A DNA stretch of 64,000 nucleotides, taken from positions 6,138,001 to 6,202,000 of the forward strand of contig NZ_CP030073.1 of the NCBI RefSeq assembly GCF_003261055.1, in the 5' to 3' direction. The position numbers and the translations under genes were made by a program. Each line of letters opens with the position of its first letter. Within the stretch, counting starts at the first letter, position 1. Positions 1 to 64,000 of the stretch are shown one piece after another. Below the pieces are notes generated by a model, which did not search any database, was not told the origin of the DNA, and saw only the letters and a list, made by a program, of their open reading frames with translations. Source of the stretch: Streptomyces cadmiisoli. GTDB lineage: Bacteria; Actinomycetota; Actinomycetes; Streptomycetales; Streptomycetaceae.

Positions 1-936
1 GTCGACGACCTCGGTGTGCGCGCCGACCGGGTCCACGTCGTCCACATCGGCGCCGACACCGACCTGTTCTCGCCGGATCCGTCGGTGGCGCGGATCCCGG
101 GCCGGATCGTCACCACCTCCAGCGCCGACGTGCCGCTCAAGGGCCTGGTCTTCCTGGTCGAGGCGCTGGCGAAGGTGCGCACCGAGCAGCCCGAGGCCCA
201 TCTCGTCGTCGTCGGCAAGCGGCCCGAGGAGGGCCCGGTCGCCCAGGCGATGCGGCGCTACGGCCTCGAAGGCGCCGTCGAGTTCGTCAAGGGCATCTCC
301 GACGCCGAACTCGTCGACCTGGTGCGCTCGGCCCAGGTGGCGTGCGTACCGTCGCTGTACGAGGGCTTCTCACTGCCCGCCGCTGAGGCGATGGCCACCG
401 GGACGCCGCTGGTCGCCACGACCGGCGGCGCCATCCCCGAGGTCGCCGGACCGGACGGGGAGACGTGCCTGGCGGTGCCGCCCGGCGACGCGGGCGCGCT
501 GGCCGCCGGCCTGAGCCGCCTGCTGGGCGACGCGGACCTGCGCGCGCGCCTCGGCGCGGCCGGACGCGAGCGGGTGCTGCGGCACTTCACCTGGGCGCGG
601 GCCGCCGAGGGCACCGTGGCCCGCTACCGGGAGGCCGTCGCCGGCTCCGGCGCCCCTGTCCGCCCGGAACGGCCCGGCCCGGTCAGCGGCCGCGCCCCGG
701 CTCGCCCGGAGGCTCCGGCCCGCACGGCGGCGGCTCAGGCGGAGGCCCGCCCGGACGCTTCGTCACCGGCCCGTGCCGGCAGTTCGGCTCCGGCCGGTAC
801 CGGGGCCACTGAAGCTCCGGTATCGCGTTCCGGGGCACCGGCACCCACCGGCTCCGCGCGCACCGCTCCCGGCCTTACCGCGCCCGCAGAAGTTGTTGAC
901 GTTGTATCCGACCGCGAAAGCAGGGCCACGTGCTGA
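1..936 (+). CDS. Glycosyltransferase family 4, 5'-truncated by the window edge
   Basis: The reading frame is open from base 1, so the start and the N-terminal acceptor-binding half lie upstream. What is visible is the C-terminal GT-B half of a family 4 glycosyltransferase: a Rossmann-like nucleotide-sugar domain and the typical E-x7-E motif in EGFSLPAAEAMATGTP (about residues 121-136), followed by GGAIPEV. Such enzymes move a sugar from an NDP-sugar to a lipid or glycan acceptor. After the fold ends (about residue 215) there is a roughly 90-residue Pro/Ala-rich tail of low complexity. The stop overlaps the next gene by 7 bases (GTGCTGA), so translation is probably coupled. Substrate cannot be read from the sequence. 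Confidence 0.88.
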   Translation, partial: VDDLGVRADRVHVVHIGADTDLFSPDPSVARIPGRIVTTSSADVPLKGLVFLVEALAKVRTEQPEAHLVVVGKRPEEGPVAQAMRRYGLEGAVEFVKGISDAELVDLVRSAQVACVPSLYEGFSLPAAEAMATGTPLVATTGGAIPEVAGPDGETCLAVPPGDAGALAAGLSRLLGDADLRARLGAAGRERVLRHFTWARAAEGTVARYREAVAGSGAPVRPERPGPVSGRAPARPEAPARTAAAQAEARPDASSPARAGSSAPAGTGATEAPVSRSGAPAPTGSARTAPGLTAPAEVVDVVSDRESRATC

Positions 937-1700
937 CCGTCGACTTCTCCCGGTTCCCGCTCGCCCCGGGCGACCGCGTCCTGGACCTCGGCTGCGGCGC
1001 GGGCCGGCACGCGTTCGAGTGCTACCGGCGCGGCGCCCGGGTCGTGGCGCTCGACCGGAACGGTGAGGAGATCCGCGAGGTCGCCCGGTGGTTCGCGGCG
1101 ATGAAGGAGGCCGGGGAGGCCCCCGAGGGCGCCACCGCGACCGCGATGGAAGGCGACGCGCTCGCGCTGCCCTTCCCCGACGAGTCCTTCGACGTCGTCA
1201 TCATCTCCGAGGTCATGGAGCACATCCCGGACGACAAGGGTGTGCTCGCCGAGATGGTCCGGGTGCTCAAGCCCGGCGGACGCATCGCGATCACCGTGCC
1301 CCGGCACGGCCCCGAGAAGATCTGCTGGGCCCTGTCCGACGCCTACCACGAGGTCGAGGGCGGCCACATCCGCATCTACAGGGCGGACGAACTGCTGGCG
1401 CGGATACGCGAGGCCGGCCTCAGGCCCTACGGCAGCCACCACGCGCACGCCCTGCACTCGCCGTACTGGTGGCTGAAGTGCGCGTTCGGCGTCGACAACG
1501 ACAAGGCCCTGCCGGTGCGCGCGTACCACAAGCTGCTGGTCTGGGACATCATGAAGAAGCCGCTGGCCACCCGGATCGCCGAGCAGGCGCTGAACCCGCT
1601 GATCGGCAAGAGCTTCGTGGCGTACGCGACCAAGCCCCACCTGCCCCGGCTCGCCGAGTCCGGCGCGCCCGCGAACTCCCCCGAGGCGGCCGCCAAGTGA
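930..1700 (+). CDS. Class I SAM-dependent methyltransferase
   Basis: 256 residues. The SAM-binding motif I is clear (VLDLGCGAGRHAFE, about residues 14-27), followed by acidic motif II at VVALDRN and a post-motif FDVVIISEVMEHIPD; this is the Methyltransf_11/UbiE-like fold. It starts at a GTG inside the end of the glycosyltransferase and its stop overlaps the next GTG, so three genes form one coupled unit. The operon context (glycosyltransferase, methyltransferase, prenyltransferase-like) suggests modification of a glycosylated lipid or natural product, but no acceptor can be named. Confidence 0.88.
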   Translation: MLTVDFSRFPLAPGDRVLDLGCGAGRHAFECYRRGARVVALDRNGEEIREVARWFAAMKEAGEAPEGATATAMEGDALALPFPDESFDVVIISEVMEHIPDDKGVLAEMVRVLKPGGRIAITVPRHGPEKICWALSDAYHEVEGGHIRIYRADELLARIREAGLRPYGSHHAHALHSPYWWLKCAFGVDNDKALPVRAYHKLLVWDIMKKPLATRIAEQALNPLIGKSFVAYATKPHLPRLAESGAPANSPEAAAK

Positions 1701-2767
1701 CCACCCCGCGGACGGAACACCTCGTCCTGCCCGGGGTCCTCACCGCCGAGCAGGCCGCCGCGACCGTCGCCGGCATCCTCGCCGTGCAGCGCGAGGACGG
1801 GGCGATCCCCTGGTTCCGCGGGCACCACCTCGACCCGTGGGACCACGTCGAGGCCGCGATGGCGCTGGACGCTGCGGGCGAGCACGAGGCCGCCGAGCGG
1901 GCCTACCTGTGGCTGGCGGCCCACCAGAACGAGGACGGCTCCTGGTACGCGGCGTACGCCGACGGCGACCCGCAGGACGTCACCGACCGCGGCCGGGAGA
2001 CCAACTTCGTCGCCTACGTCGCCGTGGGCGTCTGGCACCACTACCTCGCCACCGGCGACGACACGTTCCTGGACCGCATGTGGCCGGTCGTGTACGCGGC
2101 GGTCGAGTTCGTGCTCGTCCTGCAGCAGGCGGGCGGGCAGATCGGCTGGCGGCGCGACGACGACGGCACGCCCACCGCGGACGCGCTGCTGACCGGCAGC
2201 TCCTCCGTCCACCACGCGCTGCGCTGCGCGCTCGCCATCGCCGAACAGCGTGAGGAGCCGCAACCGGACTGGGAGTTGGCCGTCGGCACACTGCGGCACG
2301 CGATACGCCGGCACCCCGAGCGGTTCCTCGACAAGGACCGCTACTCCATGGACTGGTACTACCCGGTGCTCGGCGGCGCGCTCACGGGCGCGGAGGCCAA
2401 GTCCCGTGTGGAGGACGGCTGGGACCGCTTCGTCGTCCCCGGCCTCGGGGTGCGCTGCGTGGTGCCCAACCCGTGGGTGACCGGCGGTGAGTCGGCCGAA
2501 CTCGCTCTGGCCCTGTGGGTGATGGGCGAGTCCGACCGTGCGCTGGACGTCCTCCAGTCGATCCAGCACCTGCGCGATCCGCGGACCGGCCTGTACTGGA
2601 CGGGCTACGTCTTCGAGGACGACGCCGTCTGGCCGCGCGAGCTGACCACCTGGACGGCCGGCTCACTGCTGCTCGCCGTCGCGGCGCTCGGCGGACACGA
2701 GGCCACCTGCGCGGTGTTCGGCGGCGAGCAGCTGCCGCGGGGGCTCGACCCGGACTGCTGCGACTGA
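1697..2767 (+). CDS. Prenyltransferase/squalene-oxidase-repeat (alpha/alpha-barrel) protein
   Basis: 356 residues from a GTG that overlaps the preceding stop (GTGA). An upstream open stretch in the same frame is only a shadow of the methyltransferase. The protein has repeated helical units with QxxDGSW-like elements (LAVQREDGAIPW near the N-terminus; HQNEDGSWYAAY about residues 75-86), the pattern of prenyltransferase/terpene-cyclase repeats and six-hairpin glycosidases. It ends with a Cys-Cys-Asp tail. No DxDD cyclase motif is seen, so a cyclase activity is not supported. As third gene of the coupled operon it probably acts on the same product as the glycosyltransferase and methyltransferase. 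Confidence 0.8.
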   Translation: MTTPRTEHLVLPGVLTAEQAAATVAGILAVQREDGAIPWFRGHHLDPWDHVEAAMALDAAGEHEAAERAYLWLAAHQNEDGSWYAAYADGDPQDVTDRGRETNFVAYVAVGVWHHYLATGDDTFLDRMWPVVYAAVEFVLVLQQAGGQIGWRRDDDGTPTADALLTGSSSVHHALRCALAIAEQREEPQPDWELAVGTLRHAIRRHPERFLDKDRYSMDWYYPVLGGALTGAEAKSRVEDGWDRFVVPGLGVRCVVPNPWVTGGESAELALALWVMGESDRALDVLQSIQHLRDPRTGLYWTGYVFEDDAVWPRELTTWTAGSLLLAVAALGGHEATCAVFGGEQLPRGLDPDCCD

Positions 2768-2783
2768 CCGCCCCGGCGGGCGC

Positions 2784-3080
2784 TCAGGTCCTGCTGTGCA
2801 GCCGGCCCGCGACGGCGTGCCCCACGAACAGGTAGACCACCGCGGCCAGACCGTAGCCCGCGACGACGCGCGCCCACGCCTCGTCGAAGGTGAACAGGTC
2901 GTGCGACCAGCCCGCCAGCCAGCGCGCGACGTCGTGCACGAACTGCACGAAGTCGTTGCCGGGGTTGGCGTCCAGCAGGTACATCAGGATCCACAGGCCC
3001 AGGATGAGGGCCATGACGTCGGCGACGATCGCTATGACCGTGCCGGCCTGGTTTGCACCGTTGCGATTTCGAGGGGACAT
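2784..3080 (-). CDS. Small two-helix membrane protein, function unknown
   Basis: 98 residues. After a short basic start there are two hydrophobic segments (about residues 14-36, and 70-92, the latter VVAGYGLAAVVYLFVGHAVAG) separated by a region rich in aromatic residues. It lies convergent with the prenyltransferase-like gene. I do not recognise a named family with certainty; similar short proteins are common in Streptomyces genomes. Nothing in the sequence shows a catalytic site. Confidence 0.75.
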   Translation of the reverse strand: MSPRNRNGANQAGTVIAIVADVMALILGLWILMYLLDANPGNDFVQFVHDVARWLAGWSHDLFTFDEAWARVVAGYGLAAVVYLFVGHAVAGRLHSRT

Positions 3081-3158
3081 GCACTACGGATTGCCGCTCG
3101 CGCCCGCCTGAAACCCGGGCTCCCGCCGGCCGCGCCCCGCCATCGGGACCGGCGGGGT

Positions 3159-4169
3159 CTAGGAGTTCAGTTCCGCGAGCACCCGCAGCGTGTGCGGATC
3201 GGGGGTCAGGACCAGCAGGTCGGTCACCGGGCCCTCGCGCCACAACTCCAGCCGCCGGGCGATGCGTTCACGCGGGCCCACCAGTGAGATCTCGTCGGCG
3301 AACGCGTCCGGCACGGCCAGCACCGCCTCCTCGCGCCGCCCCGCGAGGAACAGCTCCTGGATCCGCCGCGCCTCCTCCTCGTACCCCATGCGCGCCATCA
3401 GATCGGCGTGGAAGTTGCGCTTGGCGTGTCCCATCCCGCCGATGTAGAAGCCGAGCATCGCCTTCACCGGCAGCAGCCCCTCGGTGACGTCCGCGCAGAC
3501 CCGGGCCCGTGCCATCGGCGCGACCAGGAAGCCCTCGGGCGCGCCCGCCAGGGAGGGTTCGTACACCTCGGTCCGCAGCGGCGACCAGTACAGCGGCAGC
3601 CAGCCGTCGGCGATCCGCGCGGTTTGCGCGATGTTCTTCGGCCCCTCCGCCCCCAGCAGCACGGGCAGGTCGGGGCGGAGCGGATGCGTGATGGACTTCA
3701 GCGGCCTGCCCAGCCCGGTGCCGTCCGCACCCCGGTAGGGAAGCGGGTGGAAGCGCCCGTCGAGCTCCACCGGCGCGCCGCGCCGCAGCACCTGCCGCAC
3801 CACGTCGACGTACTCCCGGGTCGCGGTGAGCGGCGAGGACGGGAACGGCCGTCCGTACCAGCCCTCCACCACCTGCGGCCCCGACAGCCCGAGCCCGAGC
3901 ATCGTCCGGCCGCCGGAGAGGTGGTCGAGGGTGAGCGCGTGCATGGCGGTGGCGGTCGGCGAGCGGGCCGCCATCTGGGCCACCGCCGTGCCCAGCCTGA
4001 TGGTCGACGTGTGGGCGGCGATCCAGGTGAGCGGGGTGAAGGCGTCCGAACCCCATGACTCAGCCGTCCACACGGAGTGGTACCCGAGCCGCTCGGCCTC
4101 CTGCGCCAGCGCCACCTGGTCGGCGGAGGGGCCGCGGCCCCAGTAGCCGAGGGCGAGTCCGAGCCGCAT
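3159..4169 (-). CDS. LLM-class F420-dependent oxidoreductase
   Basis: 336 residues, starting at the ATG with GGGAGGCGGC just upstream; an upstream extension of 18 codons lacks a ribosome site and covers the promoter. It begins MRLGLALGYWGRGPS, the first strand of a bacterial-luciferase-like TIM barrel, and continues with AESWGSDAFTPLTWIAAHT and GLGLSGPQVVEGWYG, typical of the F420-using branch (mycobacterial LLM oxidoreductases). Family role: hydride transfer with cofactor F420 to an unknown substrate. A 15-base inverted repeat lies 16 bases upstream and has a near-identical partner at 10742, see separate entry. An F420-NADP reductase gene is also in this window (52097). Confidence 0.88.
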   Translation of the reverse strand: MRLGLALGYWGRGPSADQVALAQEAERLGYHSVWTAESWGSDAFTPLTWIAAHTSTIRLGTAVAQMAARSPTATAMHALTLDHLSGGRTMLGLGLSGPQVVEGWYGRPFPSSPLTATREYVDVVRQVLRRGAPVELDGRFHPLPYRGADGTGLGRPLKSITHPLRPDLPVLLGAEGPKNIAQTARIADGWLPLYWSPLRTEVYEPSLAGAPEGFLVAPMARARVCADVTEGLLPVKAMLGFYIGGMGHAKRNFHADLMARMGYEEEARRIQELFLAGRREEAVLAVPDAFADEISLVGPRERIARRLELWREGPVTDLLVLTPDPHTLRVLAELNS

Positions 4170-4184
4170 GCCGCCTCCCACTGT

Positions 4185-4199
4185 CTGACGTAGTGTCAG
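4185..4199. promoter_or_regulatory. 15-bp inverted repeat CTGAC-N5-GTCAG (copy 1)
   Basis: CTGACGTAGTGTCAG lies immediately upstream of the oxidoreductase start. The arms are perfect five-base complements. The copy at 10742-10756 differs by one spacer base and lies before a steroid/acyl-CoA-type operon. Position and symmetry suggest an operator for a dimeric repressor; the protein is unknown. Confidence 0.6.
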
Positions 4200-4223
4200 T
4201 TTCGGGCTGCGACTGTACGACAA

Positions 4224-4253
4224 CGGCCCCCCGCCCGGAAGGGCGAGGGGCCG
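4224..4253 (-). terminator. Stem-loop terminator after the DUF5336-like gene
   Basis: CGGCCCCCCGCCC and GGGCGAGGGGCCG pair around a GGAA loop with one mismatch, just past the stop of the minus-strand gene at 4272. No T-run follows, as is usual in Streptomyces. Confidence 0.6.
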
Positions 4254-4271
4254 CGCGGACCGAGTGCGCGA

Positions 4272-5081
4272 TCAGCCGCGCTGGATGCCGCTGGTGTCCT
4301 GCAGCACACCGCGGCGGCCGTCCTGCGTCTGCGCGACCAGCGCGGCACCGCGCTGCTCGACGGCCAGATACCAGGTGCCCGGCGCCAGTTCGGCGATCGG
4401 CGACGGGGAGCCGTCCTCCGCGAACAGCGGACGCGGCACCGGCACCGCGAACCAGAACGGGGAGAACTCCCCGGCCGGCGCCTGCGGTTGGGGCTGCTGC
4501 GGCTGACCACCGAACGGCTGGCCCGGCTGCTGCCCGCCGAAGGAGGGCGGCTGCTGCGCGCCCGGGTAGCCGTAACCACCCTGCGGCTGACCGCCGTAGG
4601 GCTGCGGCGCGGCGGGGCGCGGCGCGGGGACGAGGCCCGCCTTGAGGGCCGGGACCAGCGGGGTGGCGACAGCCGCGGCGGCCATGACGAGGGTGGCGAT
4701 GAGCGCGAGGATCAGGCCCGTGCCCGCGCCGAGGCTGTCGGTGAAGCCGCCTTCGCCGTCGAAACCGCCCGCCGGGTCGAAGATGTTGCCCAGCGCGCTC
4801 CAGGCGGCGAAGACCGTGAAGGCCACGCCGAACTGGCCGAGGTCGAGACCGGCGACCTGGCGCGGCTGGGGCAGCGCCCGGGCCGCGACGACGAGCGCGG
4901 CGCCGATGATGCCCGCCAGCACGACAGAGAGCACGACCGGCCCGCTGCCCCACAGGCTGGGGATGTCGGCGCTGTCCGGAGCACCGTCGATCGAGTAGAG
5001 GTCGAGGAACGACGCGATGAACAGCAACACCGCTGCTCCGAGCACCACGCCGTCGCCTCTAGTGAGGGAGCGGATATTCAC
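4272..5081 (-). CDS. DUF5336-like four-helix membrane protein with Pro/Gln-rich tail
   Basis: 269 residues. Four hydrophobic segments lie in the first 145 residues (about 13-30, 48-69, 84-105, 122-145). They are followed by a Pro/Gly/Gln/Tyr-rich linker with repeats of the type GGQPQ/GQQPG (about 155-205), and a compact C-terminal domain beginning SPFWFAVP that resembles a small beta-rich cytosolic domain. Family resemblance is to DUF5336/34 kDa-antigen-like actinobacterial membrane proteins, function unknown. The flexible tail suggests a protein-interaction role. A terminator-like hairpin follows. Confidence 0.75.
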   Translation of the reverse strand: MNIRSLTRGDGVVLGAAVLLFIASFLDLYSIDGAPDSADIPSLWGSGPVVLSVVLAGIIGAALVVAARALPQPRQVAGLDLGQFGVAFTVFAAWSALGNIFDPAGGFDGEGGFTDSLGAGTGLILALIATLVMAAAAVATPLVPALKAGLVPAPRPAAPQPYGGQPQGGYGYPGAQQPPSFGGQQPGQPFGGQPQQPQPQAPAGEFSPFWFAVPVPRPLFAEDGSPSPIAELAPGTWYLAVEQRGAALVAQTQDGRRGVLQDTSGIQRG

Positions 5082-5236
5082 TTCAGGTCCTTCGTAGGTC
5101 GTCTCGTCGTCGGTAGAGGCGTCGCTGTCACCATGTCGCCGTAAGGCCCCGGTGTGAAGCGCGGGGGTGGCCCCTCATCGTAGGGACCCTACCGCCCGGA
5201 CGATCTCGCTGTCCGCAGCGAACGACCCACCGATCA

Positions 5237-6217
5237 CTACCCGCGCAGGAAACTCACGATTCCCTCAGAGATCCCTTGCGCCGCCTTCTGCCTCCAGGCG
5301 CCGCCGGCCAGCAGTGCCGCGTCCTTGCTATCGCGCATGTTGCCGCACTCGATGAACACCTTGGGAACCGTTGACAGATTGAGACCGCCGAGGTCCTTGC
5401 GTGTGACGAGACCGGTGCCGCCGCCCACGTAGTTGGAGGGCGCGCTGCCGGTGACGCGCAGGAAGTTGCCCGCGATGCGCTCGCCGAGGTCGCGGGACGG
5501 CCCGACGATCGGACGGGTGTCGGCGGCGCCCTGGTGGACGGCGGCGGGGAGGATCACGTGGTAGCCGCGGTTCCCGGCGGCGGAGCCGTCCGCGTGGATG
5601 GACACGACGGCGTCGGCCTTCGCGGTGTTGCCGATCCGAGCCCGCTCGTCGATGCAGGGCCCGAACGGCCGGTCGCCGTCGTGGGTCAGCTTCACCGTGG
5701 CGCCCTGCTGCTCCAGCAGCGTCCGCAGCCGGTGGGCGACGTCCAGGGTGAACTTGGCCTCCGTGTAACCGGCGTTGGTGGACGTGCCGGTCGTGTCGCA
5801 CTCCTTCAGGCCCGTGCCGATGTCCACCTTGCGGTTGATGTCGGCCGTGTGCTGGAAGTTGCCCGCGTTGTGGCCGGGGTCGATCACGACCACCTTGCCC
5901 TTGAGCGGCGCGGGGGCGCCCGGGGCCGCGGACGTGCCGGGCTTGTCGGCGGACCGGGAAGCGGTCGGAGCGGCGGTCGAGGAGGCGCTCGGGGAACCGG
6001 CCGAAGGGGAGGGCGAGGACGGGTCCGCGCCCGTCGGGGCGGGGGCCGCCTGCCCGGCCGGTCCGCCCGAGCCCTCGGAGCCGCCCACCGCCTCGTACAC
6101 CAGCCACCCCAGCAGGGCACCGGGCACGAGGGCCGCCGCGGCGACGGTCAGCGCCGCGCGACGGGAGCGGCGCGGACGGGACTGGAGGGCATCGAATTCG
6201 GGGCCTCGGTACGACAC
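5237..6217 (-). CDS. N-acetylmuramoyl-L-alanine amidase (Amidase_3), membrane-anchored or secreted
   Basis: 326 residues from a GTG (VSYRGPEFDALQ); an upstream in-frame extension covers intergenic and methyltransferase-antisense sequence and is rejected. After a basic stretch there is one hydrophobic segment (about residues 22-45, AALTVAAAALVPGALLGWLV), then a Ser/Pro/Ala-rich linker to about residue 105, then the zinc amidase domain. Metal and catalytic landmarks are visible: VVIDPGHNAG (His), TEAKFTLDVA (Glu), VVSIHADGS (His) and the late FIECGNM (Glu). The enzyme cleaves the lactyl amide between MurNAc and L-Ala in peptidoglycan, outside the membrane. It is convergent with nothing and stands alone in its transcript. 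Confidence 0.92.
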   Translation of the reverse strand: MSYRGPEFDALQSRPRRSRRAALTVAAAALVPGALLGWLVYEAVGGSEGSGGPAGQAAPAPTGADPSSPSPSAGSPSASSTAAPTASRSADKPGTSAAPGAPAPLKGKVVVIDPGHNAGNFQHTADINRKVDIGTGLKECDTTGTSTNAGYTEAKFTLDVAHRLRTLLEQQGATVKLTHDGDRPFGPCIDERARIGNTAKADAVVSIHADGSAAGNRGYHVILPAAVHQGAADTRPIVGPSRDLGERIAGNFLRVTGSAPSNYVGGGTGLVTRKDLGGLNLSTVPKVFIECGNMRDSKDAALLAGGAWRQKAAQGISEGIVSFLRG

Positions 6218-6317
6218 GCCTGCCACCCTAGCGGCCGCCCGCGCCGCGCCGCGGACACGCGCGGCCCGAAGGGCGCCGACGTGCGCCGGATGGCCGAAGG
6301 GCCGGTGCGAGCGAGGC

Positions 6318-6968
6318 TCAGATGCCGGGGCCGGTGCGCCGCAGCACCCGCAGCGAGCCGGTCGCCGAGACCTCCGTGAAGGCACCGGAGGCGAGTGCCC
6401 GCAGGTACACGCGGTAGGGGGCCTGACCGGTGAACTCGTCCAGCGGGTCGGGGAAGACGTCGTGGATGACCAGCAGCCCGCCGTCGGCCACGTGCGGGGC
6501 CCAGCCCTCGTAGTCGGCGTTCGCGTGCTCGTCGGTGTGGCCGCCGTCGACGAAGACCAGGCCGAGCGGACCGGCCCACACCTTCGCGATCTGCGGCGAG
6601 CGTCCGACCAGGGCCACCACGTGCTCCTCCAGACCCGCCCGGAACAGGGTGCGGCGGAAGGCGGGCAGCGTGTCCATCAGGCCGATCTGCGGGTCGACCG
6701 TGTCCGGGTCGTGGTAGTCCCAGCCCGGCTGCTGCTCCTCGCTGCCGCGGTGGTGGTCGACGGTGAGCGCGCTCACCCCGGCGGCGCGGGCCGCGTCGGC
6801 GAGCAGGACCGTGGAGCGGCCGCAGTAGGTGCCGACCTCCAGCAGCGGCAGCCCGAGCCGTCCGGCGTCGACGGCCGCCGTGTACAGCGCGAGCCCCTCG
6901 TCCACGGGCATGAACCCCTTCGCGATCTCGAACGCGGCCAGGATCTCCGGCTCGGGCGCCGCGGTCAT
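6318..6968 (-). CDS. Class I SAM methyltransferase (Methyltransf_24 type)
   Basis: 216 residues from the ATG preceded by GAGAGGA; 13 upstream in-frame codons lack a ribosome site. Motif I is LLEVGTYCGRSTVLLA, followed by ALTVDHHRGS and the strand-4 region GLVFVDGGHTDEHAN, with LLVIHDVF later. This is the small catechol-O-methyltransferase-like family Methyltransf_24, often linked to sugar or cephalosporin-hydroxylase-type modification. Substrate unknown. It lies between the amidase and an MFS exporter, separated from the latter by a strong hairpin. Confidence 0.82.
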   Translation of the reverse strand: MTAAPEPEILAAFEIAKGFMPVDEGLALYTAAVDAGRLGLPLLEVGTYCGRSTVLLADAARAAGVSALTVDHHRGSEEQQPGWDYHDPDTVDPQIGLMDTLPAFRRTLFRAGLEEHVVALVGRSPQIAKVWAGPLGLVFVDGGHTDEHANADYEGWAPHVADGGLLVIHDVFPDPLDEFTGQAPYRVYLRALASGAFTEVSATGSLRVLRRTGPGI

Positions 6969-7010
6969 GGGGGTCCTCTCGGTCGTACGGGTGGCTCGGC
7001 GGCCCATGCT

Positions 7011-7048
7011 GCCGTACCCCCCGCCGGCCGGGCGACGGGGGGTACGGC
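7011..7048 (-). terminator. Hairpin terminator after the MFS gene
   Basis: GCCGTACCCCCC (7011-7022) and GGGGGGTACGGC (7037-7048) are perfect 12-base complements around a 14-base loop, just downstream of the minus-strand MFS gene and before the methyltransferase. Confidence 0.75.
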
Positions 7049-7058
7049 GGGGGAGGGC

Positions 7059-8798
7059 TCAGGCGGTGACCGGCTCGCCCGGCAGGGACAGGTCCCGGTC
7101 GACCGGGCGGTCGTCGCCGGAGTGGGACACCGAGGAGGCGAGGGGGTGGTGGCCCGGCGCCGTCGCGGCGAGGACGTAGGCGCCCTCGGCGGGGACGGCG
7201 AGCGCGTAGCTGCCGTCGGCGGCGGACACGGCCGTGCCCGCGTGGCGGCCCCGGCGGTCGATCAGGGTGACCCGGGCGCGGGCGACCGGGCTGCCGTCGG
7301 GGGCCAGGACCCGGCCGCGGAATCCGCGCAGCGCCGGCTCGGCGAGCTCCGGAACGCCGGCCTCGGATCCGGCGGCCGGCAGCGGCGCCGTCTGCTGCCG
7401 GGGCTGCCGGGGCAGGCACAGGGCCAGCGCCAGACCGATGGCGACGGCGGCCGTGGCGATCAGGAACGAGACGCGGAAGCCCTGCATCGTCGGGATCTCG
7501 ACGCCGCCCACGGTGTCCGAGGTGTTCGCCAGCACCATGCCGATGACGGCGCTGGAGACCGAGGTGCCGATCGACCGCATCAGTGTGTTGAGGCCGTTCG
7601 CCGCGCCCGTCTCGGAGGCGGGAACGGCGCCGATGATCAGCGCGGGGAGGGAGGAGTAGGCCAGACCGATGCCGGCGCCCAGGACCACCGAGACGACCAG
7701 GGTCTGCCAGGCGGCGCTCAGCAGGAACTGCCCGGCGCCGTAGCCGATGCCGATCACCAGCAGGCCGAGGATCAGCGTGGTCTTCGGGCCGTACTTCGCC
7801 GAGAGGCGGGCGTAGACCGGGGCGGTGAACATCATCGTCAGGCCGAGCGGCGCGACCAGCAGGCCCGCGACGACCATCGACTGGCCGAGGCCGTAGCCGG
7901 TGGCGGAGGGCAGCTGGAGCAGCTGGGGCAGGACGAGCGAGACGACGAAGAACGAGACGCCGACCATGATCGAGGCGAGGTTGGTGAACAGGACCGCGGG
8001 CCGGGCCGTGGTCCGCAGGTCCACCAGCGGGGCCCGCAACCGCAGTTCCATCGCACCCCACAGCAGGAGGACGACGACCGAGGCGGCGAACAGACCGAGC
8101 GTGGTGCCGGAGGTCCAGCCCCAGTCGCTGCCCTTGGTGATCGGCAGCAGGAACAGGACGAGACCGGCGGACAGGCCGAGCGCGCCCGGCAGGTCGAAGG
8201 AGCCCTCGGCGCGCACCGGGGACTCGGGTACGAGCAGGAGCGTGGCGGCTATGGACAGCACGCCGAGGCCCGCCGCGCCGTAGAAGAGGGTGTGCCAGTC
8301 GGCGTACTGCGCGACCAGGGCCGCGGCGGGCAGCGCCAGTCCGCCGCCGACGCCGATCGAGGAGCTCATCAGCCCCATCGCCGAGCCGAGCCGCTCGCGC
8401 GGCAGGGTGTCGCGCATCAGACCGATGCCGAGGGGGATCGCGCCCATCGCGAAGCCCTGGAGCGCGCGCCCGGCGATCATCGGCAGCAGCTCGCTGGTCA
8501 GTGCGCTGACCAGGGCCCCGACCACCATCACGGCGAGGCTGGCGATCAGCATGCGCCGCTTGCCGTACAGGTCGCCGAGCCGGCCCATGATCGGGGTGGC
8601 CACGGCGCCGGAGAGCAGGGTCGAGGTGAGGACCCAGGTCGCGTTGCTGGGTTCCGTGTCCAGCAGCTGCGGCAGGTCCTTGATGACCGGGACGAGCAGG
8701 GTCTGCATCACCGCGACCACGATGCCCGCGAAGGCGAGGACGGGGACGACGCCCCCGCCTGCTCTCCGGGCGGGCTGGTCGGTCGACGTGAGCGTCAT
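7059..8798 (-). CDS. DHA2-type MFS exporter with C-terminal carboxypeptidase-regulatory-like domain
   Basis: 579 residues. The first about 465 residues form a 14-helix drug:proton antiporter with the motif A region MGRLGDLYGKRR (about 72-83) and motif C-like segment in helix 5. Unlike most family members it continues for about 115 residues past the last helix: a short linker and then a beta-sandwich carboxypeptidase-regulatory-like unit (GRVLAPDGSPVARARVTLI, AADGSYALAVPAEGAYVLAA). That unit in other proteins is a transthyretin-like binding or spacer fold; here it would lie in the cytoplasm if 14 helices are correct. No regulator gene is adjacent; a second MFS gene is divergent. Confidence 0.88.
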   Translation of the reverse strand: MTLTSTDQPARRAGGGVVPVLAFAGIVVAVMQTLLVPVIKDLPQLLDTEPSNATWVLTSTLLSGAVATPIMGRLGDLYGKRRMLIASLAVMVVGALVSALTSELLPMIAGRALQGFAMGAIPLGIGLMRDTLPRERLGSAMGLMSSSIGVGGGLALPAAALVAQYADWHTLFYGAAGLGVLSIAATLLLVPESPVRAEGSFDLPGALGLSAGLVLFLLPITKGSDWGWTSGTTLGLFAASVVVLLLWGAMELRLRAPLVDLRTTARPAVLFTNLASIMVGVSFFVVSLVLPQLLQLPSATGYGLGQSMVVAGLLVAPLGLTMMFTAPVYARLSAKYGPKTTLILGLLVIGIGYGAGQFLLSAAWQTLVVSVVLGAGIGLAYSSLPALIIGAVPASETGAANGLNTLMRSIGTSVSSAVIGMVLANTSDTVGGVEIPTMQGFRVSFLIATAAVAIGLALALCLPRQPRQQTAPLPAAGSEAGVPELAEPALRGFRGRVLAPDGSPVARARVTLIDRRGRHAGTAVSAADGSYALAVPAEGAYVLAATAPGHHPLASSVSHSGDDRPVDRDLSLPGEPVTA

Positions 8799-9201
8799 GG
8801 AATGAGGCCTCCAGGCCTGAAGTGCGGAAGGACCGTACGGAACGGAACGAGGGATACGTGCAGTCCGAACCCGTGCGCCCGGGCAACTATTCCGATGCTT
8901 CAGTCGACTAACGACTTCTTGACCTGGTCATGGATTTCTGGCGCACCGTCACCCGGGACGGGCTCGAAAGTTTCGGACACCTGAGACGGGCCGCCTCTGG
9001 GCGGCGGCCCATACTTTCACGGGGCGCCGGGCCGGTCTCCGGGCCCCTGCCGACGGGCAGCCCGAGGCCGCAATGCGGGCATCGCGGCGAAATGTTCGGA
9101 TCGCGCCGACCGGGCCGTTCCCCGCCGCGTCGCCTACGTCGTGGGACCGAGGTGCCGTAAGGCCAAATCCCGATGGCGGTGGCGTCGCGTTGGTTGAGAG
9201 C
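8799..9201. other. Divergent intergenic region between two MFS genes
   Basis: No gene is convincing here. It holds a short symmetric element CGAAAGTTTCG (8967-8977) and a GC-rich hairpin GGGCCGCC/GGCGGCCC (about 8988-9010). These could be operator and transcript-end or attenuator structures for the divergent exporters, but no promoter boxes are clear. Confidence 0.4.
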
Positions 9202-10629
9202 ATGACACGCATGCTCAGAGCCGCAGCGGACTCCCGCCTGACCCGTCGCAGCACTCCCTCGACCTGGCTGGTGGTGGCACTGGCCTGCGCCGGGCAGTTC
9301 CTCGTGGTGCTCGACGTGTCGGTCGTGAACGTCGCGCTGCCGTCGATGCGCGCCGACCTCCACATGAGCGGCTCGGGACTGCAGTGGGTGGTGAACGCCT
9401 ACGCGATCGCCTTCGCCGGGTTCATGCTGCTCGGCGGGCGGGCCGGAGACCTCTACGGCCGCAAGCGGATGTTCCTGGTCGGGCTCGCCCTGTTCACCCT
9501 GGCCTCGCTGGCCGGCGGACTGGCCCGGGAGGGCTGGGAACTGCTCGCCGCCCGTGCCGCGCAGGGACTGGGCGCGGCCGTGCTGGCGCCCTCGACCCTG
9601 ACGATCCTGACGGCCGCCGTCCCGGAGGGCGGCGCGCGGGCCCGGGCCATCGCGACCTGGACGGCGGTCGGTGCGGGCGGCGGCGCCGCGGGCGGGCTCG
9701 TCGGCGGACTGCTGGTCGACGGTCTGTCGTGGCGCTGGGTGCTGCTGATCAACGTGCCCATCGGCGCGGTCGTCCTGCTCGGCGCGCTGCGACTGCTGCC
9801 GGAGAGCCGGGCCGGCGACCGGCGCCGGCTGGACCTGCCGGGCGCGCTGCTGGTCACCTCGGGGCTCGGCGCGCTGGCGTACGGCATCTCGCAGACCGAG
9901 GCCGCGGGGTGGACGGCGGCGGTGACACTGGTGCCGCTGATCGCGGGACTCGTCCTGATCGGACTGTTCCTGTGGGTCGAGGCGCGGACGGCCGCCCCGC
10001 TGATGCCGCTCGCGCTGTTCGGCCGGCGGGCGGTGTCGTCGGCGAACGCGGCGATGTTCGTCTGCGGCTCCGCCATGTTCTGCATGTGGTACTTCATGAC
10101 CCTGTACGCGCAGAACGTGCTCGGCTACAGCCCCCTGGAAGCCGGCCTCGCCCTGGTCCCCAGCTCGCTCGCGGTCGTCGGCGGCTCCAAGCTCGCACCG
10201 CGGCTGATGCGGATCGCGGGCGAGCGGAACGTGGCGGTGCTGGGTACCGCGGTGGCCGTGGCGGGCTTCGCCTGGCAGTCGACGATCACCTCCGACGGGG
10301 CGTACCTCACGGCGATCATGTTCCCGGGGATCCTGATGATGCTGGGCGCGGGACTCGCCGCCACACCGCTGGCCGCGCTGGCCACGTCGGGGGCGCCGGC
10401 GGGGGAGGCCGGGCTGGTCTCCGGGCTGATCAACACCTCGCGCACGATGGGCGGCTCGCTGGGGCTCGCGGTGATGTCCACGATCGCGGCGGCCCGCACC
10501 CGGGGCAGCGCGGATCCCGTGGCGCTGACCGAGGGGTACGCGCTGGCGTTTCGCGCGAGCGCGCTGGTGCTGGGCGCCGGGGCGGTGCTGATGGCGGTGT
10601 GGCTGCCGCGCAGGACGAAGACGCTGTGA
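9202..10629 (+). CDS. DHA2-family MFS drug efflux transporter
   Basis: 475 residues from the ATG at MTRMLRAAADSRL; a 43-codon upstream extension is low-quality sequence. It has 14 hydrophobic segments and the EmrB/QacA signatures: LDVSVVNVALPSM in helix 1, RAGDLYGRKRMF as motif A between helices 2 and 3, and WRWVLLINVPIG. The likely role is proton-coupled export of hydrophobic compounds from the cytoplasm. It is divergent from a second exporter; no TetR or MarR gene sits beside it, so regulation is not visible. Confidence 0.9.
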   Translation: MTRMLRAAADSRLTRRSTPSTWLVVALACAGQFLVVLDVSVVNVALPSMRADLHMSGSGLQWVVNAYAIAFAGFMLLGGRAGDLYGRKRMFLVGLALFTLASLAGGLAREGWELLAARAAQGLGAAVLAPSTLTILTAAVPEGGARARAIATWTAVGAGGGAAGGLVGGLLVDGLSWRWVLLINVPIGAVVLLGALRLLPESRAGDRRRLDLPGALLVTSGLGALAYGISQTEAAGWTAAVTLVPLIAGLVLIGLFLWVEARTAAPLMPLALFGRRAVSSANAAMFVCGSAMFCMWYFMTLYAQNVLGYSPLEAGLALVPSSLAVVGGSKLAPRLMRIAGERNVAVLGTAVAVAGFAWQSTITSDGAYLTAIMFPGILMMLGAGLAATPLAALATSGAPAGEAGLVSGLINTSRTMGGSLGLAVMSTIAAARTRGSADPVALTEGYALAFRASALVLGAGAVLMAVWLPRRTKTL

Positions 10630-10741
10630 CCGCCTCGCGGCAGGGGAGGGAGGCCTTCGGTCTCCCGGCCGTGCGGCGAGGCCCCTCGGTCTTCCCCGGG
10701 TCGGCCGTCCCGCGGTGCGGTGAGCGTCCCCGCACCTCGAA

Positions 10742-10756
10742 CTGACGCAGTGTCAG
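10742..10756. promoter_or_regulatory. 15-bp inverted repeat CTGAC-N5-GTCAG (copy 2)
   Basis: CTGACGCAGTGTCAG has perfect five-base arms and differs from the repeat at 4185-4199 at one spacer base. It lies about 150 bases upstream of the MaoC hydratase gene and 47 bases before a KstR-like site. Confidence 0.6.
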
Positions 10757-10803
10757 GAGCCTTCACAAGTGTGGTGGGCTCGGCTATACAGGGGGCGCCG
10801 GAC

Positions 10804-10817
10804 TGGAACGCGTTCTA
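10804..10817. promoter_or_regulatory. KstR-like operator
   Basis: TGGAACGCGTTCTA fits the published KstR consensus TNNAACNNGTTNNA exactly. KstR is the TetR-family repressor of cholesterol catabolism in mycobacteria and rhodococci. The downstream hydratase and SDR are the kinds of genes it controls there. The kstR homologue itself is not in this window. Confidence 0.65.
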
Positions 10818-10905
10818 GAACGGCGCCGTGACGGCCTCGGTGCGGCCGACGGTGCGGACGGCCGTACCGAGGTCTCCCACAGACACACCGGCGATCAGGA
10901 GCCCC

Positions 10906-11763
10906 ATGCCCATCGACGCAGTCAAGGCACTCGCCGCCGAACCCCGGTCCGGCCAGATCACCTGGACCCCCAAGGACGTCCTGCTCTACCACCTCGGCAT
11001 CGGCGCCGGCGCCCCCGCGACCGACCCGGACGAGCTGCGCTACACCCTGGAGACGAACCTGCACGTCCTGCCGAGCTTCGCCACCGTCGCGGGCGCCGGC
11101 GCACCCGGCGTGATCAGCAGCCTGTCGATTCCCGGCGTCGAGGTCGAACTCTCCCGCGTGCTGCACGGCGGCCAGTCACTGGAGATCCACCGCCCCCTTC
11201 CCGTCCAGGGCACCGCCACCGCCACCGGCCGTATCGCCGCCGTCTACGACAAGGGCAAGGCCGCCGTCCTCGTCATGCGCACCGAGGTCGCCGACGCCGA
11301 CGGCCCGCTGTGGACCAACGACTCCCAGATCTTCCTGCGGGGAGAGGGCGGCTGGGGCGGCGACCGCGGACCCTCGGCGCGCCTGGAGCCGCCGGCCGGC
11401 GGGCCGGACCGGACCGTCGAACGGCGCCTGCGCGACGACCAGGCCCTCCTGTACCGCCTGTCCGGCGACTGGAACCCGCTGCACGCCGATCCCGAGTTCG
11501 CCGAAGTCGCCGGGTACGAGCGGCCGATCCTGCACGGACTGTGCACCTACGGCACGACGCTCAAGGCGGTCGTGGACACCCTGCTCGGCGGGGACGTGAC
11601 CCGGGTGCGCTCCTACACGACGCGGTTCGCCGGGGTCGTGTACCCCGGCGAGACCCTGCGCATCCGCATGTGGCGGCAGGAGGGGGCCGTCCGGGTCGCG
11701 GTGAGCGCGGTGGAGCGCGACGACGCGCCCGTGCTCGCCGACACCATCGTCCAGCACTCGTGA
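10906..11763 (+). CDS. MaoC-family enoyl-CoA hydratase (HSD4-type double hot-dog)
   Basis: 285 residues starting at the ATG with AGGAG five bases upstream; earlier in-frame codons run through the operator region. The C-terminal half carries the R-specific hydratase 2 motif YRLSGDWNPLHADPEFA (about residues 184-200) and RPILHGLCTYG, with catalytic Asp and His. The N-terminal half is the degenerate hot-dog of two-domain hydratases such as mycobacterial ChsH3/Hsd4B. The reaction is hydration of trans-2-enoyl-CoA to (R)-3-hydroxyacyl-CoA. Followed 28 bases later by a Zn dehydrogenase and then an SDR, it fits a beta-oxidation step on a steroid side chain or other branched acyl-CoA. Confidence 0.88.
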   Translation: MPIDAVKALAAEPRSGQITWTPKDVLLYHLGIGAGAPATDPDELRYTLETNLHVLPSFATVAGAGAPGVISSLSIPGVEVELSRVLHGGQSLEIHRPLPVQGTATATGRIAAVYDKGKAAVLVMRTEVADADGPLWTNDSQIFLRGEGGWGGDRGPSARLEPPAGGPDRTVERRLRDDQALLYRLSGDWNPLHADPEFAEVAGYERPILHGLCTYGTTLKAVVDTLLGGDVTRVRSYTTRFAGVVYPGETLRIRMWRQEGAVRVAVSAVERDDAPVLADTIVQHS

Positions 11764-11791
11764 GGCAAGAGATTCCGAGGGGAGCCGCACC

Positions 11792-12868
11792 ATGCGCGCA
11801 GCCGTACTGCACGAGATCGGCCAGGACAAGCTGGAGATCCTCGACGACGTCGAGGCGGCGGGCTTCGGCCCCGGCAAGGTGAGGATCCGGGTACGCGCCA
11901 CGGGGCTGTGCCACTCGGACCTGTCCGCGATGAACGGGGTGCTGCCGCAGCCGGCGCCGTTCGTGCCCGGACACGAGGGCGCGGGCGAGATCATCGAGGT
12001 CGGCGAGGGCGTCACCGGACTGAAGGCCGGCGACCGGGTCGTGGTGTGCTGGCTGCCCGCCTGCGGCGCCTGTCCCGCCTGCCGCCGCGGCCAGAGCGAG
12101 CTGTGCCTGGCCGGGTTCATGAACGCCGGCACCCCCAACTACAAACGCCCCGGCCAGGACGTCTTCGGGTTCGCCGGCACCGGAACCTTCGCCGAGGAGG
12201 TCGTCGTCGACGCCGGCTGCGCCGTGCCGATCCCCGACGACGTGCCCTTCGACATCGCCGCCCTGATCGGCTGCGGCGTCACCACCGGGCTGGGCGCCGC
12301 CCTCAACACCGCCGACGTGGCGGCGGGTTCGTCCGTCGCCGTCCTCGGCTGCGGCGGCGTCGGCATCTCCGTGATCCAGGGCGCGCGGCTGCGCGGCGCC
12401 GCCGAGATCGTCGCCGTCGACCCGATAGCGGCCCGCCGCGACGCCGCCCTCGGCTTCGGCGCGACCCGCGCCGTCGCCCCCGACGAACTGCCCGACGCCA
12501 AACAGCAGCTCACCGGCGGCGAGGGCTTCGACTACGTCTTCGAGGTCGTCGGCCGGTCCGCCACCGCCCGCACCGCCTACGACAACACCCGCCGCGGCGG
12601 CACCCTGGTCGTCGTCGGGGCCGGCGCCATGGACGACTTCCTCCAGCTCAACATGTTCGAGCTGTTCTTCGACGAGAAGCGGATCCTGCCCTCGATGTAC
12701 GGCGGCGGGGACGTCCTGCGCTCCTACGAGCGCACCATCGCCCTGTGGCGGGCCGGCCGGATCGACCTGGCCGGGCTGATCACCCACCGGGTGCCGCTCG
12801 CCGAGATCAACGAGGCCCTCGACCAGATGCGCACCGGCACCGCGCTGCGCACCTGCATCGAGATCTGA
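11792..12868 (+). CDS. Zinc-dependent alcohol dehydrogenase (MDR, class III-like)
   Basis: 358 residues with GAGGGGAGC upstream. Catalytic zinc ligands are visible in ATGLCHSDLSA (Cys) and PGHEGAGEI (His, Glu). The structural zinc lobe is CGACPACRRGQSELC (about residues 91-105). The NAD(P)-binding motif VLGCGGVGIS lies near residue 185 and VAVDP follows. Family role: reversible oxidation of an alcohol to an aldehyde or ketone. It is the middle gene of the KstR-boxed operon, so the substrate may be a sterol-derived or acyl alcohol, which is inference. Confidence 0.9.
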   Translation: MRAAVLHEIGQDKLEILDDVEAAGFGPGKVRIRVRATGLCHSDLSAMNGVLPQPAPFVPGHEGAGEIIEVGEGVTGLKAGDRVVVCWLPACGACPACRRGQSELCLAGFMNAGTPNYKRPGQDVFGFAGTGTFAEEVVVDAGCAVPIPDDVPFDIAALIGCGVTTGLGAALNTADVAAGSSVAVLGCGGVGISVIQGARLRGAAEIVAVDPIAARRDAALGFGATRAVAPDELPDAKQQLTGGEGFDYVFEVVGRSATARTAYDNTRRGGTLVVVGAGAMDDFLQLNMFELFFDEKRILPSMYGGGDVLRSYERTIALWRAGRIDLAGLITHRVPLAEINEALDQMRTGTALRTCIEI

Positions 12869-12897
12869 CCCCCGCCCCCGCGCACCCGAGGACACGC

Positions 12898-13857
12898 ATG
12901 TCACTGCCACTGGACGGACTGACCGCGATCGTCACCGGCGCCGGACGCGGGCTCGGCCGGGCCGAGGCGCTGGAACTCGCCCGGCTCGGCGCCGCCGTCG
13001 TCGTCAACGACTTCGGGCAGCCCGGCCGGGACGGCACGGGCGAGGCCGACGCCGGGCCCGCCGAGGAGACCGCCGCCGAGATCCGCGCCGCCGGCGGCAC
13101 CGCCCTCGCCCACACCGGTGACGTCGCCGACCACGAACAGGCGCGGCGGCTGGTCGCGTCGGCCGTCGACACGTTCGGCAGGCTGGACATCCTGGTCAAC
13201 AACGCGGGCATCCTGCGCGACCGCATGGTCTTCTCCATGACGGAGGACGAGTGGGACTCGGTGATCCGGGTGCACCTCAAGGGCCACTTCAACACCACCC
13301 GCTTCGCCGCCGCGCACTGGCGGGAGCGCGCCAAGGCGGCGGGCGGGCCGGTGTACGGGCGGATCGTGAACACCTCCTCGGAGGCGTTCCTCGCGGGCTC
13401 CGCCGGACAGCCCAACTACGCGGCGGCCAAGGGCGGCATCGTCGGCCTGACCACCTCCACCGCACACGCCCTCGCCAAGTACGGCGTCACGGCGAACACC
13501 ATCTGCCCGCGCGCCCGCACGAGGATGACCGAGGACGTCTTCGCGGGCGTGGCGGGCCAGGACCGCACGGGGCTCGACCCGCTGGCCCCCGAGCACGTCG
13601 CGCCGCTGGTCGGCTATCTCGCCTCGCCGGCCGCCGCCCGGATCAACGGGCAACTGCTCGTCGTCCACGGCGGCATGGTCGCCGTCGTCGAACGGCCCCG
13701 GCTGGGCGCGAAGTTCGACAGCAAGCAGGACACCTTCACGTACGACGAACTCGACGCGCTGCTCACCGCGCACTACGCCGACCGCCCCCGCGGCGAGACC
13801 TTCGCGGCGGTGGAGGTGCTGGGGCTGCGCCGCGCAGAACCGGCCGGGAACGTATGA
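12898..13857 (+). CDS. SDR dehydrogenase, Hsd4A-like 3-hydroxyacyl-CoA/17-beta-hydroxysteroid dehydrogenase
   Basis: 319 residues with CGAGGAC before the ATG. The cofactor motif TGAGRGLGR (about residues 12-20), NNAG (about 100), and the catalytic Ser and Tyr-x3-Lys in NTSSEAFLAG and NYAAAKGG are all present. The length with an about 60-residue C-terminal extension (KFDSKQDTFTYDELDALL) matches mycobacterial Hsd4A and the dehydrogenase part of peroxisomal multifunctional enzyme 2, rather than a 250-residue classical SDR. With the MaoC hydratase it would supply the two central steps of beta-oxidation. A strong terminator closes the operon. Confidence 0.88.
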   Translation: MSLPLDGLTAIVTGAGRGLGRAEALELARLGAAVVVNDFGQPGRDGTGEADAGPAEETAAEIRAAGGTALAHTGDVADHEQARRLVASAVDTFGRLDILVNNAGILRDRMVFSMTEDEWDSVIRVHLKGHFNTTRFAAAHWRERAKAAGGPVYGRIVNTSSEAFLAGSAGQPNYAAAKGGIVGLTTSTAHALAKYGVTANTICPRARTRMTEDVFAGVAGQDRTGLDPLAPEHVAPLVGYLASPAAARINGQLLVVHGGMVAVVERPRLGAKFDSKQDTFTYDELDALLTAHYADRPRGETFAAVEVLGLRRAEPAGNV

Positions 13858-13891
13858 CGGCCCCGTTCACCGACGCGGTGAACGGGGCCGT
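13857..13891 (+). terminator. Terminator of the hydratase/dehydrogenase operon
   Basis: ACGGCCCCGTTCACC and GGTGAACGGGGCCGT are perfect 15-base complements around a 5-base loop, starting at the last base of the SDR stop codon. Confidence 0.85.
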
Positions 13892-13914
13892 CGCCCCCGG
13901 ATACTGAAATACCG

Positions 13915-14073
13915 TCAGGCAGCGGTCCGGGACTGCTGCTCGGCCGGCTTGCGATGCCGTCCGCGGGGAGCCGCCTCGGTGTCGTGCGTCGAGTCCGGAC
14001 CCCGGTGCCGGCCGTGGCCGGCGGGCTCCTGGACGTCGGTGGGCAGCGGCTGGGACGTGCTGGCGTCGTTCAT
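13915..14073 (-). CDS. Small hydrophilic protein, 52 residues, function unknown
   Basis: A short open frame beginning MNDASTSQPLPTDVQEP and ending with GRHRKPAEQQSRTAA. It is rich in Pro, Gly, His and Arg with no hydrophobic segment, so it is likely disordered. GGGGTGAA lies about 11 bases before the ATG. Similar short proteins with a GRHRKP stretch occur in Streptomyces, but I cannot name a family. Codon third positions are G/C-rich, which supports coding. Confidence 0.45.
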   Translation of the reverse strand: MNDASTSQPLPTDVQEPAGHGRHRGPDSTHDTEAAPRGRHRKPAEQQSRTAA

Positions 14074-14178
14074 CGGTAGAAATTCACCCCGTCAACATGA
14101 TCTTTCAAACAGCCGGGCGAGTTTAACCGGGACACCTCGGGTCGAATCCAGGCGCACACGCCGACCGGCACTACTTTG

Positions 14179-15369
14179 TTATTCATTCGCCATACGCCCG
14201 GCCAGCGGCGCCTGCTGCAACGGCACCGGACGCGACGCGGCGGGTTCCGGAGGATCCGGTTCCGACGGCTCCGCGCAGGCGTGAGCCGCGCCGTCCGGGA
14301 CCGGATCCTCCGGGCTCGTGTCCCCCGTGCCGGGTGCCTCCCGGGGCACCGCCCACTGCGCCACCCCGCACGGCACCTCCTCCGTGGCGTACGGCAGCCG
14401 CAACACCCCGTCGGCCGTCCACAGCCCCGCGCCCGGCAACCACCCCTCGGGTGCCGGGAGATGACGCACCCGCCGGTCCGCGGGCCGCCACACCCCGATC
14501 CAACTGCCCTCCGGCCCGCCGATGCGCAGCCCCACCCCGCAGCTCTCCGGCGTCAGCACCTGACCGGGCTGGATGGCGAACGGCGAGATCGCGCAGGCGC
14601 CCGGCGCCCGCAGGCACTCGGGAAAGCGCACCGGCAGCGTGCTGCCCATCACTCCCCAGCCCAGCCGGCCGCCCTCCCCGGGACAGGGCGCGTCCGAGCT
14701 GATGAGCAGCAGACCGCTGTCCGGGTCGGCGAGCAGCAGCCGGTCGTCGCTGTCGGCGGCGATCTGCAGCAGCGGCGACACCTCACCGCCCAGGCCCAGG
14801 TCCACCACGACCGCCTTGGTCCGGCCGCCGGTCTCGCGGTCCAGGGCCAGCATCCGCCCCGTCCGGTCCAGCCACACCCCGCCGGAGCAGCGCCCGGGGA
14901 TCTCGGCCAGCCGCTCCGGCCCGAAGGCGCCGCCCGCCACCAGCCACAGCGTCGTGGCGCGCGGGCCGACATCGAGGGCGTAGACCCGGTCGCCGCCGGG
15001 CGCGGGCGGCAGCAGCCGCAGCCGGGACTCCTCGCCCCCGCTCTCGACCGCGCCGAGCGGCAGTTCGCCGGTGCCAGGCCCGGTCGGGTACAGCAGCGAG
15101 AAGGCGTGCCGCCCGTCGGCGAAACGGCGGATCAGCACCCGCCCGTCGCTCAACGGCTGCACCTCGGTGCCGGGCTCCTCCGGCTGGTTGCCGGGCAGCG
15201 GCACCGCGTACGGCTCGGGTCCGTCCAGCGTCCAGCGCTCCGGGAACCACGAGTCGCCGCTGCGGGCGAGGCGTGCGGCGTACGAGCCGTCCCTCGTGAT
15301 CACGCACCCCGCCGGATCGGACCAGTCGTCGTGCCGGTCCGCGGCGGGCTCGGTCGCACAGGCCGTCAT
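14179..15369 (-). CDS. Hypothetical protein, possible beta-propeller, function unknown
   Basis: 396 residues from the ATG with GGAGGTGA eight bases upstream, a strong site that decides against the 24-codon longer form. No signal peptide or membrane helix is evident. The body repeats short strand-turn units such as DGSYAARLARSGD, GRVLIRRFADGRHAF, DRTGRMLALDRETGG and DPDSGLLLIS, in keeping with a WD/PQQ-like propeller, but no catalytic motif is seen. The C-terminus is acidic and Pro-rich. It is divergent from the Nif3 cluster. Confidence 0.7.
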   Translation of the reverse strand: MTACATEPAADRHDDWSDPAGCVITRDGSYAARLARSGDSWFPERWTLDGPEPYAVPLPGNQPEEPGTEVQPLSDGRVLIRRFADGRHAFSLLYPTGPGTGELPLGAVESGGEESRLRLLPPAPGGDRVYALDVGPRATTLWLVAGGAFGPERLAEIPGRCSGGVWLDRTGRMLALDRETGGRTKAVVVDLGLGGEVSPLLQIAADSDDRLLLADPDSGLLLISSDAPCPGEGGRLGWGVMGSTLPVRFPECLRAPGACAISPFAIQPGQVLTPESCGVGLRIGGPEGSWIGVWRPADRRVRHLPAPEGWLPGAGLWTADGVLRLPYATEEVPCGVAQWAVPREAPGTGDTSPEDPVPDGAAHACAEPSEPDPPEPAASRPVPLQQAPLAGRMANE

Positions 15370-15556
15370 CGTTCGGTCACCTCCGGCGACGAAGCTAGTT
15401 TTCGCACGCACAGACGTGGGACCCGCCGGAGACCGCTTCACACGTAAGGGTGGCCGGATCGCGGTTCACCTGAGGGAACGGGGACGACTGTGCTGTACGG
15501 GGCACCGGTGGCGGTATCGGTGCGGGCGCGCCGAACAGCCAGGTAGCCTGTTCCTC

Positions 15557-16414
15557 GTGCCCCGTCTGTCTGAAGTCGTCTTCGCGCTGGAGAACCTGTG
15601 GCCCGCCGAGCGGGCCGAGGCCTGGGACGCGGTCGGCACCGTCGTGGGCGACCCCTACCAGGAGGTCACCCGGGTCCTGTTCGCCGTCGACCCGGTGCGG
15701 GAGACCGTCGACGAGGCGGTGAAACTGGGCGCCGACCTGCTGGTCACCCACCACCCGCTCTACCTGCGCGGTACGACGACGGTCGCGGCGAGCCACTTCA
15801 AGGGCCGCCTCGTGCACACCCTCATCAAGAACGACATCGCGCTGCACGTCGCCCACACCAACGCCGACACCGCCGACCCCGGAGTCAGCGACGCCCTCGC
15901 CGGCGCCCTCGACCTGCGGATCCTCGGACCCCTGGTGCCGGACACGAGCGACCCCGACGGCCGCCGCGGCCTCGGGCGGATCTGCGAGCTCGACCACCCC
16001 GTCACCGCCCGCGAGTTCGCGGCCCGCGCCGCCGAACGCCTGCCCGCCACCACCCAGGGCATCCGGCTGGCCGGCGACCCCGAGGCGCTCGTCCGCCGGG
16101 TCGCCGTCAGCGGCGGCTCCGGCGACAGCCTCTTCGACCATCTGCTCCCGGCCGGTGTCGACGCGTTCCTCACCGCGGACCTGCGCCACCACCCGGCGTC
16201 CGAGTTCATCGCCGGCACCCACCGTCCCCTCGCGCTGCTCGACGCGGCACACTGGGCCACCGAATGGCCCTGGTGCCAGCTGGCCGCCGCCCAGCTCGAC
16301 GAGATCTCCGACCGCCACGGCTGGGACCTGCGCGTCCACGTCTCCACGGCGGTCACCGACCCCTGGACCGCCCACGCGGCCTCACCCGATTCGACAGCAG
16401 GAGCCCCCAACTGA
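15557..16414 (+). CDS. Nif3-like dinuclear metal centre protein
   Basis: 285 residues from a GTG. Metal-site motifs of the Nif3/YbgI family are clear: LLVTHHPLYLRG (about residues 67-78), HVAHTNADTADPG (about 97-109) and the late HRPLALLDAAHWATE. Family members form toroidal hexamers with two metals per subunit; biochemical role is unsettled (GTP cyclohydrolase type 2-like). A TAGCCT hexamer ends 7 bases before the GTG, with no Shine-Dalgarno, suggesting a leaderless message. It is coupled to the zinc-ribbon gene and then to RNase H/phosphatase, an order conserved in Streptomyces. Confidence 0.92.
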   Translation: MPRLSEVVFALENLWPAERAEAWDAVGTVVGDPYQEVTRVLFAVDPVRETVDEAVKLGADLLVTHHPLYLRGTTTVAASHFKGRLVHTLIKNDIALHVAHTNADTADPGVSDALAGALDLRILGPLVPDTSDPDGRRGLGRICELDHPVTAREFAARAAERLPATTQGIRLAGDPEALVRRVAVSGGSGDSLFDHLLPAGVDAFLTADLRHHPASEFIAGTHRPLALLDAAHWATEWPWCQLAAAQLDEISDRHGWDLRVHVSTAVTDPWTAHAASPDSTAGAPN

Positions 16415-17154
16415 ACGCCGCGCCCGCCGACCAGATCCGACTCCTCGACGTCCAGGGCCTAGACGTCCGCCTCCAGCAGTTGGCGCACCGGCGGAAGTCG
16501 CTGCCCGAGCACGCCGAGATCGAGTCGCTGACCCGGGACCTCACCCAGCTGCGCGACCTGCTCGTGGCCGCGCAGACCGAGGAGAGCGACTGCGCCCGCG
16601 AGCAGACCAAGGCCGAGCAGGACGTCGACCAGGTCCGCCAGCGTGCCGCCCGCGACCAGCAGCGCCTCGACTCCGGCGCCGTCACCTCCCCGAAGGACCT
16701 GGAGAACCTCCAGCGCGAGATCGCCTCCCTCGCCAAGCGGCAGGGCGACCTGGAGGACGTCGTCCTGGAGGTCATGGAGCGCCGGGAGTCCGCGCAGGAG
16801 CGGGTCTCCGAGCTGTCCGAGCGGGTCGGCTCCGTCCAGTCGAAGACCGACGACTCCACCGCCCGCCGGGACGCCGCCTTCGAGGAGATCGACGGCGAGA
16901 CGGCTTCCGTGACCAAGGAGCGCGAGGTCGTCGCCGCTTCCGTCCCCGCGGACCTGCTCAAGCTCTACGACAAGCTGCGCGGGCAGCAGGGCGGCATCGG
17001 CGCGGCCAAGCTCTACCAGCGCACCTGCCAGGGTTGCCGCCAGGAGCTGGCGATCACCGAGCTCAGTGAGATCCGCAAGGCCGCCCCCGACACCGTGGTG
17101 CGCTGCGAGAACTGCCGCCGCATCCTGGTGCGCACGTCCGAGTCTGGCCTGTAA
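16411..17154 (+). CDS. Coiled-coil protein with C4 zinc ribbon
   Basis: 247 residues. The best start is a CTG at 16411 that overlaps the Nif3 stop (CTGA), with GCAGGAGC eight bases upstream; the frame has no ATG or GTG nearby and homologues begin with the same NAAPADQIRLLDVQ sequence as far as I recall. Residues about 15-175 are a long heptad-rich coiled coil (LTRDLTQLRDLL, LENLQREIASLAKRQGDLED). The C-terminus has the zinc ribbon CQGCRQEL...CENCRRIL. The family is often annotated as a nucleic-acid-binding or CT398-like protein. It sits between Nif3 and RNase H. Confidence 0.88.
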   Translation: MNAAPADQIRLLDVQGLDVRLQQLAHRRKSLPEHAEIESLTRDLTQLRDLLVAAQTEESDCAREQTKAEQDVDQVRQRAARDQQRLDSGAVTSPKDLENLQREIASLAKRQGDLEDVVLEVMERRESAQERVSELSERVGSVQSKTDDSTARRDAAFEEIDGETASVTKEREVVAASVPADLLKLYDKLRGQQGGIGAAKLYQRTCQGCRQELAITELSEIRKAAPDTVVRCENCRRILVRTSESGL

Positions 17155-17166
17155 GGGGCGGACGGC

Positions 17167-18603
17167 GTGCGGGAGTTCATCGTCGAGGCGGACGGCGGAT
17201 CCCGGGGCAACCCGGGCCCCGCGGGCTACGGCGCCGTGGTGCTCGACGGCCCCACCGGGCAGACGCTGGCGCGGACCGCTGAATACCTCGGCACCGCGAC
17301 CAACAACGTCGCCGAGTACCGCGGCCTGGTGGCCGGCCTGCGCGCCGCCCACGCCCTCGACCCCGCCGCCGGGGTGCATGTGCGGATGGACTCCAAGCTC
17401 GTCGTCGAGCAGATGTCGGGCCGCTGGAAGATCAAGCACCCGGACCTGAAGCCGCTGGCGGCCGAGGCGGCCCGGATCTTCCCGCCCGGCCGCGTGACGT
17501 ACGAGTGGATTCCGCGGGAGCGGAACAAGCAGGCGGACCGCCTCGCCAACGAGGCGATGGACGCCGGGGCCCGGGGCGAGCAGTGGACCCCCTCGGCGAC
17601 CCCGCCGGCCGCCGCCCCCGAGCCGTCCGGCCCGCCCGGCGACGCCGCGGCGGGCGCGGCCCGCGTCCGCGCGGCCCTCGCGGACCGTGCCCCGGAGCAG
17701 GAACGCGGGGCGGGGTCCGCCGGTGCGGGCACGCGTGGTGCTGCGGGCACGTCCGGTGCTGCGGTCCGGTCCGCCGGTGCGGGTGCTGACGCCCGGCCGG
17801 CTGCCGAGAGCGCTGCCGCCTCGTCCGCCGGTGCCGGTGACGGTTCGGACGCTGTCGCCGGTTCCGGCGCTGTCGCCGCGGGCGCTTCGGACGCCGGCCG
17901 TGCGAAGGCCGAGGCCGATCTGCGTGCCGCGCGTACCGTCGCGACGCCCGGCGTCGGCTGGGGTGCCGCCGCTGATCTCGGCGCTCCCGCCACCTTCGTC
18001 CTGCTCCGGCACGGCGAGACCCCGCTGACCCCCCAGAAGCGCTTCTCGGGCAGCGGCGGCACCGACCCCTCCCTGTCCGACGCCGGCCGGGAGCAGGCCG
18101 CACGGGTCGCCGAGGCGCTGGCCGCACGCGGGACGATCCAGGCGATCGTGGCCTCACCCCTCGCCCGGACCCGTGAGACCGCCGGTGTCGTCGCCGCCCG
18201 CCTCGGTCTCGAGGTGAGCATCGAGGAAGGGCTGCGGGAGACCGACTTCGGGGCCTGGGAAGGGCTCACCTTCGCCGAGGCGCGCGAGCGCCACCCCGAC
18301 GACCTGAACGCGTGGCTTGCCTCGCCGGAGGCCGAACCGACCGGCGGCGGCGAGAGTTTCGCGGCGACCGCCACCCGGATCGCCGCCACGCGGGACAAGC
18401 TGGTCGCGGCGTACGCGGGCCGTACGGTGCTGCTGGTCACGCACGTCACCCCGATCAAGACCTTCGTGCGACTGGCGCTGGGCGCCCCGCCCGAGTCCCT
18501 GTTCCGGATGGAACTGTCGGCCGCCTCCCTGTCGGCGGTGGCGTACTACGCCGACGGCAACGCCAGCGTCCGGCTCCTCAACGACACGTCCCATCTGCGC
18601 TGA
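17167..18603 (+). CDS. Bifunctional RNase H / acid (histidine) phosphatase
   Basis: 478 residues, GTG start. Residues 1-135 are RNase HI: EADGGSRGNPGPAG carries the first catalytic Asp, NNVAEYRGL the Glu, VRMDSKLVVEQM the second Asp and RERNKQADRLANEA the final Asp. Residues about 140-275 are an Ala/Gly-rich linker with little structure. From about 276 the histidine phosphatase domain starts with VLLRHGETPLTPQKRF (RHG motif) and ends with VTHVTPIKTF. The fusion is characteristic of Streptomyces and mycobacteria; the phosphatase part resembles CobC alpha-ribazole phosphatase. It removes RNA from RNA-DNA hybrids and hydrolyses a phosphomonoester. Its 3' end overlaps the convergent aldolase by 26 bases. 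Confidence 0.93.
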   Translation: MREFIVEADGGSRGNPGPAGYGAVVLDGPTGQTLARTAEYLGTATNNVAEYRGLVAGLRAAHALDPAAGVHVRMDSKLVVEQMSGRWKIKHPDLKPLAAEAARIFPPGRVTYEWIPRERNKQADRLANEAMDAGARGEQWTPSATPPAAAPEPSGPPGDAAAGAARVRAALADRAPEQERGAGSAGAGTRGAAGTSGAAVRSAGAGADARPAAESAAASSAGAGDGSDAVAGSGAVAAGASDAGRAKAEADLRAARTVATPGVGWGAAADLGAPATFVLLRHGETPLTPQKRFSGSGGTDPSLSDAGREQAARVAEALAARGTIQAIVASPLARTRETAGVVAARLGLEVSIEEGLRETDFGAWEGLTFAEARERHPDDLNAWLASPEAEPTGGGESFAATATRIAATRDKLVAAYAGRTVLLVTHVTPIKTFVRLALGAPPESLFRMELSAASLSAVAYYADGNASVRLLNDTSHLR

Positions 18604-19222
18604 GCCCGGCCGCCTCACGGGCCAGTTCCTCGATCCGGCCCCAGTCCCCGGCCGCCACCGCGTCCGGCGGCACCATCCAACTGCCTCCCACACAGCCGAC
18701 GTTGGGCAGCGCCAGATACTCCGGTGCCGAACCGAGCCCGATCCCGCCGGTGGGGCAGAACCGCGCCTGCGGCAGCGGCCCGGCGAGCGACCTCAGATAC
18801 GCCGTGCCGCCCGCGGCCTGCGCGGGGAAGAACTTCATCTCCCGCACCCCGCGCTCCAGCAGCGCCACCACCTCCGACGTGGTCGACACCCCCGGCAGGA
18901 ACGGCAGCCCGCAGGCCCGCATCGCCTCCAGCAGCGCGTCGGTCCAGCCGGGACTCACCAGGAAGCGCGCGCCCGCGGCCACCGACTCCGTCACCTGGGC
19001 GGGCGTGATGACGGTTCCCGCCCCGACCACCGCGTCCGGCACCTGGTCGGCGATCGCCCGGATCGCCTCCGGCGCGGCCGGCGTCCGCAGGGTCACCTCG
19101 ATCGCCGGCAGCCCCCCGGCGACCAGCGCACGGGCCAGCGGCACGGCGTCCGCGACGTCCTGGACGACGACCACGGGGACGACGGGGGCAAGGTCGAGAA
19201 CAGAGTCGGTCATGACCGTCAT
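18578..19222 (-). CDS. eda: KDPG/KHG aldolase (2-dehydro-3-deoxyphosphogluconate aldolase)
   Basis: 214 residues from the first ATG after the promoter palindrome; a second ATG three codons later (19213) is an alternative, and neither has a clear ribosome site. TIM-barrel class I aldolase landmarks are visible: GLPAIEVTLRTP with the catalytic Glu, VGAGTV, and the Schiff-base Lys in REMKFFPAQAAGG, then CPTGGIG. The reaction is cleavage of KDPG to pyruvate and glyceraldehyde 3-phosphate (or KHG to pyruvate and glyoxylate). A 34-base near-perfect palindrome sits directly upstream and is the likely control site. It overlaps the convergent RNase H gene. Confidence 0.88.
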   Translation of the reverse strand: MTVMTDSVLDLAPVVPVVVVQDVADAVPLARALVAGGLPAIEVTLRTPAAPEAIRAIADQVPDAVVGAGTVITPAQVTESVAAGARFLVSPGWTDALLEAMRACGLPFLPGVSTTSEVVALLERGVREMKFFPAQAAGGTAYLRSLAGPLPQARFCPTGGIGLGSAPEYLALPNVGCVGGSWMVPPDAVAAGDWGRIEELAREAAGLSADGTCR

Positions 19223-19235
19223 GGTGCCCGCGGCA

Positions 19236-19269
19236 TGCAGGGTGCGCAATGAGCGTTGCGCACCCTGCA
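19236..19269. promoter_or_regulatory. 34-bp palindrome upstream of the aldolase gene
   Basis: TGCAGGGTGCGCAA (19236-19249) and TTGCGCACCCTGCA (19256-19269) are perfect 14-base complements around TGAGCG. It lies 14 bases upstream of the aldolase start, so it probably covers the promoter and acts as operator. The TTGCGCA half-sites recall GntR/IclR-type sugar-acid regulators, but this is inference. Confidence 0.65.
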
Positions 19270-19316
19270 ACGGGCGATGGGAAGGGGAACCGCGGGAGGG
19301 AACCCGGCAAGGGGAA

Positions 19317-19368
19317 CGGGGGAGGGGCGACGGGGGAGGGGCGACGGGGCAGGGGCGACGGGGGGCGA
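19317..19368. repeat. Tandem 14-bp G-rich repeat
   Basis: Three copies of CGGGGGAGGGGCGA (third with one change) and a 10-base partial copy. The + strand has many G-runs able to form a quadruplex. It lies between the YaaA stop and the aldolase promoter palindrome. Confidence 0.7.
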
Positions 19369-19399
19369 CGGGGATGGGCCGGGTGGTCCGGCCCTCCGC

Positions 19400-20182
19400 T
19401 CAGTGGATCTCGTCGACCAGTACGTCCAGCGCCCACGCCGTGCCCGACCGCGCCGGCGCCTGGGCCTCCACCTCGTACCCCAGGTCCCGCAGGGCCTCGA
19501 CCAGCTCGGCCGGGCCCTTCGGCGCCGCCCCGGACGACAGCAGGCTGCGGACGATCCGCCCCTTCGTCGCCTTGTTGAAGTGGCTGACCACCTTCCGGGT
19601 CGGCGCGTGCAGCACCCGTACGGTCGCCGTCCGCCCGGCGGTCTCGCCCTTCGGTTTCCACGCCGCCGCGTACGCGCTCGACCGCAGGTCCAGGACCAGC
19701 CCGCCGCCGGCCGCCTCGGCCATCGCGTCCGCCATCGGCGCCCGCCAGTGCGCGCCCAGCGCCCCGAGCGCCGGCAGCCGCACACCCATCGAGCAGCGGT
19801 AGGAGGGGATCCGGTCGGTGACGCGCACGGCGCCCCACAAGCCCGAGAAGACCAGCAGGGAGCGGGTGGCCCGCCGCTTCGCGGCCGGGTCGAGGGAGGC
19901 CAGGTCCAGGGCGTCGTACAGCACACCCGTGTAGATCTCCCCGGCGGGCCGCACCCCCGCGGTGCGCAGCTCGGTGTTCTTCGCGACCTCGCCGCGCAGC
20001 CCCTCGCTCAGCCCCAGCACCTCGCGGGCCTTGCCCTCGTCCCCGGCGCACAGCTCGACCAGTTCGGCGAGCACCGCCTCGCGGGCTCCGGTCAGCTCCG
20101 GAAGCGACAGCGACTCCAGCTTCAGCGGGGCACCCCGGCCGGAGGAGGCCTTCCCCTCCGAGGGCGGCAGCAGGACCAGCAC
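19400..20182 (-). CDS. yaaA: Peroxide stress protein YaaA
   Basis: 260 residues from a GTG with GAAGGAG six bases upstream, giving the typical beginning VLVLLPPSEGK; longer in-frame versions lack this spacing. Further family motifs are RLPALGALGAHWR, LVLDLRSSAYAAAW and VSHFNKATKGRIVR, with the helix-hairpin-helix-like basic region. In E. coli YaaA limits free iron and DNA damage during peroxide stress. It is a single gene here, downstream of a membrane protein and MerR operon with its own spacing. Confidence 0.9.
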   Translation of the reverse strand: MLVLLPPSEGKASSGRGAPLKLESLSLPELTGAREAVLAELVELCAGDEGKAREVLGLSEGLRGEVAKNTELRTAGVRPAGEIYTGVLYDALDLASLDPAAKRRATRSLLVFSGLWGAVRVTDRIPSYRCSMGVRLPALGALGAHWRAPMADAMAEAAGGGLVLDLRSSAYAAAWKPKGETAGRTATVRVLHAPTRKVVSHFNKATKGRIVRSLLSSGAAPKGPAELVEALRDLGYEVEAQAPARSGTAWALDVLVDEIH

Positions 20183-20247
20183 GCGAACTCCTTCGATAGA
20201 ACCCGTCGCCAGGGTACGGCGTGCCGCCCCGCCCACCGGGAGACCGG

Positions 20248-20862
20248 TCAGGCCCGCAGGCCCGTCCGATCCGCGAGCGGCGGCACGGGAGCGGGGCGCG
20301 CCCGCGTGACCGCCGCCACGAAGGCGTCCGCGTCGTCGGCGTGGACCCGGACGACACCCACCTCCCGGCGTCGGCCGAAGAAGCCGACATGGGTGATCGG
20401 TTCGGCCAGCTCCAGCGTGACCGTCGTGTGCCCGGTGACGATCACGTCGAGGACGCCGTCGGCCTTCTCGTGGGTGGTGCGCAGCTCACGCCGGACCGTC
20501 GCGATCCGCTCCAGCGGTATCCGCAGGTCCACATGGGCGGCGTAGCGGATCCGCAGCGCGCCGGGCTCCAGGACGTGCGGGCGGACCACGGAGGCCGCGT
20601 GCAGCCCCACGACGATCACCACGGTGTACACGTCGAGGACCAGCACCACCTGGTGCACGGCCGGCCACCGGTGCAGCAGCACGGACATCACCACCGTCTC
20701 GACGACGCACACGAACGCGAAGCCGAACATCACCGCACCCTGCCCGCGCGCGTAGCCGAAGGCGCGCCCACGGCCCGTCCCGTGGGTCCGCCGCGCGGCC
20801 CACAGCACCAGGCTCACGAACAGCCGCAGCTCGTGCCGCAGCAGCCGGAGTACCGTCCTCAT
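20248..20862 (-). CDS. Membrane protein with C-terminal PH-like domain, function unknown
   Basis: 204 residues. Two hydrophobic segments lie around residues 42-63 and 71-92. The rest, from VLEPGALRIRYAAHVDLRIPLERI onward, reads as alternating strands ending in a short helix, like bacterial PH/YdbS-type domains. It starts inside the stop of the MerR regulator (ATGA overlap), so both are made from one message and it may be a target or partner of that regulator. I do not recognise a specific family. Confidence 0.75.
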   Translation of the reverse strand: MRTVLRLLRHELRLFVSLVLWAARRTHGTGRGRAFGYARGQGAVMFGFAFVCVVETVVMSVLLHRWPAVHQVVLVLDVYTVVIVVGLHAASVVRPHVLEPGALRIRYAAHVDLRIPLERIATVRRELRTTHEKADGVLDVIVTGHTTVTLELAEPITHVGFFGRRREVGVVRVHADDADAFVAAVTRARPAPVPPLADRTGLRA

Positions 20863-21608
20863 CCCTGCTCCTCCCCCACGATCCGCATGGCCCGGCGGAT
20901 CGCCTCCGCCTGGGCCGGGGCCAGGTCCGCGTAGACGGCGCGCAGGAAGCTGTGGCCGTGGTCGATCGGCTCCGTGGGGACCAGGTCACGGGGCATGCAG
21001 TCGGCCAGGGCCCGCGCCGCCTTTGCCACCCGCGGGTCGTCCGGGGCGGCGTCCGCGAGCCCGTCGAGCAGCGCGTACATCTCGTGCGCCCGCGCCACCG
21101 CCTCCGGGCTGTCCAGCGCCCCGCGCAGCGCGCCCAGCATCCGCTCGCGATCCTCGGGGGAGGCCGCGGTGTCCAGCAGCGTGAAGATCTCGCGGTCCTT
21201 GGCGGCCATGGGGGAGCTGGAGTCCTGCCCCATCCCGGCGAACAGCTCGGCCAGCTCGGGTGAGACGGGCCCCTCGGCGGGCAGCCCCTCCGCGTCGAGC
21301 AGTCCTCGCAGCCGGGCCCGCCGCTCCCGGATCGCGGCCTCCTGCCGGGCCAGGTCCGCGTCCAGTTCCTCCAGCACCTCGGCCAGGTCGCGGCCCGCGT
21401 CCTCCGCGAGTACGTCCCGGACCTCGGCGAGCCCGAGCCCCAGCTCCGTCAGCCGCCGGATCCGGGCCAGTACGACGGCATGGCGGAGCGTGTAGTCCCG
21501 GTACCCGTTGGCCCGTCGCTCCGGTTCGGGCAGCAGCCCCTGGTGGTGGTAGTGCCGCACGGCCCGTGTCGTGACACCGACGGCCGCGGCGAGTTCTCCG
21601 ATCCGCAT
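20859..21608 (-). CDS. MerR-family transcriptional regulator
   Basis: 249 residues. The winged helix is at the N-terminus (MRIGELAAAVGVTTRAVRHYHHQGLLPEP) with the second helix-turn-helix arm GYRDYTLRHAVVLARIRRL. A dimerisation coiled coil covers about 75-125 (LEELDADLARQEAAIRERRARL). The C-terminal about 110 residues are helical and look like a ligand-sensing domain, without the Cys set of metal sensors. Its own promoter has the 19-base spacer typical of MerR targets, so autoregulation is likely. It is coupled to the downstream membrane protein. Confidence 0.9.
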   Translation of the reverse strand: MRIGELAAAVGVTTRAVRHYHHQGLLPEPERRANGYRDYTLRHAVVLARIRRLTELGLGLAEVRDVLAEDAGRDLAEVLEELDADLARQEAAIRERRARLRGLLDAEGLPAEGPVSPELAELFAGMGQDSSSPMAAKDREIFTLLDTAASPEDRERMLGALRGALDSPEAVARAHEMYALLDGLADAAPDDPRVAKAARALADCMPRDLVPTEPIDHGHSFLRAVYADLAPAQAEAIRRAMRIVGEEQG

Positions 21609-21614
21609 GACTTC

Positions 21615-21645
21615 AGTAGAGACGTTGACGTTGCGGCAGGGTCAA
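21615..21645 (-). promoter_or_regulatory. MerR-type promoter with 19-bp spacer upstream of the MerR gene
   Basis: On the minus strand TTGACC (-35) and TCTACT (-10) are separated by 19 bases, the stretched spacing that MerR proteins correct by twisting DNA. The spacer CTGCCGCAACGTCAACGTC is partly symmetric. The -10 box ends 6 bases before the ATG, so the message is probably leaderless. Confidence 0.7.
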
Positions 21646-21773
21646 GCCGGGCGGGTTCGCGGCCCTGGCGCGCAGGGACGGAGAGTCCGAGATGACCGGG
21701 TCGCGCCGCGGGTGCGACCGCCCGCGGTATGCAATCGGGCCCGCCCGGTGTTGCACCCGCGGGGGTGGTGAAG

Positions 21774-22604
21774 GTGAGTGCACGGGAACAGGCCCGGTGG
21801 ACGAGGGCACGGCTCGGCCGGTGCGGGCCGCCGCTCGACCTGCTGACCGCGCGGTTCGACCGCCATGTGTACGCGCCGCACGCGCACGAGGAGTTCACCG
21901 TCGGGGTCTGCGTCGGCGGTGCCGAGGTGATCGCCTACCGGGGCGGCCACATCCACGCCGGCCCCGGCACCCTCGTCGTCCTGGAGCCCGGCGAGATGCA
22001 CACCGGCGGCCCGGCCGCCGCCGACGGCTACGCCTACCGCGCCCTGTACGCCGGGACCGCCCTCCTCACCGACGGCCTCCTCGGCTCCGCCCCGCCGCAC
22101 TTTCGCGAACCGGTCCTCGACGACCCCGAGCTGGCCACCGCCCTGCGCCTGGCCCACACCGACCTCAGCTCCTGCCCCGACCCGCTGGAGACCGAGTCCC
22201 GGATCCCCTGGCTGCTGACGGCCCTGGCCCGCCGCCACTCCACGGCCCGCGCGGCCGACGACACCGTCCCCGGCGCCGGGCACATCGCGCACGCCGTACG
22301 CGACCGCCTGGCCGACGAACTCCTCGCACCGCCCTCCCTGGCCGACCTGGCCGCCGAACTGGGCCTGTCCCGGTACCAGCTCCTGCGGGCCTTCCGCACG
22401 ACGATGGGGATACCGCCGTACGCCTGGCTGGCCCAGTACCGCGTGAACCGGGCCCGGACGCTGCTGCAGTCGGGGCTGCGTCCGGCCGAGGTCGCCGGGC
22501 TCGTCGGCTTCGCCGACCAGGCGCACCTCACCCGGTGGTTCCGGCGGGTGCTGGCGGTGACCCCGGCCGCGTACCGCAACAGCGTTCAAGACAGCAGCCG
22601 CTGA
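21774..22604 (+). CDS. AraC-family transcriptional regulator
   Basis: 276 residues from the GTG after a G-rich stretch; earlier starts would add only a few residues. The N-terminal cupin AraC ligand domain shows HAHEEFTVGVCVGG and GTLVVLEPGEMHTG (about residues 35-85). The C-terminal pair of helix-turn-helix motifs is SLADLAAELGLSRYQLLRAF and AEVAGLVGFADQAHLTRWF (about 190-260). It is divergent from the MerR operon and 20 bases upstream of an EamA exporter, which is its probable target. TGCAA/TTGCA arms at 21730-21755 are a possible site. Confidence 0.88.
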   Translation: MSAREQARWTRARLGRCGPPLDLLTARFDRHVYAPHAHEEFTVGVCVGGAEVIAYRGGHIHAGPGTLVVLEPGEMHTGGPAAADGYAYRALYAGTALLTDGLLGSAPPHFREPVLDDPELATALRLAHTDLSSCPDPLETESRIPWLLTALARRHSTARAADDTVPGAGHIAHAVRDRLADELLAPPSLADLAAELGLSRYQLLRAFRTTMGIPPYAWLAQYRVNRARTLLQSGLRPAEVAGLVGFADQAHLTRWFRRVLAVTPAAYRNSVQDSSR

Positions 22605-22623
22605 CCCGGCCGACACTCCCCGC

Positions 22624-23556
22624 ATGACTGCACGCGGCTGGCTCCTGTTCTCCCTGCTGGGAGTCGTCTGGGGCATTCCCTATCTGATGATCAAGGTGGC
22701 GGTGGACGAGGTGTCCCCGTCCATGGTCGTGTTCACCCGCTGCGCCCTGGGCGCGGCCCTGCTGCTCCCCTTCGCGCTACGGCAACCGGGCCTGGCGAGG
22801 ACCGTCCGGACGCGCTGGAAGCCGATGCTGGCCTTCGCGTGCATCGAGATCATCGGCCCCTGGTGGACCCTCACCGACGCCGAGCGCCATCTCTCCAGCT
22901 CCACGGCGGGCCTGCTGATCGCGGGCGTCCCGATCGTCGGCGTCGCCCTGGCCCGGTTCTTCGGCGCCGCCGAACACCTCGGCGCCCGGCGCGTCACCGG
23001 CCTCGTCCTCGGCCTCACCGGCGTCACCGTCCTCGCCGCACCCCACCTGACCGGCGGCGACGCCCGCTCGCTGGGCGAGGTGATGCTGACCGTGCTGGGC
23101 TACGCGATCGCCCCCCTCATCGCCGCCCGCCACCTGAAGGACGTCCCCACCCTGCACCTGACCGCCCCGTGCCTGGCGCTGGCCGCCCTGGTCTACGCGC
23201 CCGCCGCCGCGGCCTCCTGGCCCGCCCGGACACCGTCCACCGAGGCCCTGATCGCCCTCGCAGCCCTCGGCGTCGTCTGCACCGCCGTCGCCTTCGTCGC
23301 CTTCATGGAACTGATCAAGGAAGCGGGTCCGACCCGGGCCACCGTCATCACGTACGTCAATCCGGCGGTCGCGGTGGCGGCCGGCGCGCTGTTCCTGGAC
23401 GAGGCCCTGACCGCCTCGATCGCGGTCGCCTTCGCGCTGATCCTGGCGGGCTCGGTCCTGGCCACGGCCGCCGCCGGCCCGCGGCGCCCGTCCCGCCCGG
23501 TACCATGGTCGACACGGCAGACGAGCCGGGCGGACGGCCGCGTGGAGTCCCCTTGA
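22624..23556 (+). CDS. EamA/DMT-family transporter
   Basis: 310 residues with ten hydrophobic segments in two EamA halves (GVVWGIPYLMIKVAVDEVSP in the first; VAFVAFMELIKEAGPTRA in the second). Family role: export of metabolites or amino acids across the cytoplasmic membrane. It follows the AraC gene by 20 bases and is probably co-transcribed and controlled by it. The last 25 or so residues are basic and overlap the 5' end of rnpB by about 40 bases, so this protein tail and the RNA constrain the same DNA. Confidence 0.87.
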   Translation: MTARGWLLFSLLGVVWGIPYLMIKVAVDEVSPSMVVFTRCALGAALLLPFALRQPGLARTVRTRWKPMLAFACIEIIGPWWTLTDAERHLSSSTAGLLIAGVPIVGVALARFFGAAEHLGARRVTGLVLGLTGVTVLAAPHLTGGDARSLGEVMLTVLGYAIAPLIAARHLKDVPTLHLTAPCLALAALVYAPAAAASWPARTPSTEALIALAALGVVCTAVAFVAFMELIKEAGPTRATVITYVNPAVAVAAGALFLDEALTASIAVAFALILAGSVLATAAAGPRRPSRPVPWSTRQTSRADGRVESP

Positions 23557-23927
23557 GGGGGCTTCCCGAGGAACGTCCGGGCTCCACAGGGCAGGGTGAT
23601 GGCTAACGGCCACCCGGGGTGACCCGCGGGACAGTGCCACAGAAAGCAGACCGCCCGGCGCTCAGGCGCTGGGTAAGGGTGAAACGGTGGTGTAAGAGAC
23701 CACCAGTGCCCAGGGCGACCTGGGCAGCTAGGTAAACCCCACCCGGAGCAAGGTCAAGAGGGGACACCCCGGTGTCCCTGCGCGGACGTTCGAGGGCTGC
23801 CCGCCCGAGTCCGCGGGTAGACCGCACGAGGCCGGTGGCAACACCGGCCCTAGATGGATGGCCGTCGCCGGAGGGTTCGCAAGAACCCTCCGGAACAGAA
23901 CCCGGCGTACAGCCCGACTCGTCTGCC
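23516..23927 (+). ncRNA. rnpB: RNase P RNA (bacterial type A)
   Basis: About 405 bases. The ends form stem P1: GGCAGACGAG-C-CGGGC (23516-23531) pairs with GCCCG-A-CTCGTCTGCC (23912-23927). Universally conserved blocks are present: GAGGAACGTCCGGGCTCC near the 5' end, ACAGAAAGCAGACCGCC, TAGATGGATGGCCG and ACAGAACCCGGCGTAC near the 3' end. It is the catalytic subunit that matures tRNA 5' ends. A TACCAT hexamer at about 23501 is a plausible -10 box inside the EamA gene. A T-run lies at 23955 downstream. Confidence 0.97.
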
Positions 23928-24141
23928 GCTTATGGTTTCCGCAGGTCAGAGGCGTTTTTTCGTCACCAGGCGGGACATTGCGGGTTCCGTGCGCGTCCGT
24001 GTCGAGCCGGTTGTCCTCAACGAGCGCTCCTACCGGACGTGATCGGCTCACGTCCTTGCGTTGATCCGGCCGTCGAGTCGGCGCGGTGCGCGTACCGTCC
24101 GGAACGCAGCAAACGCCCACCATCGAACCGGGAGCACGACC

Positions 24142-24493
24142 GTGACCGCACTGCACGCGCAGCCGCAGCCCGGTGAGCCGCTCATCCCGTGGCCATGCCC
24201 GCCCTGCCCCCCACGCCCTGCGTGCCGCCGTCGAAGAGCTCACGGCGAGCCGCGTGCCGGCGTTCGTCCGTGATCTCGTCGACACGACGACGAACGCTCA
24301 GCGGGCCCACTTCCTTGCGCCGCTGCGGACCTTCGTCCACACATGGGGCGTGTTCGTCGCGATCCAGCGCCACCCCTCACGAGCCGCTCGCCTGCGTCGC
24401 CTGGAGGACGTGGTGAGTGGCGGGGTGGAGGATCCGACGGATGCCATCACCGAGATAGGGCAGATCTACGTAGAGCCCGAGGCGGGACTGTGA
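24142..24493 (+). pseudogene. DUF6247-like antitoxin-type gene with a frameshift
   Basis: The N-terminal coding (VTALHAQPQPGEPLIP, from GTG 24142) and the body (GHARPAPHALRAAVEELTAS onward) lie in different frames that meet around 24188-24195; one base is missing relative to an uninterrupted frame. The body has the L-FV-W-VAI-R-P-AARL pattern I associate with DUF6247 proteins, which are often paired with a small downstream toxin-like gene. A GTG at 24173 could still allow a slightly shortened protein, so loss of function is likely but not certain. Its stop overlaps the next start (GTGA). Confidence 0.6.
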
Positions 24494-24753
24494 CCGGCTG
24501 GAAGTGGGACTACAACCCGAGCGAGGAGTACTTGACCGCCGGGCTACCTGTCGGTGTTGTCGCAGAGGTGGAACGCATCGCCAGCGAACTCGCCGCGCTG
24601 GGCCGCGACGCCTAGACGGCAGGGAGCAGACCCGAGGACAAACCCGGCGGGCTGAGAAACTTCCCGATCTTCGGCGCACGCGGCTTCATCCAGTTCCTCG
24701 CCGTACCCCGACACGAGTGCGTCTACAACTGCAACATCGTCTGGAACGGGTGA
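24490..24753 (+). pseudogene. Small toxin-like partner gene interrupted by an in-frame amber codon
   Basis: The frame starts at GTG 24490 (VTGWKWDYNPSEEYLTAG) overlapping the previous stop and reads to TAG at 24613-24615. The same frame then continues for 45 codons: LRNFPIFGARGFIQFLAV, then HECVYNCNIVWNG and TGA at 24751. Both parts look like one RelE/ParE-sized protein of about 87 residues with a typical late beta-sheet. So a single point mutation seems to have truncated it. Paired with the frameshifted gene upstream, this is a decayed toxin-antitoxin-like module next to rnpB. Confidence 0.65.
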
Positions 24754-24769
24754 CGGTCGGTTGCGTCAG

Positions 24770-25327
24770 TTAGCCGAGTGGCCCACCACAGCCGGTCTTC
24801 CAGGGGGCCGTATCGCGTGGCACGCCGATCAGTGAGTAGAACTGAATGCTCGCCAACTGCACAGTTGCACCAGTGGCGTTCGGCAACTCAGAACGCTGGT
24901 GACTCACCTCCGCCCAGACGGTCTTGCCCGCGGGCGGGTAGGGCTCGGTGCCCCAGCGGTCGGCGAGAGTGGTGACGAGCAGGAGGCCGCGGCCCGACTC
25001 GGCTTCGTCCGGTCGGGCCGTCGCCACGGGCACCGGGAGATGGTCGCCACGTGCGTCGCTGACCGCTACGCGGAGGGTGTCGGCGGTGGTGTTGAAGGTG
25101 AGGGCGAGGCGGAAGTCGCGGCCTTGCACCCTGCCGTGCAGAGCGGCGTTGGCGGCGAGTTCGGCGACGATCTGCACGACGCGTTCGGTGATGGTCGGTG
25201 CCACCTCCCATGTACGGCACTGCTCCGCGGCGAGCAGCCGGGCGAGGCGGGCGCCTCGACGGGTTGAGGACAGCAACTGCGTGAACGTCCGCCGGACGAC
25301 GGGAACCTGGGGCGTGGTTGCGCTCAT
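24770..25327 (-). CDS. ATP-binding protein, anti-sigma-factor-like HATPase (RsbW type)
   Basis: 185 residues. HATPase_c features: VVQIVAELAANAALHG carries the N-box (Glu, Asn), then VAVSDARGD (G1) and ESGRGLLLVTTLADRWG (G2). Such small kinases act as anti-sigma factors or regulators and in Streptomyces commonly accompany an XRE/DUF5753 regulator and DUF397 proteins. Those two partners are present here at 29090 and 29959, but separated by the restriction-modification gene. An extra C-terminal tail of about 40 residues is not part of the domain. The start is the ATG at MSATTPQVP; a longer form lacks support. Confidence 0.85.
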   Translation of the reverse strand: MSATTPQVPVVRRTFTQLLSSTRRGARLARLLAAEQCRTWEVAPTITERVVQIVAELAANAALHGRVQGRDFRLALTFNTTADTLRVAVSDARGDHLPVPVATARPDEAESGRGLLLVTTLADRWGTEPYPPAGKTVWAEVSHQRSELPNATGATVQLASIQFYSLIGVPRDTAPWKTGCGGPLG

Positions 25328-25448
25328 GGAAACCACGGTGCCGGGCGCGCGAGGGCACAATCCATGACTTGAGTTCGTACAGTGCGTCATCGTACGGGTG
25401 CATTCCGTTGGATGTACGGGGATGCCGACCTCTCACGCTGAGCGCGTG

Positions 25449-28400
25449 TCAGTTCGGGATGTCGAGGGTCTCCTGACCAGGCCCAGGAGAGCGCCGAGAC
25501 TTCCGTGGTGGTTTCGGCTCCTTGGTCGCGTGGGCAGGCACGGGCAGGATGCCCTTGCCGCGGAGGTCGTCGGTGGTGATGAGAGAGCCGCTGCTCACGG
25601 CGTCCAAGAGCCTGGCCTGGCGGGGTTCGAGGGCTACGAGGAGCCCGAGCGCGTTGATGAGGTCCAGCAGGTCAAGGGTCCACCGGGAAGGCCAGGTCGG
25701 AGGCAGGATGTCGTTCAACGGGGTCTGCCGTTCCACGTCCGGCTTCCGCTTGCGGAAGCCGAACCATTTGCGGATCACCTGCACCCCGCCGATCCGGTAG
25801 TCCCAGACTTCAGGCGCCACTGGACGTATGGAGCCGGAGCCCACTGAGAGGGTTCGCGTTGTCGCGTCGTAGGAGATGTCCTCCGGCAGCCTCTCGTCCT
25901 CTCCGATCGCGATGACGCATTCGGGTCGCTCTGCCGGGGGGAGCCTCGGGGTCGATCCAGGTGGACTGTCATGGTGGTGAGAGGCGAAGCGCTGGCCGTA
26001 CGTGTGGATCCACACTGTGCGCCTGCCCACCTCCACCACCTCCGCCCACAACGCCGGGTCGCGCGTCAGAGGAATACGGGCACCGCGCTCGGCCAGGTTC
26101 GTGGCGAAACGGCGGGTGTAGCTGCTGTGGCCAGCTACACCCGCGATGTACGCGAAGAGGTCTTCGGCAGTGACCGTCACGCCGTGCGTCTTGGTGAGCA
26201 GTTGCAGCAGGCCGGGTGTCACGTTCGGTTCCGCCTGGTGAGGGTGGCGGTAGAGGGGGGCGACGCGGCCGCCTTCGGTGCCTTTGAAGTGGTGCATGTC
26301 GGGCAGGAGGGCGGTGAACCCCACCGCTGGGCCAGGGCGAGCCGACTCTGTGTGAAGCTCGGAGAGGTAGATCTGGCGCCGGTCGTTGTGGGCGAACCAC
26401 AGGGCCGGTCGCGGAAAGTCGATCACTCGCCTGTCCGCGATGATGAACTGCCGATCGAAGGTCATCCGGCCGTAGGGAACGATGACTGGCACCGTCTCCT
26501 TCTCCGCAGCGAGGCTTTCTCTTTCCTGCTGGCCGGGCAGGGGCGGTTCCGGCTTCTCAGGGCGGCGGTCTCTGGTGGTCTTCAGGAGTGTTGCCTTATC
26601 CGCCGTCGGTGCCTGGACGAGCCTGCGCCAGCGCCGTTCGAGAACGTCCCGGCTGGGTGAGACGGGCCAACTGCGGTTGTTCTTGTTGCCGGAGCTCGTC
26701 CAGGGCAGCAGGGCGTCCACCGATGGCATGGCCGACCACTCGGAGTCGGACGTGACGTGAAAAGGCGCGGTCCACTGTGTGGGGCAGAGCTGCCAGGAGG
26801 TCCCGTTCCGGTGGCCCTCGACGCCGAGCCCTTCCAGCCAGTCGAACTTCTCCTCGCGCATACCCGCTGGCACGTCGAGCCGCCATATCCGCGCCGGGTT
26901 CGTCACGTTCGGGACGCCCCGGCGGACGAACACGGCGATACAGACCTCGCGCTTGACGCCCTGAAAGACACGGGTGCGCGTGTCGGAGTAAGGGCCTTCG
27001 GGCGAGAGACCGATGACCCAGCCCTCGTCGGCGGCCTCGCGCAGGTAGTGGCGCATGCCAGCCGCGCCCTCACTGTCCAGGTATCCGGAGTTGGTGATGA
27101 GGGCGACGACCCCACTGGGGGCCTTCGGTGTGCCCGAAGCCGTTACCTGATCGAAGACCTTCCAGGTGGACCACGCCCAGAAGTAGACATAGAGGTTGTC
27201 GAGAGCGTACCCGACGCGCCCGTTGTCCTCGGGATGGAAGCGGGCGAGGATCGGGCCCTGTTCGTTCGGGTTGCCATCGGTGACCCAGCGACCGACGCCT
27301 GCCTGTCTCGCACCCCGCAGGTAGGGCGGATTGCCGATCACCACCATGACCTTCTCGTCCGCCTTGATCTTGTTCGCCATACGGCGGTGGCGGGCGATCG
27401 CCTCGTACATCAGACCCAGGTGGTGCTCGACGGCGGGATCGTCGAGTGTGTCCGCCACGAGAAGCCTCGGCGGGCGACTCGTGACATCGGCATCATGGGA
27501 CTGGAAGGCGTGCTGCACACGGAGTTCGGCCACCGCGTACGGCCCGGTCTGCTTCTCCAGGCCGACCAGGCGGCTGGAGAGTTCCCGGAGGAGTCCGGAC
27601 TTGAGTGTCTTGCCGTACTTCAACGACAGGGTCTGGGCGACGTGGTCGATGATGTTGATGAGGAAGGTCCCGGTACCCATGGCCGGGTCGACCACGGTGA
27701 CGTCCTGACTTCCGTACCCGTCCTCCTGGCCGAGCCGGTCACGCAGCACTTTGTCGGTGAACCCGACCATGAAGCGGACGACCTCGCCAGGTGTGTAGTA
27801 CGTCCCCGTCCGCCGTCGCAGTTCCGGGTCGTAGGCGCTCAGAAAGCCCTCGTAGAGGTGGAGGTAGGCGTCTCCGGTCTCGTCCTTGAACATGTCGGGG
27901 TCGACGGCCGATATGACATCGATCAGCGTGTCGATGATTCCCCGCAGATCGTCGAGGGCGTCGTCCGTCAGTACCGCCAGAGCCTTGCCCATCAGGGAGT
28001 GCCGTTTGCCCAATCGGCTTGCGACATCGGGGAGGGAGAGCTTGTGCAGATCGATGCGCTCGAGGCGGGCCAGCAGGATTGCGAATGTCAGCGTTTGGCT
28101 GTAATGGTCCGCGAACTCCGCCGGACGGGCGTCGGGAAACAGCAGGTCCTTCCAGTTCCCGGCCAGGATCGAGAACGCCGCGTCAGCTTCCCCGTGTTCC
28201 TCGCGGATGAGCCGTTCGGTGACCTCGTCGCGCAGCAGGGCGCAGATTCCCGCGATGCGCCTGACCAGTTCGTCGATGCTGCCATGGGTGAGGGGCGCCG
28301 GCGTGAAGAAGTGCGTGAGGGCGCGCTCGAACCCGTCGTCCGCGACGAGGAGTTGCCGACCACCGGACTCCAGATCTCCGACGAGGAGTCCGGTGGGGCC

Positions 28401-28829
28401 GACTTGCACGCCGAAGCGGTAGACCGCCCACTCATATCCATCGGTGTACAGCACGTTGTGGAGGGCCTTGATCTTCTCCCACTGCTTCCGGTCATGGCTC
28501 TTCACAGCCCACTTCTCCGGATCGGCCCCCCTACCCGGCTGCTTCAGCTCGACGTGCCCTATGGTCCTGCCGCGGCAACTGATGGCGAAGTCAGGCCGAA
28601 TCCTGAGTCTCTTGACCCGGCTCTGACCGTGGGCGATGAGCTTGAGGCGTTGCCGCCAGGCCATCCCGCGCAGCAGTTGCTCCACCGGCGCGGTGAGGCT
28701 GTCCTCTTTGCTGCTGACCGCCCCTGCGGGGCCTTGCAGCTTGGCCCTGACCTCCTCGCCGAACCTGGCGACGAGGTCCGCGACCGATCCCGTGGTGCCA
28801 TTTTCCGCCCGGACGTCCCCTCGTGCCAT
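25449..28829 (-). CDS. Single-chain restriction-modification enzyme (type IIG/ISP-like N6-adenine methyltransferase with nuclease domain)
   Basis: 1126 residues. The N-terminal domain has a PD-(D/E)xK nuclease-like pattern (Pro79-Asp80 then Glu94-x-Lys96 in GHVELKQ). YYTPGEVV (about 344), the SAM motif DPAMGTGTF (about 381-389) and the catalytic NPPY (500-503) show a gamma-class N6-adenine methyltransferase. The C-terminal part ([16 protein letters not shown] and [20 protein letters not shown]) resembles the specificity region of type ISP enzymes. No helicase motifs are seen, unlike LlaGI-type enzymes of about 1500 residues. It would methylate and cut foreign DNA without partner subunits. Third-position GC is visibly lower than in neighbours, suggesting transfer. 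Confidence 0.85.
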
Positions 28830-29089
28830 CGGCCCCCCAAAGGCTGCAACCCATGCCGACGATCAGACCCATACAGAATGCCCATGACATCCCAAGCAGC
28901 AAACGCTGCTACATGTAGGTCGACTAACGGCATGTTTAGAAACACCCGTGTACGAAAGGGCGCTGGAGCGCGGTCCGTACGCTGTGTCAGCGTACGGACA
29001 CGATCGGTGGACTGGACGCGATCTTGCCGTCACGCTGGGTAAGTCGACCGCGGGGAGCAGCGCGCGTACGTACCAGGAGGTGGCCGCGT
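28830..29089. other. Divergent intergenic region with A/T-rich promoter area
   Basis: About 260 bases between the restriction-modification gene and the XRE regulator. It is distinctly richer in A/T than the surroundings (for example AGCAAACGCTGCTACATG) and contains short CGTACG elements at about 28977-28998 (GTACGCTGTGTCAGCGTAC is an inverted repeat). No gene is seen. Confidence 0.4.
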
Positions 29090-29962
29090 ATGACGAACGG
29101 TGTCGGTGAGAGTGACGGCGTCGACTACCTGACGGGCTGCGAAGTGCTGCGGGAGCCCGACCCCTCCGACAGCCTGCGGACTTTCGGCGCGGTCGTCCAG
29201 GCTCTGCGGGAGCATGCGGGCTTGAGCCGGGCGGAGTTCGGGGAATTGGTGCGGTTCTCCAAGCACACGGTGGAGTCCGTGGAGTTGGGGCGACGGATGC
29301 CGGACGAGTCGTTCGTGGAACGAGCGGAGGACGCCACGGGGAGCACGGGCGCGTTACGGAAAGCGGCGCGGCATCTGACGCGGGGGGAGGCGGGGCTGGC
29401 GGCCTGGTTCCGGCGGTGGGCTCGGCTGGAGAAGGTGGCGGTGAGTCTGTGTACCTATGAGTGCAGGCTGGTGCCGGGGTTGTTGCAGTCGGAGGGATAT
29501 GCGCGGGCTGTGTTCGACGGCACCATTCCGCTGGTAACCGACGAGGGGTTGGAGAGCCTGCTCGACGTACGGATGAAGCGGCAGCGGATGCTCTACGACA
29601 AGACGACGGTGCCGTTCAGCTTCATTGTTGAGGAGCATGTGCTCCGGCGGCGGTTCGGAGACGCCGAGCAGATGCGGGAGCTGTACGACCATGTGTTGGA
29701 GCACGCCGCACTGCGGAACGTGACGCTTCAGATCGTGCCGTTTGAGGCGGGGTTGCATGCGTGTCTGGATGGGCCGTTGCAGCTCTTGGAAACGCCGGAC
29801 GGGCGGCGGTTCGCGTACTCCGAAGGGCAGCAGAACGGTCGGCTGATCGCTGACGTGAAAGAAGTGAGCCTCCTCCAACAGCGCTATGACAAACTGCGCT
29901 CGCAGGCCCTGAACCCTGGAGAATCGCTGGGCTTGCTGGAGCGACTGCGAGGAGAGCTATGA
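29090..29962 (+). CDS. XRE helix-turn-helix regulator with DUF5753 domain, TTA-containing
   Basis: 290 residues from the ATG with AGGAGGT nine bases upstream. Residues about 30-85 are the XRE fold (AGLSRAEFGELVRFSKHTVE). From about 110 the DUF5753 domain follows (YECRLVPGLLQSEGYARAVF, VIEEHVLRRR-like segment, ALRNVTLQIVPFEAG, LIADVKEVSLLQQRYDKLR). These pairs with DUF397 proteins control development or stress in Streptomyces. Codon 89 is TTA (29354-29356), the rare codon read by the bldA tRNA, so expression may be tied to the developmental programme. It overlaps the DUF397 gene (ATGA). Confidence 0.9.
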   Translation: MTNGVGESDGVDYLTGCEVLREPDPSDSLRTFGAVVQALREHAGLSRAEFGELVRFSKHTVESVELGRRMPDESFVERAEDATGSTGALRKAARHLTRGEAGLAAWFRRWARLEKVAVSLCTYECRLVPGLLQSEGYARAVFDGTIPLVTDEGLESLLDVRMKRQRMLYDKTTVPFSFIVEEHVLRRRFGDAEQMRELYDHVLEHAALRNVTLQIVPFEAGLHACLDGPLQLLETPDGRRFAYSEGQQNGRLIADVKEVSLLQQRYDKLRSQALNPGESLGLLERLRGEL

Positions 29963-30144
29963 GCACGACGGAACTCGCTTGGTTCAAGTCCAGCTACAGC
30001 GGGAGCCAAGGAGACAGCTGCATTGAGGTCGCCATCACCGAACAGGCCATCCACGTACGGGACTCCAAGGACGTGATGCGCCCGCACTTCGCTGTCGGGC
30101 GTGAGGAGTGGTCGTGGTTCGTGGGATTCGCGGCGGGGGCCTGA
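29959..30144 (+). CDS. DUF397 domain protein
   Basis: 61 residues beginning MSTTELAWFKSSYSG, with GDSCIEVA and VRDSKD, the standard DUF397 signature. It starts within the stop of the XRE gene. DUF397 proteins are small partners of XRE/DUF5753 regulators. Its 3' part is overlapped on the opposite strand by the read-through end of a broken EcsC-like gene. Confidence 0.92.
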   Translation: MSTTELAWFKSSYSGSQGDSCIEVAITEQAIHVRDSKDVMRPHFAVGREEWSWFVGFAAGA

Positions 30145-31146
30145 GCCGCCCCGTCCCGGCGGTCGCGTTCGCCGCCGGGACAACGGGTCTGTGGAGGTGG
30201 GGTCCGCCCACCTCGGCTATCTCGTCGAGCAGGCTGATCTCCTCGTCGGCTTCTTCCGGGACATCCGGGCCGTCCGGGTTGGTGTCTGGGAACGATCCGG
30301 CTGCCATCTCGTCAGCGAGATGCGGGTACTTCTCCAGGAGGAACCGCCGCCGGTACGCCATCTCGGCAGCGTCGACGATCCCCTCCAGAGTCGTCCAGTT
30401 GAGGGTGCCTCCCACGACGATCCCGAATGCGGGTACGGCCTTGCCGAGTCCCTTCTTGGTGAGGCGAAAGCCGAACGCCTTCGCGAACTGCTGGGAAGCG
30501 GCGTTCTTGGCAGTGGCCGAGCCAGCCGTCCCGATGTTGACGACGGACATCACGAAGAGCTTCTCGGCGGGCCCTTCGGGGTCGTATTCGTAGAACAGCG
30601 AGACCTGACGGACGGCGCGGGACGCAAGTCCGAGAACGACCGCGGTATCGGCGAGGAAAGCGCCCGCGATCGCACCTCCCGAAGATGCCGCCGCGGCACC
30701 GGCGGAGGCGGCGATGGCGAGCTGTCCTCCGGAGATGACCAGCCCCGCACCCGCTCCTGAGAGTGCTGCGGCGGCGGGGTAGTACACGCTCGCCGTCCGT
30801 CCACGGACGGCGTCGATCTGCTGAAGGTCGAGGCGGTGCAGGTCGAGCAGCGACGAGACTCATGTCCGCGCTTCTGATGGAGCGCCACCACGTGTTTGGA
30901 GGAGAGACCCGCTCTCGAGGCCCGCCCCACCGTCTGCCGTATGGACTGGGCGGCGGTGCCGCTCCAGTCCAGGAGGGAGTCGGCGGCCCTGCGCGCCCCG
31001 GCGCCGACCTTGTGGGCGCCCTTGGCGACGAATTCCTGTCCACGCGAAAGTGCCCACTTCGTCCGGGGGTGGTTCTCCAGTTGCTTCGCGGCACGCTTGC
31101 CGAGTTCCGAGACGCCGTTGGCTACTTGCTCACCGGCCTTGCTCAT
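30035..31146 (-). pseudogene. EcsC-family protein gene with frameshift and lost natural end
   Basis: The N-terminal part (MSKAGEQVANGVSELGKRAA to HVVALHQKRGHE) and the C-terminal part (LLDLHRLDLQQIDAV, then YYPAAAALSGAGAGLVISGG, ending in NWTTLEGIVDAAEMAYRRR) match one EcsC-like protein but are in different frames that meet near 30858-30866; one base appears lost after the GHE codons. A stop blocks upward extension of the second frame. The second frame also runs on past the expected end into low-quality sequence antisense to the DUF397 gene. EcsC proteins are membrane-associated and of unknown biochemical role. Whether the 3' part is still made from GTG 30787 is unclear. Confidence 0.65.
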
Positions 31147-31255
31147 CGCCCGTGACAGGGGGCGGCCCCTTGAACTGCTGCACAGCACGCCATGCGTCGA
31201 GCTCGTAGTCCGGGGGCAGTTGATCGGGCTGCTGCGGGTCCTGCGGGTTGCTCAT
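31130..31255 (-). CDS. Small acidic 41-residue protein coupled to the EcsC-like gene
   Basis: The frame begins MSNPQDPQQPDQLPPDYEL, continues DAWRAVQQFKGPPPV and ends GDEQGR. AGGAG lies 10 bases before the ATG. Its last 17 bases overlap the EcsC-like start, so the two would be translationally coupled. It is Pro/Gln/Asp-rich without a hydrophobic segment. I do not recognise the family. Confidence 0.5.
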   Translation of the reverse strand: MSNPQDPQQPDQLPPDYELDAWRAVQQFKGPPPVTGDEQGR

Positions 31256-31519
31256 GGTCCGTGGGCTCCTGTCTCTGGGGCGAGTTGTCAGGTGGGGAGG
31301 CGGGGGCATTGGCTCAGGTGCGGGGTGAGGACGGAGGTGTGGTTCTCGCCGTCCACGAGCGGGCTTCCAGGGTGAGACCGGCGGCGGCCAAGCGGTCGTA
31401 TTCGGCGCGGGGCAGTTCCTTTGTGCGGGTACGTGCTGGACCGCGGAAGGCGCATCGTAAATCGCGTGCGTGCGTTCGAGTGGCTGGAGTAGCGTCCTGC
31501 CTGTTCGAAGGGGGACCAA
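31256..31519. other. Divergent intergenic region before the permuted-tRNA-associated gene
   Basis: About 264 bases. The minus strand holds an open remnant reading RTKELPRAEYDRLAAAGLTL with good codon use but no start or partner, possibly a gene fragment. A TAGCGT hexamer near 31489 is a plausible -10 for the gene at 31520. Nothing else is evident. Confidence 0.35.
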
Positions 31520-32251
31520 GTGGCGAAGTTGAATCAGATCATCGCTGTCGAAAAGGGTGTCAAGAGCAAGTCGCTCCAGGACATCACCGCGGCGCACCAC
31601 AAGGTGCAGAAGCCCGCGTTGCTGGCCGGTATCTCGCGTTCGTACCAGCCGAAGGACGAGGAGGGCGAGCAGTTGCCGCCCGAGTCCACTCGGGTACAGG
31701 TGCAGGCCGAGGACGTGCTGCGGGAGATGTCCGCGTCGCTCACCCGGCTGTTCGACGTGACCGCCACCAAGGACTGGGCGAACTGCGCGGCCCGCGCGGA
31801 CGTCACGGTCGACGGGCGTACCGTCGTCGCCGACGTTCCGGTGAGTTACCTGCTGTTCCTGGAGAAGCAGCTCACCGATCTGCACACCTTCGTCAAGAAG
31901 CTCCCGACGCTCGACGCCGCCGAGTCCTGGTCCCACGACCCGTCCACGGACTGGTGGAAGACGGACCCGGTCCGCACGATCCGTACGAAGAAGGTGCCCC
32001 GCAACCACGTCAAGGCGGAGGCGACCGAGAAGCACCCGGCGCAGGTCGAGGTGTACTACGAGGACGTGCCCATCGGGTACTGGACGACCGTGAAGTTCTC
32101 CGGCGCGCTTCCGGCGCGGCGGGTCAACGAGTTGGTGGAGCGGGTCGAGAAGCTCCAGCAGGCCGTGAAGTTCGCCCGCGAGGAGGCCAATGCCACCGAG
32201 GTCACCGACCAGCGGGTCGGCGACGCGGTGTTCGGCTACCTGTTCGGCTGA
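31520..32251 (+). CDS. Conserved protein of unknown function (probably DUF7873) beside permuted tRNA-like RNAs
   Basis: 243 residues from a GTG with GAAGGGGGA upstream. The N-terminus is helical and basic (MAKLNQIIAVEKGVKSKSL, DITAAHHKVQK). Then comes an alpha/beta region (VTVDGRTVVADVPVSYLLFL), a Trp-rich acidic stretch (SWSHDPSTDWWKTDP), a basic segment (TIRTKKVPRNHVKAEATEK) and a C-terminal helix ending DAVFGYLFG. No membrane helix, nucleotide-binding loop or nuclease motif is seen. From memory this is an actinobacterial family, I think DUF7873, with no known function. Two permuted tRNA-like RNAs follow within 360 bases on the same strand, so an RNA-binding or RNA-maturation role is a reasonable guess. 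Confidence 0.75.
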   Translation: MAKLNQIIAVEKGVKSKSLQDITAAHHKVQKPALLAGISRSYQPKDEEGEQLPPESTRVQVQAEDVLREMSASLTRLFDVTATKDWANCAARADVTVDGRTVVADVPVSYLLFLEKQLTDLHTFVKKLPTLDAAESWSHDPSTDWWKTDPVRTIRTKKVPRNHVKAEATEKHPAQVEVYYEDVPIGYWTTVKFSGALPARRVNELVERVEKLQQAVKFAREEANATEVTDQRVGDAVFGYLFG

Positions 32252-32262
32252 GGCCGGCCGCA

Positions 32263-32276
32263 GGTGGCATCCCCAG
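32263..32276 (+). repeat. Direct repeat GGTGGCATCCCCAG, copy 1
   Basis: Fourteen bases identical to 32655-32668. Each copy is directly followed by a strong GC-rich hairpin. The pair brackets the permuted tRNA-like array. Confidence 0.75.
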
Positions 32277-32280
32277 ATCG

Positions 32281-32302
32281 CCCCCGCGTGCGAGCGCGGG
32301 GG
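32281..32302 (+). terminator. Hairpin after the gene at 31520
   Basis: CCCCCGCG and CGCGGGGG pair perfectly around TGCGAG, 30 bases past the stop. It may end the mRNA or separate it from the downstream RNAs. Confidence 0.6.
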
Positions 32303-32380
32303 TGCGCAACAGGCGCGGGCCGGGATGAGGACCGGTTCGCGTGATGAGCGCAAGCTGACACTGAAGTTCAGCCTGAAGAA

Positions 32381-32463
32381 GCGGTGACAGTGAAGGTTCG
32401 AGTCCTTCCCCCGGCACAGCACCACCACGGGCCGGGGTAGCCCAACACGGCAGAGGCAGCCGC
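32381..32463 (+). ncRNA. Circularly permuted tRNA-like RNA 1
   Basis: Read in order: anticodon-stem 3' strand GCGGT (32381-32385), variable GACAGT, T arm GAAGG-TTCGAGT-CCTTC (32392-32408), acceptor 3' strand CCCCGGC (32409-32415), a 15-base cap, acceptor 5' strand GCCGGGG (32431-32437), TA at tRNA positions 8-9, D arm with GCC/GGC stem and a loop containing GG (32440-32457), A at position 26, anticodon-stem 5' strand GCCGC (32459-32463). Acceptor pairing is 7 of 7, anticodon stem 5 of 5 with one GU. The T loop has TTCRA. Joined in normal tRNA order it is a full cloverleaf without an anticodon loop. Flanks on both sides hold further hairpins. Confidence 0.8.
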
Positions 32464-32470
32464 GGTCAAT

Positions 32471-32494
32471 CTCAGACTCTCGCTCCAGTCTCAG
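32471..32494 (+). other. Perfect hairpin between the two tRNA-like RNAs
   Basis: CTCAGACT and AGTCTCAG pair perfectly around CTCGCTCC. It lies just 3' of RNA 1's anticodon-stem strand and 5' of RNA 2, so it may be a processing signal or the end of RNA 1. Confidence 0.6.
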
Positions 32495-32520
32495 CATCGC
32501 CGCCGATCGCCGGATCGACC

Positions 32521-32628
32521 GGGGACGGACGAACGCCGTCGGATGCGAGTTCGACTCTCGCCTGCACCTCTTGCACGGTGCGGTAGTTCAAAGGAAGAAC
32601 ACGACGGCCTGATGACTGATCCGTCCTC
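32521..32628 (+). ncRNA. Circularly permuted tRNA-like RNA 2 with closing stem
   Basis: Core 32536-32607: anticodon-stem 3' strand CCGTCG (32536-32541), GAT, T arm GCGAG-TTCGACT-CTCGC (32545-32561), acceptor 3' strand CTGCACC (32562-32568), 8-base cap TCTTGCAC, acceptor 5' strand GGTGCGG (32577-32583), TA, D arm GTTC-AAAGGAA-GAAC (32586-32600), A, anticodon-stem 5' strand CGACGG (32602-32607). Acceptor pairs 7 of 7 (one GU), anticodon stem 6 of 6. Outside an asymmetric internal loop (CGAACG / CCTGATGACTGA) a further stem GGGGACGGA (32521-32529) pairs with TCCGTCCTC (32620-32628). Thus both RNA ends meet where a tRNA has its anticodon loop. Confidence 0.82.
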
Positions 32629-32654
32629 TTAAACGCCGCCGGCGTGCGCAATTG

Positions 32655-32668
32655 GGTGGCATCCCCAG
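32655..32668 (+). repeat. Direct repeat GGTGGCATCCCCAG, copy 2
   Basis: Identical to 32263-32276, placed after the second tRNA-like RNA and again directly before a hairpin. Confidence 0.75.
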
Positions 32669-32701
32669 GGGCCCGGGAGCTGGATACGACTCCCGGGCTC
32701 C
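32668..32701. terminator. Hairpin terminator at the end of the tRNA-like array
   Basis: GGGGCCCGGGAG-like and CTCCCGGGCTCC strands (32668-32679 and 32690-32701) pair over 12 bases with one GU around a 10-base loop. It can end the array on the + strand and the MazG-like gene on the - strand. Confidence 0.7.
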
Positions 32702-32771
32702 GTCACGTCCGGCCCGGCAACGCCGGGCGACATGGTGCTGTCGTCAGCACCAGCGGGTGCGCCGGGGCGGT

Positions 32772-33185
32772 TCAGGGGCCCGGCGTACGAGCGGCCGGCG
32801 CCCCGACCGAGCGCTCCCGTACCCGTCCCAGGTGCTCCGTGAACACCTCCCGCGCGTCCGGTGTCAGCGTGCGCAGCGCCACCAGTGCCGTGATGACCAC
32901 GTCGCACAGCTCCGACTGGACGTCGTCCCACGTGTGGGTCGTGCCCTTGCGCGGGTTCTGGCCGGTCGCGCCGATCACCGCCTGGGCGACCTCGCCGACC
33001 TCCTCCGTCAGCTTCAGCATGCGCAGCAGCAGGCCTTCCCGGCCGCCGTGCGCACGGTTCGCGTCCAGCCACTGCCACAGGTCGTCGATGGCGGTCCACG
33101 GGTCGAGGGCCGGTACCGGGGTGGACGCCGGGGTCGGGGGCCGGTCCGTGGGCGTTACCCGGTGATCACTCGTCGCATCACTCAT
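32772..33185 (-). CDS. MazG-like NTP pyrophosphohydrolase family protein
   Basis: 137 residues. The core has the MazG metal motif LKLTEEVGEVAQAVIGATG (EExxE, about residues 57-75) and the second acidic pair in SELCDVVITALVAL (about 90-103). The first about 28 residues are Pro/Thr-rich and the last ten are disordered. The family hydrolyses (d)NTPs to monophosphates in house-cleaning or phage-related roles; it is a single-domain all-alpha version. It faces the permuted tRNA-like array and shares the hairpin at 32668. Confidence 0.85.
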   Translation of the reverse strand: MSDATSDHRVTPTDRPPTPASTPVPALDPWTAIDDLWQWLDANRAHGGREGLLLRMLKLTEEVGEVAQAVIGATGQNPRKGTTHTWDDVQSELCDVVITALVALRTLTPDAREVFTEHLGRVRERSVGAPAARTPGP

Positions 33186-33272
33186 GACCCGCAGCCTGCC
33201 ACGCGGTCACCGCGCGAAGTCGCCTCGCCCGCCCCGCGGTCACCCCGCGAGATCGGCCAGCTCACCCCGCGC

Positions 33273-33818
33273 TCACTTCTCGAACAGAGCCTCCTGCTCG
33301 CCCCCTGACGCCTGCCGCAGCCGCTTCGCGCGCAGGCAGACGGCCGCCGACGCACCCGCCGCCGCCGCGGCGAGTGCCGCCGGGACCATCCAGTCGCGGT
33401 TGAACCTGTGGCCGAGGGCGTGGTCCAGGGAGAGGCGGCCGGGGCCGGTGACGGCGATGCCGGCCGCGGTCAGGCCGAGGGCCAGGGGGTACTCCAGGCC
33501 GCCTTCCGTGTTGAAGAAGCCGTTCGGGGCGTGCACCGCCGCCGCGCCCGTCATCCCGGCCGCCGCCGCCGCGCCCGCCGCCGGTGTGGCCAGTCCCAGC
33601 GCCAGCAGGGTGCCGCCGCCGCACTCCGCGAGGCCCGACGCCAGCGCGCTCGCGTTGCCGGGCTTGTAGCCCACCGACTCCATGAACTGGCCGGTCCCGG
33701 CGATCCCGCCCCCGCCGAACCAGCCGAAGAGTTTCTGCGCGCCGTGCGCGGCCAGTACGCCGCCGATGCCCAGCCGGAGCAGCAGCAGGCCCAGATCACG
33801 TCGGTCGTAGCAGTTCAC
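33273..33818 (-). CDS. DoxX-family membrane protein
   Basis: 181 residues from GTG 33818 (VNCYDRRDLGLLLLRLGIGG) with GGGAG upstream; a 60-codon longer frame covers promoter sequence. Four hydrophobic segments are visible, with AAHGAQKLFGWFGGGG after the first, the standard DoxX signature, and GLAECGGGTLLALG in the second. The function is unknown in detail; mycobacterial DoxX takes part in a membrane oxidoreductase complex. The start is divergent from a small NTF2-like gene. Confidence 0.85.
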   Translation of the reverse strand: MNCYDRRDLGLLLLRLGIGGVLAAHGAQKLFGWFGGGGIAGTGQFMESVGYKPGNASALASGLAECGGGTLLALGLATPAAGAAAAAGMTGAAAVHAPNGFFNTEGGLEYPLALGLTAAGIAVTGPGRLSLDHALGHRFNRDWMVPAALAAAAAGASAAVCLRAKRLRQASGGEQEALFEK

Positions 33819-34002
33819 GTTGACTCCCGGGGCAGACGATGGCGGTGGCACGTTTCCAGCGGGTTCGCGGGTGGTTCGCGGGTGGTACGCGCTCGGTTCG
33901 GGCTGGTCTCCCGTCCCACCGTCGCATCTCCGCCACCCGCCCGGCCCTCCCGGGCGGCCGTTCGGGTGGCGGGCCCCGGCCCGCGGTGTGAGCCTGGCTG
34001 GC

Positions 34003-34329
34003 ATGACGATTCAGACAGCCAAGCTGAGCAACCCGGCCGTTCGCGCCTTCGTCACCGCCGTGAACGCCCACGACCGGGAGGGCTTCATGACCCTCCTCGC
34101 GCCGGGCGCGACCATGTCCGACGACGGCGCCGACCGCGAGCTCGCCGAGTGGATCGACCGGGAGATCTTCTCCACCCACGGCCACATGGAGGTCGACAAC
34201 GAGTCGAAGGACGGCCGCGCCCTCATCGCCCGCTACAGCAACGACACCTGGGGCGAGATGCGCACCCGGTGGAGCTTCGTCGTCGAGGACGACGGACGGA
34301 TCTCCCGCTTCGAGACCGGGCAGGCGTGA
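34003..34329 (+). CDS. NTF2-like/SnoaL-like small protein
   Basis: 108 residues starting at MTIQTAKLSNPAVRAFVTAV. The cone-shaped NTF2 fold pattern is seen: first helix FVTAVNAHDREGFMTLLAPG, WIDREIFSTHGHMEV, and a C-terminal sheet RTRWSFVVEDDGRISRFETG. Such proteins bind small ligands or catalyse isomerisation or hydrolysis. No ribosome site is clear. Tandem repeats follow immediately after the stop. Confidence 0.75.
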   Translation: MTIQTAKLSNPAVRAFVTAVNAHDREGFMTLLAPGATMSDDGADRELAEWIDREIFSTHGHMEVDNESKDGRALIARYSNDTWGEMRTRWSFVVEDDGRISRFETGQA

Positions 34330-34409
34330 CCGGCACCGGCACCGGCACCGGCACCCACGCCCGTACGGCCGCGTAACCCTCACCCACGCCCGTACGGCCG
34401 CGTAACCCT
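34330..34409. repeat. Short tandem repeats after the NTF2-like gene
   Basis: Four copies of CCGGCA (34330-34353) run into two perfect 29-base copies starting CACCCACGCCCGTACGGCCG (34352-34380 and 34381-34409), then a degenerate third copy. Confidence 0.85.
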
Positions 34410-34524
34410 CACCCACACCCGTGCGGGCTCGGCACCGTCCCCCACACCCGCACCGACACGGGCGCGCATTCCGACCCCGACGCGGCCCGCGCCCTGATTC
34501 CCGCCCCCACCCCCGCGCAACCCC

Positions 34525-34555
34525 TTGACCTGGAGTGTTCTCCAACCCCTAGCGT
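34525..34555 (+). promoter_or_regulatory. MerR-type promoter with 19-bp spacer and dyad
   Basis: TTGACC (34525-34530) and TAGCGT (34550-34555) are 19 bases apart. The spacer begins with the dyad TGGAGTGTTCTCCA (34531-34544). This is the textbook layout of a MerR-activated promoter. The hexamer ends 7 bases before the aldo/keto reductase ATG, so the message is probably leaderless. The activator gene is not adjacent. Confidence 0.8.
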
Positions 34556-34562
34556 CACCGCC

Positions 34563-35558
34563 ATGGAGACCACGGAAACCACCAGGACACTCGGGAACAG
34601 CGGCATGCGGATCATCGCCCTCGGCTTCGGCTGCTGGGCCGTCGGCGGTGAGTGGCAGGACGCCGACGGGCAACCGCTGGGCTGGGGCAAGGTCGACGAC
34701 GAGGAGTCGGTACGGGCGATCCGGCGGGCGCTCGACCTCGGCGTCACGTTCTTCGACACCGCCGACACCTACGGCGCCGGTCACAGCGAACGCGTCCTCG
34801 GGCGGGCGCTCGGCAAACGCCGGGACGACGTGGTCGTCGCCACCAAGTGGGGCAATGTCTTCGACGAGGACACCCGTACGCTCACCGGCAGCGACGACTC
34901 CCCGGCGTACGCCCGGCGCGCCCTGACCGCCTCCCTGCGCCGTCTCGGCACCGACCACGTCGACCTCTACCAGCTCCACCTGTCCGACGCGGACCCCGTG
35001 CGGGCGGCCGAACTCCGCGACGCCTGCGAGGAGTTCGTGTCGGAGGGCCTGATCCGGGCGTACGCGTGGAGCACCGACGATCCCGAGCGGGCCGCCGTGT
35101 TCGCGGCGGGGGAGCACTGCGCCGCCGTGCAGCACCGCCTCAACGTGCTCCAGGACGCCCCCGAGATGCTCGCGTTGTGTGAGCGGGCGGGCCTGGCCGG
35201 CATCAACCGCAGCCCGCTGGCGATGGGGCTGCTGACGGGCAGGCGGCCCGCCGGCCGGCCCCTCGCCGCGGGAGACATCCGCAGCAACCCGCCCGCGTGG
35301 CTGCCCGGGTTCACCGCGGGTGCCGGAGCCGACCCGGAGTGGCTGGGCCGGGTCGACGCCCTGAAGGAGGTCCTGACCAGCGGCGGCCGTACCCTCGCGC
35401 AGGGTGCCCTCGCCTGGATCTGGGCACGCAGCCCGCGCACGGTTCCGATTCCGGGTTTCCGTACGGTGCGGCAGGCCGAGGAGAACGCGGGGGCGATGGA
35501 CCGGGGTCCGCTGACCGCCGGGCAGTCCGCGGAGATCGACCGGATCCTCGGCCGCTGA
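34563..35558 (+). CDS. Aldo/keto reductase
   Basis: 331 residues. TIM-barrel AKR landmarks: TFFDTADTYGAGHSE (catalytic Asp and Tyr, about residues 60-74), VVATKWG (Lys, about 95), DLYQLHLSD (His, about 139) and the C-terminal cofactor segment VPIPGFRTVRQAEENAGA. It is an NADPH-dependent carbonyl reductase of the general YajO/AKR11-like type. Transcription probably starts at or next to the ATG under a MerR-type activator, which suggests induction by an electrophile or drug, an inference from the promoter. Confidence 0.9.
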   Translation: METTETTRTLGNSGMRIIALGFGCWAVGGEWQDADGQPLGWGKVDDEESVRAIRRALDLGVTFFDTADTYGAGHSERVLGRALGKRRDDVVVATKWGNVFDEDTRTLTGSDDSPAYARRALTASLRRLGTDHVDLYQLHLSDADPVRAAELRDACEEFVSEGLIRAYAWSTDDPERAAVFAAGEHCAAVQHRLNVLQDAPEMLALCERAGLAGINRSPLAMGLLTGRRPAGRPLAAGDIRSNPPAWLPGFTAGAGADPEWLGRVDALKEVLTSGGRTLAQGALAWIWARSPRTVPIPGFRTVRQAEENAGAMDRGPLTAGQSAEIDRILGR

Positions 35559-35601
35559 GGGCCGCGGGCTCGTTGACCCCCAGGCCGGCTGTGCGGCAGC
35601 C

Positions 35602-35668
35602 GTTCCACGGTCCCGGTGCGCACCTCGCGGTCCCGCGCGAGGTCCACCCCCATCCGGTGCCGTGGAAC
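35602..35668. other. Nested inverted repeats downstream of the aldo/keto reductase
   Basis: Outer arms GTTCCACGG (35602-35610) and CCGTGGAAC (35660-35668) enclose CCGG/CCGG and an inner perfect hairpin ACCTCGCG (35622-35629) / CGCGAGGT (35636-35643). Outer flanks extend pairing imperfectly. It may be the terminator or a structured RNA. The rest of 35559-35832 shows no gene. Confidence 0.55.
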
Positions 35669-35832
35669 AGCCGCCGCCTCCCCCCTCGGTTTGGCCTACG
35701 GAAGCTCAGCGCTCCAAGTGTGAAGTTCCTGTGGAGGAGAGTTGAGCATATGCCCTCTACCGGCGGCGATGGGGCGGACGGTCAAACTCCGTTTGTGTAG
35801 GTTGAGAGTTCACATGAAATCCGGGTGATCCT

Positions 35833-36672
35833 TCAGCCGCGCCCCACGTACGGCATGCTCGTCGCCAGCACCGTGGCGAACTGCACGTTCGCCTCCAGCG
35901 GCAGCTCCGCCATGTGCCGTACAGTGCGCGCCACATCGGCGACGTCCATCACCGGCTCCGGCGCCACCTCGCCGTTCGCCTGCAACGCGCCGGTCTGCAT
36001 CGCCTGCGTCATGTCCGTCGCCGCGTTGCCGATGTCGATCTGCCCCACCGCGATGCGGTACGGCCGGCCGTCCAGCGACAGCGCCTTGGTCAGTCCGGTC
36101 AGCGCGTGCTTGGTGGCGGTGTACGCGGCCGAGCGCGGGCGCGGGGCGTGCGCCGAGATCGAGCCGTTGTTGATGATCCGGCCGCCCTGCGGATCCTGCG
36201 CCTTCATCTGCCGGTACGCCGCCTGCGCGCACAGGAACGCCCCGTGCAGATTGGTGTCGACCACGTGCCGCCAGGCCTCGAACGGCAGATCCTCCACCGG
36301 GACCCCGCCCGGGCCGAACGTCCCCGCGTTGTTGAACAGCAGGTCCACCCGACCGAACCGCTCCACGGTCGCCGCGAACAGCGCGGTCACCTCCTGCGGC
36401 CGGGACACGTCCGTGCGCACCGTCAGGGGGGCGGCCCCCTCGGGTGCGAGCGCCGCGGTCTCCTCCAGCCGGTGCGGGCGGCGGCCCGCCAGCGCGACCG
36501 ACCAGCCCGCGCTCAGCAGTTCCAGGGCGACCGCGCGGCCGACTCCGGAGCCGGCGCCGGTCACCACCGCGATCTCCGCACCCGCCCGGCCGGGTGTCCT
36601 GGGCGCCGATGCCTCCGACGGTCCGGTCCGCCCGGTCTGCTCGGTCCGCTTGTCAGTTTGCTTGGCATTCAT
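35833..36672 (-). CDS. SDR-family oxidoreductase
   Basis: 279 residues from [12 protein letters not shown]; longer forms run into the phoD promoter. [10 protein letters not shown] is the NAD(P) motif, [13 protein letters not shown] and the catalytic NNGSISAH and [10 protein letters not shown] follow. An approximately 30-residue polar N-terminal extension precedes the fold. Substrate unknown. A TACGCT hexamer 8 bases before the ATG with no ribosome site suggests a leaderless message. It is divergent from the phosphatase gene. Confidence 0.85.
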
Positions 36673-36815
36673 GGGTCGGCAGCGTAGGAGACGGTGCGCC
36701 ATACGGATCTCATCCGACCGCCATTCGAGTGTTGTGTACGTGCCAATCGCGTGTCGTTCCCGGCCACTCCAATGCCACCTGAATCGAATCAACAGGTTCG
36801 TCAGGGGAGGACCGG

Positions 36816-38456
36816 ATGAAACCCGTCGCACGACCGTCCCAGCACGCGCTCGAACTCCGCGCGGCCGCCCGGCACATCGGCCGCCGCCGCTTTCTGACCG
36901 TCACCGGCGCCGCCGCCGCGCTCGCGTTCGCGGTGAACCTGCCGGCCGCGGGAGTGGCCGGCGCCGCCGAACTCGACGCCGCGCGGATCACCGAGGACCC
37001 CTTCACCCTCGGTGTCGCCTCCGGCGACCCGCTGCCCGACTCCGTCCTGCTGTGGACCCGCCTCGCGCCCGCCCCGTACCAGCCCGACGGCGGCCTTCCG
37101 GCCGAACGCGTCACCGTGCACTGGGAACTGGCCCGCGACGAGCGCTTCCGCCGCACCGTCAGACGCGGGACCGCCACCGCGCACCCCGAGTTCCAGCACG
37201 CCGTGCATGTGGAGGCCGGCCACCTCGAACCCGGCCGGGCCTACTTCTACCGCTTCCGTGCGGGCCGCTGGATCAGCCCGACCGGCCGGACCCGCACCGC
37301 CCCCGCCCAGCACGAACGGGTCTCGTCGCTCACTCTGGCCGCGGTCTCCTGCCAGGCGTACCACGACGGCTACTTCACCGCGTACCGCCACCTCGCCGAG
37401 GAGGACGTCGACGTCGTCCTGCACCTCGGCGACTACCTGTACGAGTACGCCGTGAACGCGGTCGGCGGCCAGCGCAACTACACCGACCGCACGCTCCCGG
37501 ACCTGTTCAACCGCGAGACCGTGACCCTGGAGGACTACCGGCTGCGGTACGCCCTCTACAAGACCGACCCCGACCTGCGCGCCGCCCACGCCGCGCACCC
37601 CTTCGTCGTCACCTGGGACGACCACGAGACCGAGAACAACTACGCGGACGACAAGCCCGAGAACGACGTCCCGCCGGAGGAGTTCCTGCTGCGCCGCGCC
37701 TCCGCCTACCGCGCCTACTTCGAGAACCAGCCGCTGCGCCGCCCGCAGCGCCCCGACGGCCCCGACATGCAGCTCTACCGCCGGCTGCACTGGGGCCGGC
37801 TCGCGCAGTTCGACGTCCTCGACACCCGCCAGTACCGCTCGGACCAGGCCTACGGCGACGGCTCCGACATCCCCGGCCCCGAGGTCGACGACCCGGCGCG
37901 CACCATGACCGGCGAGACGCAGGAGCGGTGGCTGCTCGACGGCTGGCGGCGGTCGAAGGCGCTGTGGAACGTCGTACCGCAGCAGGTCACCTTCTCCCAG
38001 CGGAAGTTCGACCTGACCGAACCCTCGCGGGTCTCCATGGACGCCTGGGACGGCTACCGCGCCTCGCGCCGCCGGGTGCTCGACGGCGCGCGGGCGGTCG
38101 GTGTTGACAACCTGATGGTGCTCACCGGGGACGTCCACGTCGGCTACGCCTTCGACATCAAGGACGACTTCGACGATCCGGCCTCGCGCACCGTCGGCAC
38201 GGAGATCGTGGCCACGTCGATCTCCAGCGGCCGGGACGGCGCCGACAAGCCGGCCAACTGGGACACCTACACGACGGCCAACCCGCATCTGAAGTTCTAC
38301 AACGGGCGGCGCGGATACGTGACCGTCGGGCTCGGGCGGGACCAGGCCCGCGCCGACTTCCGGACGGTGCCGTACGTGACCAGGCCCGGGGCCCCGGTCA
38401 CGACGGCCGCGTCCTTCGTGACCGAGGCCGGCCGGCCGGGGCTCACGCAGGTGTGA
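36816..38456 (+). CDS. phoD: Alkaline phosphatase D (PhoD), Tat-secreted
   Basis: 546 residues with GGGGAGGA before the ATG. The signal is twin-arginine: [17 protein letters not shown] (about residues 19-35), then a hydrophobic core and AGA cleavage region. The PhoD N-terminal domain ([20 protein letters not shown]) and metallophosphatase core ([49 protein letters not shown]) supply the Fe/Ca ligands. It is a secreted phosphodi/monoesterase used for phosphate supply. A PhoP box is expected from the family but I could not see a convincing direct repeat upstream. Its end overlaps the convergent gene by 14 bases. Confidence 0.93.
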
Positions 38457-39465
38457 GCAGCGGCTCGTCCCGCTCGCCGGGGTAGCGGACGCCGACGCGG
38501 TCACGGATCGTGTCGAGCGTCCGCATCACCGCGAGCGTGCCTTCCAGCGGGACGAGCGGCGACTCGGTCTCCCCGGCGCGCAGGGCGCGCATCACCTCAC
38601 GGGCCTCGTGCTTGAGGCTGTTGTGCGGGTCGGCGGCCGGGTCGTGGCGGAACTCCTCGGGCTCGCGGCCGTCACGGCACAGCACGAAGCGGTCCGGGTT
38701 GAAGAAGCCGGCCGGGATGTCGATGCGGCCGAGCGAACCGGTGACCGAGGCGGTGACGGGCGTACCGCCGACGATGGAGCAGTGCACCGAGGCGAGCGCG
38801 CCGCTGTCCCAGGAGAGCAGCGCGCCCGTCTGGAGGTCGACCCCCTCGTCGGACAGCACCGATCTCGCCGCGATGTCCGACGGCTCACCCAGCAGCAGAT
38901 GCGCGAAGGACACCGGGTACACGCCGAGGTCGAGCAGCGCGCCGCCGCCCTGCCGCGGATCGCGCAGCCGGTGCGCGGGCGGGAAGGGGCCCGACAGCCC
39001 GAAGTCCGCCTGGACGCTGCGCACCTCGCCGATCGCGCCGTCGTCCACCAGCGCCTTCATGCGGCGCACCAGCGGATTGCAGTACATCCACATGGCCTCC
39101 ATCAGGAACCGCCCGTGCTCCCGGGCCAGCGCGACCAGTTCCTCCGCCTCGCGCAGGTTCAGCGTGAACGCCTTCTCGCACAGCACGTTCCGCCCGGCCG
39201 CCAGGCACAGGCCGGCCGCCGCCCGGTGGGCCGAGTGCGGGGTGGCGACGTAGACCACGTCGACGCCCTCGTCGCGCGCGAGGGACTCCCAGTCGCCGTA
39301 CGCCCGGGGTATCCCGAACCGGTCCGCGAACGCCCGCGCCGAGGCCTCGGACCGCGAGGCCACGGCCACCACCTCCGCGTCCGGCAGGTCCACCAGATCC
39401 GCCGTGAACGACGCGGCGATGCCGCCCGTCGCCAGGATTCCCCATCGCACGCTGTCCGTCGTCAT
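38443..39465 (-). CDS. Gfo/Idh/MocA-family oxidoreductase
   Basis: 340 residues from the ATG with GAGGAC upstream. The Rossmann start VRWGILATGGIAASFTADLV and VVAVASRS are followed by VLCEKAFTLN, where the usual EKP motif reads EKA while the catalytic Lys remains. GGGALLDLGVYPVSFAHLLLG gives the usual His-equivalent region as Tyr/Ser. The family reduces or epimerises sugars and cyclitols, or trans-dihydrodiols. The C-terminal domain is beta-sheet. It is convergent with phoD. Confidence 0.85.
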   Translation of the reverse strand: MTTDSVRWGILATGGIAASFTADLVDLPDAEVVAVASRSEASARAFADRFGIPRAYGDWESLARDEGVDVVYVATPHSAHRAAAGLCLAAGRNVLCEKAFTLNLREAEELVALAREHGRFLMEAMWMYCNPLVRRMKALVDDGAIGEVRSVQADFGLSGPFPPAHRLRDPRQGGGALLDLGVYPVSFAHLLLGEPSDIAARSVLSDEGVDLQTGALLSWDSGALASVHCSIVGGTPVTASVTGSLGRIDIPAGFFNPDRFVLCRDGREPEEFRHDPAADPHNSLKHEAREVMRALRAGETESPLVPLEGTLAVMRTLDTIRDRVGVRYPGERDEPLLTPA

Positions 39466-39593
39466 GCCGACCGTCCTCATTCCCGTCCGTGCCTGTCGTG
39501 CTCGTCGGGCCTGTTCGTTCTCGTTCGATGCCGCCAGGCTCCGTGTTCGAAATGAGAGCATAGGGAGCGAACTGTTCGAAGAGGGAGGGGCAC

Positions 39594-40928
39594 ATGCCCG
39601 AAGGCAGGGCATCGATACCGGATCTTTCACGGGCGGCCGCGCCGACGAAGCGGCCGCCCGTCCGCGCGCAGCGCCGCACCGGCCTGCTCGTGACCTTTCT
39701 GCTCGGTGGACTGACCGCCACGCCGCCGCTGGCGATGGACATGTACCTCCCCGCGCTGCCGAGGGTCGGCGAGTCGCTGCACGCGCCCGCCGCGACGGTG
39801 CAGCTCACCCTCACCGCCTGCCTGGCCGGCATGGCCGTCGGGCAGTTGGTGGTCGGCCCGATGAGCGACCGCTGGGGCCGCCGCCGGCCGCTGCTGGCCG
39901 GGCTCGTCGTGTACGTCGTCGCGACCGTGCTGTGCGCCCTGGCGCCCACCGCGGAGTCCCTGGTCGCCTTCCGGCTCGTCCAGGGCCTGGCCGGCGCGGG
40001 CGGGATCGTGATCGCCCGCGCGGTCGTGCGCGACCTGTACGACGGCGTGGCGATGGCCCGCTTTTTCTCCACCCTCATGCTGGTCTCGGGCGCCGCGCCG
40101 ATCGTCGCGCCGCTGATCGGCGGGCAGATCCTGCGGGTGACGGACTGGCGCGGGGTGTTCGTGGTGCTCGCGGTCGTCGGTGTGCTGCTGACCGCCGTGG
40201 TCGGGGCGAGGCTCCCGGAGACCCTGGAGCCCGCCGACCGCCATCAGGGCGGCGTCGGCGAGGCCCTGCACGCGATGCGCCGCCTGCTCGCCGACCTGCC
40301 CTTCACCGGCTACATGCTGTCCGGCGGCTTCACCTTCGCCGCCCTGTTCGCCTACATCTCCGCCTCGCCGTTCGTCGTCCAGGAGATCTACGGCGCCTCC
40401 CCGCAGACCTTCAGCCTGCTGTTCGCCGTGAACTCCGTCGGACTGGTCGTCGCCGGCCAGATCAACGGCAAGGTGCTGGTCGGCCGGGTCAGCCTGGAGC
40501 GGGTCTTCGCCGCCGGACTGGGCATCGTCGTACTGGCCGCGGTGGCGCTGCTGCTGATGTCGCTGGACGTCTTCGGCGAGACGGGGCTCACCCCGATCGC
40601 CGTCGCGCTGTTCGTCCTGATGTCCGCCATGGGCTTCGCCCTGCCCAACGCCCAGTCCCTCGCGCTGCTGCGCGTCCGGCACTCCGCCGGCTCCGCGTCC
40701 GCCCTGCTCGGCGCGACCTCCTTCCTGGTCGGCGCCGTCGCCTCGCCGCTCGTCGGCATCGCCGGCGAGCACACCGCCGTCCCGATGGCCGTCGTCCAAC
40801 TGGCGGCCGCCCTGGTGGCGGTGGGCTGCTTCGTGGGAATGTGCCGTCCCTGGAACACACGTACGGTGGCTGAGGGCGGGGGGACTCCCCGCTCGGGCGC
40901 ATCCGAGAACTTGGGGGAAGAGAGCTGA
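39594..40928 (+). CDS. Bcr/CflA-type multidrug MFS transporter
   Basis: 444 residues with GAGGGAGGGG before the ATG. Twelve hydrophobic segments; signatures of the Bcr/CflA branch are PPLAMDMYLPALP at helix 1, VGPMSDRWGRRRPLL as motif A and RLVQGLAGAGGIVIARAVVRD as the helix 4 region. It exports drugs or dipeptides by proton antiport. A serine hydrolase gene overlaps its stop, so both are translated from one mRNA. Confidence 0.92.
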   Translation: MPEGRASIPDLSRAAAPTKRPPVRAQRRTGLLVTFLLGGLTATPPLAMDMYLPALPRVGESLHAPAATVQLTLTACLAGMAVGQLVVGPMSDRWGRRRPLLAGLVVYVVATVLCALAPTAESLVAFRLVQGLAGAGGIVIARAVVRDLYDGVAMARFFSTLMLVSGAAPIVAPLIGGQILRVTDWRGVFVVLAVVGVLLTAVVGARLPETLEPADRHQGGVGEALHAMRRLLADLPFTGYMLSGGFTFAALFAYISASPFVVQEIYGASPQTFSLLFAVNSVGLVVAGQINGKVLVGRVSLERVFAAGLGIVVLAAVALLLMSLDVFGETGLTPIAVALFVLMSAMGFALPNAQSLALLRVRHSAGSASALLGATSFLVGAVASPLVGIAGEHTAVPMAVVQLAAALVAVGCFVGMCRPWNTRTVAEGGGTPRSGASENLGEES

Positions 40929-42055
40929 GCGCGCCGAGACTGCGCCGTGGCACACCGGAACGGGCCGGACTCGACCCCGGCGGGCTCCAGCTGCTCGTCC
41001 GCGACGTCCAGGACCTCACGACCGGTCGGCAGCCGTGGGCGGCGGGCGCCGTCGTCGTCGCCGGGCGCGGGCCGGTGCTCGCGGTCGAGGCGGCGACGGG
41101 GTACGCGGTGCGCTACGCGGCCCACGCCCCCCTGGCCGACGCGGGTGTGGAGCTGCCGGCCGCGCGCCGGGTGCCGATGACCGTGGACACGCCCTTCGAC
41201 CTCGCCTCGCTCACCAAGCTGTTCACCGCCGTCGCCGCGGTGCAGCAGATCGAGCGCGGCACGCTCGGCATCGACGCGCGGGTGGGCGCGTACCTGCCGG
41301 AGTTCCGGGCCGCCGACCGGCACGGCGTCACCGTACGGCAGCTGCTCACCCACACCTCGGGGCTGCGCCCCGAACTCCCGCTGTACGACTGCGCGGACGA
41401 CGCGGAGCGGCTGGCGCTGCTGCGGGCCGAACCCCCGACGGCGGAACCCGGCGTGTACCGCTACTCCGACCTGAACATGCTGCTGGTCCAGTACGTCCTG
41501 GAACGCGTCACCGGCCGCGCCCTGGACGTCCTCGTCCGGGACGGGATCACCCGGCCGCTCGGGATGGCGGCGACCGGCTTCGGCCCGTGTCCGGGCGCGG
41601 CGGCGACGGAGGACCAGCGGCGGCCGTGGGCGAAGGCGGACCGGGGCATGCTGCGGGGGGTCGTCCACGACGAGAACGCGTGGGCCCTCGGCGGGGTGGC
41701 CGGTCACGCGGGTCTGTTCGGTACGGGGCGGGACCTGGCGGTGTTCTGCCGGACGCTGCTGGCGGGCGGCTCGTACGGGCCGGCGCGCATCCTGGGGCCG
41801 GACTTCGTGGAGCTGCTGCTGACGCCGCCCGGCCTCGGCTTCGTGCTCGACCAGCCGTGGTTCATGGGGGAGCTGGCGGGGCGGGGAGCGGCGGGGCACA
41901 CCGGTTTCACGGGGACGTCGCTGGTGCTGGACCGGGCCACGGACACCTTCCTGGTGCTGCTGGCGAACACGGTGCACCCGCGCCGCCGGGCGCCGGACAG
42001 CCGGCCGCGGGCGGCGGCGGGCACCAGGGTGGCGCGGGCGGTGCGGGGGACCTGA
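40925..42055 (+). CDS. Serine hydrolase (beta-lactamase/DD-peptidase class C fold)
   Basis: 376 residues if started at the CTG at 40925, which overlaps the MFS stop as CTGA behind GGGGGAAG; the frame between here and the first GTG at 41075 reads as good protein (SAPRLRRGTPERAGLDPGGL), so the GTG start would cut the fold. The active site Ser-x-x-Lys is in FDLASLTKLF, Tyr in YRYSDLNML and the KTG-like triad in AGHTGFTG. No signal peptide, so it is likely cytoplasmic and esterase-like. Co-translation with an exporter suggests a linked detoxification or cell-wall role. Confidence 0.85.
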   Translation: MSAPRLRRGTPERAGLDPGGLQLLVRDVQDLTTGRQPWAAGAVVVAGRGPVLAVEAATGYAVRYAAHAPLADAGVELPAARRVPMTVDTPFDLASLTKLFTAVAAVQQIERGTLGIDARVGAYLPEFRAADRHGVTVRQLLTHTSGLRPELPLYDCADDAERLALLRAEPPTAEPGVYRYSDLNMLLVQYVLERVTGRALDVLVRDGITRPLGMAATGFGPCPGAAATEDQRRPWAKADRGMLRGVVHDENAWALGGVAGHAGLFGTGRDLAVFCRTLLAGGSYGPARILGPDFVELLLTPPGLGFVLDQPWFMGELAGRGAAGHTGFTGTSLVLDRATDTFLVLLANTVHPRRRAPDSRPRAAAGTRVARAVRGT

Positions 42056-42143
42056 CGCCGCGAGGGACCGGACAATGCGGGGGACCTGACGGCACGGTCG
42101 GCGCGGCGGCACGGCGGCTGCGGCGACCTGAGAGAATCACCCG

Positions 42144-43130
42144 GTGAACGTCCCAGTACTCCCGGCCGAGAACCTCCGCGCCGCCCTCGCCGGGCTGCTC
42201 GACGGACTGCCGCCCAAGCAGGCCGCGCAGGCCGTGGAGCGGCTGATCGCCAACTACCGGGGCGCCACCCCGACCGACGCCCCGATCCTGCGGGACCGCG
42301 CGGACGTCGTCGCCTACGCCGCCTACCGGATGCCCGCCACCTTCGAGGCGGTCCGCTCGGCCCTGGCGGCGTTCGCCGCGGCCGTGCCCGACTGGGTGCC
42401 CGGCGGGCACGTGGACGTCGGGGGCGGCACGGGCGCCGGGAGCTGGGCCGTCACCGCGACCTGGGACGGGGTCCGGCCCGTGACGGTGCTGGACTGGGCC
42501 GAACCCGCGCTCGCGCTCGGGCGGGAGATCGCCGCCGCCAACCCCGCGCTGCGGGACGCCCGGTGGCAGCGCTCCCGCATCGGCTCGGCGCTCACCCTCG
42601 ACGACACCGATCTCGTCACCGTGTCCTACGTCCTCAACGAGCTGTCCGAGCCCGACCGCGCCGCCCTCGTCGACGCCGCCGCCCGCGCCGCCGGCGCCGT
42701 CGTGATCGTCGAGGCCGGCACGCCCGACGGCTACGCGCGCGTGATCGACGCCCGCGACCGCCTGATCGGCGCCGGCTTCCACATCGCCGCGCCCTGCCCG
42801 CACAGCGCGGCCTGCCCCATCGTCCCCGGCACGGACTGGTGCCACTTCTCCGCCCGGGTCAGCCGCTCCTCCCTGCACCGGCAGGTCAAGGGAGGCTCAC
42901 TGGCCTACGAGGACGAGAAGTTCAGCTACGTCGCCGCGACGCGGTTCCGGCCGGCGCCGGCTGCGTCCCGCATCGTCCGCAAGCCGCAGATCCGCAAGGG
43001 GCAGGTGCTGCTCGACCTGTGCGAGGCCGACGAGCTGCTGCGCCGGACGACCGTCACCAAACGCCACGGCGACCTGTACCGGGCGGCCCGCGACGCCGAC
43101 TGGGGCGACGCCTGGCCACCGGCCGACTAG
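42144..43130 (+). CDS. Rsm22-like methyltransferase / small ribosomal subunit protein family
   Basis: 328 residues, GTG start. A methyltransferase fold with GGHVDVGGGTGAGSWAVTA as motif I (about residues 87-105), VTVSYVLNELSE, and the family's cysteine-rich motif CPHSAACPIVPGTDWCHF (about 216-234), which in mitochondrial Rsm22 binds a metal or iron-sulfur cluster. Eukaryotic members help assemble the small ribosomal subunit. The region before the start is G-rich with GAGAAT 13 bases upstream, so a leaderless mRNA is possible. Confidence 0.88.
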   Translation: MNVPVLPAENLRAALAGLLDGLPPKQAAQAVERLIANYRGATPTDAPILRDRADVVAYAAYRMPATFEAVRSALAAFAAAVPDWVPGGHVDVGGGTGAGSWAVTATWDGVRPVTVLDWAEPALALGREIAAANPALRDARWQRSRIGSALTLDDTDLVTVSYVLNELSEPDRAALVDAAARAAGAVVIVEAGTPDGYARVIDARDRLIGAGFHIAAPCPHSAACPIVPGTDWCHFSARVSRSSLHRQVKGGSLAYEDEKFSYVAATRFRPAPAASRIVRKPQIRKGQVLLDLCEADELLRRTTVTKRHGDLYRAARDADWGDAWPPAD

Positions 43131-43372
43131 CCGCGCCCCTCGCCCTCCCGCTTCTCCTGCCCGTCCTGTCCTTCCTGCCCTTCCCGCGCCTCCGCACCTT
43201 CCTGCCGTCCGGCCTGTTTCTCCTGGAACCTGCGCAGCAGTTCGCGCTTGTGGGCCTGTGCGTCGCTGCCGCCGACGCGGCTGCCGTTCGGGCCGCCGCG
43301 CAGGGCCTCGCGGCCCAGGTTCCGGCGCGCTCCGCCGACGCCCAGCATGTTTCCGGCTCCGCTTCGGGTCAT
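43127..43372 (-). CDS. DUF6243-like small basic protein
   Basis: 81 residues beginning MTRSGAGNMLGVGGARRNLG, with ALRGG and a polar coiled C-terminus KRELLRRFQEKQ, then Gln/Glu/Gly-rich. I recall this as DUF6243, a short family of unknown function in streptomycetes. It overlaps the Rsm22-like stop by 4 bases, convergently. Longer upstream frame is antisense to the TetR promoter and rejected. Confidence 0.8.
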   Translation of the reverse strand: MTRSGAGNMLGVGGARRNLGREALRGGPNGSRVGGSDAQAHKRELLRRFQEKQAGRQEGAEAREGQEGQDGQEKREGEGRG

Positions 43373-43490
43373 GCCCGCCTCCGTCGTCCTCGTCGTGATG
43401 TCCACACGGGTACGAGACGGTTCGTCTCGCAGTGGAGGTCCCCACCATCCGGCGAGACGCAGCGTCTTGTCAACCTGGTAAATTCGACCC

Positions 43491-44132
43491 ATGTCCCAGA
43501 AGTCCGCACCGCGCCCCCCGAAGACCTCCCCCGACGCCACCCGCCGCAGCGAGAAGTCCCGCCGCGCCATCTACGCCGCCGCGCTCGAACTCGTCGGCGA
43601 GGTGGGCTACGCCAAGACCACCATCGAGGGCATCGCCGCCCGCGCCGGCGTCGGCAAGCAGACGATCTACCGCTGGTGGTCCGCCAAGGCCGACGTCCTG
43701 CTGGAGGCCTTCCTCGACCTGGGCGAGCAGGCGGCCGAACAGGCCGCCGGACCCGGCGCGGAGTACGGCATCCCGGACACCGGCGACCTCGCCGCCGACC
43801 TCAAGGCCGTCCTGCGCGCCACCGTCGACGAACTGCTCGACCCCCGCTTCGAGGTGCCCTCCCGGGCGCTGGCCGCCGAGGGCGTCGTCAACGAGGAACT
43901 CGGCCGGGAATTCGTCGCCAAGCTCCTCGACCCCTCCCTCCAGCTCTATGTGCGGCGGCTGCGCTCCGCGCAGGACGCGGGCCAGGTGCGCCCCGAGGTG
44001 GACCCGCGCATCGCCCTGGAACTCTTCGTCTCCCCGCTCGCCCAGCGCTGGCTCCAGCACACCGGCCCCATCTCGTACGCGTACACCGACACACTCGTCG
44101 ACTACGCCCTGTACGGCCTCGCTCCCAGATGA
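43491..44132 (+). CDS. TetR/AcrR-family regulator
   Basis: 213 residues. The helix-turn-helix is AIYAAALELVGEVGYAKTTIEGIAARAGVGKQTIYRWW split as TTIEGIAARAGVGKQTIYRW (about residues 42-61). The ligand domain shows DTGDLAADLKAVLRATVDEL and ALELFVSPLAQRWLQ, like the YbiH/TetR_C_11 group. A TAAATT hexamer ends 6 bases before the ATG without ribosome site, suggesting leaderless translation, and lies next to TTGTCAA, a possible autoregulatory site. Targets are not adjacent. Confidence 0.88.
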   Translation: MSQKSAPRPPKTSPDATRRSEKSRRAIYAAALELVGEVGYAKTTIEGIAARAGVGKQTIYRWWSAKADVLLEAFLDLGEQAAEQAAGPGAEYGIPDTGDLAADLKAVLRATVDELLDPRFEVPSRALAAEGVVNEELGREFVAKLLDPSLQLYVRRLRSAQDAGQVRPEVDPRIALELFVSPLAQRWLQHTGPISYAYTDTLVDYALYGLAPR

Positions 44133-44305
44133 CGACCGGCCGGTCGGGATACGTCGAATTCCGGCAAAGCACCCGATGCCGGTTGATCGTCGTGTGGAGT
44201 ACGTCTCGTCCCACCCACCCCGGTTGGGGACTGCGGCCCCCCAGGGCGCAGGATGGTGGGACCATGGAGCAGGCTGTCCGTTTCAACAGCGAGGCGAGGG
44301 GATAG

Positions 44306-45037
44306 ATGAGCGCGGAGTTCGGCGGTCGTACCGGCCGGCAGGGCAAACTCTCCCAGTGGCTGCGAGGCCGCCGCCCGAAGGAGACCGCCGCCGGCGACGG
44401 CCGCGAGGCCCTGCTGCTCGCCACCGCCGCCGCGGGACTGCCCCTGGCGCCCGCCGCGCACCCGGCGCCCGGGTACCGATGTTCCTGTGACCGCGTCGGC
44501 TGTCCGACCCCCGCCCGGCACCCGGTGTCGTTCGCCTGGCAGACGCAGTCCACCACCGACCGCGCCCAGATCGAGCGCTGGGCCCGGCATCAGCCGCAGG
44601 CCAACTTCATCACCGCGACCGGCATGGTGCACGACGTCCTCGACGTACCCCTGGAGGCCGGCCGGGAGGCGCTGGAGCGGCTGCTCGCCTCGGGCGTCGA
44701 GGTCGGCCCGGTCGCCGAGAGCGACGACGGCCGCATGCTGTTCTTCACCCTCACCCGCGGCACCCCCGAGGACGAGGACGAATGGTGGCCGTGCGAGCTG
44801 GACTGCCACCCCGAGACGATGGACGAGCACCCGGGCCTGCGCTGGCACTGCCGCGGCTCCTACGTCCTCGTCCCCCCGGCCCGCCTCCCCGGCGACGACC
44901 AGACGGTGCACTGGCTGCGCGGCCCGGAGCATCCGCTGCCGGACCCGCTGAGCCTGCTGGAGGCCCTCACCGACGCCTGCGGCCGGTACGCGGGTGCCGA
45001 GGGCCACGTCGACTCGGCCTGGCCCCTGCGCCACTGA
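44306..45037 (+). CDS. Bifunctional DNA primase/polymerase N-terminal domain protein
   Basis: 243 residues from MSAEFGGRTGRQGKLS. A stand-alone prim-pol (AEP) domain: REALLLATAAAGLPLAPAAHP, the Zn-like Cys set YRCSCDRVGCPTPARHP, WARHQPQANFITATG, and GLRWHCRGSYVLVPP. In plasmids and phages this domain is fused to a helicase; here no helicase follows. Streptomyces chromosomes carry such short versions of unknown role. GAGGGGAT gives the ribosome site. Confidence 0.87.
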   Translation: MSAEFGGRTGRQGKLSQWLRGRRPKETAAGDGREALLLATAAAGLPLAPAAHPAPGYRCSCDRVGCPTPARHPVSFAWQTQSTTDRAQIERWARHQPQANFITATGMVHDVLDVPLEAGREALERLLASGVEVGPVAESDDGRMLFFTLTRGTPEDEDEWWPCELDCHPETMDEHPGLRWHCRGSYVLVPPARLPGDDQTVHWLRGPEHPLPDPLSLLEALTDACGRYAGAEGHVDSAWPLRH

Positions 45038-45050
45038 GGACGGCGGCGCG

Positions 45051-46052
45051 CTAGCCGCCCTTCGCCGCCGTCAGCCCCTGGATCCTGCCGAGCACCGTCA
45101 CCCGCTGGTCCCCGGAGCCTGCCTTCGGGGCCAGCGCCACCTCGTTGGAGACGAACTCCAGCGTCAGCGACTGCTTGATCTCGCCGGTGGTCAGGGCGTC
45201 GACGTCCTTGCCGGGCGCCGGCACCGAGGTGCCCGCCGCGGCCGTCTGCTTCTCGAAGTGGCGGGTGGCGAAGAACACCAGCGCGCCGCCGTCCGCGGTG
45301 CGCAGGGCGACGGGCGCGAAGTCGCCCTGGGACAACGGCTCGTCGATGTACTGCCGAGCCAGACCCGGCTTGCTCTTGTTCTTCTCGCGCTGCTCGCGCC
45401 AGGTGCTGGTGTGCGAGCCCGCCGCGAACTTCGTCCCGCCCTGCTGGAGATACGTCGCGTAGTCCGTGCCCAAGTCGCCCGGCGCCACGGCGAGTCCGGT
45501 GGAGTTCGCCGGGACGGCCTCGGCCCAGCCGTCCGCGTCCTTCTTGAACTCCGGCACCTTGCCGGGCGCCACCAGCGTCAGATACGACACCTGCCACCGC
45601 TCGGTGAGCGAGTCACGCGTGAACACCATCAGCCAGCGCGCGGCGGAGCCCTTGTTGGCCCCGGCGTCGGCGAGGAACCAGCGGGGCCAGCCCGCCTTCT
45701 TCGGGATCGTGTACCGCACGTCGCTGAACTTCAGCGGGGAGTGGGCGGGGTTGCCGCCCGGGTTGCTCGCCCGGCCGGCCTTCAGCCGCGCCTCGTCGAT
45801 CGCGCCCAGCGGGCCGGTGACGTGGTCGGCGTCGAGGGAACTGTCGTAGGCCTCGTCGGCCTTGTTGTACGCGGTGGTGAACTCGGCCAGCGCCGTCGCG
45901 GCCTCGTCCTTCGAGGTCGCCGGCAGCACCTTGCGCTCGCCGTGCACGACCACGCATCCGCTCGCCGTCACCGACACGGCGGTCAACGAAGCGGCCATGA
46001 GCACGCTCCGGTCCAGCCTGCGAAGCCTTCGAGGGCCGCGATACCTGCTCAT
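45051..46052 (-). CDS. Lipoprotein, function unknown
   Basis: 333 residues. Signal peptide with basic RYRGPRRLRRLDR, a hydrophobic stretch and the lipobox TASGC with Cys33, so the protein is likely anchored at the outer face of the membrane. The rest is soluble, mixed alpha/beta (RWLMVFTRDSLTERWQVSYL; GALVFFATRHFEKQT), and resembles a DUF8094-like actinobacterial lipoprotein, which I cannot confirm. It is convergent with the prim-pol gene. Confidence 0.8.
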   Translation of the reverse strand: MSRYRGPRRLRRLDRSVLMAASLTAVSVTASGCVVVHGERKVLPATSKDEAATALAEFTTAYNKADEAYDSSLDADHVTGPLGAIDEARLKAGRASNPGGNPAHSPLKFSDVRYTIPKKAGWPRWFLADAGANKGSAARWLMVFTRDSLTERWQVSYLTLVAPGKVPEFKKDADGWAEAVPANSTGLAVAPGDLGTDYATYLQQGGTKFAAGSHTSTWREQREKNKSKPGLARQYIDEPLSQGDFAPVALRTADGGALVFFATRHFEKQTAAAGTSVPAPGKDVDALTTGEIKQSLTLEFVSNEVALAPKAGSGDQRVTVLGRIQGLTAAKGG

Positions 46053-46211
46053 CGGGTCCTTTCACCCTCCCCTTCCCGGAGGCGAACCCTACCGGGGCCG
46101 CGGAACGCGCGGGCGCCGGGACCGGCGACAGCCGCCACACCGTGACCTGGCCTTCACAGGTCCCGCCGGACGCGGGCCTCCTCGCGGGCCGCGTGGTGTT
46201 TGAATGCCCGA

Positions 46212-46856
46212 GTGACTGATTACGACGTGCTGCGCGTCTTCTGCGCGGCGAACGGCGGATACGGCAACGAACTGGGCGTGGTCCGCGACGGTTCGGTCGT
46301 GCCGGAGCGCGGCGAGCGGCAGGCGCTGGCCGCCAAACTCGGATTCAGCGAGACCGTGTTCGTCGACGACCCCGAGCGCGGTGTCATCGACATCTACACG
46401 CCCGGCGACCGGCTGCCCTTCGCCGGGCACCCCTGCGTCGGCGCGGCCTGGCTGCTGGACGTGCCCGAACTCGTCACGGCCGCGGGCCCGGTCGGCGCCC
46501 GGCAGGACGGGGAGTTCAGCTGGATCGAGGCGCGGGCGGAGTGGGCCGGGCAGCGCACCCTGCGCCAGTACCGCAGCGCCGCCGAGGTGGACGCGCTGCC
46601 CGTACCGCCGGCGGGCGAGTGGACGTACGCCTGGGCCTGGGAGGACGAGGCGGCCGGCCGGGTCAGGGCCCGCGGCTTCCCCGGCCGCGGCGAGGGTGTG
46701 GTCGAGGACGAGGCGACCGGCACGGCGGCCCTGCTGCTCACGGCACGCCTCGGCCGCGCCCTGAACATCGCCCAGGGCGCGGGCTCGCAGATCCTGACGG
46801 CGCCCCAGCCCCAGGGATGGGTGGAGATCGGCGGACGCGTGGTCCTGGAACGCTGA
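46212..46856 (+). CDS. PhzF-family isomerase/epimerase, short form
   Basis: 214 residues from GTG 46212 (VTDYDVLRVFCAANGGYGN); TTG 46200 would add four residues. The PhzF fold has the catalytic Glu in LGFSETVFVD (about residues 45-54), the GDRLPFAGHPCVGAAWLL strand and DEATGTAALLLTARLGR in the second half. The protein is shorter than the usual 260-290 residues because the link between the halves is compact. It is convergent with heme oxygenase. Substrate is unknown. Confidence 0.85.
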   Translation: MTDYDVLRVFCAANGGYGNELGVVRDGSVVPERGERQALAAKLGFSETVFVDDPERGVIDIYTPGDRLPFAGHPCVGAAWLLDVPELVTAAGPVGARQDGEFSWIEARAEWAGQRTLRQYRSAAEVDALPVPPAGEWTYAWAWEDEAAGRVRARGFPGRGEGVVEDEATGTAALLLTARLGRALNIAQGAGSQILTAPQPQGWVEIGGRVVLER

Positions 46857-46869
46857 CCCCCGGCGCCGC

Positions 46870-47526
46870 TCACGCCGACAGCCGGAACTCCTCGCCGAGC
46901 GCCCGGAACACGTCGGTGTTCAGCGCGAACGCCTTCTTGCACTCCGCCACGACCCGCTGCTTCTCCAGGTCGTCCGCGTCGATCGTGTCCAGCAGGTCGC
47001 GGTACCCGCGCTTGAAGGCGGCCGGGTTCGCGATCTCCTCGAAGACGTAGAAGCGGACGCCGTCGCCCTTCTTCGCGAAACCCCACGTCCGCTCGGCCCG
47101 GTCGCGGATGATCTGGCCGCCGGACAGGTCGCCGAGGTAGCGGGTGTAGTGGTGGGCGACATAGCCCGCCGGCCACGCGCGGGCGCACTCGGCGACCCGC
47201 TGCGCGTAGGCCCGGGTCGCCGGCAGCGGCTCCAGCGTGGACCGCCACCCCGCGCCCCGCAGATGCTCCAGGTCCCGCTCCAGCGCGCCGAGCCGGAACA
47301 GCTCCGGCCGGATGAACGGTCCCGCCACCGGGTCCGCCGTCAGCGCGCCGGCGCCGGCCTCCAGGGCCTCGTACACGAACCACAGTTGCTCGGTGTAGCG
47401 CGCGTACGCGTCCAGGCCGAGTCTGCCGCCCAGCAGATCGCTCATGAACGTCGAGGTCTCCGCCTCCACATGCTGCTCGTGGGACGCGGTGCGGATGAGT
47501 GTCGAGAACGACGGGAACGAGTCCAT
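46870..47526 (-). CDS. hmuO: Heme oxygenase (biliverdin-producing)
   Basis: 218 residues. The proximal His lies in IRTASHEQHVEAET and the heme oxygenase signature YTRYLGDLSGGQII (about residues 119-132) matches HmuO-type enzymes. The reaction opens heme to biliverdin, CO and free iron. A DtxR/DmdR-type iron box lies 17 bases upstream, so it should be repressed when iron is ample. No heme transporter genes are beside it. The ATG at MDSFPSFSTLI is chosen because the longer frame crosses the iron box. Confidence 0.93.
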   Translation of the reverse strand: MDSFPSFSTLIRTASHEQHVEAETSTFMSDLLGGRLGLDAYARYTEQLWFVYEALEAGAGALTADPVAGPFIRPELFRLGALERDLEHLRGAGWRSTLEPLPATRAYAQRVAECARAWPAGYVAHHYTRYLGDLSGGQIIRDRAERTWGFAKKGDGVRFYVFEEIANPAAFKRGYRDLLDTIDADDLEKQRVVAECKKAFALNTDVFRALGEEFRLSA

Positions 47527-47542
47527 GAACCCAGATTCTGTA

Positions 47543-47562
47543 TGGTTAGGCTTACCTAAGTC
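47543..47562 (-). promoter_or_regulatory. Iron box (DmdR1/DtxR operator)
   Basis: TGGTTAGGCTTACCTAAGTC contains the perfect core TTAGG-CTTA-CCTAA (47546-47559), matching the DmdR/DtxR consensus TTAGGTTAGGCTAACCTAA in its arms. It overlaps the promoter of the heme oxygenase gene. Confidence 0.9.
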
Positions 47563-47654
47563 AACGGGTTTGCCGACTCCGTGTCGGTAAATGTGTACCC
47601 CGAATCCCCCCGGTACGCACACGGAGAGCGCACACGGCGAACGCGCGCGGAAAA

Positions 47655-47680
47655 GGCCCGCCCTCCGAGGAGAGCGGGCC
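47655..47680 (-). terminator. Rho-independent terminator after methionine aminopeptidase
   Basis: GGCCCGC and GCGGGCC arms around a 12-base loop, followed on the minus strand by TTTT. Confidence 0.8.
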
Positions 47681-47700
47681 TGGTGGCCGGGGTGGTCAGG

Positions 47701-48558
47701 TCAGGGCAGGGTGAGGATCTCCGCCCCGGTCTCCGTCACGACCAGGGTGTGCTCGAACTGCGCAGTGCGCCTGCGGTCCTTCGTCACGACCGTCCACCCG
47801 TCGTCCCACATGTCGTACTCGTGGGTCCCGAGCGTCAGCATCGGCTCGATGGTGAAGGTCATCCCGGGCTGCATCACCGTCGTGGCGTGCGGGCTGTCGT
47901 AGTGCGGGATGATCAGGCCCGAGTGGAACGACGAGTTGATGCCGTGACCGGTGAAGTCCCGCACCACGCCGTAGCCGAAGCGCTTCGCGTACGACTCGAT
48001 GACCCGGCCGATGACATTGATCTGCCGGCCCGGCCTGACCGCCTTGATCGCGCGGTCGAGGGACTCCCGCGTCCGCTCGACCAGCAGCCGGCTCTCCTCG
48101 TCCACGTCACCGACCAGGTAGGTGGCGTTGTTGTCGCCGTGCACCCCGCCGATGTACGCCGTCACGTCGAGGTTGACGATGTCGCCGTCGCGCAGCACCG
48201 TGGAGTCCGGGATGCCGTGGCAGATCACCTCGTTGACCGAGGTGCACAGCGACTTGGGGAAACCGCGGTAGCCGAGCGTCGACGGATAGGCGCCGTGGTC
48301 GCACAGGTACTCGTGGGCCACCCGGTCCAGTTCGTCCGTCGTCACCCCCGGCGCGATGAGCTCGGCCGCCGCCGCCATCGCCCGCGCGGCGATCCGCCCG
48401 GCGGTCCGCATCGCCTCGACGGTCTGCGGGGTCTGCACCTCGGGACCGGTGTACGGCGTCGGCGCGGGCCTGCCGACGTACTCGGGCCTGCGGATGTTTC
48501 CGGGCACGGAACGGGTGGGAGAGAGCTTCCCTGGTACGAGCAGCGACTGGCCAGACAT
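47701..48558 (-). CDS. map: Type I methionine aminopeptidase
   Basis: 285 residues from [14 protein letters not shown]. Metal ligands of the pita-bread fold: [19 protein letters not shown] (two Asp), [12 protein letters not shown] (His), FTIEPML (Glu) and QFEHTLVV (Glu). The short N-terminal extension with PxxPxY-type residues ([16 protein letters not shown]) is usual in actinobacterial MetAP. It removes the initiator Met from nascent proteins in the cytoplasm. A terminator follows. Confidence 0.95.
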
Positions 48559-48616
48559 GTCAGCGAGTCTAACCAGCGGGCATACGAGACCATGTCCCTG
48601 GCGAAAGGAGCCGGTC

Positions 48617-48847
48617 ATGGCCCTGTTCAAGAAGCGCACGGTCGGAAAGCCGGGCGAGTGGTACTACTGCCTGGAGCACAAGAAGGTCGAGGAGGGGCCG
48701 GACTGCCCCGCGAAGGACCGCTTCGGCCCCTACGCGAGCCGCGCGGAGGCCGAGAACGCGATGGAGCTGGCCCGCGAGCGCAACCTGGAGTGGGAGAACG
48801 ACCCGCGCTGGCACGACGCCCGGGCCCGGGGCGGCGACGAGGACTGA
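48617..48847 (+). CDS. Small conserved protein, 76 residues, function unknown
   Basis: [20 protein letters not shown] followed by a Cys ([20 protein letters not shown]). AAAGGAG gives a strong ribosome site. The [14 protein letters not shown] stretch recalls SPOR-like or short WGxF repeats that read peptidoglycan, but this is only resemblance. It is divergent from map and convergent with an MFS gene. Confidence 0.8.
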
Positions 48848-48853
48848 CGGGCC

Positions 48854-50158
48854 TCACACGGGTTCCGCCGCGGCTGCGCGCCGTTCGCGCAGCCGCACCG
48901 CGTGCTCGTCGGTCCGCGCGTCGTACGTCATCAGCTTCGGCAGGCACAGCGCCAGCAGCCCCACGCCCGCCGCGCACAGCAGCCCGCCCGACCACACCGA
49001 CGTCCGCACTCCCGCCCAGGCCGCCATGCCGCCCGCGCGGACCTGCCCCAGCTGCGGGCCGACCGAGTACGACAGCAGTTCGATCCCGGCCAGCCGGCCG
49101 CGCAGCTCGTCGGGGATCGTCTGGTTCCACATCGCCGAGCGGAAGATGCCGCTGACCATGTCGCAGCAGCCGCCGAGCGCGAGGAACAGCAGGACCAGCC
49201 ACACGTCGCCGACGATTCCGGCCGCTGCGACGGCCAGGCCCCATCCGACGGCGGCCACGGCGACCATCCGCCCGTGCCGGTGGACGCGGGAGGTCCAGCC
49301 GCTGGTGAGGCTGACCAGCAGGGCGCCCGCCGGGATCGCCGCGTACATCAGCCCCAGCGACCACTCGGCGTCCAGGTCGTCGGCGAGGAACGGCAGCACC
49401 GCCAGCGGCATCGCCAGGAACATCGCGGCCAGGTCGATGGCGTACGTGCCGAGCAGTTCCTTGCGGTTCCACGCGTAGCGGGCGCCCTCGGCGATCGACC
49501 GCAGCGAGGGTTTCGCCGCCTCGTGCGAGGCGGGGGAGGACGCCAGTCCGACGACCAGCGCCAGCGAGACCGCGAAGGTCGCGAGGTCCACCGCGTACGC
49601 CCAGCCGAGCCCCGCGTACGCCACCACCACACCCGCCAGCGCCGGGCCGGCGATCCCGCCGACCTGCCAGCGCAGGGCGTTCAGTGACGCGGCCGCCGGC
49701 AGGTGCTCGTGCGCCACGATCCGCGGCAGCAGCGAGTCCAGGGCGGGCCGCTGCACGGAGACGAGCGCGGAGCTCAGGGCCGCGATCACATACAGCGGCC
49801 AGACCGCCGGGTCCGGGAGCAGCGCGTTGACCAGGAGCGCCGCGCTCAGCAGCCCCATGCCGAGCTCCGTCCACACGATCAGCCGGCGTTTGTCCCAGGC
49901 GTCCGCGAGCGCCCCGCCGTACAGCCCGAACACGACCAGCGGCACCAGTTCCACGGCGCCGATCGCGCCCACCGCCGCGGCGGAACCGGTCAGCTCCTTC
50001 ATCTGGACGGGCACGGCGACGAAGGTCAGGAAGCTGCCGAAGTTGGTGACCAGGCCCGACATCCACAGCCGCCGGAAGTCCCGGGAAGCCCGCCAGGGCG
50101 AGAGATCGGGCAGCAGGGCGCGCAGGCCGGAGGGAGGTGCGGGGACTGTTTTGCTCAC
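48854..50158 (-). CDS. MFS transporter, EntS/MFS_3 type
   Basis: 434 residues with 11-12 hydrophobic segments: DFRRLWMSGLVTNFGSFLTF at helix 1, LYGGALADAWDKRRLIVW as motif A and VSVQRPALDSLLPRIV in the loop after helix 4. This MFS_3 branch includes enterobactin exporter EntS and macrolide efflux proteins. Substrate is not indicated. It stands alone. Confidence 0.88.
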   Translation of the reverse strand: MSKTVPAPPSGLRALLPDLSPWRASRDFRRLWMSGLVTNFGSFLTFVAVPVQMKELTGSAAAVGAIGAVELVPLVVFGLYGGALADAWDKRRLIVWTELGMGLLSAALLVNALLPDPAVWPLYVIAALSSALVSVQRPALDSLLPRIVAHEHLPAAASLNALRWQVGGIAGPALAGVVVAYAGLGWAYAVDLATFAVSLALVVGLASSPASHEAAKPSLRSIAEGARYAWNRKELLGTYAIDLAAMFLAMPLAVLPFLADDLDAEWSLGLMYAAIPAGALLVSLTSGWTSRVHRHGRMVAVAAVGWGLAVAAAGIVGDVWLVLLFLALGGCCDMVSGIFRSAMWNQTIPDELRGRLAGIELLSYSVGPQLGQVRAGGMAAWAGVRTSVWSGGLLCAAGVGLLALCLPKLMTYDARTDEHAVRLRERRAAAAEPV

Positions 50159-50251
50159 GACGGGCCATGGTCGGCGGGGCCCCGGACCCGGGGCAACTGC
50201 TTTTCCGCGCGGCGCGTCCGCCCACCGGGTCCCGGTGCCGGGCGCGTCGGC

Positions 50252-50854
50252 TCACCAGCGGGCCGGTGGCGGCGCCGTCAGCTCGTCCGCCAGCCGGGAC
50301 AGCCGGTCCCGCAGCCGCCTGCGGCCCCTCGGGGACGGCAGCGCGTTCTCCCCGGCCGCCGCGCTCACCAGGTGCTGCACGGTGTCCAGGTCCAGCTCGG
50401 ACTCCTCGCGGACCGCCAGCGCCTCGTGCGCCATCGCGGCGAGGTCGCCGTCGGCCGGGCCGAGCGCCAGCACCGTCACCCCCGCCCGCCGCGCGTCGTG
50501 CACCCGCTCCAGCAGCGGCGCGTCCGGCCCCTCGGGCGAGACCACCAGCAGCGTCTCGCCCCGCCGGGCCGCCTCGACGCGCCCCAGCCCGACCGCCAGA
50601 TGCGCCGGATCGGAGGGGTGCGGATCGTGCCGTACGAGAGTGGGGGACAGCTCCGGCGTGCCCGACCAGGCCGCCTCGTCCACCAGATGGGCGGCCAGAT
50701 GCCACGGTTCGTAACCCGGCGTGCCCACCAGCAGCAGACCGCCGCCGTGCGACACCACCGCCTGGCGCAGCACCCCCGCGAACCGTCGGGTGGCCCCCAG
50801 CCACTCGGTCCCGGCTAGCACCTCGCGCAACAACGCGACCCGTACGGCGTCCAT
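50252..50854 (-). CDS. Hypothetical protein with SIS-like Rossmann pattern
   Basis: 200 residues. GGGLLLVGTPGYEPWHLAAH, RRGETLLVVSPEG and VTVLALGPADGDLAAMAHEA follow the strand-helix order of SIS sugar-isomerase domains, in which the second segment normally starts with a Ser-rich turn. No catalytic isomerase residue is clear. It may be a regulatory binding protein. The neighbouring divergent sialidase makes a link with amino sugars conceivable, an inference. Confidence 0.65.
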   Translation of the reverse strand: MDAVRVALLREVLAGTEWLGATRRFAGVLRQAVVSHGGGLLLVGTPGYEPWHLAAHLVDEAAWSGTPELSPTLVRHDPHPSDPAHLAVGLGRVEAARRGETLLVVSPEGPDAPLLERVHDARRAGVTVLALGPADGDLAAMAHEALAVREESELDLDTVQHLVSAAAGENALPSPRGRRRLRDRLSRLADELTAPPPARW

Positions 50855-50985
50855 ACGAACGCATCCTGCCGCAACGAACCACTCGTGACCCGGAGTTCAC
50901 CGCGAATTCCCCCAAGATGGGCACACGGTCGCATTACCGCCGGTCGCCGGAGATCACCGGCGAACCGAAACCCGAGGAGTCGCCC

Positions 50986-52059
50986 ATGCCCGCCGTCACC
51001 GTCCCCTTCCGCGCAGGCCACGAGGGCTACGCCAGTTACCGGATCCCCGCCGTCGTGCGCACGGCCGCCGGCACCCTGCTCGCGTTCTGCGAGGGCCGGG
51101 TGGACTCCGGGCGGGACTGGGGCCGCATCGACATCGTGCTGAAGCGCTCGACGGACGGAGGCCGCAGCTGGGGGCCGTTGCGGGTCGCCGCGAACAACGG
51201 CGGCGACCTGGCGGGCAATCCGGCTCCCGTCGTCCTGGACACCGGCCGGGTCCTCCTCGTCCAGGTGCGCTCCGCGGCGTCGGCCGCCGAGCACCTGATC
51301 GTGCGCGGCGAGGTGAGCGAGGCCGACGGCCGCCGGGTGTGGGTGCAGCACAGCGACGACGACGGCCTGACGTGGTCGGAGCCCAGGGAGATCACCGAAC
51401 AGGTGAAGGAGCCGGGCTGGCGCTGGTACGCCACCACCCCGGGCCACGGCATCCAGCTGGGCACCGGCCGGGTCGTCGTCCCCGGCAACCACACCCTCCC
51501 GCCGGCCGGCACGGACGTCGGCGACGAGGCGAAGTACAACGGCGGCCACTGCCTGCTCAGCGACGACCGGGGGGAGAGCTGGTACCTCGGCTACCTCGAC
51601 CAGAACACCGACGGCTACATCAACGCCAACGAGACCACCGCCGCCGAACTCCCCGACGGCAGCGTCTACTTCAACACCCGCAACGACTCCCCGTCGCCCG
51701 GCAACCGTGCCGACGCCCGCTCCGAGGACGGCGGCCGCACCCTGGTGGTGCCGTTCCGCCCGCAGGCCGGCCTCGCCGGACCCGTCTGCCAGGGCAGCCT
51801 GCTGCACCTGGGCGACCCCGACGTGCTGCTGTTCTCCGGTCCCGCCTTCCCCGCCGGACGCGCCCTGATGACCGTCCGCTCCTCCACGGACGACGGCGCC
51901 ACGTGGCGCGACGCGCACACCGTCGACGGCCTGCCCGCCGCCTACTCCGACCTGGTCCGCGTCGACGACGGCACCGTCGGACTCCTCCACGAGACCGGGG
52001 ACTTCGGCGCCTACGAGCGGATCGTCTTCCGGCGGCTGCCGGTGACGCGGCTCACCTGA
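50986..52059 (+). CDS. Exo-alpha-sialidase (neuraminidase, GH33), cytoplasmic form
   Basis: 357 residues from the ATG with CGAGGAG upstream; a very long upstream extension is antisense to two genes and rejected. FRIP-type motif is YASYRIPAVV (Arg of the triad), and four Asp boxes are visible: STDGGRSWG, SDDDGLTWS, SDDRGESWY and STDDGATWR. NTRND and PAAYSDLVRV hold the catalytic Asp/Arg region and nucleophilic Tyr. No signal peptide is present, unlike secreted bacterial sialidases, so it would act on imported sialosides or a related glycoside. Confidence 0.88.
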   Translation: MPAVTVPFRAGHEGYASYRIPAVVRTAAGTLLAFCEGRVDSGRDWGRIDIVLKRSTDGGRSWGPLRVAANNGGDLAGNPAPVVLDTGRVLLVQVRSAASAAEHLIVRGEVSEADGRRVWVQHSDDDGLTWSEPREITEQVKEPGWRWYATTPGHGIQLGTGRVVVPGNHTLPPAGTDVGDEAKYNGGHCLLSDDRGESWYLGYLDQNTDGYINANETTAAELPDGSVYFNTRNDSPSPGNRADARSEDGGRTLVVPFRPQAGLAGPVCQGSLLHLGDPDVLLFSGPAFPAGRALMTVRSSTDDGATWRDAHTVDGLPAAYSDLVRVDDGTVGLLHETGDFGAYERIVFRRLPVTRLT

Positions 52060-52096
52060 GCCGACGGGGCGCCGGGGGCGGACGTAGGGTCGGCCC

Positions 52097-52813
52097 ATGA
52101 CCTCTACCGACAGTGCTGCAGACAAGCCCGCGAAGGCCCCCGCCAAGGACCCCTGGGACCTGCCCGACGTCTCCGGGCTGGTCGTCGGCGTGCTCGGCGG
52201 TACCGGGCCGCAGGGCAAGGGCCTCGCCTACCGGCTCGCCCGCGCCGGCCAGAAGGTGATCATCGGATCCCGGGCCGCCGAGCGGGCGCAGGCCGCCGCC
52301 GCGGAGCTGGGCCACGGCGTCGAGGGCGCCGACAACGCCGAGTGCGCCCGGCGCAGCGACCTCGTCATCGTGGCCGTGCCCTGGGAGGGGCACGGCAAGA
52401 CGCTGGAGTCGCTGCGCGGCGAACTGGCGGGCAAGCTCGTCGTCGACTGCGTCAACCCGCTCGGCTTCGACAAGCAGGGCGCCTACGCGCTGAAGCCCGA
52501 GGAGGGCAGCGCCGCCCAGCAGGCCGCCGCCCTGCTGCCGGACTCGCGGGTCACCGCCGCCTTCCACCACCTGTCCGCGGTGCTGCTGGAGGACCCGGAG
52601 ATCGACGAGATCGACACCGACGTCATGGTCCTCGGCGAGGAGCGCGCCGACGTGGAGATCGTGCAGGCGCTGGCCGGCCGCATCCCCGGAATGCGCGGCG
52701 TCTTCGCCGGCCGGCTGCGCAACGCCCACCAGGTGGAGGCGCTGGTCGCCAACCTGATCTCGGTGAACCGCCGCTACAAGGCGCACGCGGGACTGCGCGT
52801 CACGGACGTATGA
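52097..52813 (+). CDS. npdG: NADPH-dependent F420 reductase (F420:NADP+ oxidoreductase)
   Basis: 238 residues. VVGVLGGTGPQGKGLAYRLA is the dinucleotide motif, then VIIGSRAAERAQ and LVIVAVPWEGHGKTLE; DCVNPLGFDKQG and FHHLSAVLLEDPEID follow, the pattern of actinobacterial Fno/NpdG. It transfers hydride between NADPH and F420, so it links the cell's NADPH pool to F420-using enzymes such as the LLM oxidoreductase at 3159. A 30-residue polar tail precedes the fold. Confidence 0.92.
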   Translation: MTSTDSAADKPAKAPAKDPWDLPDVSGLVVGVLGGTGPQGKGLAYRLARAGQKVIIGSRAAERAQAAAAELGHGVEGADNAECARRSDLVIVAVPWEGHGKTLESLRGELAGKLVVDCVNPLGFDKQGAYALKPEEGSAAQQAAALLPDSRVTAAFHHLSAVLLEDPEIDEIDTDVMVLGEERADVEIVQALAGRIPGMRGVFAGRLRNAHQVEALVANLISVNRRYKAHAGLRVTDV

Positions 52814-52878
52814 GGCGATGGGGGACACTGGTGGCCAGTGACCCACGCCAGCAGTGTCCCCCGACAGGAGCCCACGAC

Positions 52879-53070
52879 ATGCCCCGCCTCGCCCTCTACT
52901 CCCTGGCCGTCTGTCTCCTCGCCGTGGTCGCGGCCGTGGTCTCCTTCGCGCAGGGCAGCTGGCTCGGCGTGGTCTGGGTGCTGATCGCGGGCCTGTCGTC
53001 CAACATGACCTGGTACTACCTCAAGCGCGGCAGGACGACCGGCGGGGGCGGTACGTCGGTCACGGGCTGA
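52879..53070 (+). CDS. Small two-helix membrane protein
   Basis: 63 residues starting MPRLALYSLAVCLLAVVAAV with CAGGAGC upstream, and a second hydrophobic segment SWLGVVWVLIAGLSSNMTWY, ending in a basic Gly-rich tail. Function unknown. It follows the F420 reductase by 65 bases and overlaps the convergent protease gene by 11 bases. Confidence 0.8.
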   Translation: MPRLALYSLAVCLLAVVAAVVSFAQGSWLGVVWVLIAGLSSNMTWYYLKRGRTTGGGGTSVTG

Positions 53071-53860
53071 CCGAGCAGTACTCGTTCGTACCGAGCCAGA
53101 ACCGGTACAGGCGGTGGCCGCAGTACGTGTCGAGGTCGCCGATCCCGAGGCTCCTGAGCACCGCGTCGACCAGGTCGAAGAAGGCGCCGTTCAGCGCCGG
53201 GATCCACAGCAGCGCGAACACCAGCAGCAGCCCGAACGGCGCGAGCGGCTCGACCTGGCGCCGGATCCGGTACGACAGCCAGGGCTCGACCACGCCGTAG
53301 CCGTCCAGCCCCGGCACCGGCAGGAAGTTCAGGATCGCGGCCGTGACCTGGAGCAGCGCGAGGAAGGCCAGCGCGTACCGGAAGTCGCGCGGCACGCCGT
53401 CCAGCGCGTCCAGCCAGAACGGGGCCGTGCACACCGCCGCGAACAGCACGTTCGTCAGCGGGCCCGCGGCCGAGATCAGGCTGTGCCGCCACCGGCCCCG
53501 GATCCGCCCCCGCTCGATGAACACGGCACCGCCCGGCAGACCGATCCCGCCCATGATCACGAACAGCACGGGCAGGACGATGCTGAGCAGCGCGTGCGTG
53601 TACTTCAGCGGGTTGAGCGTGAGATAGCCCTTCGCACCGACCGAGATGTCGCCGCTGTGCAGGGCGGTGCGGGCGTGCGCGTACTCGTGCAGGCACAGGG
53701 AGACGATCCACGCGGCGGTCACGAAGAGGAAGACGGCCACGCCGGGCTGCCGCGTGAATCCGGTCCAGGCCGCCCATCCGGTGACCACGGTGACGGCCAG
53801 GATCCCCAGGAAGACGGGGCTGATCCGCCGGTCACCGGGGCGGATGGTGGCGGTGGTCAT
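53060..53860 (-). CDS. Site-2 protease family M50 membrane metalloprotease
   Basis: 266 residues. SLCLHEYAHARTAL carries HExxH (about residues 58-64), and NFLPVPGLDGYGVVEPW supplies the third zinc ligand (NxxPxxxLDG). Five to six hydrophobic segments. Such proteases cut substrates inside the membrane, as in regulated proteolysis of anti-sigma factors, but this short type (SpoIVFB/FtsH-independent YwhC-like) has unknown substrates. The start is the ATG at MTTATIRPGDRR; a 48-codon longer frame is upstream sequence. Confidence 0.9.
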   Translation of the reverse strand: MTTATIRPGDRRISPVFLGILAVTVVTGWAAWTGFTRQPGVAVFLFVTAAWIVSLCLHEYAHARTALHSGDISVGAKGYLTLNPLKYTHALLSIVLPVLFVIMGGIGLPGGAVFIERGRIRGRWRHSLISAAGPLTNVLFAAVCTAPFWLDALDGVPRDFRYALAFLALLQVTAAILNFLPVPGLDGYGVVEPWLSYRIRRQVEPLAPFGLLLVFALLWIPALNGAFFDLVDAVLRSLGIGDLDTYCGHRLYRFWLGTNEYCSVSP

Positions 53861-54020
53861 GGATCGGGCTCCCAACGTGTCGGCCGGCGCGGGCTCGACC
53901 GTACCGGTCGTGTGCGGGAAACGTCCCGGGCCCGGTGCGGGTTCCTGACCGACCGGGCCCCGGCGGCCGGGTCCGTGCGCGAGTGAACCCGGAGGCGGTG
54001 CCACTGCGTCCCCGGAGAGA

Positions 54021-57000
54021 ATGGACCCCGTGCGCTACCGCATCCTCGGCACCACCCAGGCGCTCCGCCCCGACGGCACGGCCGTCGCGGTCGGCGGTGC
54101 GCGGTTGCGTGCCCTCCTGACCGTGCTGGCCCTGCGGGCCGGGCGGACCGTGCCCGCGACGCTGCTCGTGGACGAGGTGTGGGACGGCGATCCGCCCGCC
54201 GACGCCGCGGGCGCCCTCCAGGCCCTCGTCGGGCGGCTGCGCCGGGCGCTCGGCGCGGGCGCGGTCGCCTCCGCCGGGGGCGGCTACCGGCTGTCCGCCG
54301 CCCCCGACGACGTCGACCTGCACCGCTTCGAGCGGCTCGCCGACGAGGGCCGGCGCGCCCTCGCCGACCACGACCCCGCCAAGGCCGCCGTCCTCCTCGA
54401 CGACGCCCTCGCCCTGTGGCACGGCCCCGCCCTCGCCGACCTCCCCGGGCGCGGCGTCGAGGCGGCCCGCTGCGAGGCCCGCCGGCTGGACGCGTGGCGC
54501 GCCCGGCTCGCCGCCGCCCTCGCCCTCGGCCGGGCCGAGCAGGTGCTGCCCGAGCTGACCGCCCTGTGCGACGGCCACCCGCTGGACGAACCCCTCCAGG
54601 CCCTGCGTCTGCGCGCCCTGCGCGACGCGGGCCGCACCGCTCAGGCACTGGCCGCCTACGAGGACGTACGACGGCTGCTCGCGGACCGGCTCGGCTCGGA
54701 CCCCGGGCCGGAGCTGCGGGCCCTGCACGCCGAGCTGCTGGGGCAGCCGGGGAGCCCGCCCGCCGGGCCCGCCGCGCCCGACCGGCCGGACGAGCCGCGC
54801 CCGCCCGGCAACCTGCGGGCCCGGCTGACCTCCTTCGTCGGCCGTGACGCCGACATCGCCGCCATCCGCGGCGACCTCGCAGCCGCCCGGCTGGTCACGC
54901 TGCTCGGGCCCGGCGGCGCCGGGAAGACCCGGTTGTCGCAGGAGGCCGCTGAGACCGTGCGGGACGCGGCCCGCGACGGCGTGTGGCTGGCCGAGCTCGC
55001 GCCGGTGGACGACCCGGCCGCCGTGCCCGAGGCGGTGCTCACCGCGATCGGCGCCCGCGAGACGGTGCTGCACGGCGCCGGCGCCGAGGAGTTCCGGGCC
55101 GCCGTCGCCGACCGCCACGACGACCCCGTGGAACGGCTCGTCGAGCACTGCGCCCGCCGCCGCATGCTGATCGTCCTCGACAACTGCGAACACGTCGTCG
55201 GGGCGGCGGCCCGGCTCGTCGAGGAACTGCTGGCCCGCTGCCCCGACCTGACGGTGCTGGCCACCAGTAGGGAACCCCTCGCCGTGCCGGGGGAGGTGCT
55301 GCGCCCCGTCGAGCCGCTGCCCGAGCCCTACGCGCTGCGGCTGCTCGCCGACCGCGGCGCCGCCGCCCGCCCCGGCTTCAGCGTCGGCGACGACCCCGAG
55401 GCGTGCGCGGAGATCTGCCGCCGGCTCGACGGCCTGCCGCTCGGCATCGAACTCGCCGCGGCCCGGCTGCGGATGCTCACCCCCCGCCAGATCGCCGACC
55501 GGCTCGACGACCGCTTCCGGCTGCTGACCTCCGGCAGCCGGACCGTCCTGCCCCGCCAGCAGACCCTGCGGGCCGTCGTCGACTGGTCCTGGGACCTGCT
55601 CGACGAGGACGAGCGGGACGTGCTGCGCCGGCTGTCGGTGTTCGCCGGCGGCTGCGACCTGGCCGCCGCGGAAGCCGTGTGCGGGGCGGCCGCCCTCGAC
55701 CGGCTCGGCTCACTCGTCGACAAGTCGCTGGTCGTGGCCGCCCCCTCGGACGAGGGCGGCGAGATGCGCTACCGCCTGCTGGAGACGGTCGCCGAGTACG
55801 CGGGCGAGCGGCTCGACGAGGCCGGGCAGCGGGGCCCGGCCGAGCGCGCCCATCTGACGTACTTCCGCGAACTCGCCCGCACCACCGACCCGTTGCTGCG
55901 CGGCGCGGACCAACTGGCCGCCGTCGGAAGGCTCCAGCGGGAGTACGAGAACCTGCGCACCGCCCTGCGCCACGCCGTCGCCGAGCGCGACGAGCAGGAG
56001 GCGCTGTGCCTGGCGCTGTCGCTGGCCTGGTACTGGCAGATGCGGGACCTGCGCATCGAGGCCCGCACCTGGTGCAGCGAGGTGATGGCGCTGGGCCCCG
56101 ACCCGTTCACCGAGCCGGTGCGCCGGGCCGCCCCGGTGTGGCAGCGGTGCACGGACGCACCGCCCCCGATGACCGGGGAGGTCCTCGCGGAGGCCCGGCG
56201 CGGTGTCCACCTCGCCCATCTCGCCTGCATGGACACCGAGATGGACGCCTGGCAGAACCCCCGGGCGCAGCAGAAGCTGCGCATCATCACCGAGGTCTAC
56301 GAGCCCGGCCTGCCGCAGACCTGCCGGGCCCCCGGGATGCTGTGGTTCTTCGCCGTGATGCTGACCGGCGGCATCGACCGGCTGCCCGCGATCCTCGACG
56401 CCAACGTCGACACCTGCCGCCGCACCCCGGGATACGACTGGGAGCTCGCCGCCAGCCTCCAGATGCGCGCCAACCTCCTCGCCAACCGGCCCGACTGGAC
56501 GGGCGACGCCGTCGGGGACGCCGACGAGGCACTGCGCCTGTACCGGAGGCTCGGCGACGACTGGGGCACCGCCGAGGCGCTCTCCGCGCGCGGCGAGGGC
56601 CATGAGCGCGACGGCGAGTACCTGCGGGCCGCCGCCGACTACGAGGACGCCATGGAGCACGCCGGCCGGCTCGGTGCCCGCGCCCAGCTCGCGGTGCTCG
56701 GCGCCCGGCTGGGCAACGCGCTGCTGGAGGCGGGCCGCGGCGAGCAGGGCGAGCGCGAGCTGCGCAAGGTGCTCGACGGCAGCGACGGCGTGGGCAACGA
56801 GGGGATGCCGGCCGCGCGGCTGTTCCTCGCCGGGTGGCTGAGCCTCACCGACCGGGTCGCCGAGGCCCGTGAGCAGCTCCGGCTGCTCCGCGAGGAGTTC
56901 CACATCGCCCACTTCGTCGTCTTCGACGCCTTCATCCTGGGGCAGGAGGCCTGGCTGGACGTCGCCGACGGGCGGTACGGCGAGGCCCGGGGCAAGCTCC

Positions 57001-57311
57001 GGCGCGCACTGGAGCACGCCGAGGACCCGATGTCCCGGGCGATGGCGCCGGCCCTGCCGTCGGCGTATCTGACCCTGGCCGCGCTGGTCCTGGCGCGGGT
57101 CGACGACGGCCGTGAGGCCGCCGACGCGGCCCGCTGTCTGGGCGCGGCCGAGGCGTTGCGGCCTCCCGGGCACCTCGCCACCGCCCAGGAGCGCGAGATC
57201 CGGGCCCGCGCCACCGAGGCGGTGAACGGGCTGCTCGGCCCGCGTGAGCTGGCGGCGGCCCGCGCCGAGGGCGGCGGCCTCAGCGCGAAGGAGGCCGCCG
57301 CGCTGCTGTGA
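54021..57311 (+). CDS. BTAD/SARP-type regulator with NB-ARC ATPase and TPR region (AfsR-like)
   Basis: 1096 residues. An OmpR-like winged helix (RLRALLTVLALRAGRTVP, about residues 28-45) is followed by the bacterial transcriptional activation domain (about 95-245). The ATPase has Walker A GPGGAGKT (about 296-303) and Walker B MLIVLDNCEH (about 380-389), then ATSREPL and GLPLGIELAAARL. The C-terminal half is TPR-like helices. Large members of this type control antibiotic or secondary metabolism. A GTG at 54030 (VRYRILGTTQ) is an equally good start; GGAGAG precedes both. The convergent ABC exporter is the nearest candidate target. Confidence 0.9.
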   Translation: MDPVRYRILGTTQALRPDGTAVAVGGARLRALLTVLALRAGRTVPATLLVDEVWDGDPPADAAGALQALVGRLRRALGAGAVASAGGGYRLSAAPDDVDLHRFERLADEGRRALADHDPAKAAVLLDDALALWHGPALADLPGRGVEAARCEARRLDAWRARLAAALALGRAEQVLPELTALCDGHPLDEPLQALRLRALRDAGRTAQALAAYEDVRRLLADRLGSDPGPELRALHAELLGQPGSPPAGPAAPDRPDEPRPPGNLRARLTSFVGRDADIAAIRGDLAAARLVTLLGPGGAGKTRLSQEAAETVRDAARDGVWLAELAPVDDPAAVPEAVLTAIGARETVLHGAGAEEFRAAVADRHDDPVERLVEHCARRRMLIVLDNCEHVVGAAARLVEELLARCPDLTVLATSREPLAVPGEVLRPVEPLPEPYALRLLADRGAAARPGFSVGDDPEACAEICRRLDGLPLGIELAAARLRMLTPRQIADRLDDRFRLLTSGSRTVLPRQQTLRAVVDWSWDLLDEDERDVLRRLSVFAGGCDLAAAEAVCGAAALDRLGSLVDKSLVVAAPSDEGGEMRYRLLETVAEYAGERLDEAGQRGPAERAHLTYFRELARTTDPLLRGADQLAAVGRLQREYENLRTALRHAVAERDEQEALCLALSLAWYWQMRDLRIEARTWCSEVMALGPDPFTEPVRRAAPVWQRCTDAPPPMTGEVLAEARRGVHLAHLACMDTEMDAWQNPRAQQKLRIITEVYEPGLPQTCRAPGMLWFFAVMLTGGIDRLPAILDANVDTCRRTPGYDWELAASLQMRANLLANRPDWTGDAVGDADEALRLYRRLGDDWGTAEALSARGEGHERDGEYLRAAADYEDAMEHAGRLGARAQLAVLGARLGNALLEAGRGEQGERELRKVLDGSDGVGNEGMPAARLFLAGWLSLTDRVAEAREQLRLLREEFHIAHFVVFDAFILGQEAWLDVADGRYGEARGKLRRALEHAEDPMSRAMAPALPSAYLTLAALVLARVDDGREAADAARCLGAAEALRPPGHLATAQEREIRARATEAVNGLLGPRELAAARAEGGGLSAKEAAALL

Positions 57312-57323
57312 CCGGCGCCCGCG

Positions 57324-58142
57324 TCAGCTCTTGGTGCGGAACTTGTGGATCGCGATCGGTGCCATCACCGCCGTGAGCGCCACCGACCAGCCGAGCGTCA
57401 CCCACAGGTCGTGCGCGACGGGACCGCCCACCATCAGCCCGCGCGCCGCGTCCGCGAGGGAGGACAGCGGGTTGTAGTCGGTGAAGTTCTGCAGCCAGCC
57501 CGGCATCGACTGGGTCGGCGCGAAGATCGACGAGCCGAACTGGAGCGGCATCAGCACCAGGAAGCCCATCGCCTGCACGGACTGCGCGTTCTTCATCACC
57601 ACACCCAGCGTGATGAACACCCACATCAGGGCGGAGCCGAACACCGCGGACAAGCCCACCGAGGCCAGCAGTCCGCCCCAGTCGGTGATGTCGAACCCGA
57701 CGAGCACGCCCACCACCATCAGCACGGCGGTCGCGAACAGCATCCGCAGCAGTTCCACCGCGATCTTGGCGAAGAGCACCGAGCCGCGGCCGATGGGCAG
57801 CGACCGGAAGCGGTCCATGACCCCGGTGTTGAAGTCCTGGTTGAAACCGGTGCCGACCCCCATGGCCATGTTCATGCCCATCATGGCCATCAGGCCGGGC
57901 ACGACGTACTGCACGTACGCCTCCTGCCCGCCGCCCAGGGCCTGGCCGATCGAGCCTCCGAAGACGTACACGAACAGCAGCGTGAAGATGATCGGGAACA
58001 GGATGGCGTCGAACATCGACTCCGGGTCCTGCCGGATCCACAGCAGGTTGCGGCGGACCAGCGCGGAGGTGTGGCGCACATGGGCGCGCAGCGGGATCCG
58101 GGCGTCGGCCACGGGTTCGGCGGTGATCGTGGCGGTGGTCAT
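57324..58142 (-). CDS. DrrB-type ABC transporter permease
   Basis: 272 residues with six hydrophobic segments, beginning with a polar N-terminus and LVRRNLLWIRQDPESMFDAI. The ABC-2 motif region is GVMDRFRSLPIGRGSVL, and SVQAMGFLVLMPLQFGSSIF sits near helix 5. It pairs with the DrrA-like ATPase directly upstream (4-base overlap). Such pairs export daunorubicin-like drugs or lipids. Confidence 0.92.
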   Translation of the reverse strand: MTTATITAEPVADARIPLRAHVRHTSALVRRNLLWIRQDPESMFDAILFPIIFTLLFVYVFGGSIGQALGGGQEAYVQYVVPGLMAMMGMNMAMGVGTGFNQDFNTGVMDRFRSLPIGRGSVLFAKIAVELLRMLFATAVLMVVGVLVGFDITDWGGLLASVGLSAVFGSALMWVFITLGVVMKNAQSVQAMGFLVLMPLQFGSSIFAPTQSMPGWLQNFTDYNPLSSLADAARGLMVGGPVAHDLWVTLGWSVALTAVMAPIAIHKFRTKS

Positions 58143-59158
58143 ACGGCGACCTCCTCGCGGGTGTCGGCGGGCCGGGCGTCCTGCGGGGCACCGGCGCGGT
58201 GGCCGGTCAGGGACAGGAACACCTCGTCCAGGCTGGGCAGTTCGGTGGTGATCGAGGCGAGCGTGATGCCGCGGGCGGTGACGGCGCCGACGACGGCGGT
58301 CAGCTGCTCGTCGCTGAGGACCGGCACCAGCACCGTGCCGGTCTGGGCGTCCACGGTCGTCGTGGCGAGCCCGGTGATGCCCAGCTCGTCGAGCGCCCCC
58401 GCGAGCGGTCGCAGATGCGCCGGATCGGCCGGCCGGATCCGCAGGGCCCGCCCGCCGACCTTGGCCTTCAGTTCCTCGATCCCGCCGGTGGCGATGACCT
58501 GGCCGCGGTCGACGACGGTCAGCTCGGAGGCCAGCTGCTCGGCCTCCTCCATGTACTGCGTGGTCAGCAGCACGGTGACCCCGTCCCCGACCATGCGCTT
58601 GACCTCGTCCCACACCTCGTTGCGGGTGCGCGGGTCGAGACCGGTGGTGGGCTCGTCGAGGTAGAGAACGGCCGGGTGCCCGATCATCGACGCGGCCAGG
58701 TCGAGCCGCCGCCGCATACCGCCGGAGTACGTCCCCGCCGGCCGCTTGGCCGCCTCGGTGAGGGAGAACCGCTCGAGCAGCTCGTCGGCGCGGGCCCGCG
58801 CGTCCTTGCGCGACAGGTCGAGCAGCCGCCCGATCAGGTAGAGGTTCTCCCAGCCCGGGAGCTTCTCGTCGACGGAGGCGTACTGGCCGGTGAGCCCGAT
58901 CACCCGGCGCAGCTGCCGCGGCTGCCGCACGACGTCGTAGCCGGCCACCGTCGCCTGTCCCGCGTCCGGGGCCAGCAGGGTGGACAGGATGCGGACGAGG
59001 GTCGTCTTGCCGGCCCCGTTCGGTCCGAGCACCCCCATCACGGTGCCCTCGCGCACGTCCAGATCGACGCCGTCCAGCGCCTTGGTCTCGCCGTAGTGCT
59101 TGACCAGCCCCCGGACGGTGACCGCCGCCCCGCCGGAGTTCTTGTCGATTCGTGTCAT
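58139..59158 (-). CDS. DrrA-family ABC transporter ATP-binding protein
   Basis: 339 residues from MTRIDKNSGGAAVTV. Walker A GPNGAGKT (about residues 45-52), signature YSGGMRRRLDLA and Walker B VLYLDEPTTGLD are all present, followed by the C-terminal DUF4162-like segment ending in LPSLDEVFLSLTGHR that is typical of DrrA. It energises export by the downstream permease. First gene of a two-gene operon; convergent with the BTAD regulator. Confidence 0.93.
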   Translation of the reverse strand: MTRIDKNSGGAAVTVRGLVKHYGETKALDGVDLDVREGTVMGVLGPNGAGKTTLVRILSTLLAPDAGQATVAGYDVVRQPRQLRRVIGLTGQYASVDEKLPGWENLYLIGRLLDLSRKDARARADELLERFSLTEAAKRPAGTYSGGMRRRLDLAASMIGHPAVLYLDEPTTGLDPRTRNEVWDEVKRMVGDGVTVLLTTQYMEEAEQLASELTVVDRGQVIATGGIEELKAKVGGRALRIRPADPAHLRPLAGALDELGITGLATTTVDAQTGTVLVPVLSDEQLTAVVGAVTARGITLASITTELPSLDEVFLSLTGHRAGAPQDARPADTREEVAV

Positions 59159-59281
59159 GGGGACGACGGTCCCAGCCCCCACCGACAAACGGCCGACATC
59201 CCGCCGACACCGCGCCGGCCGTCGCCCGACGGCTGCCCTCTTCCCCGGTCGCCGGGGCGGGGGAGGCGCGTGCGGAAAAGC

Positions 59282-59319
59282 GGACGGCCCGCCGACGGGG
59301 GAAGATCGGCGGGCCGTCC
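59282..59319 (-). terminator. Terminator after panB
   Basis: GGACGGCCCGCCGA (59282-59295) and TCGGCGGGCCGTCC (59306-59319) are perfect 14-base complements around a 10-base loop, 17 bases past the panB stop. Confidence 0.8.
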
Positions 59320-59335
59320 CTGGTGCGGAGTTGGC

Positions 59336-60202
59336 TCAGTGGACGGAGTGCTCCTCCTGCGGGAACGTCCCGCCGACGACGTCCTCCGCGAACGCCTTCG
59401 CCGCGTCACCCATGACCTCGCGCAGGTTCGCGTACTGCTTGACGAACTTCGGCATCCGCCCGCCGGTCAGGCCCAGCATGTCGGTCCACACCAGGACCTG
59501 GGCGTCCGTCTCGGGACCGGCGCCGATCCCGACCGTGGGGATGTGCAGCGTCCGGGTCACCTCGGCCGCCAGCTCGGCCGGCACCAGCTCCAGGACCACC
59601 GCGAACGCTCCGGCGTCCTGGACGGCCTTGGCGTCCCGCAGCAGCTGCGCGGCGGCCTCCTCGCCGCGCCCCTGGACGCGGTAGCCCATCGCGTTGACGG
59701 ACTGCGGGGTCAGGCCGATGTGGGCCATCACGGGGATGCCGGACTCCACCAGCAGCTCGATCTGCCGGTGCGAGCGCTCGCCGCCCTCCAGCTTCACGGC
59801 GCCGACGCCCGCCTCCTTCACCAGCCGGGTCGCCGAGCGCAGCGCCTGCACCGGACCCTCCTGGTAGGAGCCGAACGGCAGGTCGCCGACGATCAGGGCC
59901 CGGCTCGTGCCCCGTACGACCGCGGCGGACAGCATGGTCATCTCGTCGAGGGTCACGGGCACGGTGGTCTCGTACCCGAGGTGGCAGTTGCCCGCGGAGT
60001 CGCCGACGAGCATGACCGGGATGCCGGCCTCGTCGAAGACGGACGCGGTCATCGCGTCGTACGCGGTGAGCATGGGCCACTTCTCGCCGCGCTCCTTGGC
60101 GGCGGCGATGTCTCGGACCGTGATGCGGCGCGTGCCCTTGCCCCCGTACAGCGCCTTGCTGCCGTCGGAGGGATTCGTGCGGGCAGCCGAAAGCTGCGTC
60201 AT
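59336..60202 (-). CDS. panB: 3-methyl-2-oxobutanoate hydroxymethyltransferase
   Basis: 288 residues. The KPHMT motifs are clear: MLTAYDAMTASVFDEAGI, MLVGDSAGNCHLGYETT (metal-binding Asp-Ser), VKLEGG, PVMAHIGLTPQSVN and LELVPAELA with the catalytic Glu. It makes ketopantoate from alpha-ketoisovalerate and methylene-tetrahydrofolate, the first committed step to pantothenate and CoA. It is a single gene and divergent from the MFS-TetR pair. Confidence 0.96.
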   Translation of the reverse strand: MTQLSAARTNPSDGSKALYGGKGTRRITVRDIAAAKERGEKWPMLTAYDAMTASVFDEAGIPVMLVGDSAGNCHLGYETTVPVTLDEMTMLSAAVVRGTSRALIVGDLPFGSYQEGPVQALRSATRLVKEAGVGAVKLEGGERSHRQIELLVESGIPVMAHIGLTPQSVNAMGYRVQGRGEEAAAQLLRDAKAVQDAGAFAVVLELVPAELAAEVTRTLHIPTVGIGAGPETDAQVLVWTDMLGLTGGRMPKFVKQYANLREVMGDAAKAFAEDVVGGTFPQEEHSVH

Positions 60203-60324
60203 GGCAACGGCTCCTTACGTCATCTCGAGGCACCCTGACGGCGTCCCCGGACCAACCCCATGGTGGCACCTCGTGCCGGTGTCGGCTAGGGGGACCCCGG
60301 TCACGTAAGAGGCCGGTAAAAATT

Positions 60325-60351
60325 TACGATACGGCACCGTCTCGTATCGTA
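60325..60351. promoter_or_regulatory. TetR-type operator before the MFS-TetR pair
   Basis: TACGATACG and CGTATCGTA are perfect 9-base complements around GCACCGTCT. It lies 20 bases upstream of the MFS start, and the TetR gene of the same operon is the obvious ligand-responsive binder. Confidence 0.75.
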
Positions 60352-60367
60352 TCGAGCCTAGGCTCGA
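60352..60367. promoter_or_regulatory. 16-bp perfect palindrome over the MFS -10 region
   Basis: TCGAGCCTAGGCTCGA is fully self-complementary and directly abuts the TetR-type operator. TAGGCT inside it is a plausible -10 box, ending 7 bases before the ATG, so the mRNA may be leaderless. Confidence 0.6.
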
Positions 60368-60371
60368 CGGC

Positions 60372-62000
60372 ATGACCGCTCCCGCCGCCTCCGGGCCCCG
60401 TGTGACGGACGCCGTGCACCGGCGACGCTGGGTGATCCTCGGCGTCCTCATGCTGAGCCTGCTGATCGTCGTGCTCGACAACTCGATCCTGAACGTCGCC
60501 GTCAAGACGATCTCCACACCCGCCCCGACCGGCCTGGGCGCCACCCAGAGCGAGCTGGAGTGGGCGATCAACGCCTACACCCTGGTCTTCGCCGGACTGC
60601 TGTTCAGCGCGGGACTCCTCGGGGACCGGCTGGGCCGGAAGAAGGTGCTGCTCGGCGGGCTCGTGATGTTCGGCGCCGGCTCCGCCCTGGCCGCGTTCTC
60701 CGGGTCGCCGGGCGAACTCATCGTCTTCCGCGCGGTGATGGGCCTCGGCGCCGCCTTCGTGATGCCGGCCACGCTGGCCGTCCTCATGAACGTCTTCGAG
60801 CGCGACGAGCAGCCCAAGGCCATCGGCATCTGGGCCGGCGGAGTCGGTCTGGCCATCGCGATCGGCCCGATCACCGGCGGTGTGCTCCTCGACCACTTCT
60901 GGTGGGGCTCGGTGTTCCTGGTCAACGTGCCGATCGTGCTGCTCGCGGTCGGGCTGATGCTGTGGCTGGTACCGGACTCCCGCGATCCGCACCCCGGCCG
61001 CGTCGACCCCGTCGGCGTGGTGCTGTCCGTCGTCGGCCTCGTCCTGCTCGTCTACGGCATCATCCGCGGCGGCCAGCTCGCCGACTTCACGGACCCCGTC
61101 GTGCTCGCGGCGGCCGGCGCCGGACTCGCCGTCCTCGTCGCCTTCGTCCTGTTCGAGAAGCGCAGCGACCATCCGTCCATCGACGTCGGCTACTTCAGGA
61201 ACAAGGTGTTCTCGGCCGCGATCTCCGTCATCGCGCTGGTCTTCTTCGCGCTGATGGGCGTGACCTTCTTCGCCGTCTTCTACACGCAGAGCGTGCGCGG
61301 CTATTCACCGTTCGAGACCGGGCTGCTGATGCTGCCGCTGGCCGCCGCGCAGATGATCTTCGCGCCGCGCGCCCGGCTGGTCGTCGACCGCTTCGGACAC
61401 AAGGCCACCACCACCGGCGGCATGCTGGTCATCGCCGCGACACTCGCCGCCTTCGCCACGCTGGAGGCCGACACGCCGATCTGGATCCTGGAGGTCGTCT
61501 TCTTCCTCATGGGCACCGGCATGGCGCACATCATGACGCCGACCAGTGTGGTCATCATGCAGACCCTGCCCAGGGAGAAGGCCGGCTCCGCCTCCGCCCT
61601 CAGCAACACCTTCCGGCAGGTCGGCGGGGCCCTCGGCATCGCCGTCCTCGGCTCGGTCCTGTCGACCGCCTACCGCACCTCCGTCCAGGACGACTTGACC
61701 GTGCTGCCCGCCGCGGCGCGCCACTCCGCGGGCGAGTCCATAGAGGCCACCCTCGCCGCCGCCGCGCGGCTCGGCCCCGAGGGCAGGGCGCTGGTCACGC
61801 CCGCCAACGACGCGTTCCTGCACGCCATGCATGTCACGGCGCTGTCCGGGGCCGGCGTGGCCCTGGTCGGGGCGGTGGTGGTGGCGCTGTACCTGCCGGG
61901 GCGGACCGCGGCGCCGGCCGGTGAGGGCCGTGCCGCCGCGGCCCGGCCGTCGTTCTCCGGGGAGAATCTCTCGGGACAGCGAAGGAAGGAAGCACCGTGA
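60372..62000 (+). CDS. DHA2-family MFS drug efflux transporter
   Basis: 542 residues with 14 hydrophobic segments. [18 protein letters not shown] at helix 1, [16 protein letters not shown] as motif A, and [12 protein letters not shown] plus [10 protein letters not shown] fit EmrB/QacA-type exporters. The C-terminus is a Pro/Ala-rich cytoplasmic tail. It is co-transcribed and coupled (GTGA overlap) with a TetR regulator, and the promoter has two adjacent palindromes. Confidence 0.92.
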
Positions 62001-62623
62001 GCCTCGCCGAAAGCCCCCGGCCGGCCGGCCCCGCGCGGGGCCGCCCCAGGAGCGAAGCCGTGGAACGGGCCATCGTCGAGGGCACGATGAAGCTCCTGGA
62101 GGACGGCGTCCCGCTCGCGGAACTCTCCATCGAGCGCATCGCCCGTACCGCCGGCGTCGGCAAGGCCGCCATCTACCGGCGCTGGCGCGGCAAGGAGGAA
62201 CTCTTCGTCGACGTGGTCCGCACCGCGGAGCCCCCCGACCCCGAACTCCCCGGCACCAGCGTGCGCGACGACCTCGTCGTGCTCCTGGAGATCCTGCGCC
62301 GACGCGGACTGGCCAGCCGCTCCTCGGCGATCCTGCACAGCGTCCACGCCCAGATGAAGAGCAGCCCCCGTGTCTGGGCCGCCTATCACAGCGCCGTCAT
62401 AGCGCCCCGCCACCGACTCGGACTGGAGATCCTGCGCCGCGGCCAGGCGAACGGTGAACTGCGCACCGACATCGACGTCGAGGTGATGCACGACATCATC
62501 GTCGGCCCCATGCTGGTCCGTTCACTGCTGCGCGCCGACGCCGATCTGCCCGAGGGCCTCTCGGAGCGGATCGTCGACACGGTGCTCGACGGCCTACGCC
62601 CCGTCAGTTCGCCGGGCGCGTAG
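61997..62623 (+). CDS. TetR-family repressor of the upstream MFS gene
   Basis: 208 residues, GTG start with GGAAGGAAG upstream. The helix-turn-helix is [20 protein letters not shown] (about residues 43-62). The ligand domain ([40 protein letters not shown]) belongs to the TetR_C_11-like group often paired with EmrB-type exporters. It probably represses its own operon through the 60325 operator, with release by the exported compound. Confidence 0.9.
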
Positions 62624-62806
62624 CCCGAATGTGCGCGTTTCGTCACAGAGCACGACGCGAAGGCCCGAAACGGAACCCCCCGCGCCGAACTGTTCGTCCC
62701 AAGTGCCCGTACGGCCGTCGCGGGACGGCAGGATCGGAGCCGATCATCCCCTAGGGTCGTAGCAGTGGGGGACGACGGTGTGCACGGCAGGTAGCGAGGC
62801 GACGGT

Positions 62807-63859
62807 ATGGCGCAGCAGGCATACGTGACGGAGACGGACAACGGCGGCTCGGAGCCCGAGCGCCCGGGATCTCGGCTTCGGCGCGTGGCCGGCCGGGTGG
62901 CCGCGGGCTGGCGCGGCGACCGGCGTATCTGGCGGCGCGGTCTGATCGTGGCCGCCGTCGCGCTGCTGCTGGCGCTGGTCATGGTGGGCCACGCGTACAT
63001 CCCGAACAGCGTGGGCAACCTCGGCAGCCTGACCGAGACGTTCCTGCCGTGGATAGGCGTGTTCGTGCCGCTGCTGTTCCTGCTGGCCCTGGTGCGCCGG
63101 TCCGCCGTCGCGCTCATCGCCGTGCTGATCCCGGCGGTCGTGTGGTTCAACATCTTCGGCGGGCTGCTCAGCGACAAGGCGGGCGCGGCCGGCGGCCACG
63201 TCACCGTCGTCACGCACAACGTCAACGCCGACAACCCCGACGCCCCCGGCACCGCCCGGGACGTGGCCGCCTCCGGCGCCGACGTGGTGGCGCTGGAGGA
63301 GCTGACGGCCTCGGCCGTGCCGGTCTACGAGTCGGCGCTGGCGGCGGCGTACAAGTACCACTCGGTGCAGGGCACCGTCGGCCTGTGGAGCAAGTACCCG
63401 CTCCGCGACGTACGGCCGGTCGACATCAAGCTGGGCTGGATCCGGGCCATGCGCGCCACCGTGCGCACGCCCGAGGGGCCGCTCGCCGTCTACGTCGCCC
63501 ACCTCCCCTCGGTCCGGGTCAAGCTGGAGGCGGGGTTCACCGCCCGCGAGCGCGACACCAGCGCCGACGCGCTCGGCGAGGCCATCGGCGACGAGCAGCT
63601 GCCCAGGACGGTCCTGCTCGGCGACCTGAACGGCACCATGAACGACCGCGCGCTCAAGGCCGTGACCGCCCAGATGCGCTCCACGCAGGGCGCGGCGGGC
63701 AGCGGGTTCGGCTTCAGCTGGCCGGCCTCGTTCCCGATGGCGCGGATCGACCAGATCTTGGTCAAGGGTGTGGAACCGGTCAGCTCCTGGACGCTGCCGG
63801 AGACGACCAGCGATCATCTGCCGGTGGCGGCGCGGGTGAAGATGGACCCGTCGTCCTGA
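62807..63859 (+). CDS. Membrane-anchored endonuclease/exonuclease/phosphatase-family protein
   Basis: 350 residues. A basic N-terminus precedes three hydrophobic segments (about residues 45-63, 72-98, 102-122). The EEP domain follows: VVTHNVNADNPD, VVALEEL (metal Glu), YVAHLPS, LLGDLNGTMND and SDHLPVAARV (catalytic His). It faces outside if three helices are correct and may hydrolyse phosphodiesters, DNA or phospholipids. TAGGGT near 62752 is a likely -10 box. Confidence 0.9.
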   Translation: MAQQAYVTETDNGGSEPERPGSRLRRVAGRVAAGWRGDRRIWRRGLIVAAVALLLALVMVGHAYIPNSVGNLGSLTETFLPWIGVFVPLLFLLALVRRSAVALIAVLIPAVVWFNIFGGLLSDKAGAAGGHVTVVTHNVNADNPDAPGTARDVAASGADVVALEELTASAVPVYESALAAAYKYHSVQGTVGLWSKYPLRDVRPVDIKLGWIRAMRATVRTPEGPLAVYVAHLPSVRVKLEAGFTARERDTSADALGEAIGDEQLPRTVLLGDLNGTMNDRALKAVTAQMRSTQGAAGSGFGFSWPASFPMARIDQILVKGVEPVSSWTLPETTSDHLPVAARVKMDPSS

Positions 63860-63975
63860 GGGGTGGCGGCAGGGCCGTCGCAACCCGGGCTTAACCTGTC
63901 GGAATACTGAGCCTGGCAGACTTTGTTCCGAGGATGAACATAAAGTCCGCGGAACTTCGCTCTGAAAGGCCTTTC

Positions 63976-64000
63976 ATGCCCTTGGCCCTGCTCGCCCTCG
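63976..64000 (+). CDS. Start of a probable MFS transporter, cut by the window edge
   Basis: Only eight codons are visible (MPLALLAL) after AAAGG at a proper distance. This beginning is typical of DHA1-family MFS proteins in Streptomyces; the rest lies outside the window. Confidence 0.45.

Follow-up and report, generated by a model that had tools for sequence, protein, structure and literature searches.

Bacterial Y RNAs are known, to our knowledge, as partners of Ro60. The acceptor stem of one of them, YrlA, is closed by a short stable loop. Passages of PMC8394870 describe the YrlA stem as binding Rsr and the tRNA-like part as binding PNPase, and the same passages make the tRNA-like domain a substrate of DusA and TruB. 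The YrlA of Salmonella has been suggested to inhibit an anticodon nuclease competitively (PMC7790460). In two-piece tmRNA, base-paired pieces form the tRNA-like structure and maturation is probably by RNase P and tRNase Z, as outlined in sections of PMC3985003. Circularly permuted tRNA genes were listed as of 2014 for six algae and one archaeon (PMC3978253).

The DNA analysed here (the window) is a stretch of 64,000 nt from Streptomyces cadmiisoli (GCF_003261055.1, NZ_CP030073.1 positions 6,138,001-6,202,000, forward strand). The initial annotation had placed in it two tRNA-like units in permuted order, here called A and B, and both their coordinates and their pairings hold. Together with the gene that precedes them they form a two-gene cassette, comprising DUF7873 and a structured non-coding RNA in which two YrlA-like permuted modules are carried on a conserved core. 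Several features go beyond the initial annotation, namely the core that lies between and outside the arms, the outer stems, the upstream DUF7873 gene and the relatives in phages. Comparison of the sequences places units A and B in one conserved RNA, with a predicted length of roughly 350-450 nt, directly behind the DUF7873 gene. The locus is arranged as follows.

31520..32251, + strand: gene for the DUF7873 protein (PF25283, Pfam E 9.8e-123), 243 aa; the genomic partner of the RNA
32279..32302, + strand: G+C-rich hairpin just 3′ of the stop codon, seen in the sequence; either the mRNA end or a 5′ portion of the RNA
32346..32350, + strand: GAGCG, proposed to pair with CGCTC at 32481-32485 as a pseudoknot with the outer stem of unit A
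32355..32363, + strand: outer stem of unit A, 5′ strand; pairs with 32486-32494 (8/9)
32381..32463, + strand: unit A as a whole, a permuted tRNA-like arm
32381..32415, + strand: 3′ half of unit A, with the anticodon-like strand GCGGT, the T arm GAAGG-TTCGAGT-CCTTC and the acceptor 3′ strand CCCCGGC
32416..32430, + strand: acceptor linker of unit A, starting with A73 and C74 (in 58 Streptomyces loci A73 56, C74 51, NCCA 24)
32431..32463, + strand: 5′ half of unit A, with the acceptor 5′ strand GCCGGGG, T8 A9, a D arm with GG and the anticodon-like GCCGC
32464..32523, + strand: conserved core between the arms (CTCAGACT-CTCGCTC-CAG.. and GGATCGACCGG)
32486..32494, + strand: outer stem of unit A, 3′ strand; pairs with 32355-32363
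32524..32529, + strand: outer stem of unit B, 5′ strand; 6/6 pairs with changes on both sides
32535..32608, + strand: unit B as a whole, a permuted tRNA-like arm
32535..32568, + strand: 3′ half of unit B, with the anticodon-like 3′ strand, a T arm with the loop TTCGACT and the acceptor 3′ strand
32569..32576, + strand: acceptor linker of unit B, TCTTGCAC, with C74 and T75 (both in 58/58 Streptomyces loci, NCCA in 0)
32577..32608, + strand: 5′ half of unit B, with the acceptor 5′ strand, T8 A9, a 4-bp D arm and the anticodon-like 5′ strand
32620..32625, + strand: outer stem of unit B, 3′ strand, from the pairing/covariation alignments
32626..32635, + strand: conserved motif CTCTTAAACG (TTAAACG in 37/90 phage/viral loci, 3.2 in shuffles)
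32671..32698, + strand: terminal G+C-rich hairpin whose loop holds GGATAC, seen in the sequence; possible 3′ end of the RNA

In both A and B the 3′ half lies upstream of the 5′ half, and the cloverleaf is recovered once the units are rotated. The acceptor stems pair 7/7 in each unit, with one G-U, located in B, and the T loops (TTCGAGT in A and TTCGACT in B), T8 A9 and the D arms are present as initially described. The lower, anticodon-like stem of unit A has the 5/5 pairs that were claimed for it; that of unit B has 7/7 rather than 6/6. The T stems are 5/5 in both. A descriptor was composed of the T arm, acceptor 3′ strand, linker, acceptor 5′ strand, T-R at positions 8-9, D arm with GG and lower stem. 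Applied to both strands of the 64 kb window at a score >15 it is found in exactly two places, which are units A and B, and 20 Markov-1 random copies of the window give zero matches at any score, so that the permuted order is far above chance. ARAGORN calls neither a tRNA in native order nor a tmRNA in the window. When the halves are rearranged to tRNA order and joined by a dummy anticodon loop it calls both units tRNA; the native stretch gives none. Both lower stems lead, without an anticodon loop, into the conserved core and the outer stems. The hairpin at 32279..32302 is similar in part of the Streptomyces loci and different in others, and the end hairpin at 32671..32698 has no T-run terminator.

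Two covariance models were made, R1 from unit B (35 Streptomyces rows, 35/57 used) and R2 from unit A with its outer stem (27 Streptomyces rows, 27/38 used). Covariation in permuted order, which had been named beforehand as the test of the two units, is strong in both the Streptomyces and the phage/viral alignments. The former was made with MAFFT without fitting to the structure and holds 58 of 86 rows, 28 with regions <265 nt being left out. In these 58 loci 92.1% of the cells pair, compared with 83.4% in shuffles and 39.5-47.3% when slid, and 30 of the 62 pairs have changes on both sides. In the T, acceptor and D helices the paired fraction is 99.8-100%. RNAalifold recovers from the same 58 loci the T and acceptor helices of both units, the D helix of B and the lower stem of A, together with parts of the outer stems, and 26 of its 57 predicted pairs are compensated; the lower stem of B is not predicted in these loci, and the D strand of A is paired differently. 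The phage/viral alignment contains 132 R1 matches from both arms mixed (117 distinct). In the 117 rows 93.9% of the cells pair (56.6% shuffled, 37.1-43.4% slid) and 29/29 pairs have changes on both sides, in an alignment that leans towards the structure because it was fitted to R1.

The lower stem of B is paired in 62.5% of the cells in the Streptomyces alignment and in 87.5% in the phage/viral rows, and its outer stem in 86.0% and 87.1% respectively. For the outer stem of A the Streptomyces value is 89.9%, with no changes on both sides, and this stem is included in the full-length R2 matches in phages. The GAGCG/CGCTC helix is paired in 99.0% of the cells in the 58 loci; its changes are one-sided only, so that the pairing is unproved by covariation. 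The core at 32464..32523 is highly conserved in the 58 Streptomyces loci, and its motif TTAT[CT]GCTC occurs in 18/90 phage/viral loci, compared with 0.4 in shuffles. A motif related to the loop of the end hairpin, CGGATA[CT], is found in 24/90 (7.1 in shuffles).

The coupling of gene and RNA within the genus is close. DUF7873 is found in 50/101 Streptomyces genomes, and full-length R1 matches at E < 1e-9 occur in 50/101, the two sets being identical. The positives here are partly by construction, as the training loci of R1 and R2 are Streptomyces ones that had been located by BLAST or next to DUF7873 and that in some cases come from these 101 genomes; this caveat applies neither to the 51 negatives nor to the phage matches. 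In all 50 genomes the match lies on the strand of the gene, <500 nt downstream of DUF7873. Plain BLAST places the RNA in 49/50 of the DUF7873 genomes, with one 30-nt match in 1/51 of the others. Weaker R1 matches occur in most of the remaining genomes, 89/101 in all having some match at E <= 0.001. One of these (L248, at G000:C1:5997921-5998015) is a tandem of equal tRNA-Asn genes that imitates the permuted order; tandem equal tRNA genes are a pitfall for searches of this kind. In the sample of the phylum DUF7873 occurs in 7/396 genomes, all of the same genus, and further in one record filed as a Nonomuraea plasmid and, among 14 control genomes, in Deinobacterium chartae. Given this linkage, it is very probable that the RNA and DUF7873 act together.

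The location of the cassette varies, since the genes that neighbour it in the window are found in the retrieved flanks of at most 7/64 full named loci. In the window an RNase P RNA gene (RF00010, 290.8 bits) is located at 23522-23925 (+), ~8.4 kb ahead of the RNA, and a Type ISP restriction-modification enzyme (PF18135, PF02384) is encoded at 25449-28829 (-). Following the RNA there is a MazG-like pyrophosphohydrolase just under the Pfam cut-off (32772-33185) and then a DoxX gene; such neighbours are mostly not kept with the cassette.

The two arms are not equally retained. In 28/87 Streptomyces loci the T, acceptor and D arms of unit A are missing and a short hairpin-like stretch takes their place, while the core stays (88 non-redundant loci, 1 unresolved; loss judged by the absence of GGTTCRA between fixed motifs). 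Unit B is retained in all 50 DUF7873 genomes. A and B are therefore arms on a common core, of which A is dispensable in those loci, and two arms are not needed everywhere.

The DUF7873 protein matches PF25283 only in Pfam, with no match to a TROVE model, and searches of PHROG, NCBIfam and PADLOC gave nothing at the limits used. An AlphaFold2 model (mean pLDDT 90.8, pTM 0.66) predicts helices at residues 4-29, 63-90, 108-126 and 199-224, and long strands at 151-166 and 175-190. Conservation is high in a stretch at and around the turn between these strands, which reads TKKV..., ATDKHPAQV in the consensus. A structure search with the model gave no confident fold relative. The calculated pI is 6.3, unlike that of a typical RNA-binding protein. 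Among the matches listed, the closest named relatives of the protein are all from Streptomyces (80/80 loci kept).

The cassette is largely a phage element that is also present in about half of the sampled Streptomyces genomes. DUF7873 is found in 73 phage records (some of them duplicates), from phages of Vibrio, Gordonia, Rhizobium, Klebsiella, Serratia, Arthrobacter, Pseudanabaena, Rhodococcus and Microcoleus, and in 284 viral-contig stretches (the best 80 retained), several of them on contigs >300 kb. In several phages the gene lies within a tRNA array. The descriptor was applied to 75 viral loci from the best 80 of 284, namely those with >=700 nt downstream (5/80 with less were dropped). 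A permuted unit lies <=1 kb downstream of DUF7873 in 58/75 and two units in 20/75; the controls give 1/75 for <=1 kb upstream and 2/75 for anywhere on the other strand. Counts by descriptor, both here and for the linkers and acceptor ends below, use units picked for pairing, and pairing is not counted from them. The descriptor also fires at a few places away from DUF7873 in phage loci (L072 6193, L073 2066 and L085 234).

The Streptomyces-only models find the RNA in phages and viral contigs with best matches of E 5.3e-21 (R1) and 2.5e-22 (R2). An R1 match at E <= 0.01 lies <=1 kb downstream of DUF7873 in 82/95 phage/viral loci. At E < 1e-7, unit B (R1) is present in 66 of the 95 loci and unit A (R2) in 57, with either in 71 and both in 52, and in 52/52 of the latter the two units share a strand, with A ahead of B and the models separated by 10-34 nt. 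Some R1 or R2 match at E <= 0.01 is found in 88/95 phage/viral loci; 7/95 have neither at that threshold.

Most phage/viral loci have DUF7873 upstream of the RNA, with exceptions. The pair of units is upstream of the gene in L141 and on the other strand in L135, and in L145 a unit lies 690 nt from it. In Microcoleus phage My-WqHQDG (L077) the pair is ~1.8 kb downstream of DUF7873, behind another ORF (5184-6461), the start of which looks IscB-like; an insertion here may have pushed the RNA pair 1.8 kb away. In Klebsiella phage Centimanus an annotated 'tRNA-Stop(tta)' (L080 5013-5096) spans the inter-unit region and the 3′ half of unit B, and is probably a misread permuted unit. A gene for a band-7-like membrane protein (L073 5374-6246) is located near the cassette of Rhodococcus phage NiceHouse.

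The acceptor ends of the phage units resemble those of pre-tRNAs. In 90 distinct phage/viral units C74 is present in 82/90, U at position -1 in 51/90 and an encoded NCCA in 37/90; the composition of the linkers would give ~26, ~23 and ~2. Ordinary tRNA genes in these loci (259 distinct) have similar ends (C74 237/259, -1 U 133/259, NCCA 43/259). In the 58 Streptomyces loci C74 holds (51/58 in A, 58/58 in B) and NCCA is encoded in 24/58 A and 0/58 B units (for A, 24/58 counts every locus; 2/16, with one linker per distinct unit, is understated), but U at -1 does not hold, being present in only 12/58 A and 17/58 B. Linkers range from 4 to 62 nt in the phages and from 6 to 10 nt in Streptomyces B units, and some, being only 4 nt, leave little room for cutting. 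The phage figures are, in our view, a sign that the ends are processed like those of pre-tRNAs; the Streptomyces figures support this only in part, and neither set proves cleavage. It seems rather likely, judging from these end signatures, that the acceptor ends are cut by RNase P, at least in the phage forms.

By anatomy the closest known RNA is YrlA, and the anatomy suggests that the RNA would work like YrlA. Each unit has the same permuted module (T arm, acceptor, D arm) on a basal stem, and both align over their full length with the YrlA model RF02553, at 34.4 bits (E 8.6e-6) and 23.4 bits (E 0.013). The cut-off is 69, and at the Rfam gathering threshold the window has no YrlA match. Conversely, R1 and R2 match YrlA-type units beside TROVE genes, and R1 gives one of these (L038) 36.4 bits and unit A of the window 21.8, so that the distance of the arms to YrlA is no greater than that between the two arms. 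YrlA matches below the cut-off lie beside 3/10 TROVE loci of the genus (L034, with two, L037, and L038, with two). The differences are that the partner in the window is DUF7873 and not an adjacent Ro60/Rsr, that two different arms stand on one core, and that the phage acceptor ends are pre-tRNA-like while the YrlA-type units of the genus have short loops (n=5; TTCGG, TTCGG and TACGG by the descriptor, two TCCG by eye).

The position of Ro60 bears on this comparison. The role of RNA partner that DUF7873 would have here corresponds to that of Ro60/Rsr (TROVE, PF05731), but DUF7873 matches PF25283 only. As the initial annotation had it, no TROVE/Ro60 gene lies in the window; the sole TROVE match of the genome is ~2.4 Mb away at G000:C1:8538071, and this locus (L036) has no YrlA match at E <= 0.05 within the retrieved flank. 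In the 101 genomes of the genus TROVE and DUF7873 show no significant association (both 34, DUF7873 only 16, TROVE only 26, neither 25; p 0.11). A TROVE gene is found in 9/48 of the DUF7873 phage/viral records searched (48 of 95) and 39/48 have no TROVE match, many of which may be fragments. A single phage can carry both kinds of gene, as Rhizobium phages TM30 and Y65 (W08, W15) do with a TROVE gene at a distance of ~6 kb from DUF7873. The RNA is not filed as YrlA because of the scores under the cut-off, the lack of an adjacent Ro60, the lack of a significant association with TROVE and the different phage ends. Of the two readings first offered, that of a Y-RNA-like class without Ro60 is largely borne out, with DUF7873 as the neighbour.

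A Y RNA in the strict mechanistic sense would stay uncut, its closed acceptor ends tethering an effector such as PNPase to DUF7873 in place of Ro60. The division of labour described for YrlA, with the stem holding Rsr and the tRNA-like part PNPase, offers a precedent (in passages of PMC8394870). The full-length alignments and reciprocal model matches to YrlA agree with it, as do the short Streptomyces B linkers, which lack CCA. Against this stand the pre-tRNA signature of the phage ends, which are not short caps, linkers of up to 62 nt and the lack of any TROVE match for DUF7873, and we regard this mechanism as unlikely, though the strongest of the alternatives.

The explanation that we consider the better bet is a phage-borne RNP in which RNase P cleaves the arms to give tRNA mimics with CCA ends, and base pairing keeps the pieces together. 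DUF7873 would bind the core to form the RNP, as suggested by the genomic linkage of gene and RNA, and each arm would fold as the upper part of a tRNA with its lower stem continuing into the core. RNase P would cut ahead of the acceptor 5′ strand and the 3′ side would be matured to NCCA, steps to which the end signature points. With such cutting the mature RNA would consist of base-paired pieces, as in two-piece tmRNA, and would display one or two tRNA-type 3′ ends. The RNP could then attract tRNA-recognising enzymes. For a phage the likeliest use would be to shelter tRNAs or translation in the course of infection, by serving as a decoy or platform, for instance against tRNA-cutting defence nucleases; we put forward this decoy or tRNA-protection role with considerable doubt. 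The fullest version is a phage RNP in which RNase P splits the RNA twice, leaving two CCA ends on a DUF7873-bound core as a chargeable or modifiable double tRNA mimic, which shields phage translation from tRNA-targeting defences and was later taken over by Streptomyces. We offer it tentatively, as a scenario short of even chances.

The RNA might alternatively be a cis-acting structure in the 3′ untranslated region of the DUF7873 mRNA, where cutting by RNase P or other tRNA enzymes sets the level of the protein. It lies on the same strand, with the first conserved element ~95 nt after the stop codon, and no promoter-like site is present in 32150-32800, in a scan that covers the sigma-70 type only. 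The distance from the gene varies in phages, as in L145, and the arrangements in L141 (upstream), L135 (other strand) and L077 (~1.8 kb downstream) do not fit a structure of this kind, making it improbable. It is still less probable that the RNA is a relative of tmRNA, entering ribosomes by a tRNA-like arm. The permuted order, the encoded CCA and the presumed RNase P cut are shared with two-piece tmRNA (PMC3985003). The RNA differs in its full D stems of 3-4 bp and its two arms, and tmRNA was rejected as a candidate because ARAGORN calls none in the window and the Rfam tmRNA models have no match up to E 10 in 32230-32780.

The second of the readings first offered, circularly permuted tRNA genes whose ends are joined into working tRNAs, found no support and is very improbable indeed. 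ARAGORN does accept the reordered halves with a dummy loop. The lower stems, however, lead into the conserved core and outer stems with no anticodon loop at their end, unit A is missing in 28/87 Streptomyces loci and so is dispensable, and the hosts are bacterial and phage. Chance pairing or remnants of ordinary tandem tRNA genes, for which the tRNA-Asn pair at G000:C1:5997921 with its weak R1 match and the few descriptor hits away from DUF7873 might be cited, can be dismissed in view of the lack of any tRNA call in the window, the zero matches in random copies, the covariation and the linkage.

Literature searches on the cassette of RNA and DUF7873 found no paper. It is a real and widespread RNA-protein cassette of large phages and Streptomyces, and the RNA appears to be a relative of the bacterial Y RNAs that has yet to be described. 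DUF7873, a family without an assigned function, now has a concrete candidate RNA partner. If the reading is true there would be a widespread second class, distinguished by a different protein, by two arms and, in its phage members, by ends of the pre-tRNA type, and permuted tRNA mimics would be a more general device. Large phages would use such mimics, some of them inside tRNA arrays, and this use of tRNA-like RNAs is directly testable in laboratory Streptomyces and in Gordonia phages.
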